From positions 57,405,817 to 57,469,816 of the forward strand of contig OZ024872.1 in the NCBI GenBank assembly GCA_964017185.1: 64,000 bases of DNA, written 5' to 3'. This document shows, piece after piece, positions 1-64,000 of the stretch. The stretch comes from Rugalucina vietnamica. Taxonomy: Eukaryota > Mollusca > Bivalvia > Lucinida > Lucinidae. The notes beneath the pieces are model-generated. The model had not been told where the DNA came from. It did no database searches and worked only from the letters and a program-made list of their open reading frames with translations. Position 1 is the stretch's first letter; every line of letters begins with the position of its first letter. Position numbers and translations under genes: made by a program.

Positions 1-114
1 TTGAGTGAACTCTCAGTGCAGAGGAAATGACAGGGTTTTGAGTCTTTTGACATTAGGATCCTTAACCCAGGGAGATTTTCTATTGCTAATGGCGGGGCAA
101 AGAACAAAGTTTTG

Positions 115-236
115 ACCTCCAGTTTGCCCCCTGGGGGTGGGGCTCATAGCAGGGCACTGAAAGCTGAAAAGTCATAATCCCCACCCTTTCCCGTAGGTGG
201 GGAAGCAGTGGTTACAAATGACTGGTGCATTACTGG
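115..236 (-). mobile_element. Fragment of an inverted-terminus MITE (family M')
   Basis: The right end reads GTGGTTACAAATGACTGGTG followed by CATTA, which is the inverse of the left end seen at 32641. The reverse complement continues through a C-rich stretch, ATTATGACTTTTCAG and CAGTGCCC, matching the flanks of the tandem-core element at 32711-38082. It is a non-coding DNA-transposon relic. Only one terminus is recognised; positions 1-114 hold nothing I can assign. Confidence 0.5.
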
Positions 237-297
237 TGACAACCAAATGACAATATTTAACCAGGGCCGGAGTTCTAAAATAACACATGGACACGTT

Positions 298-602
298 TTT
301 TTTTTGTTGTTGTTGTTTTCCTGTTACTCCCTATCAGTCAATTTCTTATTATTCATGTTTTGCAGGATGAGCCTACATACATGAGGATAGAACCTGTGTA
401 GGTATCTTTAACCTGCACAGGGGATGACTGTCCCTGCACAGGGGGCCTCCAGTTAATGTCCTGATCCGAAGTCATACCTGCAAATAACATGAAGGGAAGC
501 GTGTTCAGACCACCAAATTTTCCTCACCGCCGGCTAGGATCGAACCCGGGACCTCTAGCACCAGAGGCCAGTGCGCTAACCACTCGGCTACTGCGCTTCC
601 TT
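298..602 (-). mobile_element. tRNA-derived SINE
   Basis: On the minus strand the head (about 602-525) has a pol III A box (TAGCCGAGTGG) and a B box (GGGTTCGATCC) at tRNA spacing. The element ends in an A-rich tail, seen as the T-run at 298-320. The acceptor arms do not pair, so this is a SINE head and not a functional tRNA gene. The body between has no ORF. Confidence 0.7.
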
Positions 603-656
603 AGCAGTCATATACACGGAATATAGCACTAAAAAGACAGCTTTCTTTTGTTCTTA

Positions 657-717
657 TTCTTTTTTTTTTTTATTTGTTTTTATTATTATTATTTTTTCTT
701 TTTTTTTTTTTTTTTAG
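657..717. repeat. T-rich / TTA simple repeat
   Basis: Two poly-T runs flank a short TTATTATTATT tract. It produces a spurious Phe/Tyr-rich ORF. No gene is evident from 603 to 1084. Confidence 0.8.
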
Positions 718-1084
718 AAAAGCTCAACTTGTTTATACAGACATGGAGAAATAATTTATGTTCAAAGGTCTCACTTGAACTTTCTAATGGGAAAATGACA
801 AGATTTTCTCACAAATTGGTTTCAAAAAGATGCCAAAACATGTTTTTCATAATTCTGATTACCTTGAGATATAAACAGAAAAACAAAACGCCTTCAAAAT
901 ATGAAAATATAACAGTGAAAGTGAAAGTCAACAAACAAACGCCATGACAGTTCCAATTTAGACTGGACCTGACTATTTGCTTTTCATTTCTTGTCCTAAA
1001 TTGAGCTTTCAGTGTACCCGTCTTCAAAATTTCGGTGTTGGTATGAAAATTGTACATCACAGTTTATCCGGTAAAATATACAGA

Positions 1085-2830
1085 CGTCCATCTGTATCTG
1101 TATCTGTATGGAATTACGTCGTAGATACCACTGCTGGCTTTTACACGACGGGAGGAGTGCGCATTTAGTCAAAATGGGTTGTTGAAAGTTTGTTTCTGAA
1201 GCAGTTGACACTATCAGAATTTACAACACTATCATCCAGTTTGTTCCAATCGTAAACTGTTCTGACAAAGAATGAGTTTCTGAAGTTGTCAGTTTTGGAG
1301 GGAATTGGTTTGAAGCACTTGGAGTTGTTAGTAACGTAGTTTTCCACAATGTTTTTGTGATCAAAGTCTGTGTATCTAGTAGCCCGGATAGCCCGCCTTT
1401 GCCTCTGAGGTTGTATGTAGTGATCCTTGTTGATTGCCGGTACATGCCCTTCCACCACCTTGTACATCAGCGTCAGCCTTGAATCTCTGCGACGATCTTG
1501 GAGACTTGGTAATTCCAGATGTTTCAACATTTCAGTCACACAGCCTTCATGTCTGGAGTGATAATCTTTCATGATGAATCTAGCAGCTGACCGTTGGACA
1601 TTTTCGAGTTTTGAGATATCCTGTTTAGTGTAAGGGTCCCAAATCACTGAGCCGTACTCCAATTTAGAACGTACTAAAGCCAAATATGCATTTTTTCTAC
1701 ATGTTTGAGGTGTGTGGTGAAGATTTCTCCTTAAAAAGCCCAGCGTAGAATTTGCCTTTTTCCTAATCTGATCAATGTGAGTAGTCCATTTCATGTTATC
1801 GGAGAAGGTGATACCAAGGTAGGGGGTTTCTTCTACTTGTTGAAGGATCTGGCCGTTCATAGTATAAAAGTGTGAGGACTTTTGTTTGACACTGAGATGG
1901 TAACACTTTTTGACGTTAAATTTCATACCCCATTTTTCAGCCCAAATGATAAGAGAGTCCAAATCTTGTTGTAACTTGACATGGTCTTCAAATTTCCTGA
2001 TGGGGCGGTAAAGTAAGCAGTCATCGGCGAAAAGACGTATATTGGACTGAACGCATTCTGGCATGTCGTTTATGTGGCATAGAAACAGTAGTGGTCCCAA
2101 TACGGTTCCCTGAGGTACACCGGATTCAACATCCACTTCATGGGAGGACTCGCCTTCAACGACGACACTCATTTTACGTTGGGTCAGAAAATTAGCAATC
2201 CAGTGCAAAATCGGACCATGGATACCATAAGCTTCAAGTTTAGATAAGAGTTTTCGGTGCGGGACAGTATCAAAAGCTTTGCTAAAGTCCAGCACCAAAA
2301 CATCTGATTGAGTGTCGTTGTCGAAAGCCTCCAGCAGGTCGTGAGCGGTGATAACTAACTGTGTTTCACAAGAGTAACCAGCACGAAATCCATGGTTGAG
2401 AGATGTGAGGACATTATGTTTATCTAGGTGATTTAACAGATGGCGGCAGATAATATGTTCCAACAGTTTCGAAGCAACACAGGTAAGTGACACTGGTCGA
2501 TAATTCTCCGGTAAATGTTTATCACCTTTTTTAAACACTGGGGCAATATTAGCATTTCTCCAGTCACTTGGTAACTCACCAGAGTCCACAGATTTCTGGA
2601 AAATGATAGTAAGGGCAGGAGATATCTCTGAGGCACATTCCTGTAGTACACGGTTGGGTAATCCATCTGGGCCTGCGGCTTTACTAATTTTGATTTTTTG
2701 CAACAATTTGGTAACTCCATTTTTATCGATTGAGAGAGACGGGATGTGATCTTTTACACGTGTAGGGAAGTCTGGGATACTACCGCCATCATCTTTCATC
2801 ATCTTTCATCTTTGGTGATTGCCTGTCAGA
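1085..2830 (-). mobile_element. 5'-truncated non-LTR retrotransposon (CR1/Jockey-type LINE)
   Basis: The fragment contains the whole reverse transcriptase region but no apurinic endonuclease or ORF1 upstream, as in a 5'-truncated insertion. On the minus strand the sequence after the stop ends in a short microsatellite tail, three copies of ATACAG at 1110-1090. Such tails are typical of CR1/L2/Jockey-group LINEs rather than poly(A)-tailed L1. Exact ends and a target duplication were not identified. Confidence 0.8.
1165..2802 (-). CDS. LINE reverse transcriptase (truncated ORF2)
   Basis: A 545-residue uninterrupted ORF encodes the RNA-dependent DNA polymerase of a non-LTR retrotransposon, which would copy the element RNA at a nicked target. 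Visible motifs, in order, are AGPDG (about 43-47), NYRPVSL (100-106), LDFSKAFD (171-178, first catalytic Asp region), GVPQG (228-232) and FADD (258-261, the catalytic Asp pair). A thumb/C-terminal region follows, ending in the usual VYDWNKL-like segment (about 511-517). The first Met is only the first ATG in the truncated frame; the real protein would start far upstream with an endonuclease domain that is missing here. The catalytic residues are intact and there are no internal stops, so the insertion looks relatively young. Clade assignment (CR1 versus Jockey/Rex1) needs a phylogeny. Confidence 0.9.
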   Translation of the reverse strand: MMKDDGGSIPDFPTRVKDHIPSLSIDKNGVTKLLQKIKISKAAGPDGLPNRVLQECASEISPALTIIFQKSVDSGELPSDWRNANIAPVFKKGDKHLPENYRPVSLTCVASKLLEHIICRHLLNHLDKHNVLTSLNHGFRAGYSCETQLVITAHDLLEAFDNDTQSDVLVLDFSKAFDTVPHRKLLSKLEAYGIHGPILHWIANFLTQRKMSVVVEGESSHEVDVESGVPQGTVLGPLLFLCHINDMPECVQSNIRLFADDCLLYRPIRKFEDHVKLQQDLDSLIIWAEKWGMKFNVKKCYHLSVKQKSSHFYTMNGQILQQVEETPYLGITFSDNMKWTTHIDQIRKKANSTLGFLRRNLHHTPQTCRKNAYLALVRSKLEYGSVIWDPYTKQDISKLENVQRSAARFIMKDYHSRHEGCVTEMLKHLELPSLQDRRRDSRLTLMYKVVEGHVPAINKDHYIQPQRQRRAIRATRYTDFDHKNIVENYVTNNSKCFKPIPSKTDNFRNSFFVRTVYDWNKLDDSVVNSDSVNCFRNKLSTTHFD

Positions 2831-2956
2831 GTTTACGCATTTTAAAGTTTTTACCACTACCCTACTTCTAGCCTCTATTTCACTGATATTCAGGCATATT
2901 AAAAAATAATAACGTTATGTGTGTTTCTACTTTTTTTTTTTTTTTTACTTTGAGTT

Positions 2957-4343
2957 TATGCACCAGTCATTTGCAACCACGGCCCCCTCGGGGCCGGGAA
3001 ATAGCGGGGATATTGACTTTTCCATTTGCAAAGCCCAGGTATAAGCCCTGCACTGCTGGGACTTCTTTTCGGTAAAATCCCTGCAAAAAGCCCCTGCACT
3101 GTGGGGATTTTCCCAAAGGAAGTGTCTCGGCGTCCGGTACCGGACGAATTAGGCTAGAGTCTCCGCGTCCGGCAATGCCGGACACCGAGCCTATCCTCAC
3201 TGGAATGGCTTCGTGTCCGGCACTACATTTTTCCAACCAGTTTCTTGGTTGTAAGTAGTAAAAAGTGCAAATAATTTGATAACTATCAATACAGTTTGAA
3301 GAATAAATATTTTTTCATTCGTGTTCCGCCATTTTGAAAAGGGGATGTCACTCTTAATTTGTTTATGTCTTGTGTAAAGATGAAACTGTAGCGAATTCAA
3401 TATCATGTTGCATTTTGGTTGTTGAATAAAAAAAAAAACATATAATCTTGTTGTTGTTTTTTTTCCCAAAATTTCGGCCCAACTTGACCCCCACAAACTG
3501 GGCCCCCTGAAAAATTTCGGCCCAACATAACCCCCTACAAACTCGGCCCCCAATCTTTTGGCCCAACTTGACCTCCCCCCCACTACAAACTCAGCCCCTA
3601 ACAAACTTGGTCCCTGACAAACTCAGCCCCAAAAAATTGTAGGGACTAGGGGGTCTAGTTGGGCAGACATTTTGGGGGCCGAGTGTCAGGAGGCCAAGTT
3701 TGTAGGGAGTCAAGTTGAGAGCCGAGTTTGTCAGGGGCCGAATTTGTAGGGGGTCAGGTTTGGCAAAAATTTTGGGGGCCGTGTTGTCCAGTTACCAATT
3801 GCTCTTGTTTGCCCTTCTGACCCCTTGTTGTGATGTTTGGGTTCTGGTTCAACAACATTTTGATTCTATGTTCTATAATTAATGTTTTATTCGCTCTCAT
3901 TTGATTTTTTTCAGTGCTGCTTTAATATTTATGCATCATTTTTTCATTTTTGTAAAAGAAATTGTGTGATAAAAACAGTCTAGAAATTTCTATTCGATAT
4001 TGAAAAGATATCAAGATCGCAAAAACCGGTGACATCCTAGCTTGTATACTCCATTGTAAGGTGCATGACAACTAACGAAATATGTATGCCTGCAATCTAT
4101 TTTAAACACGCGATACTTCAAAACACGGCCAAAATTCGGATAAAACACGGTACTGTAGACAGGTAAACCCCGGTCAAAATGCCCCGCTATTTTCCCCGCT
4201 GTTTTAGCGGGAATCAAAAGCCCGGCCTTACCACGGCACTGCCGGGACACCTCGAAGGTAAAATCCTGGTACTTTAGCCCCGCTATGCCCCCGCTATTCC
4301 CGGCCCCATAGGGGCCGTGGTTGCAAATGACTAGTGCATAATA
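2957..4343. mobile_element. 1.4-kb element with inverted termini (family M)
   Basis: The ends are imperfect inverted repeats of about 50 bp. The left end reads TGCACCAGTCATTTGCAACC and then ACGGCCCC; the right end reads GGCCGTGGTTGCAAATGACT and then AGTGCA. Both sides are flanked by TA. The interior carries GC-rich palindromes such as CGTCCGGTACCGGACG near 3131 and no convincing ORF. It is a non-autonomous DNA-transposon relic with another foldback (3465-3785) inside it. Confidence 0.6.
3465..3785. repeat. Degenerate GGGCCGAGTTTGT foldback array
   Basis: The left half repeats variants of CAACTTGACCCCC and ACAAACTCGGCCCC. From about 3640 the right half repeats their reverse complements (GGGGGCCGAG, TTTGTAGGG, GTCAAGTTG). 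The whole stretch could fold on itself. It is non-coding. Confidence 0.6.
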
Positions 4344-4894
4344 AGTGGATCAATTTCTGACCATTACCCCAGGAGCTGTGAATTTGTGACTTGCTCAAGG
4401 CCACATCAAACAGCGACCCGGCTGAGTATCAAACAAGGGACCCTCTGGGACCGGAGTCCGACATTCTACCCCCCACCTTTCACCACCGACCCTATTTTTT
4501 CCGCTCGACTCTAAAATATTTATAGGGTTCTCTAAAAAAATATATAAAGTGGGCACGACCCACCCAGTATAATTCAAAATTCCAATCTCCTGGAATCCCG
4601 TACTTTGTGAGTATTTTTGCTTGCTGCTTTCTGTATCCATTCATATCAGAACTCCTTGTCCAATCATTTTGATTTGATGATCTGTTTGTTTTTATTATTG
4701 GTTGGTATCGTATGGTCGGGTACTAAGACCCTGAGATGGAGCCAAGCTGCCAAGTTTATGGATACTTCTAACAATAACCATTTGAAAATATGTTTCTTTG
4801 AAGAAAATGACAAACTGATGGAATCTCTAAATGGTATTTAATTTATTGATCGGATTGCGTTTTTACAATCTTAGCTTGTCAAGTGGCAAATTAT
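4344..4894. other. No gene recognised
   Basis: AT-rich sequence with only short chance ORFs. A weak tRNA-like remnant may lie near 4400-4450. Nothing else is supportable. Confidence 0.5.
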
Positions 4895-5232
4895 CAGTGG
4901 GGTATGAAATAGGCCAAACTGGGGAGCCCACCTTGCAAGCTAAAATTTGCAAGCTAAAATTTGCACGCGACCACTTTAATTCTATTACATCAGGAGGTTA
5001 AGAAGTCATACTATTGGCAGATAGAAGTACCAGATGAAATTGTATTAAATTATATTAAGATAAAACTGTAAGATTTTGCTTTTATTGACATTTTTGCTGT
5101 GTTTTATCAAGTGTCATTTTCGGTCTATTCGATCTGTGTTTCGTTAATTCTCAATCACCATTGACAGTGACTACTGGCTCGAAAATATTAGCTCGCCAGG
5201 TCGGCTTGCCAACTTGGCCTTTCATACCCCAC
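4895..5232. mobile_element. hAT-like MITE with 8-bp target duplication
   Basis: The termini CAGTGGGGTATGAAA and TTTCATACCCCAC are inverted repeats, extending imperfectly through the GGCCAA segment. The element is flanked by the direct repeat CAAATTAT at 4887-4894 and 5233-5240. An 8-bp duplication and a CAGTG-type 5' end are hAT hallmarks; the right end seems to have lost the final TG. At 338 bp it has no transposase, so it is non-autonomous. Confidence 0.6.
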
Positions 5233-5439
5233 CAAATTATATCGAATTATCGATAGGCAAGTTTCTGCTTTGTTTTGACACCCCCAGTGTAAATCAGATG
5301 ACTGGGATATCCAACGATATTGTGAAAATAGTTGATTGAAGTTAGGTTGAGGTACGTGTCATGTCCGCATGGCATAATCTATCAAGAAACGGAGAAAAGG
5401 AGAACAGATTATGGACTCATATTTTTCTTGGCCGTTATG

Positions 5440-5605
5440 ACTGTTCTGCAGTGGTCAAGTCACTTTGTAAACAAGGGTCACTGGTCACTGGTTTGATCCT
5501 AGGTATCTGCAGTGTGTTAGAAGATGATAAATGAAGGTATGTCCCATCTCCATATGACCTGAGCTGTTGGTGGGATGTAAACCCCCAAATAAACCAACCA
5601 TTCCG
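5440..5605 (+). mobile_element. tRNA-derived SINE, degenerate
   Basis: A box-like AGTGGTCAAG near 5450 and B box-like GGTTTGATCC near 5490 are followed by a tail ending GATGTAAACCCCCAAATAAA. That tail resembles the GTTAAACCCC-AAACAAAC tails common in molluscan SINEs. Positions 5606-6316 after it show nothing assignable. Confidence 0.5.
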
Positions 5606-6316
5606 CATGTGTGTATACCGATACAGCTGGATATTCTGACATTAAATCATAAATATAATTGTTTGTTTTTTTATAAAATCCCTCACCTCAGCCGAAGGCT
5701 CATCAAGGGAGCTTATGGTATTGTAGTCTGTGTGTCTGTTCACAATTTAAAAGAAGAGTATTTCTGAAGCTAGTGAGCCAATCTTGATAAAATTTCATGT
5801 GCATGCGCAGATTCAGAAATTTTCATGAGAGGGGGTCCAACGAAAATGGTTATTTTTGGTCACAGACGAGGGGGGGTCCAACCCCCAAAAATCCTGAAAT
5901 TACCTTTTTTTAGGTAAAATTTTCAAATTCCAGGGGGGGTCCGGACCTCCAGTCCCCCCCCTCTGGATCCGCGCATGATGTGAACCATCACATGGTTTGG
6001 CATCAGTGGTACTACTGCTAAATCATGTCCTACCATGCATTATAGGGTTGAGACATTGACTGCATTAGGATTTGGAGCAGATTGTATCAAAACTGTAGTT
6101 TCTATGGCAACGGATACCTCCCATAGACTTACCATGGGAAACATAAAATATCTCTTTTTCTGAAATCACAATGCCCAGGCCTAGGGTCGTCTTGGAAAAC
6201 ACTAGGTAGGGTAGGTACTTCATTGTTTTTGTTGTTGAAAAATCATACCATAAATACTGTAATTTTTGTTGGTTAAGTCAATTAGGCCCTTTACAGTATT
6301 GCAATTATTCTGAATT

Positions 6317-6597
6317 CATTACGAAAACATGCCCATGCAACATACAGAAGTTTTTTAAGTTATAAAAAAGGAAAATTTTCAGTAGAAAATTTTTGATAAA
6401 TTTCTTATTTTTGCTCAAAACATAGATTGTGGGTACACGTTAGAACCGCCTCGCCGGGGCGGTTCTAACGAGTACCCACAATCTATGTTTTGGAACAAAA
6501 ATAAGAAAAATAGGTATACCCCTGCATACCCCTGTTTTGCTATATAAAAGTGGGGTTTAAGGGGGTATACATTACAGGGACATGTTTTCCTGATGAT
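6317..6597. mobile_element. MITE family 2 (central palindrome), copy a
   Basis: The centre is a long palindrome: ACATAGATTGTGGGTAC, then a hairpin AGAACCGCC...GGCGGTTCT, then the complement. It is bordered by TTATTTTTGCTC / GAACAAAAATAAG and by ends resembling CATTACGAAAACATG and CATGTTTTCCTGATG. Related copies lie near 25841, 31707, 40646, 49695 and, decayed, 22946. Non-coding. Confidence 0.7.
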
Positions 6598-6693
6598 TGT
6601 TTTCCGTGGGTCACTTTGTGTTATTATCAGTTGCTTTAATATCTACATAAAAGTGACTTTGAACTTTTGAACTTCTGGCTACTCTAAATCTAT

Positions 6694-6927
6694 GAGCCGT
6701 CTCGTGAGAAAACCAACAATGTGGTTTCCGAACAGGTCTGACACAAACCGACCTGTACAAGCACAGAAAAGAGCTAGAAGCTTGAAATTTCGCATTTATC
6801 TAGAAGAGTAATTGTACTATCCGAGTAGCGAAAACAAAGACGCTGATCAGCTTCGCGGTTACTGCGAAACTGATCTGCGTCTTTGTTTTCGCAAATGCAG
6901 ATTGTTGGTTTTCCCATGAGGCGGCTC
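6694..6927. mobile_element. MITE family 1 (double hairpin), TSD CTAT
   Basis: TIRs of about 28 bp begin GAGCCG... and end ...CGGCTC. An inner hairpin built from GCGCTGATCAGCTTCGCGG-type arms follows an asymmetric segment of about 110 bp. It is flanked by CTAT at 6690-6693 and 6928-6931. Confidence 0.85.
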
Positions 6928-7339
6928 CTATCATATGACTACATTTTGTCTCTTTATAAATGTTGTTGTTTTTTAACAATTTGAAATATGTACAGTATAA
7001 TATTCACATGACTGAAACTGAAATTTGAGTAGAATTAGACTTGATCATGTTGAATCGGGATAAAATCAATGTATGTGGATGGCTTAAATAATAGCTGTAT
7101 TTGTTAATTAGTTTTATCAGAAATACAATAGTAAGTATGTACATAGGCTTTTTAATTAACCCATTTATTACAAATGGACTTGCCTATCATTATCAAATGC
7201 CACTGTCTCATTTTTAGGGACATCAAGGGTGGCTTTGAATTTTCCTTGTTTTTTTCAATGAAATTCCTCATAGCAAACAGCTCTGCAGATGGGATCTGCA
7301 AACCCATCTGTGGCTATACTGTATGCCCATGTCCCATAT

Positions 7340-7565
7340 GAGCCGCAACATGAAAAAAGCAGTCTTCAGGGTTTTTGTCCAGGTTCAACAAAAAACGGCC
7401 TGTACAGTCACAAAAGAAAGCTAGAAGCTTGAAATTTTGGATTTAAGAAGGAGAGGAATTGTACTATCCGTGTAGCAAAAACAAAGGCACTGATCAGCTT
7501 CACAGTTATGATCTGAGCCTTTGTTTTCGATTAGGCAAAAATCTGGTTTTCTCATAAGGTGGCTC
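7340..7565. mobile_element. MITE family 1, TSD ATAT
   Basis: Same TIR / asymmetric segment / inner hairpin plan as the copy at 6694, more diverged in the hairpin. It is flanked by ATAT on both sides. Confidence 0.8.
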
Positions 7566-7665
7566 ATATAATGGATGCCAGGCTTATATGGTTTTTGGAG
7601 TGGGAGTCTTTTTCTGATTGCGCCTTTTCCTGATCTTTGCGTACTTGTACTTTTTTATATGAGTT
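7566..7665. repeat. Dispersed repeat N, copy 1
   Basis: The segment GGTTTTTGGAGTGGGAGTCT through TTGCGTACTTGTAC closely matches 61138-61210. Identity of the parent element is unknown. Positions 7666-8052 are AT-rich with nothing assignable. Confidence 0.6.
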
Positions 7666-8052
7666 TAAGTTCATTGTAAAATTACATACCAATAATTAAC
7701 TAGAAATTCAGACTCTGCTGTATGATACATAACTGCAAAAGAAACACAACACTTGCTTAAACTCATGTAACTCAGAATGGCTAATCATTTGGCCTCACAA
7801 CTCACAACTCACATTTATTTTATAATAAGCTCATAACCCGCAAGTTCAACTTCCACAATTTTCCATAACCTACATTGACTAAAATACAGATAAGTCATTT
7901 ATATCTGGAGAATTCAAAAGCCAAAGCAACATATTTCTTTCAAAGGCACATTGTTCTTTTCTGAACAAAAGCCTGATGTAACTTTTGATTGTTATTTGCA
8001 TGTGGTTGACATGCATACAAGCATTGTTTGGATTCTACACAAACGGGATCGC

Positions 8053-9284
8053 TTTTTTTATCGCACCTGCTTATAGCAGGGTGCGATATAGGAGTCCAAA
8101 TTTCTGTCCGTCCGTCCGTTCGTTCGTCCGTCCGTCTGTCCGTCAACATTTACGTCGAAGTTTGGTTTTCTCGACATCAGAGATAGCTGTGAGTCTGAAA
8201 CCTTGCATAGTAATTGTCCCTGACATACTCTTTAAGCACGCACCTTAACCCGGCGGCTTTGACCTATATTTCACGGTCCACTGACTTCGAAAATTTTTAC
8301 GTCGAAGTTTTGTCAACATTTACGTCGAAGTTTGGTTTTCTCGACATCAGAGATAGCTGTGAGTCTGAAACCTTGCATAGTAATTGTCCCTGACATACTC
8401 TTTAAGCACGCACCTTAACCCGGTGGCTTTGACCTATATTTCACGGTCCACTGACTTCGAAAATTTTTACGTCGAAGTTTTGTCTACATTTACGTCGAAG
8501 TTTGGTTTTCTCGACATCAGAGATAGCTGTGAGTCTGAAACCTTGCATAGTAATTGTCCCTGACATACTCTTTAAGCACGCTTCTTAACCCGGTGGCTTT
8601 GACCTATATTTCACGGTCCACTGACTTTGAAAATGTTTACGTCGAAGTTTTGTCAACATTTACGTCGAAGTTTGGTTTTCTCGACATCAGAGATAGCTGC
8701 GAGTCTGAAATCTTGCATAGTATTTGTACTTGACATACCCTTCAAGCACGCATCTTAAACCCGGTGCCCTTGACCTATATTTCACGGTCCACTGACTTTG
8801 ATAATTTTTACGCCGAAGTTTGGTTTTCTCGACATCAGAGATAGCTGTGAGTCTGAAACCTTGCATAGTAATTGTCCTTGACATACCCTTCAAGCATGCA
8901 CCTTAACCTGGTGCCCTTGACCTATATTTCACGGTCCACTGACTTTGATCATTTTTACGTCGAAGTTTGGTTTTCTCGACATCAGAGATAGCTGCAAGTC
9001 TGAAACCTTGCATAGTAATTGTCCTTGACATACCCTTCAAGCATGCACCTTAACCTGGTGCCCTTGACCTATATTTCACGGTCCACTGACCTTAAAAACT
9101 TTTACGTCGAAGTTTGGTTTTCTCGACATCAGAGATAGCTGCGAATCTGAAACCTTGCATAGTAATTGTCCTTGACATGCCCTTCAAGCATGCACCTTGA
9201 CCCGGTGCCCTTGACCTATATTTCACGGTCTGTTGGCTTTGCCAGATGCAGGTGCGATATCGACCTCCGCGGAGTTCTTGTTAT
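8053..9284 (+). mobile_element. Tandem-core (pearl/Helentron-like) element, family A
   Basis: The element begins with a hairpin (TATCGCACC...GGGTGCGATA), then a GTCC/GTTC microsatellite at 8106-8143. Next come seven tandem copies of a unit starting TACGTCGAAGTTTGGTTTTC at 8151, 8321, 8491, 8661, about 8809, 8956 and 9103. It closes with a GCAGGTGCGATATCGACC segment that echoes the start. This matches the non-autonomous Helentron-type 'pearl' elements of bivalves by architecture. There is no ORF; chance peptides come from the microsatellite. Confidence 0.7.
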
Positions 9285-9432
9285 ATTTATGAGAAAAATG
9301 TACTTGGCTGCCCTAAGTCCAGTACTGAAGCCTTTTAAAGATTAGTTATCTTGTAGCAGGATTAAATTTTATTTATGATTATTTTACTGTTTCAGAATAG
9401 GCACTGTCCCACCTACAAACACATAGGTTGCC

Positions 9433-9638
9433 ATGGCAACATTAGATGTCAAAGAGCATCTCTATGACGATGATGTGAAGACCAAATCAGAGTCAGGGAG
9501 GTGTCACATGTTTGTCCTGTCTGTTACTTTCGGCTTGATATGTATAGTCGGGATAGCATGTGGATTGATCTACGTGATCTCCAGGATTAGTGAGCCAGTT
9601 ACACCTCAGCCACCTGCACCGTGTCAGGACCCTTGTGT
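9433..9638 (+). CDS. PLD3: PLD3-like coding exon 1 (start, membrane anchor)
   Basis: Begins at ATG in the context GCCATGGCA and encodes residues 1-68 plus two bases of codon 69. It holds the transmembrane segment ([20 protein letters not shown] region) and the conserved Cys-Asp-Pro-Cys at the start of the luminal stem. The donor is GTAAGTATT. The exon probably starts at 9396 after TTTCAG, so 9396-9432 is 5' UTR. Intron 1 (795 bp) holds a SINE remnant. Confidence 0.92.
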
Positions 9639-12600
9639 GTAAGTATTAGTGTGACATCAGCAAAATTGATGGTGTAGAATAAAAATTCATATTTCCAATG
9701 TCCTCAAAACTGGTCAAATTCAAGTAAGTTTGAAATTGAAAAGAAGAGGTTCTAAACCAAAAGATGCTGTAGACTAACAGTTAAAGACATCATTTATAAA
9801 TTCCAAGAGAAGTGTTTTATTTGTACCACAGGTTGGAATAAATTGACAATTATGATATCAGTTTCCATGGTTTGTACTTGTGGTTGGTTATGGCTTAACA
9901 TCCCATTTTTTTCAGTCATGTTTGGATGGAACTTCACTTCTTGAGTCACTGTTATATTTAAAGGTATATAGTGAAGAATTTTTGTTCAAGAATAAATTAT
10001 GAAAACAAATAGACTGTTTTTTTTTTATTTCCATTTATTGATCCTGAATACTAAAAAGTGAGTCAAACATAAGAATATCTAAAGTCGGCAAAATTGACTC
10101 ACTCTTTTGGAATTTGACTCACCATTCCAAACTCAGTGAGTCAATTTGACTCAACCAGATCCAAAGGTAGATAAATCACTGTGAGTGTAATCAATACTTT
10201 GAAACAGCTTTCATTTTCTTGCTCATGGACACACTGTGTGTAGATGGTAGGTATCAAACCCAAGACCTCTGGCTCTGAAGTCATGTACTGTGCCACTAGG
10301 CCACCACACTTACCATGGTTAATAAGTTTTTACCTGTTTACTGTACATGACTGTGTGCATAGTACATATTCGCAGGCAAACCAGTCTACCAGTATGCCAT
10401 GAAATTACATGTATTTCTATTTTCTGTTTACAGATTCACTCTAGTGGAAAGTATCCCTGACAACCTGACATATGCTAATGGTTCCTTGCCCCACCCCTCA
10501 ACATACACCGGTATATCCCAGCTACTAGACAAGGCACAGGGTACTATAGAGATAGCATCATTCTACTGGTCAATGAGGCCGGGGGATCTACCTTCACCTG
10601 ATGGTTCAAGTTGGCAGGTTGGTATCTATAACAATTCACGGACCCAGTCTGGCCCAAAACCTGGCTATATAGCCTCAGAAGATACCACTACAACAACCTG
10701 TTATATCGACACTAGGTTGAATGTAGTGAATACTCGAGTTTAAACCCTTGCTTATGATAATGGTTTTTAGCAGAAAAAAGTTTGTGTGAATGACGATAGG
10801 AAAATTAGATCAGGTCAAATCTTGCTTGCCTTTATAGGACAAGCAAAAATTGTAAAAAAAAATGGTCTGCAGATAAAGCTTTCATGACCATACTAAATTT
10901 GGAACAAGGAAGGGAGATAATAAATGATTATGAAAATGGATATTTTTCGCTACTTTTCTCTTGATCGTGGAGATTTATTTCATCTCGGGTACTATTAAGT
11001 CATTATAAGATACTAATAGTATCCTATAATGACTTAATAGTACCAGAGATGAAATAAATCTCCATAAAGAATTTCATTTTTTTAGCTCACCTGAGCCGTT
11101 AGGCTCTCAAGGTGAGCTTATAGGATGGATGGCCATGATCCGGCGTCCGTCCGTCATTTTCAAAGATCTTCTTCTCTGAAACCACTTGGCCAATCAAAGC
11201 CAAATTTTATATGAAGCATCTATAGGAAGGGGGAACCAATGTGTTTATAAATAATCCTGGTCACATGACCAAGATGGCCGCCATGCCCATATATGGTGAA
11301 AACCCTTCAAAATTCTTCTTCTCCGGAACCACTGGACCGATTTTAACGAAACTTGGCATGAAGCATCGGAAACTAAAGTACTACAATGTGTTTATAAATT
11401 ATGACCTTTGATTGACCTTGACCTATTTTACGGCAAGGTCAACATAGGTCGCCCATGCATTTGAATGGGGAAAATTGTTAAAATGTCATTTGAAAGGCAA
11501 ATCTTGCAGGAAATGGGCAAATGGACTGAAGGTAGGTAATTCTGAAAAAAATTTGGACCCCAGGGGTTGGTCTGCCCCCACCCCGGGGCAATATGCATGT
11601 ATATTACAAAAATATTCAAAGATCTTCTCTGAAAACACTTGACCAATCAAAGCCAAATTTTATAGGAAGCATCTGTGGGAAGGGGGAATCAATGTGTTTA
11701 TAAATAATCAAGGTCACATGACCAAGATGGCTGCCATGCCCATATATGGTTAAAACCCTTTAAAATTCTTCTTCTCCTGAACCAATGGACCGATTTCAAC
11801 AAAACTTGACATGAACCATCGGGGACTGAAGTACTACAATGTGTTTAAAAATTATGACCTTTGGATGACCTTGACCTATTTTACAGCAAGGTCAACATAG
11901 GTCGCCAATGCATTTGAATGGGGAAAACTTTTAAAATGCCATTTAAAGTGAAAGTCTTGCAGGAAATGGGCAGTAGGACTGAATATTAATGATTCTGAAA
12001 AACATTTGACCCCAGGGGCTCATTTGCCACAGCCCCGGGGCATTATACATGTATCTTACCATAATATTCAAACATCTTCTCCTCTGAAACCGATTGGCCA
12101 ATCAAAGCCAAATTTCATGTGAAGCATCTATAGAATGGGGGAATCAATGTGTATATAAATAATCAAGGTCACTTGACCAAGATGGCTGCCATGCCCATAT
12201 ATGGTATAAACCCTTCAAAAATCTTTTTCTCCGGAACCGGTGGACCGATTTCGAAGAAACTTGGCATGAAGCATCGATGACTCAAGTACTACAATGTATG
12301 TATAAATCATGACCCTGTGATGACCTTGACCAATTTTAAGGCAAGGTCAACATGGGTTGCCTGTGTATTTGAATGGGTAAACTGTTAAAATGTCATTTGA
12401 AGGGAAAAACTTATATGGACAGTATATTGATTATTCTGAAAAAATAATGGCCCAAGGGCTTCACCTGCCCCTATACTGGGACTATTTTCTATAACATTCG
12501 TATATACAGCAGATCTCAGGTGAGCGTTTACAGGACCATTGGTCCTCTGGTTATTTACCTCCAATGAGATTTTTGCACAGAAAATCCCTATTCAAAAGTG

Positions 12601-15600
12601 TTTTTGACCATAACTTTTTTATTTGTCAATTGATTTTAAACATTTATGCTGCACATTGTGACAAACTGAATGCTTAATTGTGGCAATTAAGAAAATACTT
12701 ATTCTCAGGCATCTCCAAAAACAACAACAAAAATCAACCTCCCGGTTGAGCCTGTGGGTGCTCCCGGGACAACAAACCCACAAAAAAACAACCTCCTGCA
12801 GTTCTGGTCTCGCCCAGGAAAAAAAAAAGTTGGAAAAAAAATCATCAGATACTGGGAAACACATTTAAAATTTTGAAAATTGGGTTCAAGGAAGTAGACA
12901 CATTGCACTAGTGGATCAGCTGTGATGTTATCACACAGCTGACCAATGACTTTGGTTTTGCTTATGTAAAAAGCAGTTTTTTTTCTCATTCTGTATCAGT
13001 ATACCATGGAATTAAGATATGAGCCGCCTCATGGGAAAACCAACAATGTGGTTTCCGAACAGGTCCGATACAAACCGGGCTGTACAAGCACAGAAGCAGG
13101 CTAGAAGCTTGAAATTTTGGAGTTAAGTAGAGAAGGAATTGTACTATCCGAGTAGCGAAAACAAAGGTGCTGATCAGCTTCGCGGTTACCGCGAAGCTGA
13201 TCTGCGCCTTTGTTTTTGCCTATGCAGATTGTTGGTTTTCCCATGTGGCGGCTCATATGGTTTAACATATAAAAGAGTTTTTGCATAGTTCTTGTTTTTG
13301 TTGTTATTTTGTTGAGGTTGAATTGAGTAGCAAGTCTCTCTTCTGTTTTCATTTATTATTTTTATACATGTGATAAAACTTTGGTTCATCTTAAAACATT
13401 TGAAACACATATCTGAATGTAGCTGTACATGTCCTGTTTCCACATATTTTCTAGGCAAGGGCCGAAGCCCTTGCATTTTCTAATTTCTCTCTAAAGTCAC
13501 ATTTTTTGTATTCTTATTTTCTCCACTTTGAAATAAGATGTTTCCTTTCCAAAATCTAGCATAGAACTCATCTTGATGGAGAGAGTAAAACTTACTTTAC
13601 AAAGATTTCTTTTGTTTGGAGAATGGACATACTGCCCAGATTGTAACTTATGAATAATTTAGTATTTTATACATTTTCTTTTGTTAATAGCTCAACACTT
13701 ATATGTTATAAATTAGGTATCTTTAGAGTTCAACTTAAACAATTACTGTACATCTGTTTACTACTTCTGCTCATATTGGACAACTAGTACCACCATTTCT
13801 CTTCTGAAGTGTATAGATGTACCAACTTTACATCAAAAGCATAGTTTACTATTTTTTCCTTGTCACAAATTTCCCGCCCCTTTTGAAAATGTTTTGTCCT
13901 CAAAACAGTATTTGATTAAATATATTTGTTTATATTTTTCGCAAAACATACATTTTATGCAATTTGTTAGAAGGGATAGTCTTATCGTCTGTGATATAAT
14001 ATCGTTGCAAGACATTCAGGGTAACTTTCAGTGATCCACATTATTTTATTACTTATTTTTATTTTATATTAAAGGCATTTCTCGGCAGTGCCACCTTTAA
14101 CCAACCCATGACTGCTCATCCTCTGCATTACAAACCATTACTTTTTAATTTTTATGTAATATCTTTGGTCTAATGCATTAATGGCATCATCTTTAATTTT
14201 ACTGTAAAGTTCACCCTTCATTGTTTTGAACATCACACAAAAATTATGAGACAACTATCCAGTTCTTAAATTACATATTGAAAAGATGTTTCTGCGATAT
14301 ATGTAATTATTGCGCATGATATGAAGGTGGACCGATTTTAGTTTATAGGCAGGATGATCAGTCCTCTACAAACCTAATTTCAGATAACAACATAATTAAT
14401 TTCACTCCGGTATGAAAAAATATGCTGAAATCACCTTATACCACATTCAAAACCTAAAACTACATATCATGAAGTTTACATATTGTCATTTCTTATTAAT
14501 ATATTCTGCATTTCACTAATTCATGTTAAAAATTTAGTTTTGTTAAATTAGAATTACTTGATTTTAGAAGTTTGCTTTTTTATTTTGACTTCAAATATAT
14601 TCCAATATGGCATTGAGGACATGTACAAATACAAATGAAAACATAGTCATAAAACATACATAACATACAAGATATAAAGCATACATGTGTGAAAATGGTA
14701 AAACAATTGCAAATGTAAGTCCTCAAGATAATCAGATTTATGAATGAAATGTTTCAGTATAGGTATTAAACAGTTTCTTAATTGTTTCTTAGGATTTTCT
14801 CATCAGTAGCATCCAAGGAAATGTCACTTTAAAATAGAATTTCCTCTCGAAAAAGCTCACATATATTTTGTCCAAGAATGTTTATAGGTACTCCATCAAT
14901 TTTAGATTTAAATGTCCTGTCTCGAATAAAGTGAATCCTTGATCCCAAAATAGCTTAGCTCATCACCATCATTTAAAATTTCTGTCTAGTTCTCCATGTG
15001 AGTTAGTTCCGTACCTTTGTTGAGTTCTATCATAATACCATTTAAAATTTTGAGTCCTGGGGAATTAGAAATTTTGATTATCCTTTTGTAGAGCTGTCCC
15101 GGAATCGTTGAAAGAGCTAAAAAGTCTTTCGACCACGGTTCATCCACCAAAATTTATAAAAGAGTTTTTGCATAGTTCTTGTTTTTGTTGTTATTTTGTT
15201 GAGGTTGAATTGAGTAGCAAGTCTCTCTTCTGTTTTCATTTATTATTTTTATACATGTGATAAAACTTTGGTTCATCTTAAAACATTTGAAACACATATC
15301 TGAATGTAGCTGTACATGTCCTGTTTCCACATATTTTCTAGGCAAGGGCCGAAGCCCTTGCATTTTCTAATTTCTCTCTAAAGTCACATTTTTTGTATTC
15401 TTATTTTCTCCACTTTGAAATAAGATGTTTCCTTTCCAAAATCTAGCATAGAACTCATCTTGATGGAGAGAGTAAAACTTACTTTACAAAGATTTCTTTT
15501 GTTTGGAGAATGGACATACTGCCCAGATTGTAACTTATGAATAATTTAGTATTTTATACATTTTCTTTTGTTAATAGCTCAACACTTATATGTTATAAAT

Positions 15601-16971
15601 TAGGTATCTTTAGAGTTCAACTTAAACAATTACTGTACATCTGTTTACTACTTCTGCTCATATTGGACAACTAGTACCACCATTTCTCTTCTGAAGTGTA
15701 TAGATGTACCAACTTTACATCAAAAGCATAGTTTACTATTTTTTCCTTGTCACAAACATGTGATTAACTGACATGTAAAATTCCACTTTAGATGTCTGTG
15801 ACCTTGGAAGTTCTTTTTCTAAATCTAAATCTGAATGGTTGATGTGTGGCATGTCAGATGAAATTGTTTTCTTGTTTTCTTACAGGGTGAAGCATTATTT
15901 GACTCCCTAATGAAGGCTGGTAAGGAGAGAGGGATTAAGATCCGTATTGTACAGTCTAAACCTGATAAACCACCAGTGCCTGATACAGTGGACCTCGCTA
16001 AATATGGTAGGAGCTCTATTAAGAGATTATCATATGGCAATTTTCATATCATACCCCGTATCAACCTGAGACTTCCGTATCAGCCCGAGACTCCCATATC
16101 AGCCTGAGGGCCGAAGGCCCGAGGGCTGATATGGGAGTCGAGGGCTGATACGGAAGTCGAGGGTTGATACGGGGTATGATATGAAAATTGCCATATCATG
16201 ATCTCTTTATCATATATTTTTATTGAAAAAAAAAAGTGTTTGATACAGTTCAATGCACAAAATGTTTCCCAACATAATTTCAAGTGGAAAAAAGAAAGAA
16301 TGAAAAAAAAATTCTTGTCACAAATTTTATTCAATAACATTTAACCATTAATACAGAAAATTCAAATACAAAAATTTGATTTATAAATTGAGAACAATTT
16401 ACAACGTACTATTGAATAGAACAGAGCGCTCCGAATGTGGGGGTCACGTGAGATGTGATATGAGGTTTGGGGTGTGATATGGGGGTGTGATATGAGTCCA
16501 TATCTCCCTAGGGAGATATGGATTTTGACAAATTTTGAACTGATACAGCTTTCGAGATTTGGGGTGTGATATGGGGGTGTGATATGAGTCCATATCTCCC
16601 TAGGGAGATATGGATTTTGACAAATTTTGAACTGATACAGCTTTCGAGATATGGTGTCCCGATACGTGCATAGGACTTGCGCCTGTATCGCATATGTAAA
16701 AAGAACGTATTTTACAGTAAATATATGATAATAATACAGAATTATAAACCAGTGCATTTCTGTGTGATAATTTATTTTGTATTTTTCACATAAACTAGAA
16801 ATTGTATAATAAGTCCCTGTTTGGTCAATTTATGATTGCATACTGACCTTGAGTATTCTAGTTCTGTAGTGGAAACATCATAAAGCTAAAATTATGTCTC
16901 CCCCCGACAGGGTCGGGAGACATATTGTTTTTCCCCGTGCGTCTGTCTGTCCGTCCGTCCGTCCGTCCGTC

Positions 16972-17003
<32 letters not shown>

Positions 17004-20000
17004 ACAAATCGTGTCCGCTTTATAACTTGAAAACCGTTAAAGATTTTTCAATGAAACTTGGTACACTTGTAAACCACGACGAGACGATGTGTCATGCACA
17101 AGAACCATAACTCTAGCTTGAGTATTTTTGGAGTTATTTCCCTTTGATTATTTTCAATATAATTTCGTGTCCGCTGTATAACTTGAAAACCGTTAAAGAT
17201 TTTTCAATGAAACTTGGTACACTTGTAAACCACGACGAGACGATGTGTCATGCTCAAGAACCATAACTCTAGCTTGAGTATTTTTGGAGTTATTTCCCTT
17301 TGATTATTTTCGATACAATTTCGTGTCCGCTGTATAACTTGAAAACCGTTAAAGATTTTTCAATGAAACTTGGTACACTTGTAGACCACGACAAGACGAT
17401 GTGTCATGCACAAGAACCATAACTCTGGCTTGAGTATTTTTGGAGTTATTTCCCTTTGATTATTTTCGATACAATTTCGTGTCCGCTGTATAACTTGAAG
17501 ACCTTTTAAGACTTTTCAATAAAACTTGGTACACTTATTGAGCATGATCAGACGATATGTCATGCACAAGAACCATAACTCTGGCTTGAGTATTTTATGA
17601 GTTATTTCCCTTTGATTATTTTCCATACAATTTCGTGTCCGCTTTATAACTCAAAAATCGTAAGAGTTATTTCAATGAAACTTGGTACACTTATAAAGCA
17701 CGATGAGATTACGTGTCATGCTAAAGAACCATAACTCTTGCTTGCATATCTTTGGAGTAATTTCCCTTTGATTATTTTCCATACAATTTCGTGTCCGCCC
17801 TATAACTTGAAAACCGTAAGAGAAATTTCAGTGAAACTTGGTACACTTATAAAGCATGATGAGACGATGTGTCATGCACAAGAATTATAACTCTTGCTTT
17901 CATATCTTTGGAGTTATTTCCCTTTGATTATTTTTCCATACAATTTCATGTCCACTCTATAACTTGAAAACCATAAGAAATATTTCAATGAAACTTGGTA
18001 CACTTATAAAGCACGATGAGATGATGTGTCATGCTAAAGAACCATAACTCTTGCTTGCATATTTTTGGAGTTATTTCCCTTTGATTATTTTTCATTCAAT
18101 TTCGTGTCTGCTCTATAACTAAAAAACCATTAGAGATTTTTCAATGAAACATGGTACACTTATAAAGCATGGTGCACAAGAATCATTACTCTTGCTTTCA
18201 TATCTTGGGAGTTATTTCCCTTTAATTATTTTCCAAACACTTTCGTGCCCCCTCTATAACTTGAAAACCGTAAGAGATATTTCAATGAAACTTGGTACAC
18301 TTATAAAACAGAATGACAGGATATGTGATGCACAAGAACTATAACTCTTGCTTGCATATTTTGGACATGCAGAAAGGGGGGAGACATCAGTTTTCACATA
18401 GAAAACAAATTCTAGTTGCAAATTGTTGAGAGCCTTAAAATGGTTTACATTGGAAAAATAATAATTTTACAAAAGTAAGAACTACTAATGGCAAATTCGG
18501 TCAAACTAGAAAGCCAAACATTGGACCTATCATATCAGCTATGCAAAAGGGGAGATGAAGTTAAGAAGCTTTTACAGTTTCCGTTCAAATCCCATTTATA
18601 TTCTTTGCGTATTTATATCTGTAAATATTTACGTTTCTTGATTGATCAAATAAATATGTTTAAACCAACGAAGCAACTGCATTGTTTTAGCGAAATCTTT
18701 GTTGTGTGCACAAACCCCAATTCTTGTGATCTGTCATGACAAAATTCAAATGATTTCATTTACAGCTGGTGCAGAAGTTCGGACACTAGATTTTTCCCGA
18801 CTCCAAGGATACGGTATACTGCACACCAAAATGTGGCTTATAGATAGGAAACATTCCTATGTTGGCAGTGCTAACCTTGACTGGAGATCATTTACACAGG
18901 TCAGACATTCAGAATGTGAGCCCCCTCGTGAGAAAACCAGCAATGTGATTTCGGAACAGGTCTGACACAAACCAGGCTGTACAGTCACAGAATAAAGCTA
19001 GAAGCTTGAAACTTTGCATATAAGTAGAAGAGGAATTGTACTGTGTGGAGAAAACAAAGGCGCTGATCAGCTTCCCAGTTACTGCACAGCTGATCTGCGC
19101 CTTTATTTTCGCCAATGCAGATTGTTGGTTTTCCCATTGGGCGGCTTATGTATGTCACAGTATGTTGTGATAATCATGACACCGCATGTTGAGCCACCGC
19201 ATGAGAAAACCAACAATCTGCATATGTGAAACCAAATACGCAGATCAGCTGTGCAATCAGCTGTGCAGTAATTGCACAGCTGATCAGCGCCTTTTGTTTT
19301 CACTTCACAAATAGTACAACCCCTCTTCTTCTAAAATCTAAAAATCCTGTGAGTGTACAGCTTGGTTTGTGTCGGACCTGGTCAGGCACCTAAATTGTTG
19401 GTTTTCTCATGCAAAGGCTCATATCATTACCATCAGAGTAATAGTAGCTGGAATTATCAACAATACTTTTGGATTTTCAGATAGAAGGTTATAAAATTAT
19501 GAAGTACATACATGTACAAGCAATCAGAAATGCATAGATTGATAATGATAGTGATGCTTATGAAGTCATTTGAACAGTGAAATAACATCAAATTTGGAGT
19601 GACATTCATGGTGCCATAAGGATGACTCCATGTTTATCGAAGAAAACTTAGCTTTACACATAAATGCATATTTAAAACTTTCAAAAAGTTATGTCATTGA
19701 AAATGATAAAGGCGAAGTGGTGTTCAATAGTTTTTGTCCTAGCTAGACCATGTGGAATGAATAAACCTTATTAAGCATGTGGCTAAATCTTGCAATCTTC
19801 TGTTAATGAAGAAAGTAAGGCTAAAAATAGTTATTTTATTGTTCCTATAGAAGCCATGACGAAAATTCTAAATACAAAATTATAGTTACAATTTATGTAA
19901 TTTTAACACAAAAGGTTTTTTACAGGTCAAAGAAATGGGTGCTATAATCAGTGATTGCGGCTGTATGGCTGAGGACATTGGCAAGATATTTGATGCCTAC

Positions 20001-23000
20001 TGGTACTTAGCGGAACCTACATCACAGATACCATCAGTCTGGCCACCGTCCTTCGAAACAAAGTTCAACAACAATACTCCCATTGAAGTTAGCTTTAATG
20101 GAACCAAATTTCAGTCTTACATGTCTGTAAGTATTTTGGCAAAGCAACTCATAGACTTGAACTTGAAATATACTGAGTACATGAAAAAGTCAGTTTATTT
20201 GACAGTATTTCTTCTCTTTTTTTTTGTTGTTTTGTTGTTGTTGTTTTTCATTTTATAAAAAAAAGAGGTTTGTATATCATATCTAGATGTTTATCATGTA
20301 TCTAGATGTTTTAAGTTTCTGGTTTACCTGTTTAATTATGATGTGAATGAAATAGATGCTTGGCATGTTTTTCTAGTTTAATTTACCCATATAAGTCTGG
20401 CAGGCAATGACCTATTTCTTGGACATGGGCAAATAGTATAGCCCAGATATGATACTACAGAATACAGCATCTCACCTGGGTCTATTCTGTTTGCTTATAT
20501 AATAGGTATATCATTTAAAATAAAACAAAAATGAGAATGTACTCCTGACATTTTTTCAGAGTTCTCCACCATCAATTTGTCCCAGTGGCAGGTCCCATGA
20601 TGGACAAACTATAGTAGAAATAATCAAAGAGGCGGAGGAGTTTGTACATATAGCTGTCATGGACTACTTCCCCACCACACAGTTCACCAAGCCAAGATAG
20701 TAAGTCAGGTTTTATGGATAGGTTTGACACTCTTTATATTTGGTCTGTCCAAAATGTTTGTGGACTAATTCAACTATAAAGATATTGAATGACCTTTTTA
20801 ATTTTAAAAATGTGCATATGATTAATGCAGAATGCTGCTTTAATTTGATTTATGGGTTTAAGAAAATTGTTGAAATGATTTTTAGCTCGCCTGTACGAAA
20901 GTACAGGAAGAGCTATTGCAGTCACCCCGGCGTCGGCGTTAGCGTCGGCGTCGGCGTTGCTCAAAATGTTAAAGTTTTTGGTTAAAGTTTTTATGAGTCT
21001 ATATCTCTTGAAGTTGTTGATGGATCAAGTTGATACTTTGCATGTTGGTAGATATTGGTCTGAAGTTTTATGCTGTACCATCATGACCCACCTGGGTGAC
21101 CTTGAGGTCAAGGTCACGGACTTAAAAAATTTTTGTTAAAGTTTTTGGTTAAAGTTTTTATAAGTCTATATCTCTTGAAGTTGTTGATGGATCAGGTTGA
21201 TACTTTGCATGTTGGTAGATATTGGTCTGAAGTTTTATTCTGTACCATCATGACCCACCTGGGTGACCTTGAGGTCAAGGTTACGGACTTAGAAATTTTG
21301 TGTTAGGGTTTTTGGTTAAAGTTTTTATAAGTCTATATCTCTTGGATATGTAGATGGATCATGTTGATACTTTGCATGTTGGTAGATATTGGTCTGAAGT
21401 TTTATGCTGTACCATCATGACCCACCTGGGTGACCTTGAGTTCAAGGTCACAGACTTTGAATTTTTATGTTAAAGCTTTTGCTTAAAGTGTTTTGAACTG
21501 TATATTGCTGGAACAGATGGATGGATCTAGTTGATACTTTGCTGTTAGATATTATTCTGTTATTATGCTGTAGCATCTTGACTCACCTATGGTCAAGGTC
21601 ACAGACTTAGGTTTTAGGTTATAAGTTTATGTCAAATATGTAGATGGATCAAGTTGAACTAAGCATGTTGGTAGATATTGGTCTGAAGTTTTATGCTGTA
21701 CCATCACGACCCACCTGAGTGACATTGAGGTCAATGTCTTTGGTCATAGATGTAAAAGATTTAGTGACAAAGCACAAGTCAGGCGAGCTACGCTGTCCTG
21801 CGACAGCTCTTATTAGTTCTGCTATTTTAATATGAATTTGGATTTTTTCATGTTACTTTAATTTCACAAATTTTCTATTTTCAAATTATCAGCGAGTTCT
21901 TGAATTCATGAGGCAACAGGTCCACAAATATTAGCAAAAATGTAGTTCTTGCAAACATTTTCGGACTTACAGTAATTAAGCATAGGCACAATGGAGTGCT
22001 AAGGCAGATTACCTCATGACTTGACTTGTGAGCCGCCTCAATAGTTAACCAACAATCTGCATATGCAAAAACAAAGGCGCAGATCAGCTTCGTGGTTACC
22101 GCCAAGCTGATCAGCGCCTTTGTTTTCGCTACTCGGATAGTACAATTCCTCTACTTTCTAAATCTGAAATTTCCAGTCTCTAGCCATCTTCTGTGCTTGT
22201 ACAGCCCGGTTTGTATCGGACCTGGTCGGAAACCACATCGTTGGTTTTCCCACAAGACGGCTCTTGTGTTGTAAGTTGGTTGAATTTGTGTTGTACATCT
22301 CACACACACCGAAGGTCTCATGGAAGTCTCATTAGGAAGGCTAGAGAGGTCCATGATGAAACCCACAACCCTTGGTTCACAGTTTGGAGGTCTCTATGTT
22401 TGCCATATAGAATGATGATGATGTGTTTTGTGCATAATAAATTAAATTTGAGCCGCTGCATGAGATAAACAACAGTTTGATATTGCAACCAGGTCCGACA
22501 CAAACTGGCCTGTGCAGTCACAGAAGAAAGCCAGAAGCTTGAAATTTTCGATATATGAAGAAGAGGGATTGTACCATCTTTGTAGCAAAAACAATGGTGC
22601 TGATCAGCTGTGCACTTACTGCACAGCTGATCTGCACCTTTGTTTTTCGCATATTCAGATTGTTTGTTTTCTGATGCAATGGCTCAGTTATGTTCTGCTT
22701 TGTTTTATATAATTTCAGTTACTGGCCAAATATAGATGATACATTAAGAGCTACTGCATTTAACAAGAGGCATGTCAAAGTGAAGTTACTAGCTAGCTAC
22801 TGGAACCATACATGGGACGATATGTTCATGTTTCTAAGATCTTTAGATGATCTCAGAAAACATTACAGCGGTTACTCATATGGAAAAAGTATGAGTATAG
22901 AAGTGGTGAGTGACACTTTATTACGAAAGCGCGCTTATGCAATATACAGGTATTTTTGCACCTTCAAAAATGAAAAAAATTTAAGTGGAAAAACTATACA

Positions 23001-25645
23001 TGTTTGTTCGAAACATAGGTTGTGGACACACTGCTGACAATCAGTGTTTTAAAGCAAAAATAAGAAAAATACGTACATGCCTGTATCCCCAGTTTTACAA
23101 TATAGACATTTACACTTATGGCTGTCTGTATGAATAATGTCTTCAATTTAGTTGAATTATTGTAGGTCCATGCTAGAATTGCCAAAGTTTTGAGCTCACC
23201 AAGGCTGAAGGCTCACGGGTGAGCTTAAAGTATACCCATGCTTCGGCGTCCGTCCGTCGTCCACCATTTTCAAAGATCTTCTTCTCTGAAACTGCTTGGC
23301 CAATCAAAGCCAAATTTTATACAAAGCATCTGTAGGAAGGGGGAACCAATGAGTATAGAATAAATCCAGGTCACATGACCAAGATGGCCGCCATGCCCAT
23401 ATATGGAAAAAACCCTTCAAAATTCTTCTTCTCCGGAACCGATGGACCAATTTTAATGAAACTTGGCATGAAGTATTGATGACTCATGTACTACAAATCA
23501 TGACCCTGTGATGACCTTGACCTATTTTACGGCATTTTCAACATAGGTGGCCAATGCATTTGAATGGGGAAAACTTTTAGAAAGTCATTTAAAGTGATTG
23601 TCTTGCAGGAAATGGGCAGTAGGACTGAATATTAATGATTCTGAAAAAATTGGACCAAGGGGCTCATCTGCTGCCACCCCGGGGCATTATACATGTATAT
23701 TATCATAATATTCAAACATCTTCTCCTCTGAAACAGCTTGGCCAATCAAAGCTAGATTTTATGTGAAGCATCTATATAGAATGGGGGAACCAGTGTGTAT
23801 ATAGAATGGGGGAACCAGTGTGTATATTAATAATCTAGGTCACATGACCAAGATGGCCACCATGCCCATGTATGGTAAAAACCCTTCAAAAATCTTCTCT
23901 GAAACCAGTAGATTTCAAAGAAACTTGGCGTGAAGCATTCATGGCTAAAGTACTACAATGTATATATAAATCATGACCCTGTGATGACCTTGACCCAGTT
24001 TATGGCAAGGTCAACATGGGTTGCCCATGCTTTTGAATGGGGGAAAACTGTTAAAATGTTTGAAGGGAAAAGCCAGCAGGAAATTTGCAAATGGACAGAA
24101 TATTGATTATTCTGAAAAAAAGAAAATGGCCCAAAGGGCTTCATCTGTCCCTGCACAGGGGTTAAATACCATAATATTCAAACATGTTTATTGGTATATG
24201 CAGCAAATCTCAGGTGAGCGTTTACAGGACCATCGGTCGTCTGGTTAAATATTTTATCGAGCTAACAGTCAAAAATAATGTATGCCACTATGATAATTAA
24301 ATTAAGTGGGGTGTAAGTGGGTCCAAATGACTAATAATTTGCTAAGCCTTTCGAAAATCAGATATATTTTAGTGTCAACAACATAGTTGCAGATCAGTAT
24401 AATCAGCATTCTGTTTTCAGAAAATGTTTATAGTGCCAGCATATACAGAAGCCCAGAAGAACATTCCATTTGCAAGAGTTAACCATAATAAATATATGGT
24501 TACAGATAAGAAAGCATACATAGGCAAGTTTATTACTGTATTTCTACCATGTATTTGGAGGAGGGATGTATTTGTACTGTGTTTTGGGGGGGATCAAAAG
24601 TTATGTGGTTAGGGTCTGCAATGTTTACCTGCATCAGAAAGACCCATTACATACTGTGTACATCCTCTTATCTCAATAACCGCACTTTACCCCCATTTTT
24701 CTACTTTTTGGGGGTAAAGTGCGGTGTCCACTTATGCTGTAATACCTGCTGTGATTATATACAGCTTATCAGTGTTGAACTGCCGCTCCTGGTTAATTAT
24801 GCAAGGAATGGTCAGATATACTGTAATCTGATACCTAGAATTCCAGGTATTTTACAGTACAAAGTAAACCAAAAAATAAATGTTTGTTCATTTTTCATGA
24901 AAGTACAATTTAATCAAAATAATTGAAATAATCATAAAAAGTTAAGTGACATTACATTTTCAATGGTCTAAATCGGTTCCGTATTAAGGGTTTTGTATGG
25001 TCATTTGTACATGCTGATCAGAGCAGATGTTCCTTACCTTGAATTTCTTATCAAAGGATGCTGAACTAAAATTACCCCTGCTAATTGGTTTTACTGCCTT
25101 TTGCACCATGGGTGTCTAATGACCAAAGTGGATTTTTGGAGTTAAGAGAATGTACACACTATGAAAAGTTTCTTTCTCCCAGTACTTCCTTGTCTGGAAT
25201 TTTAGTTTGTTTAACTGGCATGATTTACTTGTACCAGCATTTGTAAACCTGATCATTGCACAGGCAAGGTGATAAACATGGTTATATTTTATGCCTAGAA
25301 AGTACCTTGTATTTTCTTACAATTTTAAGCCTGCTGCTAGCAATTAGATGGGTTGTTTACAAGCTGAATTTGAATGCTGAAGACATGCTGTTGTTGTTGT
25401 TTTTAGGCCTATTTTGCCTTTCAGGAACGTCAAATTGGTCAGCCGACTATTTCCAATATACAGGGGGTATAGGACTAGTTGTAAGCCAGCCGAGAGGTGG
25501 TTCTGGTAACAGCACAGTGAATATAAGGCAGCAGCTGGCCGATGTGTTTGAGAGAGACTGGTACTCTGAGCATGCCTTCTACCTAGATCAGCTCAATGTC
25601 ACACAGAGTGCTGCAGCCCTGTCACATGGTCATACAGAGTTATAG
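9433..25645 (+). CDS. PLD3: PLD3-like phospholipase D family 5'-3' exonuclease (nine coding exons)
   Basis: Joining 9433-9638, 10434-10617, 15886-16006, 18766-18899, 19926-20126, 20560-20699, 22719-22905, 24421-24523 and 25425-25645 gives an open frame of 498 residues plus TAG, close to the length of vertebrate PLD3. The protein has a short cytoplasmic N-terminus, one membrane anchor (about 26-50, type II, no cleavable signal) and a luminal PLD fold. Catalytic motif 1 is HTKMWLID (H190, K192, D197) with GSANLDWRS. Motif 2 is NHNKYMVTD (H413, K415, D420) with GTSNWS. PLD3/PLD4 are endolysosomal single-strand 5'-3' exonucleases; that role is inferred from family identity. All introns are GT-AG except the last, which is GC-AG. 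An acceptor (TTTACTGTTTCAG) 37 nt before the ATG implies an upstream non-coding exon. PLD4 is the alternative name, since one invertebrate gene often matches both. Confidence 0.93.
10206..10312 (-). mobile_element. tRNA-derived SINE head in PLD3 intron 1
   Basis: The minus strand reads GTGGTGGCCTAGTGGCACAG (A box) and then CAGAGGTCTTGGGTTTGATACC (degenerate B box, 10270-10249 region). The arms are unpaired and it is non-functional as a tRNA. Confidence 0.5.
10434..10617 (+). CDS. PLD3: PLD3-like coding exon 2
   Basis: Acceptor TTTCTGTTTACAG, donor TTGGCAG|GTTGGT. Encodes residues 69-130, including [11 protein letters not shown] and the IASFYWSM strand of the first PLD half. The reading frame continues past the donor for about 40 codons before a stop, which is intron. 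Confidence 0.9.
10969..11063. repeat. 95-bp palindrome
   Basis: Arms of 39 bp (10969-11007 and 11025-11063) match with one mismatch around a 17-nt centre that is itself nearly palindromic. It lies in PLD3 intron 2 immediately before a tandem-core element and is probably a foldback MITE. Confidence 0.85.
11081..12553 (+). mobile_element. Tandem-core element, family B, copy 1
   Basis: Starts TTTAGCTCACCTGAGCC with a terminal hairpin (AGCTCACC / GGTGAGCT), then a short GTCCGTCC tract. About three copies of a roughly 460-bp unit follow, containing AACTTGGCATGAAGCATC, CATGACCAAGATGGC and TGACCTTGACCTATTTTA. It ends CAGGTGAGCGTTTACAGGAC and then CATTGGTCCTCTGGTTA. Other copies are at 23192, 38311 (minus) and 44654 (minus). 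Non-coding. Confidence 0.75.
12554..13020. other. PLD3 intron 2 sequence, nothing assigned
   Basis: A-rich sequence with short complementary runs and no gene. Overlapping ORFs on both strands near 12620-12990 have no recognisable motif. Confidence 0.5.
13021..13254. mobile_element. MITE family 1, TSD ATAT (well preserved)
   Basis: GAGCCGCCTCATGGGAAAAC at the left and GGTTTTCCCATGTGGCGGCT (+C) at the right form the TIRs. The inner hairpin CAGCTTCGCGGTTACCGCGA is intact. ATAT flanks both sides. It serves well as the family reference copy. Confidence 0.92.
13268..13869. repeat. 602-bp direct repeat, left copy
   Basis: Aligns without any length change to 15155-15756 at a constant offset of 1887 bp. 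It includes a stem-loop GCAAGGGC-CGAA-GCCCTTGC near 13455. The role is unknown and it does not begin TG or end CA. Confidence 0.9.
13870..15154. other. Spacer between the 602-bp repeats
   Basis: 1285 bp of AT-rich sequence within PLD3 intron 2. There is no ORF of note, no primer-binding site next to the left repeat and no clear polypurine tract before the right one. Confidence 0.6.
15155..15756. repeat. 602-bp direct repeat, right copy
   Basis: The partner of 13268-13869, apparently near identical. Either a segmental duplication or the terminal repeats of an unrecognised 2.5-kb non-coding element. Confidence 0.9.
15886..16006 (+). CDS. PLD3: PLD3-like coding exon 3
   Basis: Acceptor CTTGTTTTCTTACAG, donor AAATATG|GTAGGA. 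Encodes residues 131-170 plus one base: [20 protein letters not shown] followed by IVQSKP, the strand leading to the first HKD motif. Only 15 nt separate its 3' end from a long palindrome. Confidence 0.9.
16022..16206. repeat. 185-bp palindrome adjoining the exon 3 donor
   Basis: The left arm from 16022 (TCATATGGCAATTTTCATAT...CCCCGTATCAACC) pairs with the right arm ending at 16206. The centre GGGCCGAAGGCCC is a small stem-loop. The arms are about 85 bp with few mismatches. Probably a foldback transposable element. Confidence 0.85.
16466..16649. repeat. Two tandem 92-bp units, each with a 24-bp perfect palindrome
   Basis: Copies start at 16466 and 16558 (TTTGGGGTGTGATATGGGGG). Each contains CCATATCTCCCT followed directly by its reverse complement. 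Words such as GATATGG and TGATAC recur in the palindrome at 16022, so the two may belong to one element. Confidence 0.8.
16895..18416 (+). mobile_element. Tandem-core element, family C, copy 1
   Basis: Opens with the hairpin GTCTCCCCCCGAC...GTCGGGAGAC, then a GTCC/GTCT microsatellite (16941-17000). About nine degenerate copies of a roughly 155-bp unit follow (TTTCGTGTCCGCTNTATAAC ... GAACCATAACTCTTGCTT ... GGAGTTATTTCCCTTTGATT). It closes AAAGGGGGGAGACATCAG and ends ATTCTAG. The CTAG end and hairpin/microsatellite plan fit Helitron/Helentron derivatives. In PLD3 intron 3. Confidence 0.75.
18766..18899 (+). CDS. PLD3: PLD3-like coding exon 4 (first HKD motif)
   Basis: Acceptor TTTCATTTACAG, donor TTTACACAG|GTCAGA. 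Encodes residues 171-215 with H190, K192 and D197 of the catalytic motif and GSANLDWRS immediately after. A MITE begins 18 nt into the following intron. Confidence 0.93.
18918..19147. mobile_element. MITE family 1, TSD ATGT
   Basis: Inserted 18 nt downstream of the exon 4 donor. ATGT lies at 18914-18917 and 19148-19151. TIRs are GAGCCCCCTCGTGAGAAAAC and GGTTTTCCCATTGGGCGGCT. Confidence 0.85.
19191..19420. mobile_element. MITE family 1, inverted orientation, no clear TSD
   Basis: Starts GAGCCACCGCATGAGAAAAC with the inner hairpin first, so it is inverted relative to the copy at 18918. The flanks TGTT and ATAT do not match. Confidence 0.8.
19421..19925. other. PLD3 intron 4, remainder
   Basis: AT-rich intron sequence up to the acceptor TTTTTTACAG. 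No element recognised. Confidence 0.6.
19926..20126 (+). CDS. PLD3: PLD3-like coding exon 5
   Basis: Donor ATGTCT|GTAAGTATT. Encodes residues 216-282: [20 protein letters not shown] and then IFDAYWYL, the segment that follows motif 1 in PLD3. N-glycosylation sequons are present (for example NNTP is disfavoured, NGT is favourable), consistent with a luminal domain. Confidence 0.92.
20560..20699 (+). CDS. PLD3: PLD3-like coding exon 6
   Basis: Acceptor TTTTTTCAG, donor AAGATA|GTAAGT. Encodes residues 283-328 plus two bases: [15 protein letters not shown] and then [15 protein letters not shown], which starts the second PLD half. Read without splicing it would hit TAG at the junction. Confidence 0.9.
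20881..21817 (+). mobile_element. Tandem-core element, family D, copy 1
   Basis: Starts TTTAGCTCGCCTGTACGAAA with a hairpin around GTACGAAAGTAC, then a GGCGTC-rich tract (20929-20957). About four copies of a roughly 190-bp unit follow (TATATCTCTTGAAGTTGTTG, TACTTTGCATGTTGGTAG, CCTTGAGGTCAAGGTCAC). It ends CAGGCGAGCTACGCTGTC...AGCTCTTATT. In PLD3 intron 6. Confidence 0.75.
22030..22263. mobile_element. MITE family 1, inverted orientation, TSD TTGT
   Basis: Starts GAGCCGCCTCAATAGTTAAC, hairpin next, asymmetric segment last. TTGT flanks both ends. The adjacent 21818-22029 is unassigned intron. Confidence 0.85.
22450..22685. mobile_element. MITE family 1 next to the exon 7 acceptor
   Basis: GAGCCGCTGCATGAGATAAA to GTTTTCTGATGCAATGGCTC, 33 nt before the acceptor AATTTCAG. 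TSD not preserved (ATTT versus AGTT). The branch point of intron 6 may lie inside this element. Confidence 0.8.
22719..22905 (+). CDS. PLD3: PLD3-like coding exon 7
   Basis: Acceptor TTTTATATAATTTCAG, donor GAAGTG|GTGAGTG. Encodes residues 329-391: [20 protein letters not shown] and then [11 protein letters not shown], the PLD3 segment preceding motif 2. NHT is a sequon. Confidence 0.92.
22946..23105. mobile_element. MITE family 2, decayed copy
   Basis: Recognisable only by GAAACATAGGTTGTGGACAC, GCAAAAATAAGAAAAATACG and TGTATCCCCAGTTTTACAAT in the same order as in the better copies. In PLD3 intron 7. Confidence 0.45.
23192..24247 (+). mobile_element. Tandem-core element, family B, copy 2
   Basis: Starts GAGCTCACCAAGGCTGAAGG with a GTCCGTCC tract, has about two core units plus a local 28-bp duplication near 23780-23830, and ends CAGGTGAGCGTTTACAGGAC and then CTGGTTA. 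Fills most of PLD3 intron 7. Confidence 0.75.
24421..24523 (+). CDS. PLD3: PLD3-like coding exon 8 (second HKD motif)
   Basis: Acceptor CTGTTTTCAG. Encodes residues 392-425 plus one base, with H413, K415 and D420. The only junction that keeps the GTSN motif uses ATAG|GCAAGT, a GC donor with otherwise perfect consensus. No usable GT lies at the right phase. Confidence 0.9.
24680..24724. repeat. Perfect 15-bp stem hairpin in the GC-AG intron
   Basis: CCGCACTTTACCCCC (24680-24694) and its exact reverse complement (24710-24724) are separated by 15 T-rich bases. The function is unknown; it may be a tiny foldback relic. Confidence 0.85.
25425..25645 (+). CDS. PLD3: PLD3-like coding exon 9 (C-terminus)
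   Basis: Acceptor TTTTGCCTTTCAG. Starts by completing Gly426 and continues [14 protein letters not shown] and, near the end, [14 protein letters not shown], then stops at TAG after a short C-terminal tail. No canonical AATAAA is obvious in the next 200 bp. Confidence 0.92.
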
Positions 25646-25840
25646 CGAAAATTTATGAAGGATTCTAGAAATTCCAGAAACAGTTCAACCTCCTTATAAC
25701 ACACATCAGTATAGTTAGTTTTCAGTATAACACCGCAATGTCTTGGCTCCCTCAATAATTATTTTGCTTTTATATCTGTTGTAAATAACCACATTATAAT
25801 GCGGTTTCTCTTATAACATGGTCCTTTCCATTGACCCAAA

Positions 25841-26122
25841 CCATTACAAAAACTTGCCCATGCAATATACAGATTTTTTTTTTTTCAGAGGAAAAAAATG
25901 AAAAATCCATTGGAAAAATTATGATTTTTTTAACATTTTAGCTCAAAACATACAATGTGGGTGCACGTTAGAACTGCCTCGCCAAGGCAGTTCTAACAAG
26001 TACCCACAATGTATGTTATGGATCAAAAATAAGACAATTAGCTATACCCCTGCGAATCCCAGTTTTTCAGTATAAAAGCGGGGTTTGTGGGCTTATACAT
26101 TTCATGGATGTTTTCCTGATCC
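25841..26122. mobile_element. MITE family 2, copy b
   Basis: Central palindrome AGAACTGCC...GGCAGTTCT within ACAATGTGGGTGC / GTACCCACAATGT, and flanking AAAAATAAG and TATAAAAGCGGGGTTTG segments as in copy a. Confidence 0.7.
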
Positions 26123-27011
26123 ATAGCGTTATAATCAGTTTGACCGGTATGGTATACAGGGTAAATTTAGGATCCAGATAAGTTTTGTAGCCGGGCAATG
26201 AGAATATGTGTCTTTAAAACCCATGCCAGCAATTATTCCTGAATAGGTTGTTGTATGTCTTTTAGCCGAGACGTTTTCTTGTGCCTTGGTTCATTTATTT
26301 CAATTATTTTGGAATACTAAGACAGCAAAATAATCATCCTATTGTACAAACAGCTTGCAATATACTTGTATTAGAAAAGAAGGTTTTCTGATTTTTGCAA
26401 TTAAGAGATTACCATTTTCATTTCAGCATTTCATTATGATAAAAAATTACAGTCACCTTGCTACAACAAAGGTTTGATCTTCAGTTACAAAAAAAAAAAA
26501 AAAAAATCAGTTAAATTGTGGTTGCCTCTTATTTAATATGGTTCTAAAGAAACCAATAGCATTTAATTTAAGGAAAAGATATTAACAATTAAGTAATGTT
26601 ATAATCTATGTGATACTTATCAAAAATATCCCTCTTTTAAGTGATGTATCTGGTGCATATAGTTTGGGCTCTATCTTTAGAGACTATGGGGGGATCGCCC
26701 ATGATATCCTTTGGTATAGGTTTTGTTAATCCCTCATATATGCATCTGAACATCCTCCTGTGAAAATTGTATTCTTGCTTCAATGATTTTCATTTTAACT
26801 CAGGTTAAGATAAGCATTTAATTGCCCGTTGTTATATTGTTACTTTTGTTATTGTTATTCGTAGCCTTAATACTCAATACATATGAGCAGAGATAGAACA
26901 CACTGGTTACCCACAGACAGCAAACACAACTGAGAATTACCAACACTGATGAAATCTATAAGCACCATCAGAGAGTAAATATACCTGTTTTAGAACAATA
27001 TTCTATGGATT
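26123..27011. other. No gene recognised
   Basis: AT-rich sequence downstream of PLD3 with an A-run at about 26491-26508. No ORF or repeat assignment can be supported. Confidence 0.5.
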
Positions 27012-28208
27012 ATTTTAGCTCGCCTGTACAAAGTACTGAATGGGCTATTGCACTCACCCCAAAGTCTGCATTGGTGTTGCTCAAATGTATAAGTTAAAGT
27101 TTTTATAAGTCTATATCTCTTGAACATGAGATAACTGTCATGCACTTTGAAATTTTTTGTTTAAGTTTTTGGTTTAAGTTTTTTGAAGTCTAAATCTGTA
27201 ACACATATAGGGACCTAGTTGATACTATGCCTCTGGTAAGTTATATTGAACGGAAGTTTTATGCTGTACAATGGACTCAGAAATTTTGTTAAAGTTTTAG
27301 AAGTCTATAACTCTTGAACATGTAAATGGATTAAGTTTTTAAGATATTGGTCTGAAGTTTTATGCTGTACTATCCTAACCCACCTTAATGACCTTGAGGT
27401 CAAGTTCAAGGACTTTGAAATTTTTTGTTTAAGATTGTGGTGAAAATTTCTATAACTCACCTTCTGTGTATGTATAGCGGGTTAGGGTATTTCCGAACAG
27501 CTAAGGTATAATTTCTGTAAACACTGAAAATGCAAAGATCTTTGCCTTACTTTATGTCAACTGAAAGAAAGTCCATTGCCAAACATTCATGGCATATCAT
27601 GAATGGTTCAATTATTCACCCATAGCTATCATGTGACTTCAAGTTATTAGACCTTCGCCGGGTATTTCCAAACAAGCCAGGTCATCCAAACAAACAGACC
27701 GTCTAATTCTTAGTGGCTGTTAATTTGTAAAAATAGACAAAGACATAAAATTATAAACGAGTGCTTAGGTCTGATGACAAGTGGCCTTATGCACGTGCTT
27801 ATAGTATGGGCGGCATGTGCACAAGCGTGACTAACATTGTTTAAATAAAATTTACAAGATATTCACTCTCTGTAGCAGCAGCCGACACACGCCAGAGAGA
27901 ATGGAAGGGACATTTAAAACATCCTTTGCAAATAAAAGTTTGATGTACCAAGCGCTGAGCTGGGGCAAGAAGTTGATAAAAATTGTTTGGTAATTTACGG
28001 CTTTTTGGAATTGACAGACCTGCTCTATATGGATCTAGTTGATACTATGCCTGTTGATATTAGTTATTGATTTGAAGTTTTATGCTTTGCCATCACAACC
28101 CATATAAGTGACCTTGAGGTCAAGGTCATGGACTTTCAAATTAAATTTTGATAGTTTTAGAGGCAAAACACCATTCAGGCAAGCTAAGCTGACGGCAAAA
28201 GCTATAAT
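27012..28208 (+). mobile_element. Tandem-core element, family D, copy 2, interrupted
   Basis: TTTTAGCTCGCCTGTACAAA at the left and CAGGCAAGCTAAGCTGACGG at the right match copy 1. Between about 27450 and 28020 lies some 570 bp of unrelated sequence without visible TIRs, after which core sequence (GATCTAGTTGATACTATGCC) resumes. Confidence 0.6.
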
Positions 28209-28309
28209 TATCCATGGCAAGTTGTTCCCAGACATGTATTTGCATCATACAGCCTTTTATTTATTGTTTATTCTTGGTTGTTTTGATTATCTGTAGATAA
28301 CTTGTGTGT

Positions 28310-28519
28310 AGGAGAAAGCCTGTCTTTATAGAATGCCTGACCAGATCTATAACTAACCTGACTGTACAACTAAAGAACCAGGCTTCATATAGACAGTAGA
28401 TTTATGAAGAAGTGTTATTGTAGCAAAGCATAGACACTGGTTGACTGCTTGATTTATGTGCAGCTGATCTGTGCCTTTTTTCGTGTGTGCAAAAGGCATT
28501 TTCTTGTGACATAGCTCAT
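28310..28519. mobile_element. MITE family 1, strongly decayed
   Basis: Landmarks remain in order: ACTGTACAAC, TGTGCAGCTGATCTGTGCCT and TTTTCTTGTGACATAGCTC. TIRs are eroded. Confidence 0.5.
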
Positions 28520-29865
28520 ATGTACATTATTTATTAATGTAAAGTTGTTTTTTAATTTATAAAGTCCCTTATGTTGATACTATTTTTCCTTCATGTTAGT
28601 TCAATGGGAATGTTCTACTTGATACTGTACATGATTATTAAAGGAGTTCATTTGTTGTTCATTACATCACATGTAAATGTCATTTATAGCGACGCAACGT
28701 GTCGCTCTTATGGTAGTAGTGTGGTAAAAATGTTCTGTTCTATTCTGTTCTAGATACATTGATAGAAAAAAATCTTTCGTCAACAGGAACCGGAATTTGG
28801 CAGTAGCGGCTAGCAACAATTATTCACGTTGAAACATTAGAAATGTTGTGTTGACAAAATTTTTTCGACTGCGGCTTCCCTAAATGGACAAATTAAACAA
28901 AAATACTTACTCAAGATCTGTCTTTTTTGTTCCCGATAGATCATGACAACATGACGTGACAGTTTTCTTTAGTATGACGTCACATGGTTGCGTTCGGTTA
29001 ACTGAACTATACACCACTGTCGTCACACTGAGTGGGGAAGGCTCGTATGAAACAAAACGATCTCCCTTATTTTGGAATGGTCTATCCTCAGAAAAACTGA
29101 ATAATTTCATGAATTTTATGGCTCCCTTGTGTCTCCCTGATCATCTGGGAGAGGTCCTACTCGTGGGGGGCCTAACTGCCTGCTCCCTGAAAAGAAAAAT
29201 GACTTTTCCCAGCTCTCTAAATTGTTTTCCTAATATCCCTGTCTTCTGCTCCCTAGTGTCTAATTAGACAATTTAGTGTCCCTAAATACCCAAACGTTTA
29301 TGCTTGCTACCCAGATCTCTGAAAATAAATGGGCCTTCTCCCCAGATCCTCAAAACACCCGACAAGGCCCCAAGATGAGGAACATATTAATCAGCTTTTA
29401 AAATTATTGGCGCAACAGGGGCACAGCGTCGCGCCAAAGGTGGTGCCTTATTTCATATCATAAACATTATTGGAGAAGATATTTTGGCACAGTAGACGTT
29501 ATGGGAATAGATGTTATGGAAGTAGAGATTTTGGGAACAGACATTTTAGCACTACTCCAGTGCGCTGAACTCAGTGCGAAAGGTTGGGAATGCGAACCCC
29601 ACTATATCTGAGCCCTCCCACATTCCCATAGTACTGGTTACAAGTCTGTCCAGACATGAATGAAAATTGTTGTTCAGGATATTAAGCCACAATACAAGCA
29701 CTGTTTTTGTTCTTAACATAGTCATGAATTCTTATAACAAATGTTCATTTCTAAAGCAATAGAATTGATAATTCACGGTGCTAATATTTTAACTTTCTGT
29801 TTGTATGGAATGTTAACTATTTATAATGTGCATTTAATTTTGGAACAACCTTTGTTAGAAATTCA
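28520..29865. other. Mostly unassigned; possible SINE remnant at 29560-29690
   Basis: A GCGACGCAACGTGTCGC stem lies near 28689. A minus-strand GGTTCGCATTCC near 29590 resembles a B box. The 103-codon ORF at 28956-29267 shows no known motif and I do not call it a gene. Confidence 0.4.
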
Positions 29866-30880
29866 TATTATACTACAGCTCCATTTCATAAGTTTCGTAC
29901 ATACCGATTTGTTTCATAAGTAATGGCATAGCAGTACCCGTACTTGAAGCATGGCCAAATTTTATTGGGTGTTTGTAGATTTGAACGGATTTCGCTAAGT
30001 CAATCCTAATAAGTAGAATTATTCACTGATTGTAACAATTCAGATTTTGATCGATTTATAAATAGATAATAACACATTAAATATGATAAACGAAATAACA
30101 TAACTTCTGTGACACAAATATCAATGTTAAAATTGATTTCTCACATTACAGGAAAGTTTGAACTAAAACTTTATGATTCCAATAAAATGACAGAGCGTCC
30201 CGGAGACTACACCTTACATAATATTTGGTCTACCCTATGTACAGTCGAGGTCATTGAAGCTTGAAATCTTGCATCCTACAAGACTACCTTACCTTGTATG
30301 GACTGTCGTTTCGCCATTTTGTGTCCCAGTACCTTTTCGAGCAGCTTTCTTTGAAACGAATAATTTTATTCAACTGTTTGACCAGTGTTATTTGTAAAAA
30401 CAAACAGTTGTATGTGTAATTATGTAACAAATGCTGACTGATTGTATAATTTGGTGTACCATGGCTATTTGGGTGCAATATTTCAAGCTTCAATAAACTT
30501 GAATATACACAGGGTAGACCAAATATTATGTTAGGTGTAGTATGACGGGTGATATGCCAATTCAACGACATATTTTGGTTAAAAACTTTCTTAAGTGTAT
30601 GAAATCAATGTTAAAGTTGATATTTGTATCCCTGAAGTTATGATATTTTGCTTGTCATTTTAATGTGTTACAATCGATACATCAATCGATTAAAATCTAA
30701 AATGTTACGATCAGTGAATTGTTGTATGTATAAAGTTTGACATAACGAAATCCATTCAAATCTGCAAACACCCAATAACATTTGGCCAAGCTTCAAGTAC
30801 TGGTACTGCTATGCCATTACTTATGAAACAAATCGCTATGTACTAAACTTTTGAAACGCAGCTGTATAATAATTGTATTT
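29866..30880. mobile_element. 1-kb imperfect inverted-repeat (foldback) element
   Basis: The left arm (about 29866-30275) and right arm (about 30470-30880) are reverse complements over most of their length. For example, TTACTTATGAAACAAATCG, AAATCCATTCAAATCTGCAA and AGGGTAGACCAAATATT appear on the right in the order expected from the left. About 195 bp lie between the arms. No transposase ORF. Confidence 0.75.
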
Positions 30881-31040
30881 TGTACATTTACATACATGTA
30901 TGTTCAATATGTCAGATCATTGATTTTATAACAGCTAGTGCTCAACCAATGTGCCTTTGACCTTGATCAGGGCCCAATGGCATGAAATGATCAGAAAGCA
31001 TGATCATCAAGAAGATATGCTTCTTTTTTCTGTGCTGAAT

Positions 31041-31250
31041 GAGCTGCATCACCAAAAACCTGTCTTCAGTGTTTCTGACATGTACAACACAATTTGCCAG
31101 TTAGACATGAAAGAAGACTAGAAGCTTAAAATTTTGGATTTAAGAAGAAGTAGGATTGTACTGTCAGAGAAACAAACACATGGGTGCTGTTCAGCTCTGC
31201 CTCATTGTTTTCACATAATGTAAAAAGCAGGTTTTCTCATGAAAGTCTAG
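31041..31250. mobile_element. MITE family 1, decayed
   Basis: GAGCTGCATCACCAAAAACC, AGAAGCTTAAAATTTTGGAT and CAGGTTTTCTCATGAAAGTC occur in family order. The inner hairpin is largely lost. Confidence 0.6.
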
Positions 31251-31379
31251 TATGCTCATGATGCACATTATTTCTGATGATGAAAAGACAACAATTTTGG
31301 ATAGCTGAAATTTGGCTTTAAATTACATTTTATTTCTTTGACATCCAGCAAAACTACTTAAACTACTAATTTTGTGTTA

Positions 31380-31700
31380 GTGTGGTCGAGTAGTCATAGA
31401 TTTTTTTAATTCAGTTTTATGTCCCTTTCAAGATTATTTCAGCTCATATGAGACTGGCCAATCAGTAGGTGGGGCGAAAACTGGAGAACCCCCGAGAAAA
31501 ACCACCTGGCACACCCACAAGAATGTAGCTTGTCTCACAGCTAGAGCGGGGCTCCAACACACAGCGGTGAGATGATCAAGTGATTAAAAAACAGCGCTCT
31601 TAACCGCTCTGCCACAGGGGCCGCCTAGTCATAGAATGTAGAACTGCAACTCAAATAGGTCATGGGTTCAACCCTTACCTCTACTGGGCTGTATCTTCGA
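31380..31700 (+). mobile_element. tRNA-derived SINE split by another SINE
   Basis: An A box-like GTGTGGTCGAGTAG ends at 31394 and a B box-like GGTCATGGGTTCAACCC begins near 31658, after the inserted element. Joined at the duplicated TAGTCATAGA, the spacing matches a tRNA-Ser/Leu-like head. Confidence 0.55.
31401..31625 (-). mobile_element. SINE with conserved central domain, 10-bp TSD
   Basis: The minus-strand head has GGCCCCTGTGGCAGAGCGG and GTTGGAGCCCCGCTC. The body contains a GTGGGGCGAAAAC-type central domain (plus-strand reading 31471-31482), the tail is A7. TAGTCATAGA is repeated perfectly at 31391-31400 and 31626-31635. Related copies are at 36418 and 56110. The central domain resembles that of Meta-type SINEs described in bivalves (from memory). 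Confidence 0.8.
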
Positions 31701-31706
31701 GCAACA

Positions 31707-31960
31707 TACCATCAGGAAAACATGTCCGTGCAATGAATACCCCTTTATACCCCACTTTTATATAGCAAAACTGGGGTATGCAGGGGGTATACCTATTTTT
31801 GTTTGCTCCAAAACATAGATTGTGGGAACTCGTTAGAATCTATGTTTTGAGCAAAAATAGGAAAAATATCAAAAGTCTTCTACTTAAAATCTTCATTTTT
31901 GACAATTTTAAAAATCTCTGTATATTGCATGGGCAAGTTTTCATAATGCATCTGGTACTG
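31707..31960. mobile_element. MITE family 2, copy c (centre deleted)
   Basis: CATCAGGAAAACATGTCCGT, CTATTTTTGTTTGCTCCAAA and ACATAGATTGTGGGAACTCG are present, but the central hairpin is missing, so the arms meet at TTAGAATC. Confidence 0.65.
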
Positions 31961-32046
31961 TCGCAACATCCAGAACAGAAAAATTGTTGACTGGGATGTT
32001 AAAAATCAAACACAAAATATTAGTAAGGAAATATACATTAATATTT

Positions 32047-32272
32047 GAGCAGCATCAACAGAAAACTGGTCTTCGGGGTTTCTGATCAGGTCCGACACAA
32101 GCCGGCTAGTACAGTCTCAGAAAAAGGCAAGATGCTTGAAATTTTGGATTTAGTCAGTAGTTGTACTGTCCGTGTGGTGGAAGCAAGAGCGCTGATCAGC
32201 TGTGCAGTGTTACTGCACAACTGATCTGCGTCTTTCATGTATGCAAAATCCGTTTTTTTCCTGATGTGGCTT
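32047..32272. mobile_element. MITE family 1, TSD ATTT
   Basis: GAGCAGCATCAACAGAAAAC to TTTTTTCCTGATGTGGCTT, with the hairpin GCTGATCAGCTGTGCAGTG. ATTT on both sides. Confidence 0.75.
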
Positions 32273-32636
32273 ATTTTATGGATTAGCTGCTCAATAAAGG
32301 GCAATTTTTGATTTGCATTTAGTGTGCATGTTACCTTTTCTGGTTTGTTATACTTTGATAATTTTGTATGTACCATTAATGATCATGAATTGTTAAAAAT
32401 AAAACCTGATAACAAAGAGACATGCGTTTGTAATATTTTACTGCCTCAACTAATTAAGGACTGGGAGTGACTGATAGCGGACTTGCAATATTGATCCTCA
32501 CATTCTGCACATTTCTATGAAAATGTTTATACACACTTCCTCTTCAACTGTTTCAATCCTCTTCAAGAAGAGCATAATGTCAGTTAGTGGTGAAAGAAAT
32601 GAGCACTAAGTAAAGCTAACCTGAGGGGCTACAACA

Positions 32637-32710
32637 ATTATGCACCAGTCATTTGTAACCACTGCCCCCCCCCCCCCCCCCCACCTACAGGGATAGGGGG
32701 GATAATTATG
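32637..32710 (+). mobile_element. Family M' MITE, left part of an interrupted copy
   Basis: TGCACCAGTCATTTGTAACC then a C-run of about 18, then GGATAATTATG, where the family C element begins. The right part resumes at 38083. Confidence 0.6.
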
Positions 32711-33463
32711 TCTCGCCCGAAGGGTCGGGAGACATATTGTTTTTCCCCGTGCCTCTGTCTGTCTGTCTGTCACAAATCGTGTCCGCTCTATACTCTATAA
32801 CTCGAAAACCATCAAAGATATTTCATTGAAACTTGATACACTTATAAAGCATGATAAGACGATGTGTCATGCACAAGAACCATAACTCTTGCTTTCATAT
32901 CTTTGGAGTTATTTCCCTTTGATTATTTTCCATACAATTTCGTGTCCGCTTTATAACTCGAAAACTGTCAAAGATATTTCAATGAAACTTGATACACTTA
33001 TAAAGCATGATGAGACGATGTGTCATGCTCAAGAACCATAACTCTTGCTTTCATATATTTGGAGTTATTTCCCTTTATTTTCCATACAATTGAATTTTGT
33101 GTCCGCTTTATAACTCGAAAACCGTAAGAGATATTTCAATGAAACTTGGTACACTTATAAAGCATGATGACGCAATGTGTCATGCACAAGAACCATAACT
33201 CTTGCTTTCATATCTTTAGAGTTATTTTCCTTTGATTGTTTTCCATACAATTTTGTGTCCGCTCTACAACTCAAAAATCGAAAGAGATATTTCAATGATA
33301 CTTGGTACACTTATAAAGCACAATGAGGTGATGTGTCATTCTTCAGAACCATAACTCTTGCTTGCAATCTTGGAGTCATTTCCCTTTGATTATTTTCCAT
33401 ACAATTTCGTGTCAGCACTATAACTCAAAGACCATAAGAGATTTCAATGAAACTTAGCACACT
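32711..33463 (+). mobile_element. Tandem-core element, family C, copy 2, left part
   Basis: Begins TCTCGCCCGAAGGGTCGGGA (hairpin), then a short GTCT tract and about four core units. It is cut by a long-TIR transposon at 33464 and continues at 37644. Confidence 0.8.
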
Positions 33464-33563
33464 CAACCTATGGAAACGGTGTATTAGAAAAACGGTGAAT
33501 CAACGGGGGTTAATCGGAAAAATGTGAACCATCGGGCGAGGTGTCGGTGACACATCGGGATTT
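33464..33563 (+). repeat. Left terminal inverted repeat
   Basis: Includes three GTGAnnCAnCGGG motifs at 33495, 33524 and 33547. Three more follow outside the TIR at 33926, 33947 and 33969. They are candidate transposase-binding sites. Confidence 0.9.
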
Positions 33564-34339
33564 ACAATGGAAACACGGTACGTAGTTTTAATTTTCTTTT
33601 TGTTTTGTTCCGACATGGCTGGGTGACGTTGTATGTCAAAATTCTGTTTGCTGCAGGAGCTGTAGAAATCATTATTGTTCTTTATTATGTAAACAGTTTG
33701 TAAATAAATATTCCAAGAAACGCGTGATTGTGCGCCCCATTTTAGAGGGCATGCCTTTCAAGGTCACGAAAACACATTTTCGTTTGATTTTCTAGTAAAA
33801 GAAATGGACCAAGAAGGTCACGTTGGTATTTGCAAATGAATAATAGTATACTGGAAAATTCCCACAAAAAATAAAATCTCGCCAAGCATTGCAAAGGGAT
33901 TTAATGCTAGGTGCATTTACATAATGTGAGGCATCGGGCAAGTTGTGTGAGACAACGGGGCGAATTTTGTGAGTCATTGGGCAATCAAAACTTATTGCAT
34001 TAATTTCCGATTATAAACACTCTAGAGCTATTTTTGATCAAGGTAATTTCATATTCCGTGTCATCTTCGACCCGGTAATTTCATATTCCGCATCATCTTC
34101 GACCCTTTCTTGTTGGGAAATTAAAGTGCTAGACCGACAAGTGTAAAACGCTAGCGTTCACCTGAATCATTGCCAGTGCCAGACGCACTTGTGTGAAAAT
34201 CGTTCCCAAACGGATTACCGTTTGTTGTTTAAAATATGTACATGTATATATATTCATTTTAAACTCAACAACTGTAGTAATTTTGTAAAGTCCAGTAATA
34301 TTTTGAGCAATTACATAGCGTCATCACCAAATTGCAATT

Positions 34340-35720
34340 TTAGTTCCGATGAGCCGTCCGTTCTCACTACGTCCTTACTACGTCCTAAAAAATTAAGGAC
34401 GTAGTGAGGACGTGGTACGGTCTTGTAGGACGTGGTAGGAACGTAGTAAGGACGTAGCGAGGTCTTGATGGACGCGGAGGTCTTGGTCAAATTTTGAACA
34501 TGCTCAAAAGAAACGTGGCGAGGACGGGGTGGAATTAGAACGCAGTAAGTACGTGGTAAGGACGTAGTAGGAACTTGTAGGACGTAGAAAGAACGTGGTA
34601 CAAACGTAGTGCGGTCTTCGTGGACGCGATGCAAATTTGTTGCAGACCATCAAGACCTCGCTACGCTTCTACTACGTCTTCTCTACGTCCTCGCTACGTC
34701 CAAGTTCTCGACAAGACCATACCACGCTTCTTGTACGTCCTTACCGCGTCGTAGAAGACTGCACTGCGTTCTTATCACGTCCTAGCGGTTCCTAACACGT
34801 CCTTAGTAGGTTCTTATCACGTTCACACCAGGTTCGAACTACGTCCTCCACGTTTTATTAATTTTGTTTCAATTGTCCCGTACCCTCAAGCAATTGCTTT
34901 TGCTTTTATTTAAATCATATCGAAATCGAAAACATGAACAGAGATGTACTCTTGCAACTTGCTCTCCTTCAATGACATCATGCCTTACTTGGTGCACAGG
35001 CTGCACTTGTGCTATTTCACAGAAGGAGAAATATGGGCATTACGACCGACTGCTAGCGGTGTTGAGGATAATATTTACGACTGATTAATATACCGTATTC
35101 GTTCTAATTAGCGCACAGTGCGCTTAACTTTTCAAAATATCTTAAAGTTCGGGTAACAAAATATCGTTCCAATAAGCGCACACTACGAATGTAAACAACC
35201 TATAGACTGATGAAATAACCTTGTTTAAATGGTCAATGGTGATGTCATACAAGTGTTCCAATCGTCGCGAAATATTGTTTGATCATTTGAAGATAAGTTT
35301 TAATGTGGTATGAATGTGTAAAATTGTCAATAAAATGCCAATATGCTAGTCGAGCAGTGTGCGCTTATGCGCATGTTTTTCAGAAACGACCAGGGTGTGC
35401 GCTTATTGGAGCATGTGCGCTAATTAGAACGAATACGGTATTTACAGTTAGAACGTGCTGGAAACGTAGTTCGCGCGTGGTATGAACTGCTTGGTCTTTG
35501 TGAGGACGTAGCAAGGACGTAGTAGAAACGGGATGAACTTGGTGAGCGCGTATTGAGGACGTAGTGGAAACGTGAAGGACGTAGTAAGGACGTGGTGCGG
35601 ACGTTATAAGGACGTGGCGGGGACGTAGTAAGGACGTAGTGGGAACTTAGAAATCCGAAATTGTTTCATTTTGACCCCGTCCTCGCCACGTTCTGGAATT
35701 TTTAGAACGTGGTAAGGACG
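34340..35720. repeat. GGACGTAGTA foldback array
   Basis: Degenerate 9-14 bp units of the type GGACGTAGTAAGGACGTGG run forward at about 34390-34640. They run as reverse complements (CTACGTCC) at about 34650-34860 and forward again at about 35440-35720, with inverted boundary copies at both ends. Non-coding: the overlapping 107-codon ORF is repeat-derived. Confidence 0.75.
35091..35440. mobile_element. 350-bp TA-flanked MITE
   Basis: Perfect 27-bp inverted ends: TACCGTATTCGTTCTAATTA + GCGCACA at 35091 and the complement ending at 35440, including the TA target duplication. Tc1/mariner-pogo type by TSD. Sits inside the foldback array. Confidence 0.85.
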
Positions 35721-36329
35721 TGGTGAGAACGTGGTCCAGTGTAGACGTAACATAAGTGAGAGTTACAGTTATACGCAAGCACATGACGTAGATACGTATG
35801 CGCATTACTGTAACTCGTGCTGTTTGGCCTTGTTACTCGAGTTACTTTTTGCGATCTCGCCACGGCGAGAGCGCATATATAATTGAACAGGGCTGGAATC
35901 TTGTTGTAAATCGACCACACTTCCGGTCGTACTTGATTGGACAAGGCAGCTTCGATTGGGTCACACTAAATAGCGCATGCCGGCTCGGGTATGAAAGCTC
36001 ACGTTGAATTGAGCTGTCAGAGTCTTTTCGGTCTGTGGTTATCGCCGTGAATTTATACGTGGTCATACAGTGAAATTAGTGCTGAGAGATCGCAAGCGTT
36101 TTGGAAACGCTTATACTTGTGTTACTCGGATAGTCATGTCGAAAATCCTCATTTTTCCCATGAGAAAATAAATGTCCAGTCGTGTGAACTGAGCAACAAA
36201 AGGAGACCGAACCTAAAGTTAACATCAATTAATACCGTCAGGTATGCATTGTCCCGGTATATTGTAAAGCTAATCAAACTTGGAAACCTGTCGAAATGTC
36301 ATGTTTTAAGAATCAGTTATTATTATTGA

Positions 36330-36344
36330 TATTGTTATTATTAC

Positions 36345-36408
<64 letters not shown>
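36330..36408. repeat. ATT trinucleotide microsatellite
   Basis: Nearly pure (ATT)n of about 75 bp. On the minus strand it is the AAT tail of the adjacent SINE. Confidence 0.9.
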
Positions 36409-36417
36409 GATTAAGTT

Positions 36418-36657
36418 TTACGTGCCTTAAAAGCCAATTATTTCACTCATTAACAAATCAGTATGTGGGGCGAAAATAGGAGTACTCCAGGAAAAAGCAC
36501 CTGACACACCTGCAAGCAGAACTTGACTTGTCCCACATGTGACCCGTGCGGGGCTCGAACCCTACACGGCGCTCGTGGGGATCGAACCCAGGACCTCTCG
36601 CTCCAGAGTGACAGTCCGACGCTCTACCGCTTCAGCTACCGCGCTCTACTAGCGGGG
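36418..36657 (-). mobile_element. SINE with central domain and a doubled B box
   Basis: The minus-strand head GAGCGCGGTAGCTGAAGCGG (A box) is followed by GGTTCGATCCCC and, 30 bp on, GGTTCGAGCCCC. The central domain GTGGGGCGAAAATAGGAGTA and an AAT-repeat tail follow. tRNA-derived. Confidence 0.75.
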
Positions 36658-37543
36658 GCTGTGACTGGTATCTTTGTCCCTAGATCTCACAAGAAACGTT
36701 AAGCAATCATCTGGCACCTCAGCGGTAGACATCAGAGGGGACATTTCAGGCCCTGATAATTTTAGGAAAGAAGCTATCCCAATAGATACTGTTCCATGTT
36801 ATTTCCAAAGATTGGACCTGCGTTTACTGTTATAATTTTCCCAGTCTTCAAATCGGCAACGGAAGAAATTTAAGAATTGGAGACAGTATCTTTTCCAATT
36901 ATTTCTTACACGTTTTCATTTGCTTCAGCTTCATTTAACCAGCGAAAAAAAAACTATATGACGGACGCTGCGGACGAGGAACGTCCGAGTTCTCATCACT
37001 GCCGGTGATTATCGTGTTTATAGCATCCGTCATTGGGATAGATATGATCCCACTCAAACTAAAAGTTAAAAAACAACAATCATGTACTGTCTAGAATGAA
37101 GAAAATAAAGTTTTATTCCATCAAAATTTGGTTGCTCCCCGGCGACACACACAACTTGCCCGGAGACTCACCAAATAATCAATCACCCGGCTGAATCTCG
37201 ATTTTCCCAGTCTTTTTTACAAATTTTCTGAAGGTTGATAATCAGGAGCTTACTTTTCTATATTCACCAATCTGAATTAAGGTTGTTTACATTCGTAATT
37301 CGATGTAAGCACAAAAAATAAACAAAAAATACAACCGAAAGTCAACTGAAATGTTTGAGTAGTAAAATGGGGCGCACTGTGGCGATTAAACAAAATACAT
37401 TTTCAACAATTTTAGGGTTTCCGGGGCTGCATCAAAGACCCTTACAGCTCCTGCAAGTGTTCGATTTGTTTTTATTTACTGCAGTATTTTTAGCTTTCGC
37501 TTCAAAATAGAAGTAAACAAACAACATACCTTTTATCTAGTGC

Positions 37544-37643
37544 AAATCCCGATGTGTCACCGACACCTCGCCCGATGGTTCACATTTTTCCGATTAACCC
37601 CCGTTGATTCACCGTTTTTCTAATACACCGTTTCCATAGGTTG
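37544..37643 (-). repeat. Right terminal inverted repeat
   Basis: Exact inverse of 33464-33563, ending CCATAGGTTG, followed by the ACACT duplication. Confidence 0.9.
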
Positions 37644-38082
37644 ACACTTATAAAGCACAATGAGACAATGTGTCATGCACAAGAATTATAACCGTTGCTT
37701 GTGTAATTTTGGGAGTTATTTCCCTTTGATTATTTTCCATATAATTTCTTGTCCGCCCTATAACTAAAAAAGGATAAGAGATTTTTTAATGAAACTTGGA
37801 ACACTTATAAAGCACAATGAGATAATGTGTCATTCACAAGAATTATAACTCTTGCATGTGTATTTTTTGAGTTATTTCCCTTTGATTATTTTCTATACAA
37901 TTTCGTGTCTGCTCTATAACAAAAAAAAAAGCGTAAGAGATATTTCAATGAAACCTGATACACTTATAAAACAAAATGACAGGATATTTGATGCACAAGA
38001 ACTATAACTCTTGCTTGCATATTTTGGACATGCACTTAGAAAGGGGGGAGACATCAGTTTTCACATAGAAAACAAATTCTAG
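37644..38082 (+). mobile_element. Tandem-core element, family C, copy 2, right part
   Basis: Core units resume in the same phase (ACACTTATAAAGCAC) and the element closes GGGGGGAGACATCAG ... ATTCTAG as in copy 1. Confidence 0.8.
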
Positions 38083-38135
38083 TGACTTTTTACTTTTCAG
38101 TGCCCCACTGAAAGCCATGATGGGGCTGCCTGATA
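38083..38135 (+). mobile_element. Family M' MITE, continuation after the insertion
   Basis: GACTTTTTACTTTTCAGTGC followed by CCCACTGAAAGCC matches the reverse complement of 125-172. Positions 38136-38310 are unassigned. Confidence 0.55.
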
Positions 38136-38310
38136 TGAGTGCACAAATAATGCATTTTCAAAGAAAATGCAAACAATGCCTGGGAACATCTCAACATGAC
38201 TGAAATAAAGTATAAAATTTATACTATTGCTATCCTGTGACAATGAATAATGAAGGTCCAGTAAACTGCCTCAAAAATGCTTACAAAAGAGCATCTGACT
38301 CCTTTATATA

Positions 38311-39010
38311 CCAGAGGACCGGTGGTCCTGTAAACACCTGAGATCTATATATGCTAAAAAACATATCCTGCTGCAAAGCCCTGGGTCAGCCTTGGGCAGA
38401 GACCATGCACATAAATGCATACTTACATGTACTTACCCATTTTCTGCAATGTTTCCCATACATTTAACAGATGTTCCCAATTCAAATACTATAGTGACCA
38501 AAGTTAACCTTTCCATAAAATATGTCAAGGTGATCCAAAGCTTTTGTAGAGCTCCACTCCTCGATGCTTCATGCTAGGTTTCCATATCATAGGCATCTGG
38601 CTTTGAAGAAGAATGTTTTTAAGACTTTGCTATTTTATAGCCCTGGCGGCCAGCTTGCAACGGTCACATGACCTGGATCTCTTACTATTTGAGTCACCTC
38701 GTGGGGAAAACCAACAATGTGGTTTTTGAACAGGTCCGACACAAACCGGTCTGTGCTGTAACAGAAACAGGCTTGAAGTTTGAAATTTCTGATTTAATAA
38801 GAAGAGTAAGTGTACTATCCGTGTAGGGAAAACAAAGGCGCTGATCAGCTTCACAGTAACCGCGAAGCTGATCAGCCCCTTTGTTTTTGCCTATATGCAA
38901 ATTGTTGGTTTTCTCACGAGGCAGCTCATTTTTCTCCTTTTGCAAGGAGGCTAGATATGAACTTTGCTTTTGATTGGCAAATCGGTTTCATGGAAGATGT
39001 TTGAATGTAA
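38311..39010 (-). mobile_element. Tandem-core element, family B, 3' fragment, split by a MITE
   Basis: CCAGAGGACCGGTGGTCCTG (the element end) at the left. Core sequence GGCGGCCAGCTTGC and CACATGACCTGGAT runs up to 38690, and core resumes after the MITE (TTTGATTGGCAAATCGGTTT). Confidence 0.65.
38691..38927. mobile_element. MITE family 1, TSD ATTT, inside family B element
   Basis: GAGTCACCTCGTGGGGAAAA to TTTTCTCACGAGGCAGCTC with intact inner hairpin. ATTT on both sides. It is younger than the B element it splits. Confidence 0.88.
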
Positions 39011-39075
39011 TAGAAAATATTAAGCCCTGTAGCAGGGACAGACACTCCTAGGGCACAAAACAGTTCCATTTACGG

Positions 39076-39219
39076 ATTGAAATTCAGATTTTAGCTTTCA
39101 CTGGATGATGAAAAACATTAGGCTGTTTTAAAGTCTGTGAAGCCCGAAGGGCTTCTCGGAGACATTAAAACAGCTAATGTTTTTCATCATCCAGTGAAAG
39201 CTAAAATCTGAATTTCAAT
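39076..39219. mobile_element. 144-bp foldback with perfect 45-bp arms
   Basis: 39076-39120 (ATTGAAATTCAGATTTTAGC...) is exactly complementary to 39175-39219. The 54-nt centre itself folds (GGCTGTTTTAA / TTAAAACAGC and GAAGCCC-GAA-GGGCTTC). Likely a MITE. Confidence 0.9.
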
Positions 39220-39833
39220 ACTTGTATTTACATTTTATATTATTAATCAAGTATCAGATTTTCAATTGCGCATATCACCGTTCAGTTTCATGTTATTTGA
39301 CATTAAATCCGACTTAACATAATTTTGGAACAGCCACAATGTCAAATTTTCGCGCCTAACGTCATGGCGATACGTGACCAACGTCACGACAACAAGAGTA
39401 AACAAACAACGTCACTGGATGGGTTTTGACGTCGCCCCGTCCATAGGCGTTTCCTTTAGATCACGTGACTTAATGTTTTTCATTGGGAAATGAAGAACAT
39501 CAAGAAAGATACTTTCACGGCATCTAGGGCGATTGCAATAAAAATGTAAATACATATATATTTTCTATTTATTAGCTTTTTCAAAGCAAGTTTTACTTGA
39601 TGCATGATTAAAGCATGATTTACTGTAGTTCCGGAAATATTCGCGAGAACTTAATTTTCCCTAATACATGTATTCGCGAATTGGATTGCCTCGCGAATTC
39701 AAAGTTCTCGCTAATAAAGAGTCACTATAAACTTTATAGAATAAATGAACACTCACTCACGAATTCAAGAACTCGCTAATAATTTGGAAATGGAAAATTC
39801 GCGAAATAAGCCATGCAAAAATTTACAGCATAT
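39220..39833. other. No gene recognised
   Basis: AT-rich, with two near-inverse TTCGCGAGAACTTAATTTTC-type stretches (39638-39790: TTCGCGAG, GCGAATTC, CTCGCTAATAA) suggesting another small inverted repeat. No coding potential. Confidence 0.45.
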
Positions 39834-40073
39834 CAGCCGCGTCATGAGAAAACTGGATATTTGCCTAGGCGAAAACAAAGGCCCAGATCAGCTGTGCAGT
39901 AATTGCACAGCACAGCTGATCAGTGCCTTTGTTTTAGCTACACAGATAGTACAATCCCTGTTCTACTTATATTTAAAATTTCAAGCTTCTAGCCTGCTTC
40001 TGTGGCTGTACAGGACGGTTTACGTCAGACCTGGTCGTAAACCCTGAAGACCGGTTTTCTCACATCGCGGCTC
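39834..40073. mobile_element. MITE family 1, inverted orientation, TSD ATAT
   Basis: CAGCCGCGTCATGAGAAAAC to CGGTTTTCTCACATCGCGGC (+TC). Hairpin CAGATCAGCTGTGCAGTAAT. ATAT on both sides. Confidence 0.85.
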
Positions 40074-40564
40074 ATATAAACTTTGTAGAGCTCCATTCCG
40101 CGATACTTTTCATGAAGTTTGGCTACAAATGGCCCATGGGTTTCAGAGATGTTTGGTTTAAAAAGTGTGTACGACAACGATAATGGATGCCAGAGCACAC
40201 CTTAGATTCTATCTCACCTATGAAGTTTTGGTTCAGATGAGTGTTTTATGTGCTTTCAAATTTGATTTTATATAACTTATTAAATTTCCCCCAATATTCC
40301 TAGATAATTAAATTACAGTAACCACAAGTGGCAGTCAATACAGGTATGGAACACACTCGTTTTTTGCCACATCTTATGTCATGTCGGGATGGTCAGCTAT
40401 CCTAACCATACTTTTCTGAGCATACCCTTAGGAGGAATGTAACAAGAAATTATATTAATGCACATTTCTTTCACCATTATTAATCTGACAAATACTTTTC
40501 TTTGATGACCAATCGAGGGACAATGGTCATAGAAATATTTTCACGACATCTTCATGAAAGAAAT

Positions 40565-40645
40565 GTACCAGACCCGAGGATTGATCACAGGTCTACTACT
40601 GCCTTACAAAATCAGACATGCTACTGATTGAGCTATAGCTGGAAA
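40565..40645 (-). mobile_element. tRNA-derived SINE head
   Basis: The minus strand reads CCAGCTATAGCTCAATCAGT (A box) and GACCTGTGATCAATCCTC (B box). Not a functional tRNA. 40074-40564 upstream is unassigned AT-rich sequence. Confidence 0.5.
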
Positions 40646-40811
40646 GGAACATTATGAAAACTTGCAAATGCAATTTACAGGGAATTTTTTCTGCTGTAAA
40701 AATTGAAAACAATTGGAAACGTTTTGAAGCTTTTGCTCAAAACATAGTGTGTACAGGTAAGAACTGCCGCGCTGTGGCGATTCAAACGAGTATCCACAAT
40801 CAATGTTTTGG

Positions 40812-40846
<35 letters not shown>
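40646..40846. mobile_element. MITE family 2, copy d, truncated at a poly-A run
   Basis: GAAAACTTGCAAATGCAATT, then AAGAACTGCCGCGCTGTGGC as a broken centre, then AATCAATGTTTTGGAGCAAA running into about 30 A's. Confidence 0.6.
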
Positions 40847-40848
<2 letters not shown>

Positions 40849-43800
40849 AAAATGCCTGAAAAAATGACTAAGTTCAAATTGTGAAAAAAAGACAAAACTA
40901 GAAAATGAGTTTTTAACACACTATGCCCCCCAACTGGTAACTCACTTTCAGGATGTGAAAATGTCCGAAATATGACTAAGTTCAAATTGCTCAAAAAGTG
41001 ACAAAAATTAATCTGAAGAGTATATCCCAACCACATGCACATCTTCAAAGCATGGTCACAATGTCTGTAAAGTTTCAAAAGTATCTGTATTAAACTGTAA
41101 GAGGAGTTGCGCACACAAGGCACCCACTGTCCATTCACTTTCATTGTCAAAATGCCCGAAAAATGGCTAAGTTCAAATTGCGAAAACAAGTAACAAAAAT
41201 TAATTGGAGGATTATATCCAAACCATATGCATATCTTCAAAGCATGGTCATGATGTCTGTAAAGTTTCAAAACGGTACTCAGTATTAAACTGTAGGAGGT
41301 GTTGCACACACAAGGTACCACCCTCTATCCATTTACTAAAATGCCTGAAAAAATGACTAAGTTCAAATTGTGAAAAAAAAAGACAAAACTAGTAAATGTG
41401 TTTATGAAACACTATGCCCCCAACTGGTAACTCACTTTCAAGATGTAAAAACATAAGTTCAAATTGTAAAAAAGTGACAAAAAATTAATCTGAGGAGTAT
41501 ATCCCAACCACATGCATATCTTCAAAGCATGGTCACAATGTCTGCAAAGTTTCAAAAGTATCGGTATTAAATTGTAGGAGTTGCGCACACAAGGTACCGT
41601 CTATCCATTCACGAAAAAATGACTAAGTTCAAATTGTGAAAAAAAATGACTAAAAATAATCCAAGGATTATATCCAAACCACATGCATATCTTCAGACCA
41701 TGCCCATAACACATGTAAAGTTTTAAATGAATTGCCATGAAACTGTAGGAGGAGTTGCGCACACAAGGTAACTACTGCCCATTCACTTTCATTGTGAAAA
41801 TGCCCGAAAATGGCTAAGTTCAGTGACCGTGACAAAAATTAATCTGAGGATTATATCCAAACCATATGCATATCTTCAAAGCATAGTCACAACATCTGTA
41901 AAGTTTCAAGAGAATCGGAATAAAACTGTAGGAGTTGCGCACAAAAGGTAGCCACTATCTATTCACTTTATCAAGAATTAAAAAGGGAAATAACTCTCAC
42001 AGAATGGGCCCCTAGCCCCTTGAATTTACCTGAAAGAAAAAATACGGGTCCTCTTAATTTTCATATACAAACTATATATACCAAATTTCAAGATCCTAGC
42101 TCTAACGGTTCCTGAACGAGTGCTAAGCGTTACTCACACATCACAGACAGACAGACAGACAGACAGACAGACTGCACTGACAGACCCAAACCAATATGCC
42201 CCCTCAACTTCTTCGAAGTTGGGGGCATAAAAAAACACTAGAAAATGTGTTTATGAAACACTATGCCCCCAACTGGTAAGTCACTTTCAAGATGTAAAAA
42301 TGTAAAAATAAATGACTAAGTTCAAATTGTAAAAAAGTGACAAAAATTAATCTGGAGTATATCCCAACCACATGCATATCTTCAAAGCATGGTCACAATG
42401 TCTGCAAAGTTTCAAAAGTATCGGTAGGAGGAGTTGCGCACACAAGGTATCCTCTATCCATTCACTAAAATGCCCGAAAAAATGACTAAGTTCAAATTGT
42501 GAAAAAAAAAATGATAAAAAATAATCCAAGGATTACATCCAAACCACATGCATATTTTCAGACCATGCCCATAACACATGTTAAGTTTTAAATGAATTGG
42601 CAAGAAACTGTAGGAGGTGTTGCGCACACAAGGTAACCACTGCCCATTCATTTTCATTGTGAAAATGCCCGAAAAATGGCCAAGTTCAAATTGCGAAAAA
42701 AGTGACAAAAATTAATCTGAGGATTATATCCAAACCACATGCACATCTTCAAAGCGTGATCACAACATCTGTAAAGTTTCAAGAGAATCAGAATAAAACT
42801 GTAGGAGGAGTTGCGCACACAAGGTACCCACTATCTATTCACTTTATCAAGAATTAAAAGGGGAAATAACTCTCACAGAATGGGCCCCTAGCCCCTTGAA
42901 TTTACCTGAAAGAAAAAATATGAGTCCTCTTAATTTTCATATACAAACTACATACCAAATTTCAAGATCCTAGCTCTATCCATTCACTAAAATGCCCGAA
43001 AAAATGACTAAGTTCAAATTGTGAAAAAATGACAAAAAATAATCCAAGGATTATATCCAAACCACATGCATATCTTCAGACCATGCCCATAACACCTGTA
43101 AAGTTTTAAATGAATTGGCATGAAACTGTAGGAGGAGTTGCGCACACAAGATACCCACTGCCCATTCACTTTCATTGTGAAAATGCCTGAAAATGGCTAA
43201 GTTCAAATTGCGAAAAAAGGTGACAAAAATTAATCTGAGGATTATATCCAAACCACATGCATATCTTCAAAGCATGGTCACAACATCTGTAAAGTTTCAA
43301 GAGAATCGGAATAAAACTAGGAGGAGTTGCGCACACAAGGTACCCACTATCTTTCACTTTATCAAGAATTAAAAAGGAAAATAACTCTCCCAGAATGGGC
43401 CCCTAGCCCCTTGAATTTACCTGAAAGAATAAATATGGGTCCTCTTAATTTTTCATATACAAACTACATACCAAATTTCAAGATCCTAGCCCTAGCATAA
43501 CAGACAGACTGATCCTGACTGACTGAATGCACTCACTCACTGCACTGCAACCAATATGCCCTCTCAACTTCTTCGAAGTTGGGGGCATAAAAATCAGAGG
43601 ATTATATCCAAACCACATGCACATCTTCATACCATGCCCATAACACATGTAAAGTTTTAAAGCAATAGGAGGAGTTGCGCACACAAGGTACCCACTGTCC
43701 ATTCACTTTCACTGTCAAAATGCCCGAAAAATGCCTAAGTTTGAATTGCGAAAAAAAGTGACAAACATTAATCTGAGGATTATATCCAAACCACGTGCAT

Positions 43801-44166
43801 ATGGTCACAATGTCTGTAAAGTTTCAAGAGAATCGGTATTAAACTGTAGGAGGAGTTGCGCACACAAGGTACTCACTATCTATTCACTTGATCAAGAATT
43901 AAAAAGGGAATAAGTCTCACAGAATGGGCCCCTAGCCCCTTGAATTTACCTGAAAGAAAAAATACGGGTCCTCTTAATTTTCATATACAAACTACATACC
44001 AAATTTCAAGATCCTAGCTTTAACCGTTAAAGTTTAACGGTTCCTGACCGAGTGCTAAGCGTTACTCGCGCACTTCACAGACTCTCAGACTGACTGCACT
44101 GCTTTGCACTGGACGGACAGACCCAAACTGCCCCCTCAACTTCTTCTGAAGTTGGGGGCATAAAAA
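40847..44166 (-). mobile_element. Three adjacent tandem-core elements, family E
   Basis: Read on the minus strand, each element starts with the hairpin TATGCCCCCAACTTCGAAGA...TTGAGG-GGCATA (plus-strand ends at 42231, 43590 and 44166). A GTCT microsatellite or its remnant follows, then core units containing GTGCGCAACTCCTCCTACAG and CATGCATATGGTTTGGATAT. Approximate elements are 40895-42231, 42232-43590 and 43591-44166. Non-coding: the long minus-strand ORFs here simply translate the core. Confidence 0.75.
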
Positions 44167-44653
44167 TTGTATACCACTAAAGACTCCACTTTCACATTCA
44201 CTTTCACAATGTAAAAGTGGGTCTAAGGGGTTTATTTATTTCCTGGACATGTTTTCCGGATGTGTGATTCTCCATTGTAATTCAGGAGATAAGAAGCCCT
44301 TCCTTATCAAGGGAGACAACACAACAACAAAACAGCCAACTATTCTGGTATTTTTTATTAAAAGAACAACTTGTCTAAATCAATAAAAACATAAAATATG
44401 GAACACTTCTTGGTGAAGTTAACTAAAGGCTGCACAACAACAGTTACTGATGTCAGCAATATAGTGTTTTAATACTATCTTATAACAACTATGTATTGTC
44501 AGATCTAATGTGTTGCTTTTGACTTCTGATAACCACAACTACGTACTGTCAGATCTAATGTAATGCTTTTGTGCTACTTTCAACAAAATAACAAAACTTA
44601 TTTCTGTTTACTGACCTGCATCGTTTACATGTATCATGTTCCTTGCAAATTCA
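44167..44653. other. No gene recognised
   Basis: AT-rich, with an imperfect 60-bp duplication (ACTGTCAGATCTAATGT near 44496 and 44546). Confidence 0.5.
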
Positions 44654-46136
44654 GACCAGAGGACCAATGGTCCTGTAAACGCTCACCTGAGATCTGCTGC
44701 ATATACCAATAAGCATGTTCGAATATTATGGTATTTAATCCCAGTGCAGGGGCAGATGAAGCCCTTGGGCCATTTTCTTTTTCAGAATAATCAATATTTT
44801 GTCCATTTGCCAATTTCCTGCTGGCTTTTTCCTTCAAATGACATTTTAACAGTTATTCCCATTCAAAGGCATTGGCAACCCATGTTGACCTTGCCATAAA
44901 CTGGGTCAAGGTCATCACAGGGTCATGATTTATATATACATTGTAGTACTTGAGTCATCGATGCTTCAAGCCAAGTTTCGTTGAAATTGGTCCACTGGTT
45001 CCGGAGTAGAAGATTTTTACCATATATGGGCCTGGCGGCCATCTTAATCATGTGACCTGGATTATTTATATAAACATTGGTTACCCCATCCTATAGATGC
45101 TTCACAAAAAATTTGGCTTTGATTGGCCAAGTGGTTTCAGAGGAGCAGATGTTTGAATATTATAAATATATACATGTATATTGCCCCGGGGTGGGGGCCA
45201 TTTTTTGTCAGAATCATTAATAGTCAGTCCTATTGCCCATTTCCTGCAAGACTTTCACTTTAAATGACATTTTAAAAGTTTTCCCCATTCAAATGCATTA
45301 GCGACCTATGTTGACCTTGTCGTAAAATAGGCCAAGGTCATCACAGGGTCATGATTTATATAAACATTGTAGCGCTTTAGCCATAGATGTTTCATGCCAA
45401 GTTTCATTGAAATTGGTCCACCGATTCCAGAGAAAAAGATTTTTGAAGGGTTTTTACCATATATGGACATGGCGGCCATCTTGGTCATGTGACCTGTATT
45501 ATTTGTATTATTTATACATACATTGATTATCCCTTCCTATTGATGCTTTACAAAAAATTTGGCTTTGATTGGTCAAGCGGTTTCAGAGAAGACGTTTGAA
45601 TATAGTGAAGATATACATGTACATTGCCCGGGGTGGGGGCACATGAGCCCCTGGGGTCCAATTTTTTTTCAGAATCATTAATATTCAGTCCTACTGCCCA
45701 TTTCCTGCAAGACTTTCACTTTAACTGACATTTTAAAAGTTTTCCCCATTCAAATGCATTGGTGACCTATGTTGACCTTGCTGTAAAATAGGTCAAGGTC
45801 ATCACAGGGTCATAATTTATATACACATTGTAGTGCTTGAGCCATTGATGCTTCATGCCAAGTGGTTCGGGAGTAGAAGATTTCTGAAGGGTTTTTACCA
45901 TATATGGGCATGGCGGCCATCTTGGTCATGTGACCTGGATTTCTTATATACACATTGGTTCCCCCTTCCTAGAGATGCTTCATATAAAATTTGGCTTTGA
46001 TTGGCCAAGCGGTTTCAGAGGAGAAGATCTTTGAAATTGTGGACGGACGGATGGACGACGGACGGACGGACGGACACCGGATCATGGCCATCCTATAAGC
46101 TCACCTTAGGAGCCTAACGGCTCAGGTGAGCTAAAA
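44654..46136 (-). mobile_element. Tandem-core element, family B, copy 3
   Basis: A reverse-oriented full-length copy: CAGAGGACCAATGGTCCTG at the left, and at the right GGACGGACGG microsatellite and the hairpin GCTCACCTTAGG...CTCAGGTGAGCT. About three core units. Confidence 0.78.
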
Positions 46137-47349
46137 ATAAGGTACATGTATTTCTTTTTATACCATTGCTAACAGATTTTATTATTTTTTCTAGAAATCT
46201 TCTTTTTTAGAAAAGGAAAACTGTTTCATATCATTTTTTTTTTCTTGATAAAATTTGGTACAAAATTCGAAACTGAAAAATGTTAACTAGCAGTCTCCCT
46301 GAACTGTCAAAGCAAGGTACAGCAAAACTTGATCCTTTTTTTTAATTTTGGATCCTACATTGTGCTTGTGAATTATGCAGCATGTATGGCATAATGATAT
46401 GCATACAACTGTAATATTCAAGTCTGTCTATGCTGAATGCACAAGTCATTCTGTTCCTTTTATCATCATCAAGTTTATCAACTCGCACAAAATATAAACT
46501 AACTAATTATTAACAGAGCTCATTTAGAGCTATAAACTATCTAAATATTAACAAAATAGAATCTGAATTTAAAACTCATAGAGATGTACTTCAATCTATC
46601 ATATTTATGGAAATGAAAGACATTACTTGACATTTTAGTTCAAAAAGAAACAAATTAACAGATTTTGTCATTTAAATATAAATTTTACGAGATTCAATCA
46701 TTTTCAAATCGTTAACACTAAATTATACGGATGCTCAAACAAATACAAGGCACTTTTACAATATTTTGTGGCATCTTAAAAAAACCAACTGACCTTTGTA
46801 AGCTGGGAGCAGACTTTGTCCCGTAATAAAAAGTTGTGACTTTTACTACAGGCCCCACTACAGGATTTGGTTTCATTTGATTCTGGTATCAGATTTTTTT
46901 CCTACAGTTATTTCTAGAATTTGGACACTGATTTGATATTAAGGTTCTCATTGAAAGAATTTCAGTGTCATATAAAAGTAGTTTAAATGCAACTTTATAG
47001 CAAAATTTTATTTGTTAAAAATTGGTATAAATTATGAAATTGATGTAGTTGCCGACTCTTGTTTTGTGGAGTTTAGAACTAAAATCTTTTAGCAAAACGT
47101 CAAAGAAATCCTTTTTGATATCCGGGACCAAGTCTGCATCCAGTGATGTATAGTCATCATTTTGAGTCAATATAAAATGAATGAATAACATTTTTATTTC
47201 ACATTTTCTTGTATGCTAATTCTTTATTTTTTCAACAAGCCCACTGTGTATGCATACAAAACTCTATTAAATTAAGCTACAACAATATGTAACCCAGCAG
47301 TGTTGCTTTTGTAACCAACAATGACTTGAGATCATGTCCCGAGGTTATA
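46137..47349. other. No gene recognised
   Basis: 1.2 kb of AT-rich single-copy-looking sequence. No ORF, RNA gene or recognisable repeat. Confidence 0.5.
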
Positions 47350-47610
47350 AAACTTTTTCCAAGCTCAGCTCAGCTAAGCATGAAATTTCAACAGCTCATA
47401 GATGTTGAAACAGTCAAAATTAGTGGAAAATTCAGGGTCAAAACTCAAAAACCAGTAATTTATCCTGCTCATAAATGTTAAAATGCCATCAGTTATCCTG
47501 CTCATAAATGTTAAAATGTCAACAACTGTTGGCATTTTAACATTTATCAGCAGGAAAAAATTTTAATATCAGCTGAGTTGAGCAAGAAAAAAGTTTCATA
47601 ACCAGTCTGC
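47350..47610. mobile_element. Foldback family O, copy 1
   Basis: CTCAGCTCAGCTAAGCATGA at the left and CAGCTGAGTTGAGCAAGAA at the right, with an inner ATAAATGTTAAAATGCCA... / TTGGCATTTTAACATTTAT inverted pair. A 37-bp tandem duplication lies near 47456-47520. Confidence 0.65.
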
Positions 47611-48134
47611 CCATTTGTCTAGTGTGAAGCTGATCTTTGGCATACAATTTTTTTCTCTCTTTTTTTTAGCAGTTACACAGTTATATATTACAAACTTAAA
47701 CAAAACATGTAGATAAAATCTCATCAGCAATTCATAACCAAAAATACATGTACGCAATAAACTGGAGACAGTAATCAATATGATCAATGGCACTTCACTT
47801 GTAACTAATTCATCTCAGAATAGACGAAATTCTTTATAAGGATCTTTAATCTATAAAAACTTCTTTTTAAGATTTTTTTCCTCATTTTCCTTCTTAAGCA
47901 AATCTGAAATTAATGTCTTATGTCTTTCATATAATTTACTAAAGCAAAAGTTTGGCTCAGTCGTAAGAAGGAAAATTTTACATTTAAATCGTTCTGAACC
48001 AGTTTTCAGGTCAGACACTAAGTGACTAGCCAACAAATTTTGTGCCCAGTGTTAGATACTATTTCATTTTCTGGGTAGTGTTTTTGTTAGTTTTCTTTTT
48101 TATACCTCTAAGAATTTAATTGCAGCTAACAAAT
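47611..48134. other. No gene recognised
   Basis: AT-rich sequence. Short minus-strand ORFs lack motifs. Confidence 0.5.
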
Positions 48135-48375
48135 GAGCCGCCTAATGAGAAAACCAACAATGCGGTTTCCGAACATGTCTGACACAAATCGTATTGTACA
48201 AGCACAGAACAAGGCTAGAGACTGGAAATATTGGATTTAGAAAATAGAGCAATTGTACTAGCCATGATGCGAAACCAAAGACGCTGGATCAGCTTCGCGG
48301 TCGCGGTTACCGCGAAGCTGATCTACGTCTTTGGTTTCGCATATGCAGATTATTGGTTTTCTGATGAGGTGGCTC
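48135..48375. mobile_element. MITE family 1, TSD AAAT
   Basis: GAGCCGCCTAATGAGAAAAC to TTTTCTGATGAGGTGGCTC. Inner hairpin GATCAGCTTCGCGGTCGCGG contains a 6-bp expansion. AAAT on both sides. Confidence 0.9.
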
Positions 48376-49109
48376 AAATCCTGGATCTAACCACAATAAA
48401 TAAATTTCTACTGCCCCATGAACACATGATTTTCATGTACAAAATGTGGCACAAACATACACTTCATCAAGTTAACATGGCCTTACAGAATCATCATTAA
48501 AGTGTTGTTCAACACATTTGCAAAACAAAGCATTATTTAAGTGTCCTTCAACACATTTGTGAAACAAAGCCCGGTAGACTTTTGGTGTCAATTTTGCTCA
48601 TCTCACACACAAAATAAATATTGATGAAATATACACTTATAGTCTAATGCTACTTTACTAGACTATTTCTAATTCAATTTGTCATTTTTAGTCAAAAACT
48701 TTCATTTTGATCAATAATAAATATCTTTATCCTAATTGGGAGCCAATTCAGCCCACAAGATCAAGGACATACCACTATTTTCCACTTATCAGACACTCAA
48801 ATTTTCTAAAAACGATGCAGTTTTACCACTGAGGAATGTCTCCTAAGGTTGGTAACAGAACACAAACAGTTAAGGCCTAGATTAGAGTAAGCTGTCCAAT
48901 CTGGGTTTAAACTGCATGCAGATGTCACAATACCTGTCCTAACCTTAAGTAACAGTTTGACTGAAACATGGAAAATAATGATAAAATAGCATCATGGTAT
49001 TAAGCAAATTATTAAAGAAGAGACAACACTCTTCTCTACTAATCACAGTGACCATGGTGCTGATCATCATATCCCCTCCCAATAATGACAAGCAGTTCTA
49101 GCCTTGAGG
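48376..49109. other. No gene recognised
   Basis: AT-rich sequence with a short local duplication (CAACACATTTG near 48509 and 48549). Nothing else. Confidence 0.5.
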
Positions 49110-49320
49110 TTCTAAAACATCGTTCTTGCTCAACACAGCTTGGCATGAAATTTAAACTGCTCATAAATACAGAAATAATCCAAATTGGTAGAAAATTCAG
49201 GATTAGATCATTTATTCTACTAATAGATGTTAAAATGCCACAATTGTTGGCATTTTAACATTTATGAGAACATAAATTTTAGTCTCAGCTGAGTTGAGCA
49301 TGAAAATAGTTATATATTAA
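49110..49320. mobile_element. Foldback family O, copy 2
   Basis: CTTGCTCAACACAGCTTGGC to CTCAGCTGAGTTGAGCATGA with the same inner TTAAAATGCCA / TGGCATTTTAA pair as copy 1. Confidence 0.65.
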
Positions 49321-49694
49321 ACCTTGGGATCTGGGTTATGTCACCCTTTTGCATTCCAAAAATCTGTTCATAAATAAAGATTTTAAGCCAGAAAATAATT
49401 TTGAATAGGGTTTTTCCATTGTGGAGGGAAAATCAAAAATTACCTTTAACTAAAAATGAACCAACCCAAAATGTTATTATATAGTATACATAACTGTAGT
49501 CCAAATGCTTAAAACAAATTATTGCTCCACAGATTTGCTAGAATTTCTATTTTAAGGTATTTGGATTACCTCCCTTGTGCATGCAAAAACACTTTTCAAA
49601 GTAATTTTGGGGTATAAAATTTTTATAAGTGAACCTGTTTCTGAAAAGGGTCATTTTCAAAAATGTAGTTTCTAAAAGATGGTGTAAGGACAGT

Positions 49695-49976
49695 ACATCA
49701 GGAACACATGTCCATGTAATATATACCCCCTTGAACCCCACTTTTATATACTAAAATTGGGGTTTGCAGGGGTATACCTATTTTTCTTATTTTTGCTCCA
49801 AAACATAGATTGTGGGTACTCGTTAGAACCGCCTCGGCGAGGCGGTTCTAACGTGTACCCACAATTTATGTTTTGAGCAAAAATAAGAAAAATGTCAAAT
49901 TTTTTCCAGTGAAAATTTTGATTTTTACAACCAAAATTTTTTCTGTATATTCCATGGGCATGTTTTTTGTAACGAG
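49695..49976. mobile_element. MITE family 2, copy e (best preserved)
   Basis: Central palindrome is almost perfect: ACATAGATTGTGGGTACTCG + TTAGAACCGCCTCG and its complement, bordered by ATTTTTGCTCC / GAGCAAAAAT. Ends CATCAGGAACACATGTCC and GGGCATGTTTTTTG. Confidence 0.8.
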
Positions 49977-50606
49977 TTTAATGATCTCACTGAATATCAC
50001 TTAATTTCAAGGACATCGCAGTCCTTACATCTTACAATAATTTCACCTTCTTGTAACAGGCAAAATCAACAATGCTTTTATAAAACAATAACAATACTTA
50101 TAATAACTTGATTAAAAATCTTTTAACTTGCATGAATATCATTTAACAATAAGCAAACATCTAACAGGCCTAGTTTTAACGCCACATTGGACAAGTCTCC
50201 ATTATAAATCTTAGACTCCCAAATTATGGAGTCTAAACATATCCATGTTAAAAGTCAACTCTACTAACTGTTTATTACATAACATTTGTAGAAGCGAACT
50301 CAAAAGTCATCTATAGAAAAATAAAAATCTCCAAAATAAAAACAATTCTAAAATCACAAATATGTTGTTGCATACCTTGCAATGCTTGATTTTTTTCAGC
50401 ATTTGTATTGTTAAAATGTTCATCTTTTGAGCAAGATACAATATCACTATGATTCTCATATCTGATGAACAGTACTGTTCTTTGCATTATTTCTCACCAA
50501 ATGGGGAGAATTTTAGAGCTAAATGGAAACATTCAAAAATAAATTATAAAGTGCATCTCTACTGTTTTTGAGAAGTAAATAAAGCATCAATTTCAGATCT
50601 TTTTTT
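49977..50606. other. No gene recognised
   Basis: AT-rich, no ORF above background. Confidence 0.5.
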
Positions 50607-50848
50607 AGTTGCATCATGAGAAAATCTGTTTCTTGCATTCGCTAATCAGGAGCCCAGTGATTGCCCCAGATTTTGTTTTCACTTACAGATACTACAATCC
50701 CTGTACTTTCAGGTGATTTTTCAATTCTTGTACTTTCAGCTTTAGTCCATCTCCAAGGAGTCAAAAGCTCCTATGCCAGCATGGCCAGGTTTGTGTCAGT
50801 CAGATTGGGTTAGAAAGTTCAATCTCAGGTTTTCTCATGAAATGACTC
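50607..50848. mobile_element. MITE family 1, decayed, possible TSD TTTT
   Basis: GTTGCATCATGAGAAAATCT to GGTTTTCTCATGAAATGACTC. Hairpin mostly lost. Confidence 0.55.
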
Positions 50849-51084
50849 TTTTTCAACACCTCAGACATTTAAACACATTTGTTTCTCAACATACTAGCAG
50901 CAGATGATTTGCATATAAAAATACATGTATTATTCATGATCAGCAAACTCCAGTTTTGCTTGGAAAATCTCAAAAGTGATACAACAACAAAAAGGGGCAT
51001 AAAAATCTAAACATTGATACAAAACATCTCTAAAAATATTCAACAATAATGTATTAGACTTAACTTCTGTTTTCTTAACAATAT

Positions 51085-51304
51085 GAGCCGCCGCATGGGA
51101 AAACCAACAATCTGCATAGGCGAAAACAAAGGCGCAGATCAGCTTCGCAGTAACTGCGAAGCTGATCAGCACCTTTGTTTTCGCTACACGGATAGTACTA
51201 CTTTCCTAAATTTCCAGCCTCTAGCCATCTTCTGTAACTGTACAGCCCAGTTTGTGTAGGACCTGGTCGGAATCCAAATTGTTGGTTTTCTCAAGCACAG
51301 GCTC
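51085..51304. mobile_element. MITE family 1, inverted orientation, TSD ATAT
   Basis: GAGCCGCCGCATGGGAAAAC to GGTTTTCTCAAGCACAGGCT (+C). Hairpin CAGCTTCGCAGTAACTGCGA. ATAT on both sides. Confidence 0.9.
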
Positions 51305-51517
51305 ATATCTCTTACATAAACTAAACTCTTGGACCTTCATCCTCATAACAGGCTAATGGGCCAAGCTAAAATGCCACTAATTCATCATTGCTTAGGCCAA
51401 CTGCTAATCTATAAAAGCAGCCAAAATTCACTTTTAATTTGTACATTTTTGCATCTTCTGAAATTATGAAGCATACAAGTAGATCTACATAATGTAATCA
51501 GTGCCATAATATTAAAT

Positions 51518-51728
51518 GAGCCGCCTCCTGGGAAATACCAACAATGAGGTTTCCGAACAGGCCTGACACAAGCAGGGCTGTACAAGCACAGAAGCAGGCT
51601 AGAAGCTTGAAATTTTGGATTTAGAAAGTAGATGAATTGTACTATCTGAGTAGCGAAAACAAAGGCGCTGATCAGCAGCATCTTTGTTTTCGCATATGCA
51701 GATTGTTGGTTTTCTCATGAGGCATCTC
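51518..51728. mobile_element. MITE family 1, TSD AAAT, hairpin shortened
   Basis: GAGCCGCCTCCTGGGAAATA to GGTTTTCTCATGAGGCATCT (+C). The inner hairpin is reduced to GCGCTGATCAGCAGCATC. AAAT on both sides. It lies about 200 bp beyond the nanos stop codon. Confidence 0.85.
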
Positions 51729-51925
51729 AAATAATAATTATCACAAATTTTATATGTAAAATCTGAATGAGAGACAACTATACATGTATATCCATATTAT
51801 GCATTTTCCTCTGACTAGGATTTTAATTTAATGACTTACAAAATATCTAGATACACTACAACTTGGTTATCATACCATACAATGCAGGTCTATAATACAA
51901 TGCATAGAGGCCCAATACAAAGAAT

Positions 51926-53383
51926 TCAGTTCTCATTAGCTTGGGTCTGGTTCCAGTGAATCTGCTGCTCCAGTAACCTGTTCTGGAATCTCACGGGGCA
52001 ATGTCGGAGGGTGTGGGCCCGGTCTCCCGTAGCCTGACACACCGGGCAGGTATACTTCCTCAGCACGGGGCAAATCACCTTGCCTCTCGAGTCTTTCACA
52101 ACATGGGTTCTGTAGAATTCCGGGGTCTCGCGGTTTTTCTTGCAGAATGCACAGAATCTACCCTCGTCAAGCTGATGATTGTTGTATCGGTTAAAGTCAT
52201 TCCTGTTCATGCCAACTGTTTCATTCTGAGCCTGCAGACATTGTAGGAGAGTTGTGAGTTGGTGCAGGTTTATACCCATGCTAATGTCCCCAGAGCCCAG
52301 CATTCCATTCATCGTTCCATCTAACCAGTCACCAGGAAACACACTCAGTTCATTATCCATAAGGCCGCTGTCTTCACCATTCTGTGGAGGGGAGAATCTC
52401 TGCAGGGCACCGGTCTTGTAGCCGTTAGTAGGAGAACCGAACAGTCCATTATTTCTGGAGGGAGAGCCGATGGAACCATTTGAGCCCATTATTCCATTAC
52501 TTCTAGGAAGTGAACCGAATACACTACTGTCATTGGGAACAAGTCCAAGAGTTCCATTCCTTGGTGGTGACCCAAAGACACTGTTTATTCTTGACGGAGA
52601 ACTGACCATTCTATTCCTCAATGAACTTGGAGAGTCACTTTGATTGAGTCCACCATTTTGATTCACTGGTACCCAGTTCCCTCTATTGTCCATCATCTGG
52701 TCTTGTTGGCTGTGGAGGTTGGTGAAGGAACCAGTCGGAGTGTTCCATGGGACGGACTGGGGCAACTCTGGATCCGAGTCCAGGGTGAGGGAATCTGAAC
52801 TACGTCGACTTCTGGACAAATTGTCCATTCTTCTTTCGTTGAGCTGGTCTTGAAGTGTCATTACTGAATCAAACGTGGATGAAATGTCTTGTTCATAATT
52901 AAGTCTATCAGGCACCTCGTTCTGCCAAAACAAGGTTTGACCATCTTGTAAACTTGGTCGTCTGGCTGGGTTACTGAACAGGTTTCCATTGGCATTCATT
53001 TGTGGTGGATTGTCAAGTGTCTGGTTAACCATATTGTTCACACTGATCTGATCATGTCCAACGGCACTGGGCACATTCCATGAATATGGAACAGGTTCCT
53101 GAACAGTTTCTGTAATAGTATCGGACCCTGAACTGTGACGACTGGTTCTCATCTCTGCTAACAGGTCTGTATATCTCTGCCCTACATCCCCAATCATACA
53201 TGCAGTACCGTTCAAAGCTGATGTGACTATCTGGGTATTGTATGGGGTTGAGAAGCCATTGGGATAGGGTAATGGCTGTGTCTTTGGGCTGTTTCTTGTC
53301 TGTCCAACATCACTGCTTCCTCGACCAAGGACTGGTATTGGATTTGATCGAGTTTCTTCTCTAAAGAATGAACCTGCAGTCAT
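51926..53383 (-). CDS. nanos: Nanos-type zinc-finger translational repressor
   Basis: The C-terminal 51998-52153 encodes the two nanos CCHC fingers (residues 411-462). Spacing is exact: C-x2-C-x12-H-x10-C and C-x2-C-x7-H-x4-C, with the diagnostic FCAFCKKN, CPVLRKYTCPVC and THTL-like AHTLRHCP segments. Nanos proteins bind mRNA with Pumilio and recruit CCR4-NOT deadenylase in germ cells and stem cells. The 400-residue N-terminal part is low complexity (Ser/Asn/Gly/Pro) with repeats of VFGSPxRNG around residues 270-325. It carries a FPGDWLDG motif at about 349-356 that might act as the CCR4-NOT-interacting segment (inference). The stop is followed by no clear AATAAA. The N-terminus is uncertain: the sense strand reads TTTATGACTGCAG|GTTC, so the first Met might lie in an intron with an acceptor at 53374, or be the true start. 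Family identity is secure; paralogue number is not. Confidence 0.92.
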   Translation of the reverse strand: MTAGSFFREETRSNPIPVLGRGSSDVGQTRNSPKTQPLPYPNGFSTPYNTQIVTSALNGTACMIGDVGQRYTDLLAEMRTSRHSSGSDTITETVQEPVPYSWNVPSAVGHDQISVNNMVNQTLDNPPQMNANGNLFSNPARRPSLQDGQTLFWQNEVPDRLNYEQDISSTFDSVMTLQDQLNERRMDNLSRSRRSSDSLTLDSDPELPQSVPWNTPTGSFTNLHSQQDQMMDNRGNWVPVNQNGGLNQSDSPSSLRNRMVSSPSRINSVFGSPPRNGTLGLVPNDSSVFGSLPRSNGIMGSNGSIGSPSRNNGLFGSPTNGYKTGALQRFSPPQNGEDSGLMDNELSVFPGDWLDGTMNGMLGSGDISMGINLHQLTTLLQCLQAQNETVGMNRNDFNRYNNHQLDEGRFCAFCKKNRETPEFYRTHVVKDSRGKVICPVLRKYTCPVCQATGDRAHTLRHCPVRFQNRLLEQQIHWNQTQANEN

Positions 53384-53389
53384 AAAGTA

Positions 53390-53452
53390 AAGATTTTTTT
53401 TTTTTTTTTTTTTTTGTTTGTTTTTTTTTTTTTTTTTTGTTTTTTGTTTTCT
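53390..53452. repeat. Poly-T tract upstream of nanos
   Basis: Broken T-run of about 55 bp. In the nanos sense direction it is an A-run, so it does not supply a polypyrimidine tract for an acceptor. Confidence 0.9.
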
Positions 53453-53589
53453 GATGAAGAAAAAATACTTTATTTATCAAGTTATGAGGGAGCGAAGCGA
53501 GCGAGGAAAAAAATGAATGCCAAAGACATCAAAACTGGCATTTCAAACCAAAATTCCATGATTTTTCCTTGATATTTCATTATTATCTG

Positions 53590-53695
53590 CAGCATTTTGA
53601 AAAATATAGGAATTTGATGGAAAAATATAGGATTTGGGATCAAAATATAGGAAAAAATAGGAAGCCATGAAAATATAGGAAAAAATAGGAGCACT
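53590..53695. repeat. AAAATATAGGA short tandem repeat
   Basis: At least six copies of AAATATAGGA or AAAAATAGGA with variable spacers. Confidence 0.75.
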
Positions 53696-53714
53696 GGGCA
53701 GCCTGCAATTGACT

Positions 53715-54708
53715 GAAGGTTTTGTCCTTCAAATGACATTTTAACAATTTTCTCCATTCAAATGCATGGGCATCTAAGTTGACCTTGCCGTGAAATAGGT
53801 CAAGGTCATCCAAGTGTCATGATTTATACAAATTTTGTAGACCTCCGTTCCTTAATTAATGCTTCATGCCAAGTTTCAAAATCATAGGCCTTCTGGTTCT
53901 GAAGAAGAAAATTTTTAAAATTTTTTGCTATTTATAGCTATGGCGGCCATCTTGGTCATGTGACCTTGACCATTTATATAAACTTTCATTTCCTCTTCCT
54001 AAGGATGCTTGAATATAAAGCTGTTTGAATATTATGGTCATCAACATGTATATAGCTCCGGGACAGGGGCAGACAACCCCTGGGCCTAAAATATTTTTTT
54101 TAAGCATAAATCTTCTGTCCATTTGCTCATTCCTAGCAAGTTTTCTGCCATTACATGACATTTTCCTATTTTTTTCCCATTAAAATGCATGGGCGACCTA
54201 AGTTGACCTTGCCAAAAAATAGGTCAAGGTCATCCCAGGGTCATGATTTATATAAACTTTGTAGAGCTCCATTCCCAGATGCTTTATAGAGCTCCATTCC
54301 CAGATGCTTTATACCAAGTTTCAAAATCATATGCCATCTGGTTCTGAAGAAGAAGATTTTTAAAGGTTTTTGCTATTTAAAGCCATGGCGGCCATCTTGG
54401 TCATGTGACGACAACATAATAATGGCAATTAACTTGAAATGTTTCACTTTTCAAAATCTCATTTAAACCTGATATAATTGACTGAGTATTATTTCAAATG
54501 TAAAACAAATGTTTAATCTTGACAGTATTGACATTTTACATCTGAGAGTATTCTGTAAATGGATAATTGTTGTATTTATAAAAAATGTAGGCTAATCCTA
54601 ACCTTGTTTGATGATTCAGTTTTCTAGCACACAGATAGGCCTTTTGCAAGACTCAAAAGTAGATATCTCTGCAATAAATCAACCTAACACCTCCCAAATG
54701 TAATGTTC

Positions 54709-54739
<31 letters not shown>

Positions 54740-55284
54740 AATCAACACAAGGTTATGTGCTTCTTATATATATTGTACAGTTTAATGTTGACATTGTTGT
54801 AAAAATTGTTCATATAATAGTCATTATGTTGAGGGCCTCAGGGAAGATTGGTATTGCCAACTGTGTTTAACCCTCCGTAAATAAAGACATTACTTACTTA
54901 CTTACTTACTTACCTTGACCATTTATACAAACTTTCATTCCCTCTCCCTAAGGATGCTCCACAAAAAGTTTGGCTTTGTTGGCCTAGCGGTTTCAGAGAA
55001 GATGATGTTTCAATATTATGGTCATATACATGTATATAGCCCCGTGGCAGGGGCAGACAACCCCCTGGGCCCAAAACATTTTCTTAAACATAAATCTTCT
55101 GTCCATTTTCTCATTTCTAGCGAGTTTTCTGCCATTTAATTACATTTTCCTATTTTTTCCCATTCTAATGCATGGGAGACCTAAGTTGACCTTGCCATAA
55201 AATAGGTCAAGGTCATCCCAGGGTCATGATTTATATAAACTTTGTAGAGCTCCATTCCCAGATGCTTCACACCAAGTTTCAATA
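53715..55284 (-). mobile_element. Tandem-core element, family G (related to B), interrupted
   Basis: Minus-oriented core units with GTTGACCTTGCC, AGGTCAAGGTCATC, GGCGGCCATCTTGGTCATGT and ATATAGCCCCGGGGCAGGGG landmarks. Interrupted by a LINE tail at 54420-54912 and by family F at about 55285. Confidence 0.65.
54420..54912 (+). mobile_element. 3' fragment of a LINE with (TTAC)n tail
   Basis: The G core breaks at GTCATGTGAC and resumes CCTTGACCATTT. The insert ends GTTTAACCCTCCGTAAATAA then AGACAT and about five TTAC units, the tail style of CR1/L2-like LINEs. It contains an A-run (54710-54737) and no ORF. Confidence 0.6.
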
Positions 55285-56106
55285 TAGCAAAAGTGAGCAA
55301 AGCTCACATACCCCCGGCGGTAGCCATCAGAGGTCATATCACTTTGAGACAAAAAGCAGATTACAGAGTCTTATATTGGAGATCTCAAAGAAAGGTTTTC
55401 TTGTGGCATAGCTCACATGGTGTTACATCCAACAAAAATATATTCATAAATAAAAAAATCAAAAACTATATACCCCCTAATACTTGGTATGCCGGACAAA
55501 AAGGTGCAGTTTTGTATAGGAGTGACAGATGGGAAAAGAAACAAATTAAAAAAAAGAAGACAAAAGAAAACCACAGAATCGTAATCTTGTTTTCAGTAAT
55601 AGAGTTGGTCATTCTGAACATGCATATAAAATTTGAAGTCTCTAACTCTAATACAGACTGAGCTGATATGATGGGAAAAATTCTCGGATAGAGAGAAAAA
55701 TGGATAAATAAAGGGAATGATAAACCGGAGATTGTTGATTCTCAAATACACAATACAACTTGACATACCCCAGCTTTGTACCAAATTTTAAAATTCTAGA
55801 TTAAGTTGTTCCTGAGAAATCTTTGACACAAAACGGTGCAGATTTGTATAGGAGTGACAGATGGGAAGAGAAACAAAGTAAAAAAAGAAGACAAAAGTAA
55901 ACCACAGAATCATAATCTTGTTTTCAGTAACAGAGTTGGTCATTCTGAACATGCATATATATAAGATTTGAAGTCTCTAACTCTAATACAGACTGAGCTG
56001 ATATGATGGAAAAATTTCTTGGATAGAGAGAAAAATGGATAAATGAAGGGAATGATAAGCCGGAGATTGTTGATTCTCAAATACACAATACAACTTGACA
56101 TTCCCA

Positions 56107-56137
<31 letters not shown>

Positions 56138-56515
56138 TGATTCAGTTTTACATCCCTTTCAAGCTTTTTCACTCATATCGAGACGAATCAATCGGTAGGT
56201 GGGGCGAAAACCGGAGTACCCGGGGAAAAACCACCTGACACACCCGCAAGCAGAACTTGGCTTGTCCCACATGTGACTCATGCCCCGAGCGAGGCGCGAA
56301 CCCACAGCGGTGAGATGATCAAATGATTAAGAGCATTGAAGTCAGCGACCTTAACCACTCGGCCACGGGGGCCGCCTTTTTTACCAAATTTTAAAATTCT
56401 AGGTTAAGTAGTTCCTGAGAAATCTTTGACACAAAAAAAGTTTACAGACAGACAAACAAACAGACGGAAAAAGCAAAAACTATATACCCCCTAATACTTC
56501 GTATGCCGGGGGTAT
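55285..56515 (-). mobile_element. Tandem-core element, family F
   Basis: About two long units (GACAGATGGGAAAAGAAACA; ACCACAGAATCGTAATCTTG; GAGCTGATATGATGG), bounded by GCTCACATACCCCCGGCGG at the left and CTTCGTATGCCGGGGGTATA at the right, with a short CAGACAGACAAACAAACAGA microsatellite. Contains a SINE insertion. Confidence 0.65.
56110..56382 (-). mobile_element. SINE with central domain, inserted in family F
   Basis: The minus-strand head GGCGGCCCCCGTGGCCGAGT carries the A box, with B box GGGTTCGCGCC. Spacing between boxes is long, as in tRNA-Ser/Leu. Central domain GTGGGGCGAAAACCGGAGTA (plus strand near 56199). Tail of about 30 A's. The uninserted site is visible in the neighbouring F unit near 55770-55785. 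Confidence 0.85.
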
Positions 56516-57066
56516 AAAAATCATAGGCCTTCTGGTTCTGAAGAAGAAGATTATTAAACATTTTTGCTATTTATAGCCATGGCGGCCATCTTGGTCATGT
56601 GACCTTGACCATTTAAAAAAAACTTTCATTCCCCCTTCCCAAGGATGCTCCACATGAAGTTTGGCTTTGATTGGCCTAGCGGTTTCAGAGAAGATGTTTG
56701 AATAGTATGGTCATATACATGCATATAGCCCCGGGGCAGGGGCAGACAACCCCCTAGGGCCTAAAATTTTCCATTAACATTAATCTTCTGTCCATTTGCC
56801 TATTCCCAGTAAGTTTTACCCATTAAATAGTATTTTACCATTTTTTCCCATTCAAATGCATTGGCGACCTAAGTTGACCTTGCCGTAAAATAGGTCAAGG
56901 TCATCCTAGGGTCATGATTTATATAAACTATGATAGGCCCGCATCCCCAATGCTACATATCAAGTTTCGTGGAAATCGGCTCACTGGTTCTGGAGAAGAT
57001 TTTTAAAGGTTTTTGCTATTTATAGCCATGACAGCCATTTTGGTCATGTGACCTGGACCATTTATA
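56516..57066 (-). mobile_element. Family G core units, continuation
   Basis: Same landmarks as 53715-55284 (GGCGGCCATCTTGGTCATGT, CCCCGGGGCAGGGGCAGACA), running up to the palindrome cluster. Confidence 0.6.
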
Positions 57067-58429
57067 TAAGGCGATCGCTACTGACAGCCGGCTGTCAATA
57101 GCGAAAGTTCGCTACTGACAGCCAGCTGTCAATAGCGAATGTTCACTATTGACAGCCTGCTACACATTTTCATATATATTAATGTGCATAAGTTTGTTTC
57201 TCTATATTTAAAATGAAATGGTTTCATAAATCCTAGTAACAATCAACCCCATGGGAGTCAAACACATCACAAGGAAAGCGAATAACTTGAAATTCAGTAT
57301 TTATTATTGGAAGTGGCTACTGACAGCTGGCTGTCAATAGCGAAAGTTCGCTACTGACAGCCGGCTGTCAATAGCGAAAGTTCGCTATTGACAGCCAGCT
57401 ATATATTTCTTTATATTTGTGGGTTTCTAACAGGTGACATCTTTAATATTGTAAGATAAATAAATGGCATTAAATCATATGACCCTAGGTTCATCACATG
57501 TATCCTTTAAGCATATATTTTGTATGTATGTTTGGGATTTGGGCCAGACGTCCGACTTTCAAAAAAATGTTAAAATTTGTGGTAATAACTAAATTAATGT
57601 TTTTCTTTTCAAGTTTTCCATATTCTGACAGCCCCTTTGTGACTTATAAGGCATTCCTTAAGCTATAAGTACCTTTAAGGGTAGATTTCATTCAATGGCA
57701 TGGAACTTTAGTTTAGGGTCCAAAAATTACCTGAATAGAAATAGAGATCAAAATAATCCAAGATCTTTTAAATATAACACTTTCTTCATAACATTTCCAT
57801 GTCAGATCACATCTTGTTATAACTCTAGTATGGCACATAGATGACTTTAAGTACTTTATAAACCAATTTGATAAACAACTAGGTGAGCTGGCTGTCATTA
57901 GCGAAAATTCGCTATGGACAGCCGGCTGTCGATAGCGAAAGTTTGCTATTGACAGCCAGCTATATATTTCTGATTAAATTTATATCTGTTGGTTTCTGAT
58001 ATGGATCATTAGATTTAATGTCAACATTGTCAGATAAATGAATAACATTAAAACCTTATGATTCTAGCTTATAGTCTATGACATGACGCCAAATGGTACA
58101 TACCTGTGGTAGGGCTAGAGATAAAAATAATCTGAAATATCTTTTGAATGTGGTACTCTCTTGAAGTTTCTTCATATCAATGTTTCTTAAAGTCTATCTT
58201 TTGACAACTGCATACTTGGAAAAAGTAGGCTACATATAGGGCTTGTATTCCATATATGCCATCAAATCCAAGGGACTATTCTTTTGATTTGGCAATGGGG
58301 TTAGGTGACTGGGACAATAGGCCAAAATCTAGATCTTTAAAATTCTAAATCAATACGGTCCTTTATAATCATATTCTTGTACCATTTGTACCTGCATCAT
58401 GTCAGACTTGAACTCCAGGGTTTAAATGA

Positions 58430-58740
58430 TGCCTGAGGTGAGTTGAATCATGCTAGGAAATAAACACAGGTCATGGCTGAGTTCACACACATTTTATGCC
58501 TTCAATTACTGAAAAATAATTCATACGAGGGATAACACTTATTGAGAAGTCATAATCACATGTAGTAACTATTTCTGAGATTAAAACTAAATTTTCTGGC
58601 CCTGAATATGGCTCTGAGGTGAGTTGAATCCTCCATACTAGCATAAACAGAGGTCATGGCTAAGTCCACACATATTTAGGCTTTACTGGGGAATAATTCA
58701 TACTGAGGATAACACTTATTGGGAATGAAATAAATATCAG
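58430..58740. repeat. Tandem duplication of about 185 bp
   Basis: CTGAGGTGAGTTGAATC, AGGTCATGGCT and ATAACACTTATTG recur in order at about 58432-58550 and 58615-58720. Confidence 0.7.
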
Positions 58741-59454
58741 ATCTTGGAAAAATCACCAAAATGTTAAATTCCTGCAGATTTTGAATGTGCTTTGTATTTA
58801 ACAAAAACATGATAATTTAAACATTAATATCTGCTTGGAAGCAAAAATCATCAAAATTACAGATTTCTTCATAAATTGGAAACAAAATGTTGTATAATTT
58901 TCATGTTGGATCACATCTTGTTGAAACTCTAGCATGTGATAGATTCTGACTATGATCTCGACTTGAAAACTACTTCATTCAGACATTTATGCATAAGATG
59001 GAGGAATACTGATATAAAGTGATTAAAATGGTTATAAACTTGCTGGAAATGGATAAAAGTTTATCTTTTTGAATACAATTTGAAATTTTGTCCATGCCTC
59101 AGTGCTGTACAAATGTTCATAACATCATCATGATCATGTTTCTACATCTTTTTCAAAATAAACTGCTGGGTAATCTAATAAATAAATAAATTTATAAATA
59201 AATGACTTTATAAATAATAAACACTTCAATACTAAATGTGATAACAATATACATGTATTGGTGCAGCTCTGACAGAATATTTTATATATTGATAATGAAA
59301 ATAATAAATACTGAATTTCAAGTTATTCGCTTTCCTTGTGATGTGTTTGACTCCCATGGGGTTGATTGTTACTAGGATATATGAAACCATTTCATTTTAA
59401 ATATAGAGAAATAAACTTATGCACATTAATATATATGAAAATGTGTAGCTGGCT

Positions 59455-59561
59455 GTCAATAGCGAAAACAATGGCTCTGATCAGCTTCCCGGTTACCGCG
59501 AAGCTGATCTGTGTCTTTGTTTTCGCCTATGCAGATTGTTGTGTTTCCCATGAGGCGGCTC
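59455..59561. mobile_element. Half of a family 1 MITE fused to the palindrome
   Basis: GGCTGTCAATAGCGAAAACA joins the cluster unit directly to MITE sequence (ATGGCTCTGATCAGCTTCCC). The left TIR and asymmetric segment are absent; the right TIR and 3' flank match the complete copy at 59900-60133. Confidence 0.88.
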
Positions 59562-59899
59562 ATTTATTTCTTTCATTTATCAAAATATTTGATATTCTGT
59601 CAGAGCTGCAGCAATATATTGCTATCACAGGTTCAATATTGAAGTGTTTATAATTTTTTAATTCATTTATTTATACACCAATTAATATACAAGAAAATGT
59701 GTAGCCGGCTGTCAATAGCAAACTTGAGCTACTGACAGCTGGCTGTCAATAGCGAAAAATCGCTATTGACAGCCAGCTACACATTTTCTTGTATATTAAT
59801 GAGTATAAGTTTATTTCCTTATATTTAGAAGGGTTTTATAAATATTAGTGACAATCAAACACATCACAAGGAAAATGAACAATTTGAAATTCAGTGATC

Positions 59900-60133
59900 G
59901 AGCCTCCTCGTGGAAAAACCAACAATGTGGTTTCCGAACAGGTCCGACACAAACCCGCCTGTACAAGCACAGAAAAGAGCCAGAAGCTTGAAATTTCGGA
60001 TAAAAGTAGAAGAGTAATTGTACTATCCGAGTAGCGAAAACAATGGCGCTGATCAGCTTCCTGGTTACCGCGAAGCTGATCTGTGTCTTTGTTTTCGCCT
60101 ATGCAGATTGTTGTGTTTCCCATGAGGCGGCTC
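59900..60133. mobile_element. MITE family 1, complete copy in the palindrome cluster
   Basis: GAGCCTCCTCGTGGAAAAAC to TTTCCCATGAGGCGGCTC with inner hairpin. Inserted into an arm whose unoccupied version exists at 57290-57312 and, inverted, at 59280-59311. Confidence 0.88.
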
Positions 60134-60900
60134 ATTTATTTCTTTCATTTATCAAAATATTTGATATTCTGTCAGAGCTGCAGCAATATATTGCTATCAC
60201 AGGTTCAATATTGAAGTGTTTATAATTTTTTGATTCATTTATTTATACACCAATTTATATATTTATTAGGTTACCCAGTAGTTTATTCTGAAAGAGACAG
60301 TAGAAATATAATGCCATGAACATATGTACAGACTGAGGCACGGACAAAATTTCAAATTGTATTCGAAATGATAAACTTTTTATCCATTTACATATTTCCT
60401 GCAAGTTAACCATTATATAACAGTATTCCTCCATCACATGCATAAATGTGTGAAATGCATAATGTAGTTTCTGAATCAGAATCTATTCGATGCTAAAGCT
60501 TCAACAAGGCATGATCTGACATGAAAATTTTATATCAATTTATGGAGAAATTTGTAATTTTGATGAGTTTTTGCTTCTAAGCAAATAATAATATTTAAAT
60601 CATCATGTGTTTGTTAAATACCAAATTGAGAACAGTCAAAATCTTCAGGAATTCTACATTTTGGAGATTTTTTCCAAGATCTGATATTCATTTAATTCCC
60701 AGTAAGTGTTATCCCCAGTATGAATTATTCCCAAGTAAGGCATAAATTTGTTTAGTCTTAGCCATGACCCATTTATGCTAGTCTGGATGATTCAGCTCGC
60801 CTCAGTTTACATTTTCATGGCCAGAAAATTTAGTTTTAATCTCAGAAATAGTTACATGTGGTAATGACATTTTGACTTCTGGCCAAAATACCAAACATTC

Positions 60901-62779
60901 ATACAAAACATAACTTTGTGTTACTGATCGTTCCAAGGCGATACTTCTGTGGTGGTTCTTTTTGTTTTATGTCTTGGTGTTTTAAATTTTTTTTGTGCTG
61001 TTGGCGCCTTATGTATGTTTTCATATTTTTAATTAAGGTAACTGAGTGGCCACCTATTGGGGAAAATAGCTGCTCATTCGGCTTACGATATGTTTCATGG
61101 TATAAGTGCCTGATTGTTAGTTTGGTTTTTTCCCACCTCGGTTTTTGGAGTGGGAATCTCTTTCTGATTGCGCCTTTTCCTGATCTTTGCCTACTTGTAC
61201 CTTTTTATATCAGAGTTCTTGTGGTTGTGCCGTGTGGCGGCCCTAAAAAGTCTCCCCGTACATCCATTTAATGCTCTTATTTTTCCAATCCTCAGGATTT
61301 GCTTGCAATCAGTTTGTATTTTCCTATCTCTAACTACCACAACTCTTCGATACCGTATTGAAGGTCATTAGTTGACCGTCACTCGTATCTCGTTGTATAA
61401 GCGATTCTTACGTTTCTATCTATGGACTTGTATTAGACATGGATCTGAGATGTGGGCTTCGGTTATACCTTTTTCTTTCATTTGAAAGATTTTGCATTAC
61501 GATTAAGTGCATTATTTATTCTATAACCGGTACGAGTGTCGCGCTTCTTTTGGCAGTATCAACACAATACTCCCAACTATGACTATCACAAAAAGATTAG
61601 GAATTACATTAACTCCCCTTAGGTTGCATGCCGCGTCTACTGTACAGATTCCTCATTCAACTAACAATTTTCAGAATTTATTAGGCCAGTATTTTTTAAT
61701 TTATCGGTTTTCCGTTCCGCCGACCGTAATTTCACGCAAAATGGAAAAAAAATAAAATTGAATTTTTTAATTTTTATTTTTCGGTGACGTTCCGACATTC
61801 CGGCCGGCGGTACCTGCTTTTATCATTGTACGCCGCACAGATGCTTACGCCGTCCTTATTAAACAAATGTGCCATTAGACATGCGCAAAGAAATGTAAAA
61901 TCGATCGATTTCTTTTCTCGGTTTTCATTGGTAGACTGCAATTTTACTTCTGGCTTTTGACCAATCAATTTTTCCGTTACATCTTACACGCTTCCGAAAC
62001 GAAAGTAGGAAACCACAAGGATAGCTGTTCATCGCACTAAGATACCAAAGATCAGCTTGAATGACAATGGCCAGGCTAATTTCCGCAATAAATACATGCA
62101 ATGCCCACATCCACTGTCGAGAATACCGCAGAGCCCCAGAATGACAAGCTACTGTGGCTTCTAAATATGATCACTCAGTGAACCCTCAACTGATCATTGC
62201 TCGTCATAGTCAAACAATATGCCTTGTCAGATTAACCATGGTGAGTTGTTTAATCTTCGCAGTTTGGATCATGGTTTTATCCATGGCCACATTTTTAAGG
62301 CATAGACCAAAATTATGGCCCTACCTAAAAAAAATTAAGCATGCCTATTAATCAGAATTGTTGACTGGTGACACGTCAAATGACATTATTTCACCAGGGG
62401 GTTCGGATGGGGGAGAAATTAATTCATAGAATGCAGGAGGGAAGCGAACTTGGACACACATAATCATCTGACATTTCAGCAGTGGAAAACAGAGTCAGTG
62501 AGGTCATTCCAGTCCCTGATAGTCTGGGGTAAGAACCTACATTATAGGCCTCTATGGTAGCTGAAATGCCATGGAGTGAATTATTTGTACAAAGCCTAGT
62601 CTTGGGGATAAGGTCATCTGTATGTGTTCTGGCTTTACCCTTCAGACCTTTGTAAAGCAATGTGTCGATTATCCATCCTCCTTTTCTTGAGAGATTCCCA
62701 GCCGGCACGGTTCGTACACACACTATGCTTTCTATTAGAAACGTGATCTTTCAGTTTTTAATGCACAAAAGATAATTAA
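60901..62779. other. Low-copy sequence, one dispersed repeat
   Basis: 61138-61210 matches 7566-7665 (GTTTTTGGAGTGGGAATCTC...). Short ORFs such as those at 60918 and 61507 have no recognised motifs. GC content rises near 61780-61830. Confidence 0.45.
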
Positions 62780-63000
62780 CATTAATTGTTCTCATAATAC
62801 CATAAAGAGAAACTTTAAGAAAATTGCACCTTGGCGAATGCCTGATGATCGATCTTGTTTTTCTTTCTTTCTTTCTTTCTTTTTTTATATGATAAAGGGA
62901 AACTGAAAGAAAACTCAACCTTGGCGAATGCCCTGCAAACGATCTTTTTATCAGCGAATTCACCTGCAAATAAACACTTATAAACTGTAACACAATATAG
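62780..63000. repeat. Two imperfect tandem units separated by a TTTC microsatellite
   Basis: AGAAACTTTAAGAAAATTGC / AACTGAAAGAAAACTCAACC and CCTTGGCGAATGCC repeat at 62808-62850 and 62900-62935, with (TTTC)n at 62857-62882. Confidence 0.6.
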
Positions 63001-63045
63001 GATATAAGGGTAAAACGGCGCTTTGGCATCGCCACAATTTTTTTT

Positions 63046-63096
63046 CCGTGATCTTTTTTTTTTTTTTTTTTTTATTTTTTATATATATATATATAT
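63046..63096. repeat. T-run followed by AT microsatellite
   Basis: About 25 T's, then (AT)8-9. Further T- and A-runs at 63374-63390 and 63441-63450. Confidence 0.85.
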
Positions 63097-63538
63097 GTGG
63101 GTGGGCGAAAATTTGGGATCCAAGGCACCCTCGCATTATATCCAACACCGCATTAATTCAATGTGCTTTATAGCGAGACTGCCCTGTACTATTTAAGATT
63201 TCCAATCAGGTATGACACAAAAACGAAAACAATTATTTTAGGTTAAAAGGTTTATTCTGGGTAAAACTAAATGCAGTATAAACCATGAAAGACTGAATAT
63301 TTTAAACACACAGTACTTAGCCAAGAGTTAGTAAACGCTAAATTTCAGAAGATGTTAAACTGGAATGCTGACTTTTTTTTTTTTTTTTTTACCTCCTCCT
63401 ACCCCAAATTTTTGAAAAAATTCCTGAAAACCAACTTATTAAAAAAAAACTGGCCTTACCTACTGTTAGGGTGACACCTCTTAATTTATTTTCGGCATCT
63501 ACTGTTAATCTACATGGAGCTTCTAATTCAAATAATTT

Positions 63539-64000
63539 ATGTTTCGTAATAATCTTCAGATTAGGTTATATCCCCTCAAATCACCAATTTTACGTAAATA
63601 TATTAATCCGTTCAAGAGACCTGGAATGTACCCTAGTATTTCTAAGTGCAAAGCTAAGAAGTGCAACTGTTGCAATCATTTATGCTCTAAGACTACTATT
63701 TCTTCATCTGTGAATGGTAGGACATTTTCAGTGGTTAATGATTCTGATTTAGACTGAAAATCAATGGATCTTGTATATGTTCTTACTTGAAATACAAATA
63801 ATTGTAGGATGCAATATGTTGGACAAACTTGTCGAACTTTGCAAAAACGATTTGGTGAGCACTATCGTAGAATCAGAAAGCCCAAAAATAATGATACCTT
63901 TCTGTACCAGTATTTTAAGCGCACTGGTCATTCTCCCAATGATGATAGTTCAACCAGTGGAGAAAATCTCATATGATGAAAATTCTTCAGTTAGATTCAA
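63539..64000 (+). pseudogene. Penelope-like element, C-terminal fragment with GIY-YIG endonuclease, decayed
   Basis: One plus-strand frame carries a Cys-rich finger (KCKAKKCNCCNHLC, near 63636-63680) and then, from about 63800, a GIY-YIG-type segment MQYVGQTCRTLQKRFGEHYR with the expected YVG, Arg and His. This order (Cys finger followed by GIY-YIG) is the C-terminus of Penelope-like retroelement proteins. Two in-frame TGA codons (63755-63757 and 63788-63790) interrupt the frame, and a third follows near 63974, so the copy is dead. The reverse transcriptase should lie upstream but is not recognisable in 60.9-63.5 kb. Confidence 0.75.

Follow-up and report, generated by a model that had tools for sequence, protein, structure and literature searches.

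Nested repeats are tempting to read as a stack assembled in place with the innermost element the youngest, and the question raised by this locus of Rugalucina vietnamica (GCA_964017185.1, OZ024872.1:57,405,817-57,469,816, forward strand) is whether its nest of transposable elements was built in that way. The window (that is, the whole stretch of 64,000 nucleotides analysed, to which all coordinates refer) does contain such a nest, close to where it was first placed, in the order M' > C > Tn > F > MITE. The five levels and the containment order proposed in a first-pass annotation were borne out, although a tRNA-derived SINE inside Tn had been overlooked; the families are also distinct, as it had held, and the search that it suggested for uninterrupted copies of the layers found C, F and the MITE each apart from the nest, without the inner or outer layer. 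Every family is of a known kind, Tn being matched to no superfamily; Rfam gave 0 hits at the gathering threshold, and exact patterns of C, the MITE and the array gave 0 hits each in viral contigs. We argue that the locus was very probably built in two places: the outer layers were assembled here, and F and the MITE were loaded as cargo in the Tn lineage elsewhere.

The two outermost layers, together with a second copy of C, occupy the following positions:

32641-32707, forward strand: left part of M', with terminal inverted repeat TGCACCAGTCATTTGTAACC..., after TA at 32639-32640 and running to the C insertion point; matches M copies
32708-33463, forward strand: 5' part of C, with subTIR, inverted repeat (IR), GTCT microsatellite and 4.3 copies of a 156-bp core repeat
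37644-38082, forward strand: 3' part of C, with 2.4 core repeats (the first 5 bp being the Tn duplication), 3' subTIR, palindrome GTTTTC-ACATA-GAAAAC and end CTAG
38083-38105, forward strand: right part of M', about 23 bp, aligning to M copy 1 with C left out
16894-18415, forward strand: C2 element, a second C copy without Tn, its ends matching C

M copies lie at 1-230 and at 2956-4342, and M' has an end in common with them; at up to 3 mismatches its 19-mer matches the window 4 times, where shuffles give a mean of 0.04. Once joined, the flanks of C match the M copy at 1-230 in 26 of 26 bases and then in 46 of 59 columns (11 of them gaps); the alignment spans the join, which still holds 4 bases of C and whose right side is short (about 23 bp) and gapped, and small gaps set the M copy apart at the insertion point itself. 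On this comparison of filled and empty sites, C can be taken to have inserted into M', the C2 element being uninterrupted. The earlier description of M' as an old MITE split by C thus stands as to the element and the split. As only about 67 + 23 bp of M' can be aligned and a right TIR sought in 5 kb was not found (best score 20/64; null mean 21.6, maximum 32), the label 'MITE' is unproven for M' and its right boundary at 38135 is arbitrary.

By its structure, we take C to be a Pearl/HINE-type non-autonomous Helentron. It has the IR adjoining the 5' subTIR, the microsatellite, the tandem core and the 3' palindrome that a HINE/Pearl element requires, with the 11-15-bp subTIRs of that class at both ends (12/12 in the C2 element, 10/11 in the window copy), and in both copies it is flanked on either side by T with no visible target duplication. 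Pearl elements and Cg_HINE, which are non-autonomous Helentrons of bivalves, are described with these features too: a subTIR of 11-12 bp and a 5' IR complementary to it, a microsatellite of GTCY type, a tandem core of about 160 bp, a 3' palindrome and a T-rich target without visible duplication (PMC7492417, PMC4067079). The 3' subTIR of mite HINEs lies 38-60 nt from the 3' end, whereas that of C ends 28 nt from it; C further differs from Pearl/Cg_HINE in the single T on the right of the window copy, and its sequence matched no database family. The C2 element matches both ends of C, confirming the right end that had been given (38082) and moving the start from 32711 to 32708. An exact pattern of the C core had 0 hits in the genome_contigs collection.

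Within C lies Tn with its contents:

33459-33463, forward strand: target site duplication ACACT, left, 5 bp
33464-37643, forward strand: Tn, 4,180-bp non-autonomous transposon with long TIRs, delimited by TIRs and duplication
33464-33563, forward strand: left TIR of Tn, the same as the right TIR over its outer 100 bp, with weaker similarity to about 600 bp
34359-34362, no strand: internal-deletion junction with 4-bp overlap CGTT, at which about 1.94 kb of the 6.1-kb Tn copies is missing, including the outer left end of F
34359-35752, forward strand: F, foldback whose 11-bp GGACGTAGT-type repeats alternate in orientation, truncated at its left end and holding the MITE
35093-35438, forward strand: TA MITE core, 346 bp, with TIR CCGTATTCGTTCTAATTAGCGC..., TA at 35091-35092 and 35439-35440
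35753-35755, forward strand: TAA, right copy of the F target duplication, the left copy being lost here in the deletion and kept in longer Tn copies
about 36317-36650, reverse strand: tRNA-derived SINE with (TAA)n tail and a tRNA-Asp-like head at 36568-36646 (ARAGORN), outer limits approximate
37544-37643, reverse strand: right TIR of Tn, outer 100 bp
37644-37648, forward strand: target site duplication ACACT, right, 5 bp

Tn inserted into C, as had been described, and the window copy has undergone internal deletion: Tn sits in one 156-bp C repeat, and removing it with one ACACT restores the monomer. It resembles long-TIR non-autonomous DNA transposons in its TIRs, fixed-length duplication, many copies and internal-deletion variants, and has the TIRs with fixed-length duplication that characterize a DDE cut-and-paste transposon, although the TIR start CAACCTATGG with a 5-bp duplication matched no superfamily. 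Exact 24-mers of its ends occur 235 + 233 times in the genome (468 ends; control 0), or about 230 copies by end count, and variants of up to 14.5 kb exist. Pfam found nothing above cut-off in 10 window ORFs of Tn, the longest ORF in four other Tn loci (L029, L030, L032 and L033) is 154 aa, and no transposase for Tn, F or the MITE was found in the Tn copies and ORFs and the further element read, the copies read being shorter forms of Tn. A DDE-type transposase supplied in trans would have moved it.

The contents of Tn recur at other loci. The best 40 matches to the left end of this copy supplied 20 Tn copies, of which 18 have all or part of F, 13 an intact MITE at one and the same F site and 19 the SINE, frequencies that, like the divergences below, lean towards close relatives. 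Further loci from the best 40 MITE matches had the MITE in a Tn copy at that F site in 20 of 20 cases, and among the 24 Tn end pairs of chromosome C1, unselected for cargo, 14 hold a MITE end. As the same arrangement of F and MITE is found in Tn copies elsewhere, the inner layers were in Tn before it arrived here; the nesting order is correct, yet a position further in is no sign of a later arrival at this locus. The insertion order that had been regarded as fixed holds for M', C and Tn, and does not for F, the MITE and the SINE as local insertions. Nor did the prediction that inner layers would be younger hold locally, the layers inside Tn having similar median divergences between copies (0.45-1.22% each), against 17.3% between the two C copies. 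The first-pass annotation had itself pointed to constant co-occurrence of inner with outer layers, as one composite repeat, as the observation that would speak against it, and for the inner half (F and MITE with Tn) this is largely what we found.

Recurrence in most of the 20 fetched copies would suit F, the MITE and the SINE being native parts of Tn, a reading we consider very unlikely in view of the sites that lack F or the MITE. Places with the F insertion site empty number 54 (up to 2 mismatches; control 0). The list of Tn ends is complete for chromosomes C1, C2 and C3 to 60.5 Mb, to which all tests of position in or beside Tn are limited, and there 9 of 12 empty places lie inside a Tn end pair and 3 of 12 inward of a lone Tn end, so that all 12 testable places are in or beside Tn. 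Conversely, F copies with virgin MITE sites lie outside Tn, as do 54 of 69 MITE places on C1. On these empty places and virgin sites we reject F and the MITE as native to Tn; the evidence bears less on the SINE.

F itself entered Tn at TAA, in the mobile Tn lineage. The foldback array reported at 34340-35720 was confirmed: of the 104 places in the window that match a degenerate 9-mer of GGACGTAGT at up to 1 mismatch, 42 fall in 34340-35740. Its left edge in this copy, however, is the deletion junction and no insertion boundary, and its right end lies at 35752, before TAA. A target duplication at the array edges of the window copy was no better than chance, with 1753 and 842 of 2000 shuffles equalling it. 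Four of the seven loci fetched for F have it without Tn, and three free copies in which both outer ends were read are flanked by TAA/TAA (L069) or TTTA/TAAA (L068 and L070); these free copies exclude F as a part confined to Tn. Tetris, FB and Galileo are foldback elements, the first with a duplication of 8-10 bp (PMC4079207). As described there, Tetris is like F in its long inverted arms of tandem repeats, which in F surround a loop, and in having no coding seen; F differs in its 11-bp units in alternating blocks and in its TAA duplication in Tn, which is not of the Mutator type of 8-10 bp seen in Tetris (PMC4079207).

The MITE, reported as a TA element of 350 bp, was confirmed with TA on both sides and perfect TIRs of 27-28 bp; it inserted into the F loop at TA after F had joined Tn, and was later excised from some copies. 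F sites filled by the MITE number 71 (control 0), and of the 17 that could be tested 14 are enclosed by a Tn end pair and the other 3 lie inward of a lone end, whereas 35 of 36 virgin F sites lie outside Tn (Fisher p 6e-13). Unfilled sites number 195, most commonly in the virgin form GATTAATATATTTACAG, with the shorter GATTAATATTTACAG at 2 of the 100 listed; the same 100 include 13 excision footprints (TACGGTA, TACCGGTA, TACCGGGTA, TACATGTA, and GGTA with one TA lost), and all 5 that could be tested fall within Tn or next to it (Fisher p 8e-6). Between the ends of one Tn pair (C3:56178530-56182637), the MITE site of F is virgin, which represents either the stage before the MITE or its clean loss. 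Entry of the MITE into free F before F joined Tn was rejected on this Tn with virgin F and on the 17 testable filled sites, none outside Tn, on C1, C2 and C3 to 60.5 Mb. Typical of Tc1/mariner-type TA MITEs are a TA duplication, perfect short TIRs and footprints in which two TAs enclose a few bases. The MITE shares the TA duplication, TIRs and short footprints between TAs, and was presumably moved by a Tc1/mariner-type transposase; it differs from such MITEs in that no transposase partner was seen in the one 1.85-kb element read that shares its TIRs, which has a 217-aa ORF, retroelement-like by eye.

That each layer instead inserted at this locus in turn, innermost last, would agree with the real containment and with the existence of C, F and the MITE apart from the nest, but is scarcely credible, as F and the MITE occupy the same positions in other Tn copies and would have had to insert there independently many times over; on these common sites, independent insertion of the two at this locus was rejected. 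Copying of the whole nest as a segment (that is, segmental duplication or assembly artefact) would suit the 99-100% identity of the 40 Tn copies scored out of 542 candidates, compared over 837 bp (or 831 bp for one of them). It has virtually no chance, however, against the 5-bp duplications that adjoin the TIRs: these are exact in 14 of the 18 complete copies fetched, with a different sequence each time, and in the window copy as well. Among the others, the 5-bp flanks mismatch at L036 and match at 4 of 5 positions at L030.

Assembly in two places is the reading to which filled sites, empty sites and footprints together lead, placing the inner layers before the arrival of the outer one. C, as a rolling-circle Pearl/HINE element, inserted at this locus between Ts of M', an old element with inverted repeats, and left no visible duplication. 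Elsewhere, before the landing, F inserted at TAA in a mobile Tn lineage and the MITE then into the F loop within that lineage; Tn copies multiplied with this cargo, some shrinking by internal deletion and some losing the MITE by excision, until one shrunken, loaded copy (about 1.94 kb lost) landed in one 156-bp repeat of C, duplicating ACACT. An outer layer that is mobile can thus take on its load elsewhere and arrive as a whole. More doubtfully, Tn may belong to a long-TIR lineage (CAACCTATGG ends with a 5-bp duplication) that is undescribed and recently active and acts as a landing platform, taking in other mobile elements and re-exporting them; F, with the MITE inside, would then spread on the vehicle of another family. 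With its 468 exact ends, its 40 scored copies 99-100% alike and its filled, empty and excised states, the Tn family could allow the insertions and excisions of several families to be timed together. At L036 the MITE occupies the same F site but is inverted and 96% identical, which the two-place reading does not account for; on the landing-platform reading, the MITE would be able to leave repeatedly, and perhaps be replaced, at one TA.

The SINE is part of the Tn unit and a candidate insertion into it, or else a native part. No convincing target duplication was found for it, 80 of 2000 shuffles doing equally well, and the fetched loci yielded no SINE-free Tn site. It is like tRNA-derived SINEs in its tRNA-like head, dispersed relatives and simple-repeat tail, and its body is common to other copies in the window. 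By eye, its head appears to have been replaced relative to the copy at 56110-56303, in which it differs from usual tRNA-derived SINEs.

At the window locus (C4:57405817-57469816 of the 1.09-Gb, 47-contig assembly that we searched), the order of events was M' (an old TA-flanked element), then C (a Pearl/HINE-type Helentron), then Tn (a 4,180-bp non-autonomous long-TIR transposon). Within the Tn lineage, F (a foldback element of 11-bp repeats) was followed by a TA MITE in the F loop and then by MITE excisions; the tRNA-derived SINE that Tn also carries is left unplaced in that order. The nest and its containment order, as proposed in the first-pass annotation, are borne out by joined flanks, the ACACT pair and filled and empty sites; the local chronology that it gave for the inner half is wrong, as F and the MITE recur in Tn copies at the same site. 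The DNA of the window is animal-like, with host-like coding pieces that include exons of the phospholipase-D family and a nanos zinc finger; the Pearl-like element C makes a bivalve source likely. A retroelement piece at 1165-2805 holds an RVT_1 reverse transcriptase domain (E 2.9e-34). The features are:

32708-38082: C
33464-37643: Tn, inside one C core monomer, with ACACT at each side
16894-18415: C2, the second copy of C, uninterrupted

Compared with the HINE/Pearl description in PMC7492417 and PMC4067079, C is alike in its 5' subTIR and IR, GTCT microsatellite, 156-bp tandem core, 3' subTIR and 3' palindrome, and in having a T at either side with no visible duplication. Going by the traits of this family, C would have entered by a rolling-circle type of insertion. 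It differs from C2 by 17.3% over 1,162 aligned bases (388 gap columns). M' starts with TGCACCAGTCATTTGTAACC directly after TA, and its end also occurs at 205-230, 2956-2987 and 4311-4342. Aligning the joined flanks of C (4 bases of C being retained) to the M copy in 1-230 gives 26 matches in 26 bases and then a block of 59 columns that spans the join, 46 of them identical and 11 of them gaps; because of this alignment, M' is most likely the insertion target of C, its right side being alignable over only ~23 bp. A search of 5 kb for the right end of M' did not find it. The interval 2956-4342 is a 1.39-kb TA-flanked element with an M end on each side.

Removal of Tn and one ACACT restores the C core monomer. 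The outer 100 bp of the two Tn ends are identical in the window copy, and patchy TIR likeness extends for ~600 bp (local score past the first 126 bp, 102; highest score among 200 shuffles, 88). In the 500 bp inward of the outer 100 bp (33464-34064 and 37044-37643), only patches are in register (for example, TGCAGGAGCTGTA and GTGCGCCCCATTTTA). The 24-bp Tn end occurs 235 + 233 times in the genome (reversed control, 0), and a search with the left 837 bp returned 40 long matches of 99-100% identity (the best 40 of 542 candidates scored) and two short ones that represent the opposite TIR. Both ends were present in 18 of 20 loci fetched from these matches; in all 18 complete copies, the left and right outer 100 bp are 99-100% identical. 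Exact 5-bp duplications, each different, surround 14 of the 18; the flanks are AT-rich and ambiguous in L019 and L033, match at 4 of 5 bp in L030 and lack a match in L036. Pfam domains were sought in ten Tn ORFs and none scored above the cut-off. The TIRs, the duplications and the lack of visible coding sequence suggest that Tn moved by cut-and-paste with a transposase acting in trans. All layers of the nest are of known kinds.

F was present, whole or in part, in 18 of the 20 fetched Tn loci (layer test); it is reduced to its right tip in L020 and absent within the fetched stretch of L032. The SINE is in 19 of the 20, L032 being covered short of its right part. The MITE is intact and oriented as Tn in 13 loci, partial in one (L030), inverted in one (L036) and gone with a footprint left in three (L025, L034 and L035), and the site itself is missing in two (L020 and L032). 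All 20 further loci, taken from the best 40 MITE matches, have the MITE inside Tn at the same site. Fetched Tn and MITE loci were picked by similarity; in a less biased sample, contig C1 has 24 Tn end pairs, 14 of which contain an exact MITE end. Across 24 Tn copies (L017-L036, L065-L067 and the window; 16-23 usable per layer), median pairwise differences were 0.45% (Tn left end), 0.80 and 0.65% (F arms), 0.77% (F loop), 1.14% (MITE), 1.06% (Tn middle), 0.87% (SINE body) and 1.22 and 0.59% (Tn right parts). Inner layers had been expected to be younger than outer ones; with medians of 0.45-1.22% across the Tn layers, their divergence resembles that of Tn itself, and they reached the window locus within Tn. 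By eye, the SINE at 36317-36650 seems to have a chimeric head, in which a tRNA-Asp-like head stands upstream of the remains of a head of the type at 56110-56303.

F is an insertion in Tn. It is complete in longer Tn copies (GAGTTAA / TGTTACGTCTACAC...GTGTAGACGTAACA / TAAGTGAG), with TAA as the target duplication. Among seven loci fetched from F matches absent from the Tn list, three (L065-L067) are Tn copies and four (L068-L071) have F with no Tn sequence over the 3.1-3.4 kb covered. Of these free copies, L069 has TAA at both sides, and L068 and L070 show TTTA and TAAA, a less clear duplication. L071 (G000:C3:56569300-56572500) is a tandem pair of F sharing one TAA at the junction. The F-empty 25-mer (≤2 mismatches) occurs at 54 places in the genome (control, 0). 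Position tests were confined to contigs C1 and C2 and the first 60.5 Mb of C3, for which the Tn end list is complete; of 12 F-empty places there, nine are inside Tn end pairs (2.2-14.3 kb) and three are inward of a lone end. Since GCTGACACG, the form that adjoins F in the seven loci showing that junction, also begins three of the F-empty places listed (the others listed have GCCGACACG or some other variant), the GCT sublineage of Tn may have been the recipient of F. Relative to the 6.1-kb copies (L019, L027 and L033), the window Tn lacks ~1.94 kb from Tn position 899 to the left end of F, with a 4-bp overlap, CGTT, at the junction; the left edge of the array is therefore a deletion scar and not an insertion boundary.

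Unfilled MITE sites (GACTGATTAAT...TTACAGTTAGAAC with 0-16 bases between) occur 195 times (control, 0), and taking the MITE core and one TA out of the window sequence gives exactly the common virgin site, GATTAATATATTTACAG. Among 100 of these sites listed and classed by hand, 87 are virgin-like and 13 hold remnants (TACCGGTA, 5; TACGGTA, 4; TACCGGGTA, 2; GGTA, 1; TACATGTA, 1). Filled F sites number 71 (control, 0), which strengthens the MITE step. Where the Tn list is complete, all 17 filled sites are Tn-linked (14 inside an end pair, three on the inner side of a lone end); Tn contains one of the 36 virgin sites, the other 35 being outside it (Fisher p 6e-13). All five footprints there lie within Tn or next to it (Fisher p 8e-6). 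On the basis of this distribution, F was at first free and lacked the MITE, which then entered F within Tn and was later excised from several copies. A Tn end pair at G000:C3:56178530-56182637 encloses an F whose MITE site is virgin; this represents either a pre-MITE stage or a clean loss. The traits of the Tc1/mariner family are the ground for reading the excision as Tc1/mariner-like: the TA and footprints are seen, and the enzyme is presumed. The MITE family is wider than the nest, with its end found 490 + 484 times in the genome and 54 of 69 places on contig C1 outside Tn. In L036 (G000:C6:33249500-33257000), an inverted MITE (344 bp, 96% identical) occupies the usual F site with zero leftover footprint; simple re-insertion into a footprint and plain inversion both fit poorly. 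L072 (G000:C1:104300-106180) is a 1.85-kb element with the MITE TIRs and a 217-aa ORF that appears retroelement-like by eye.
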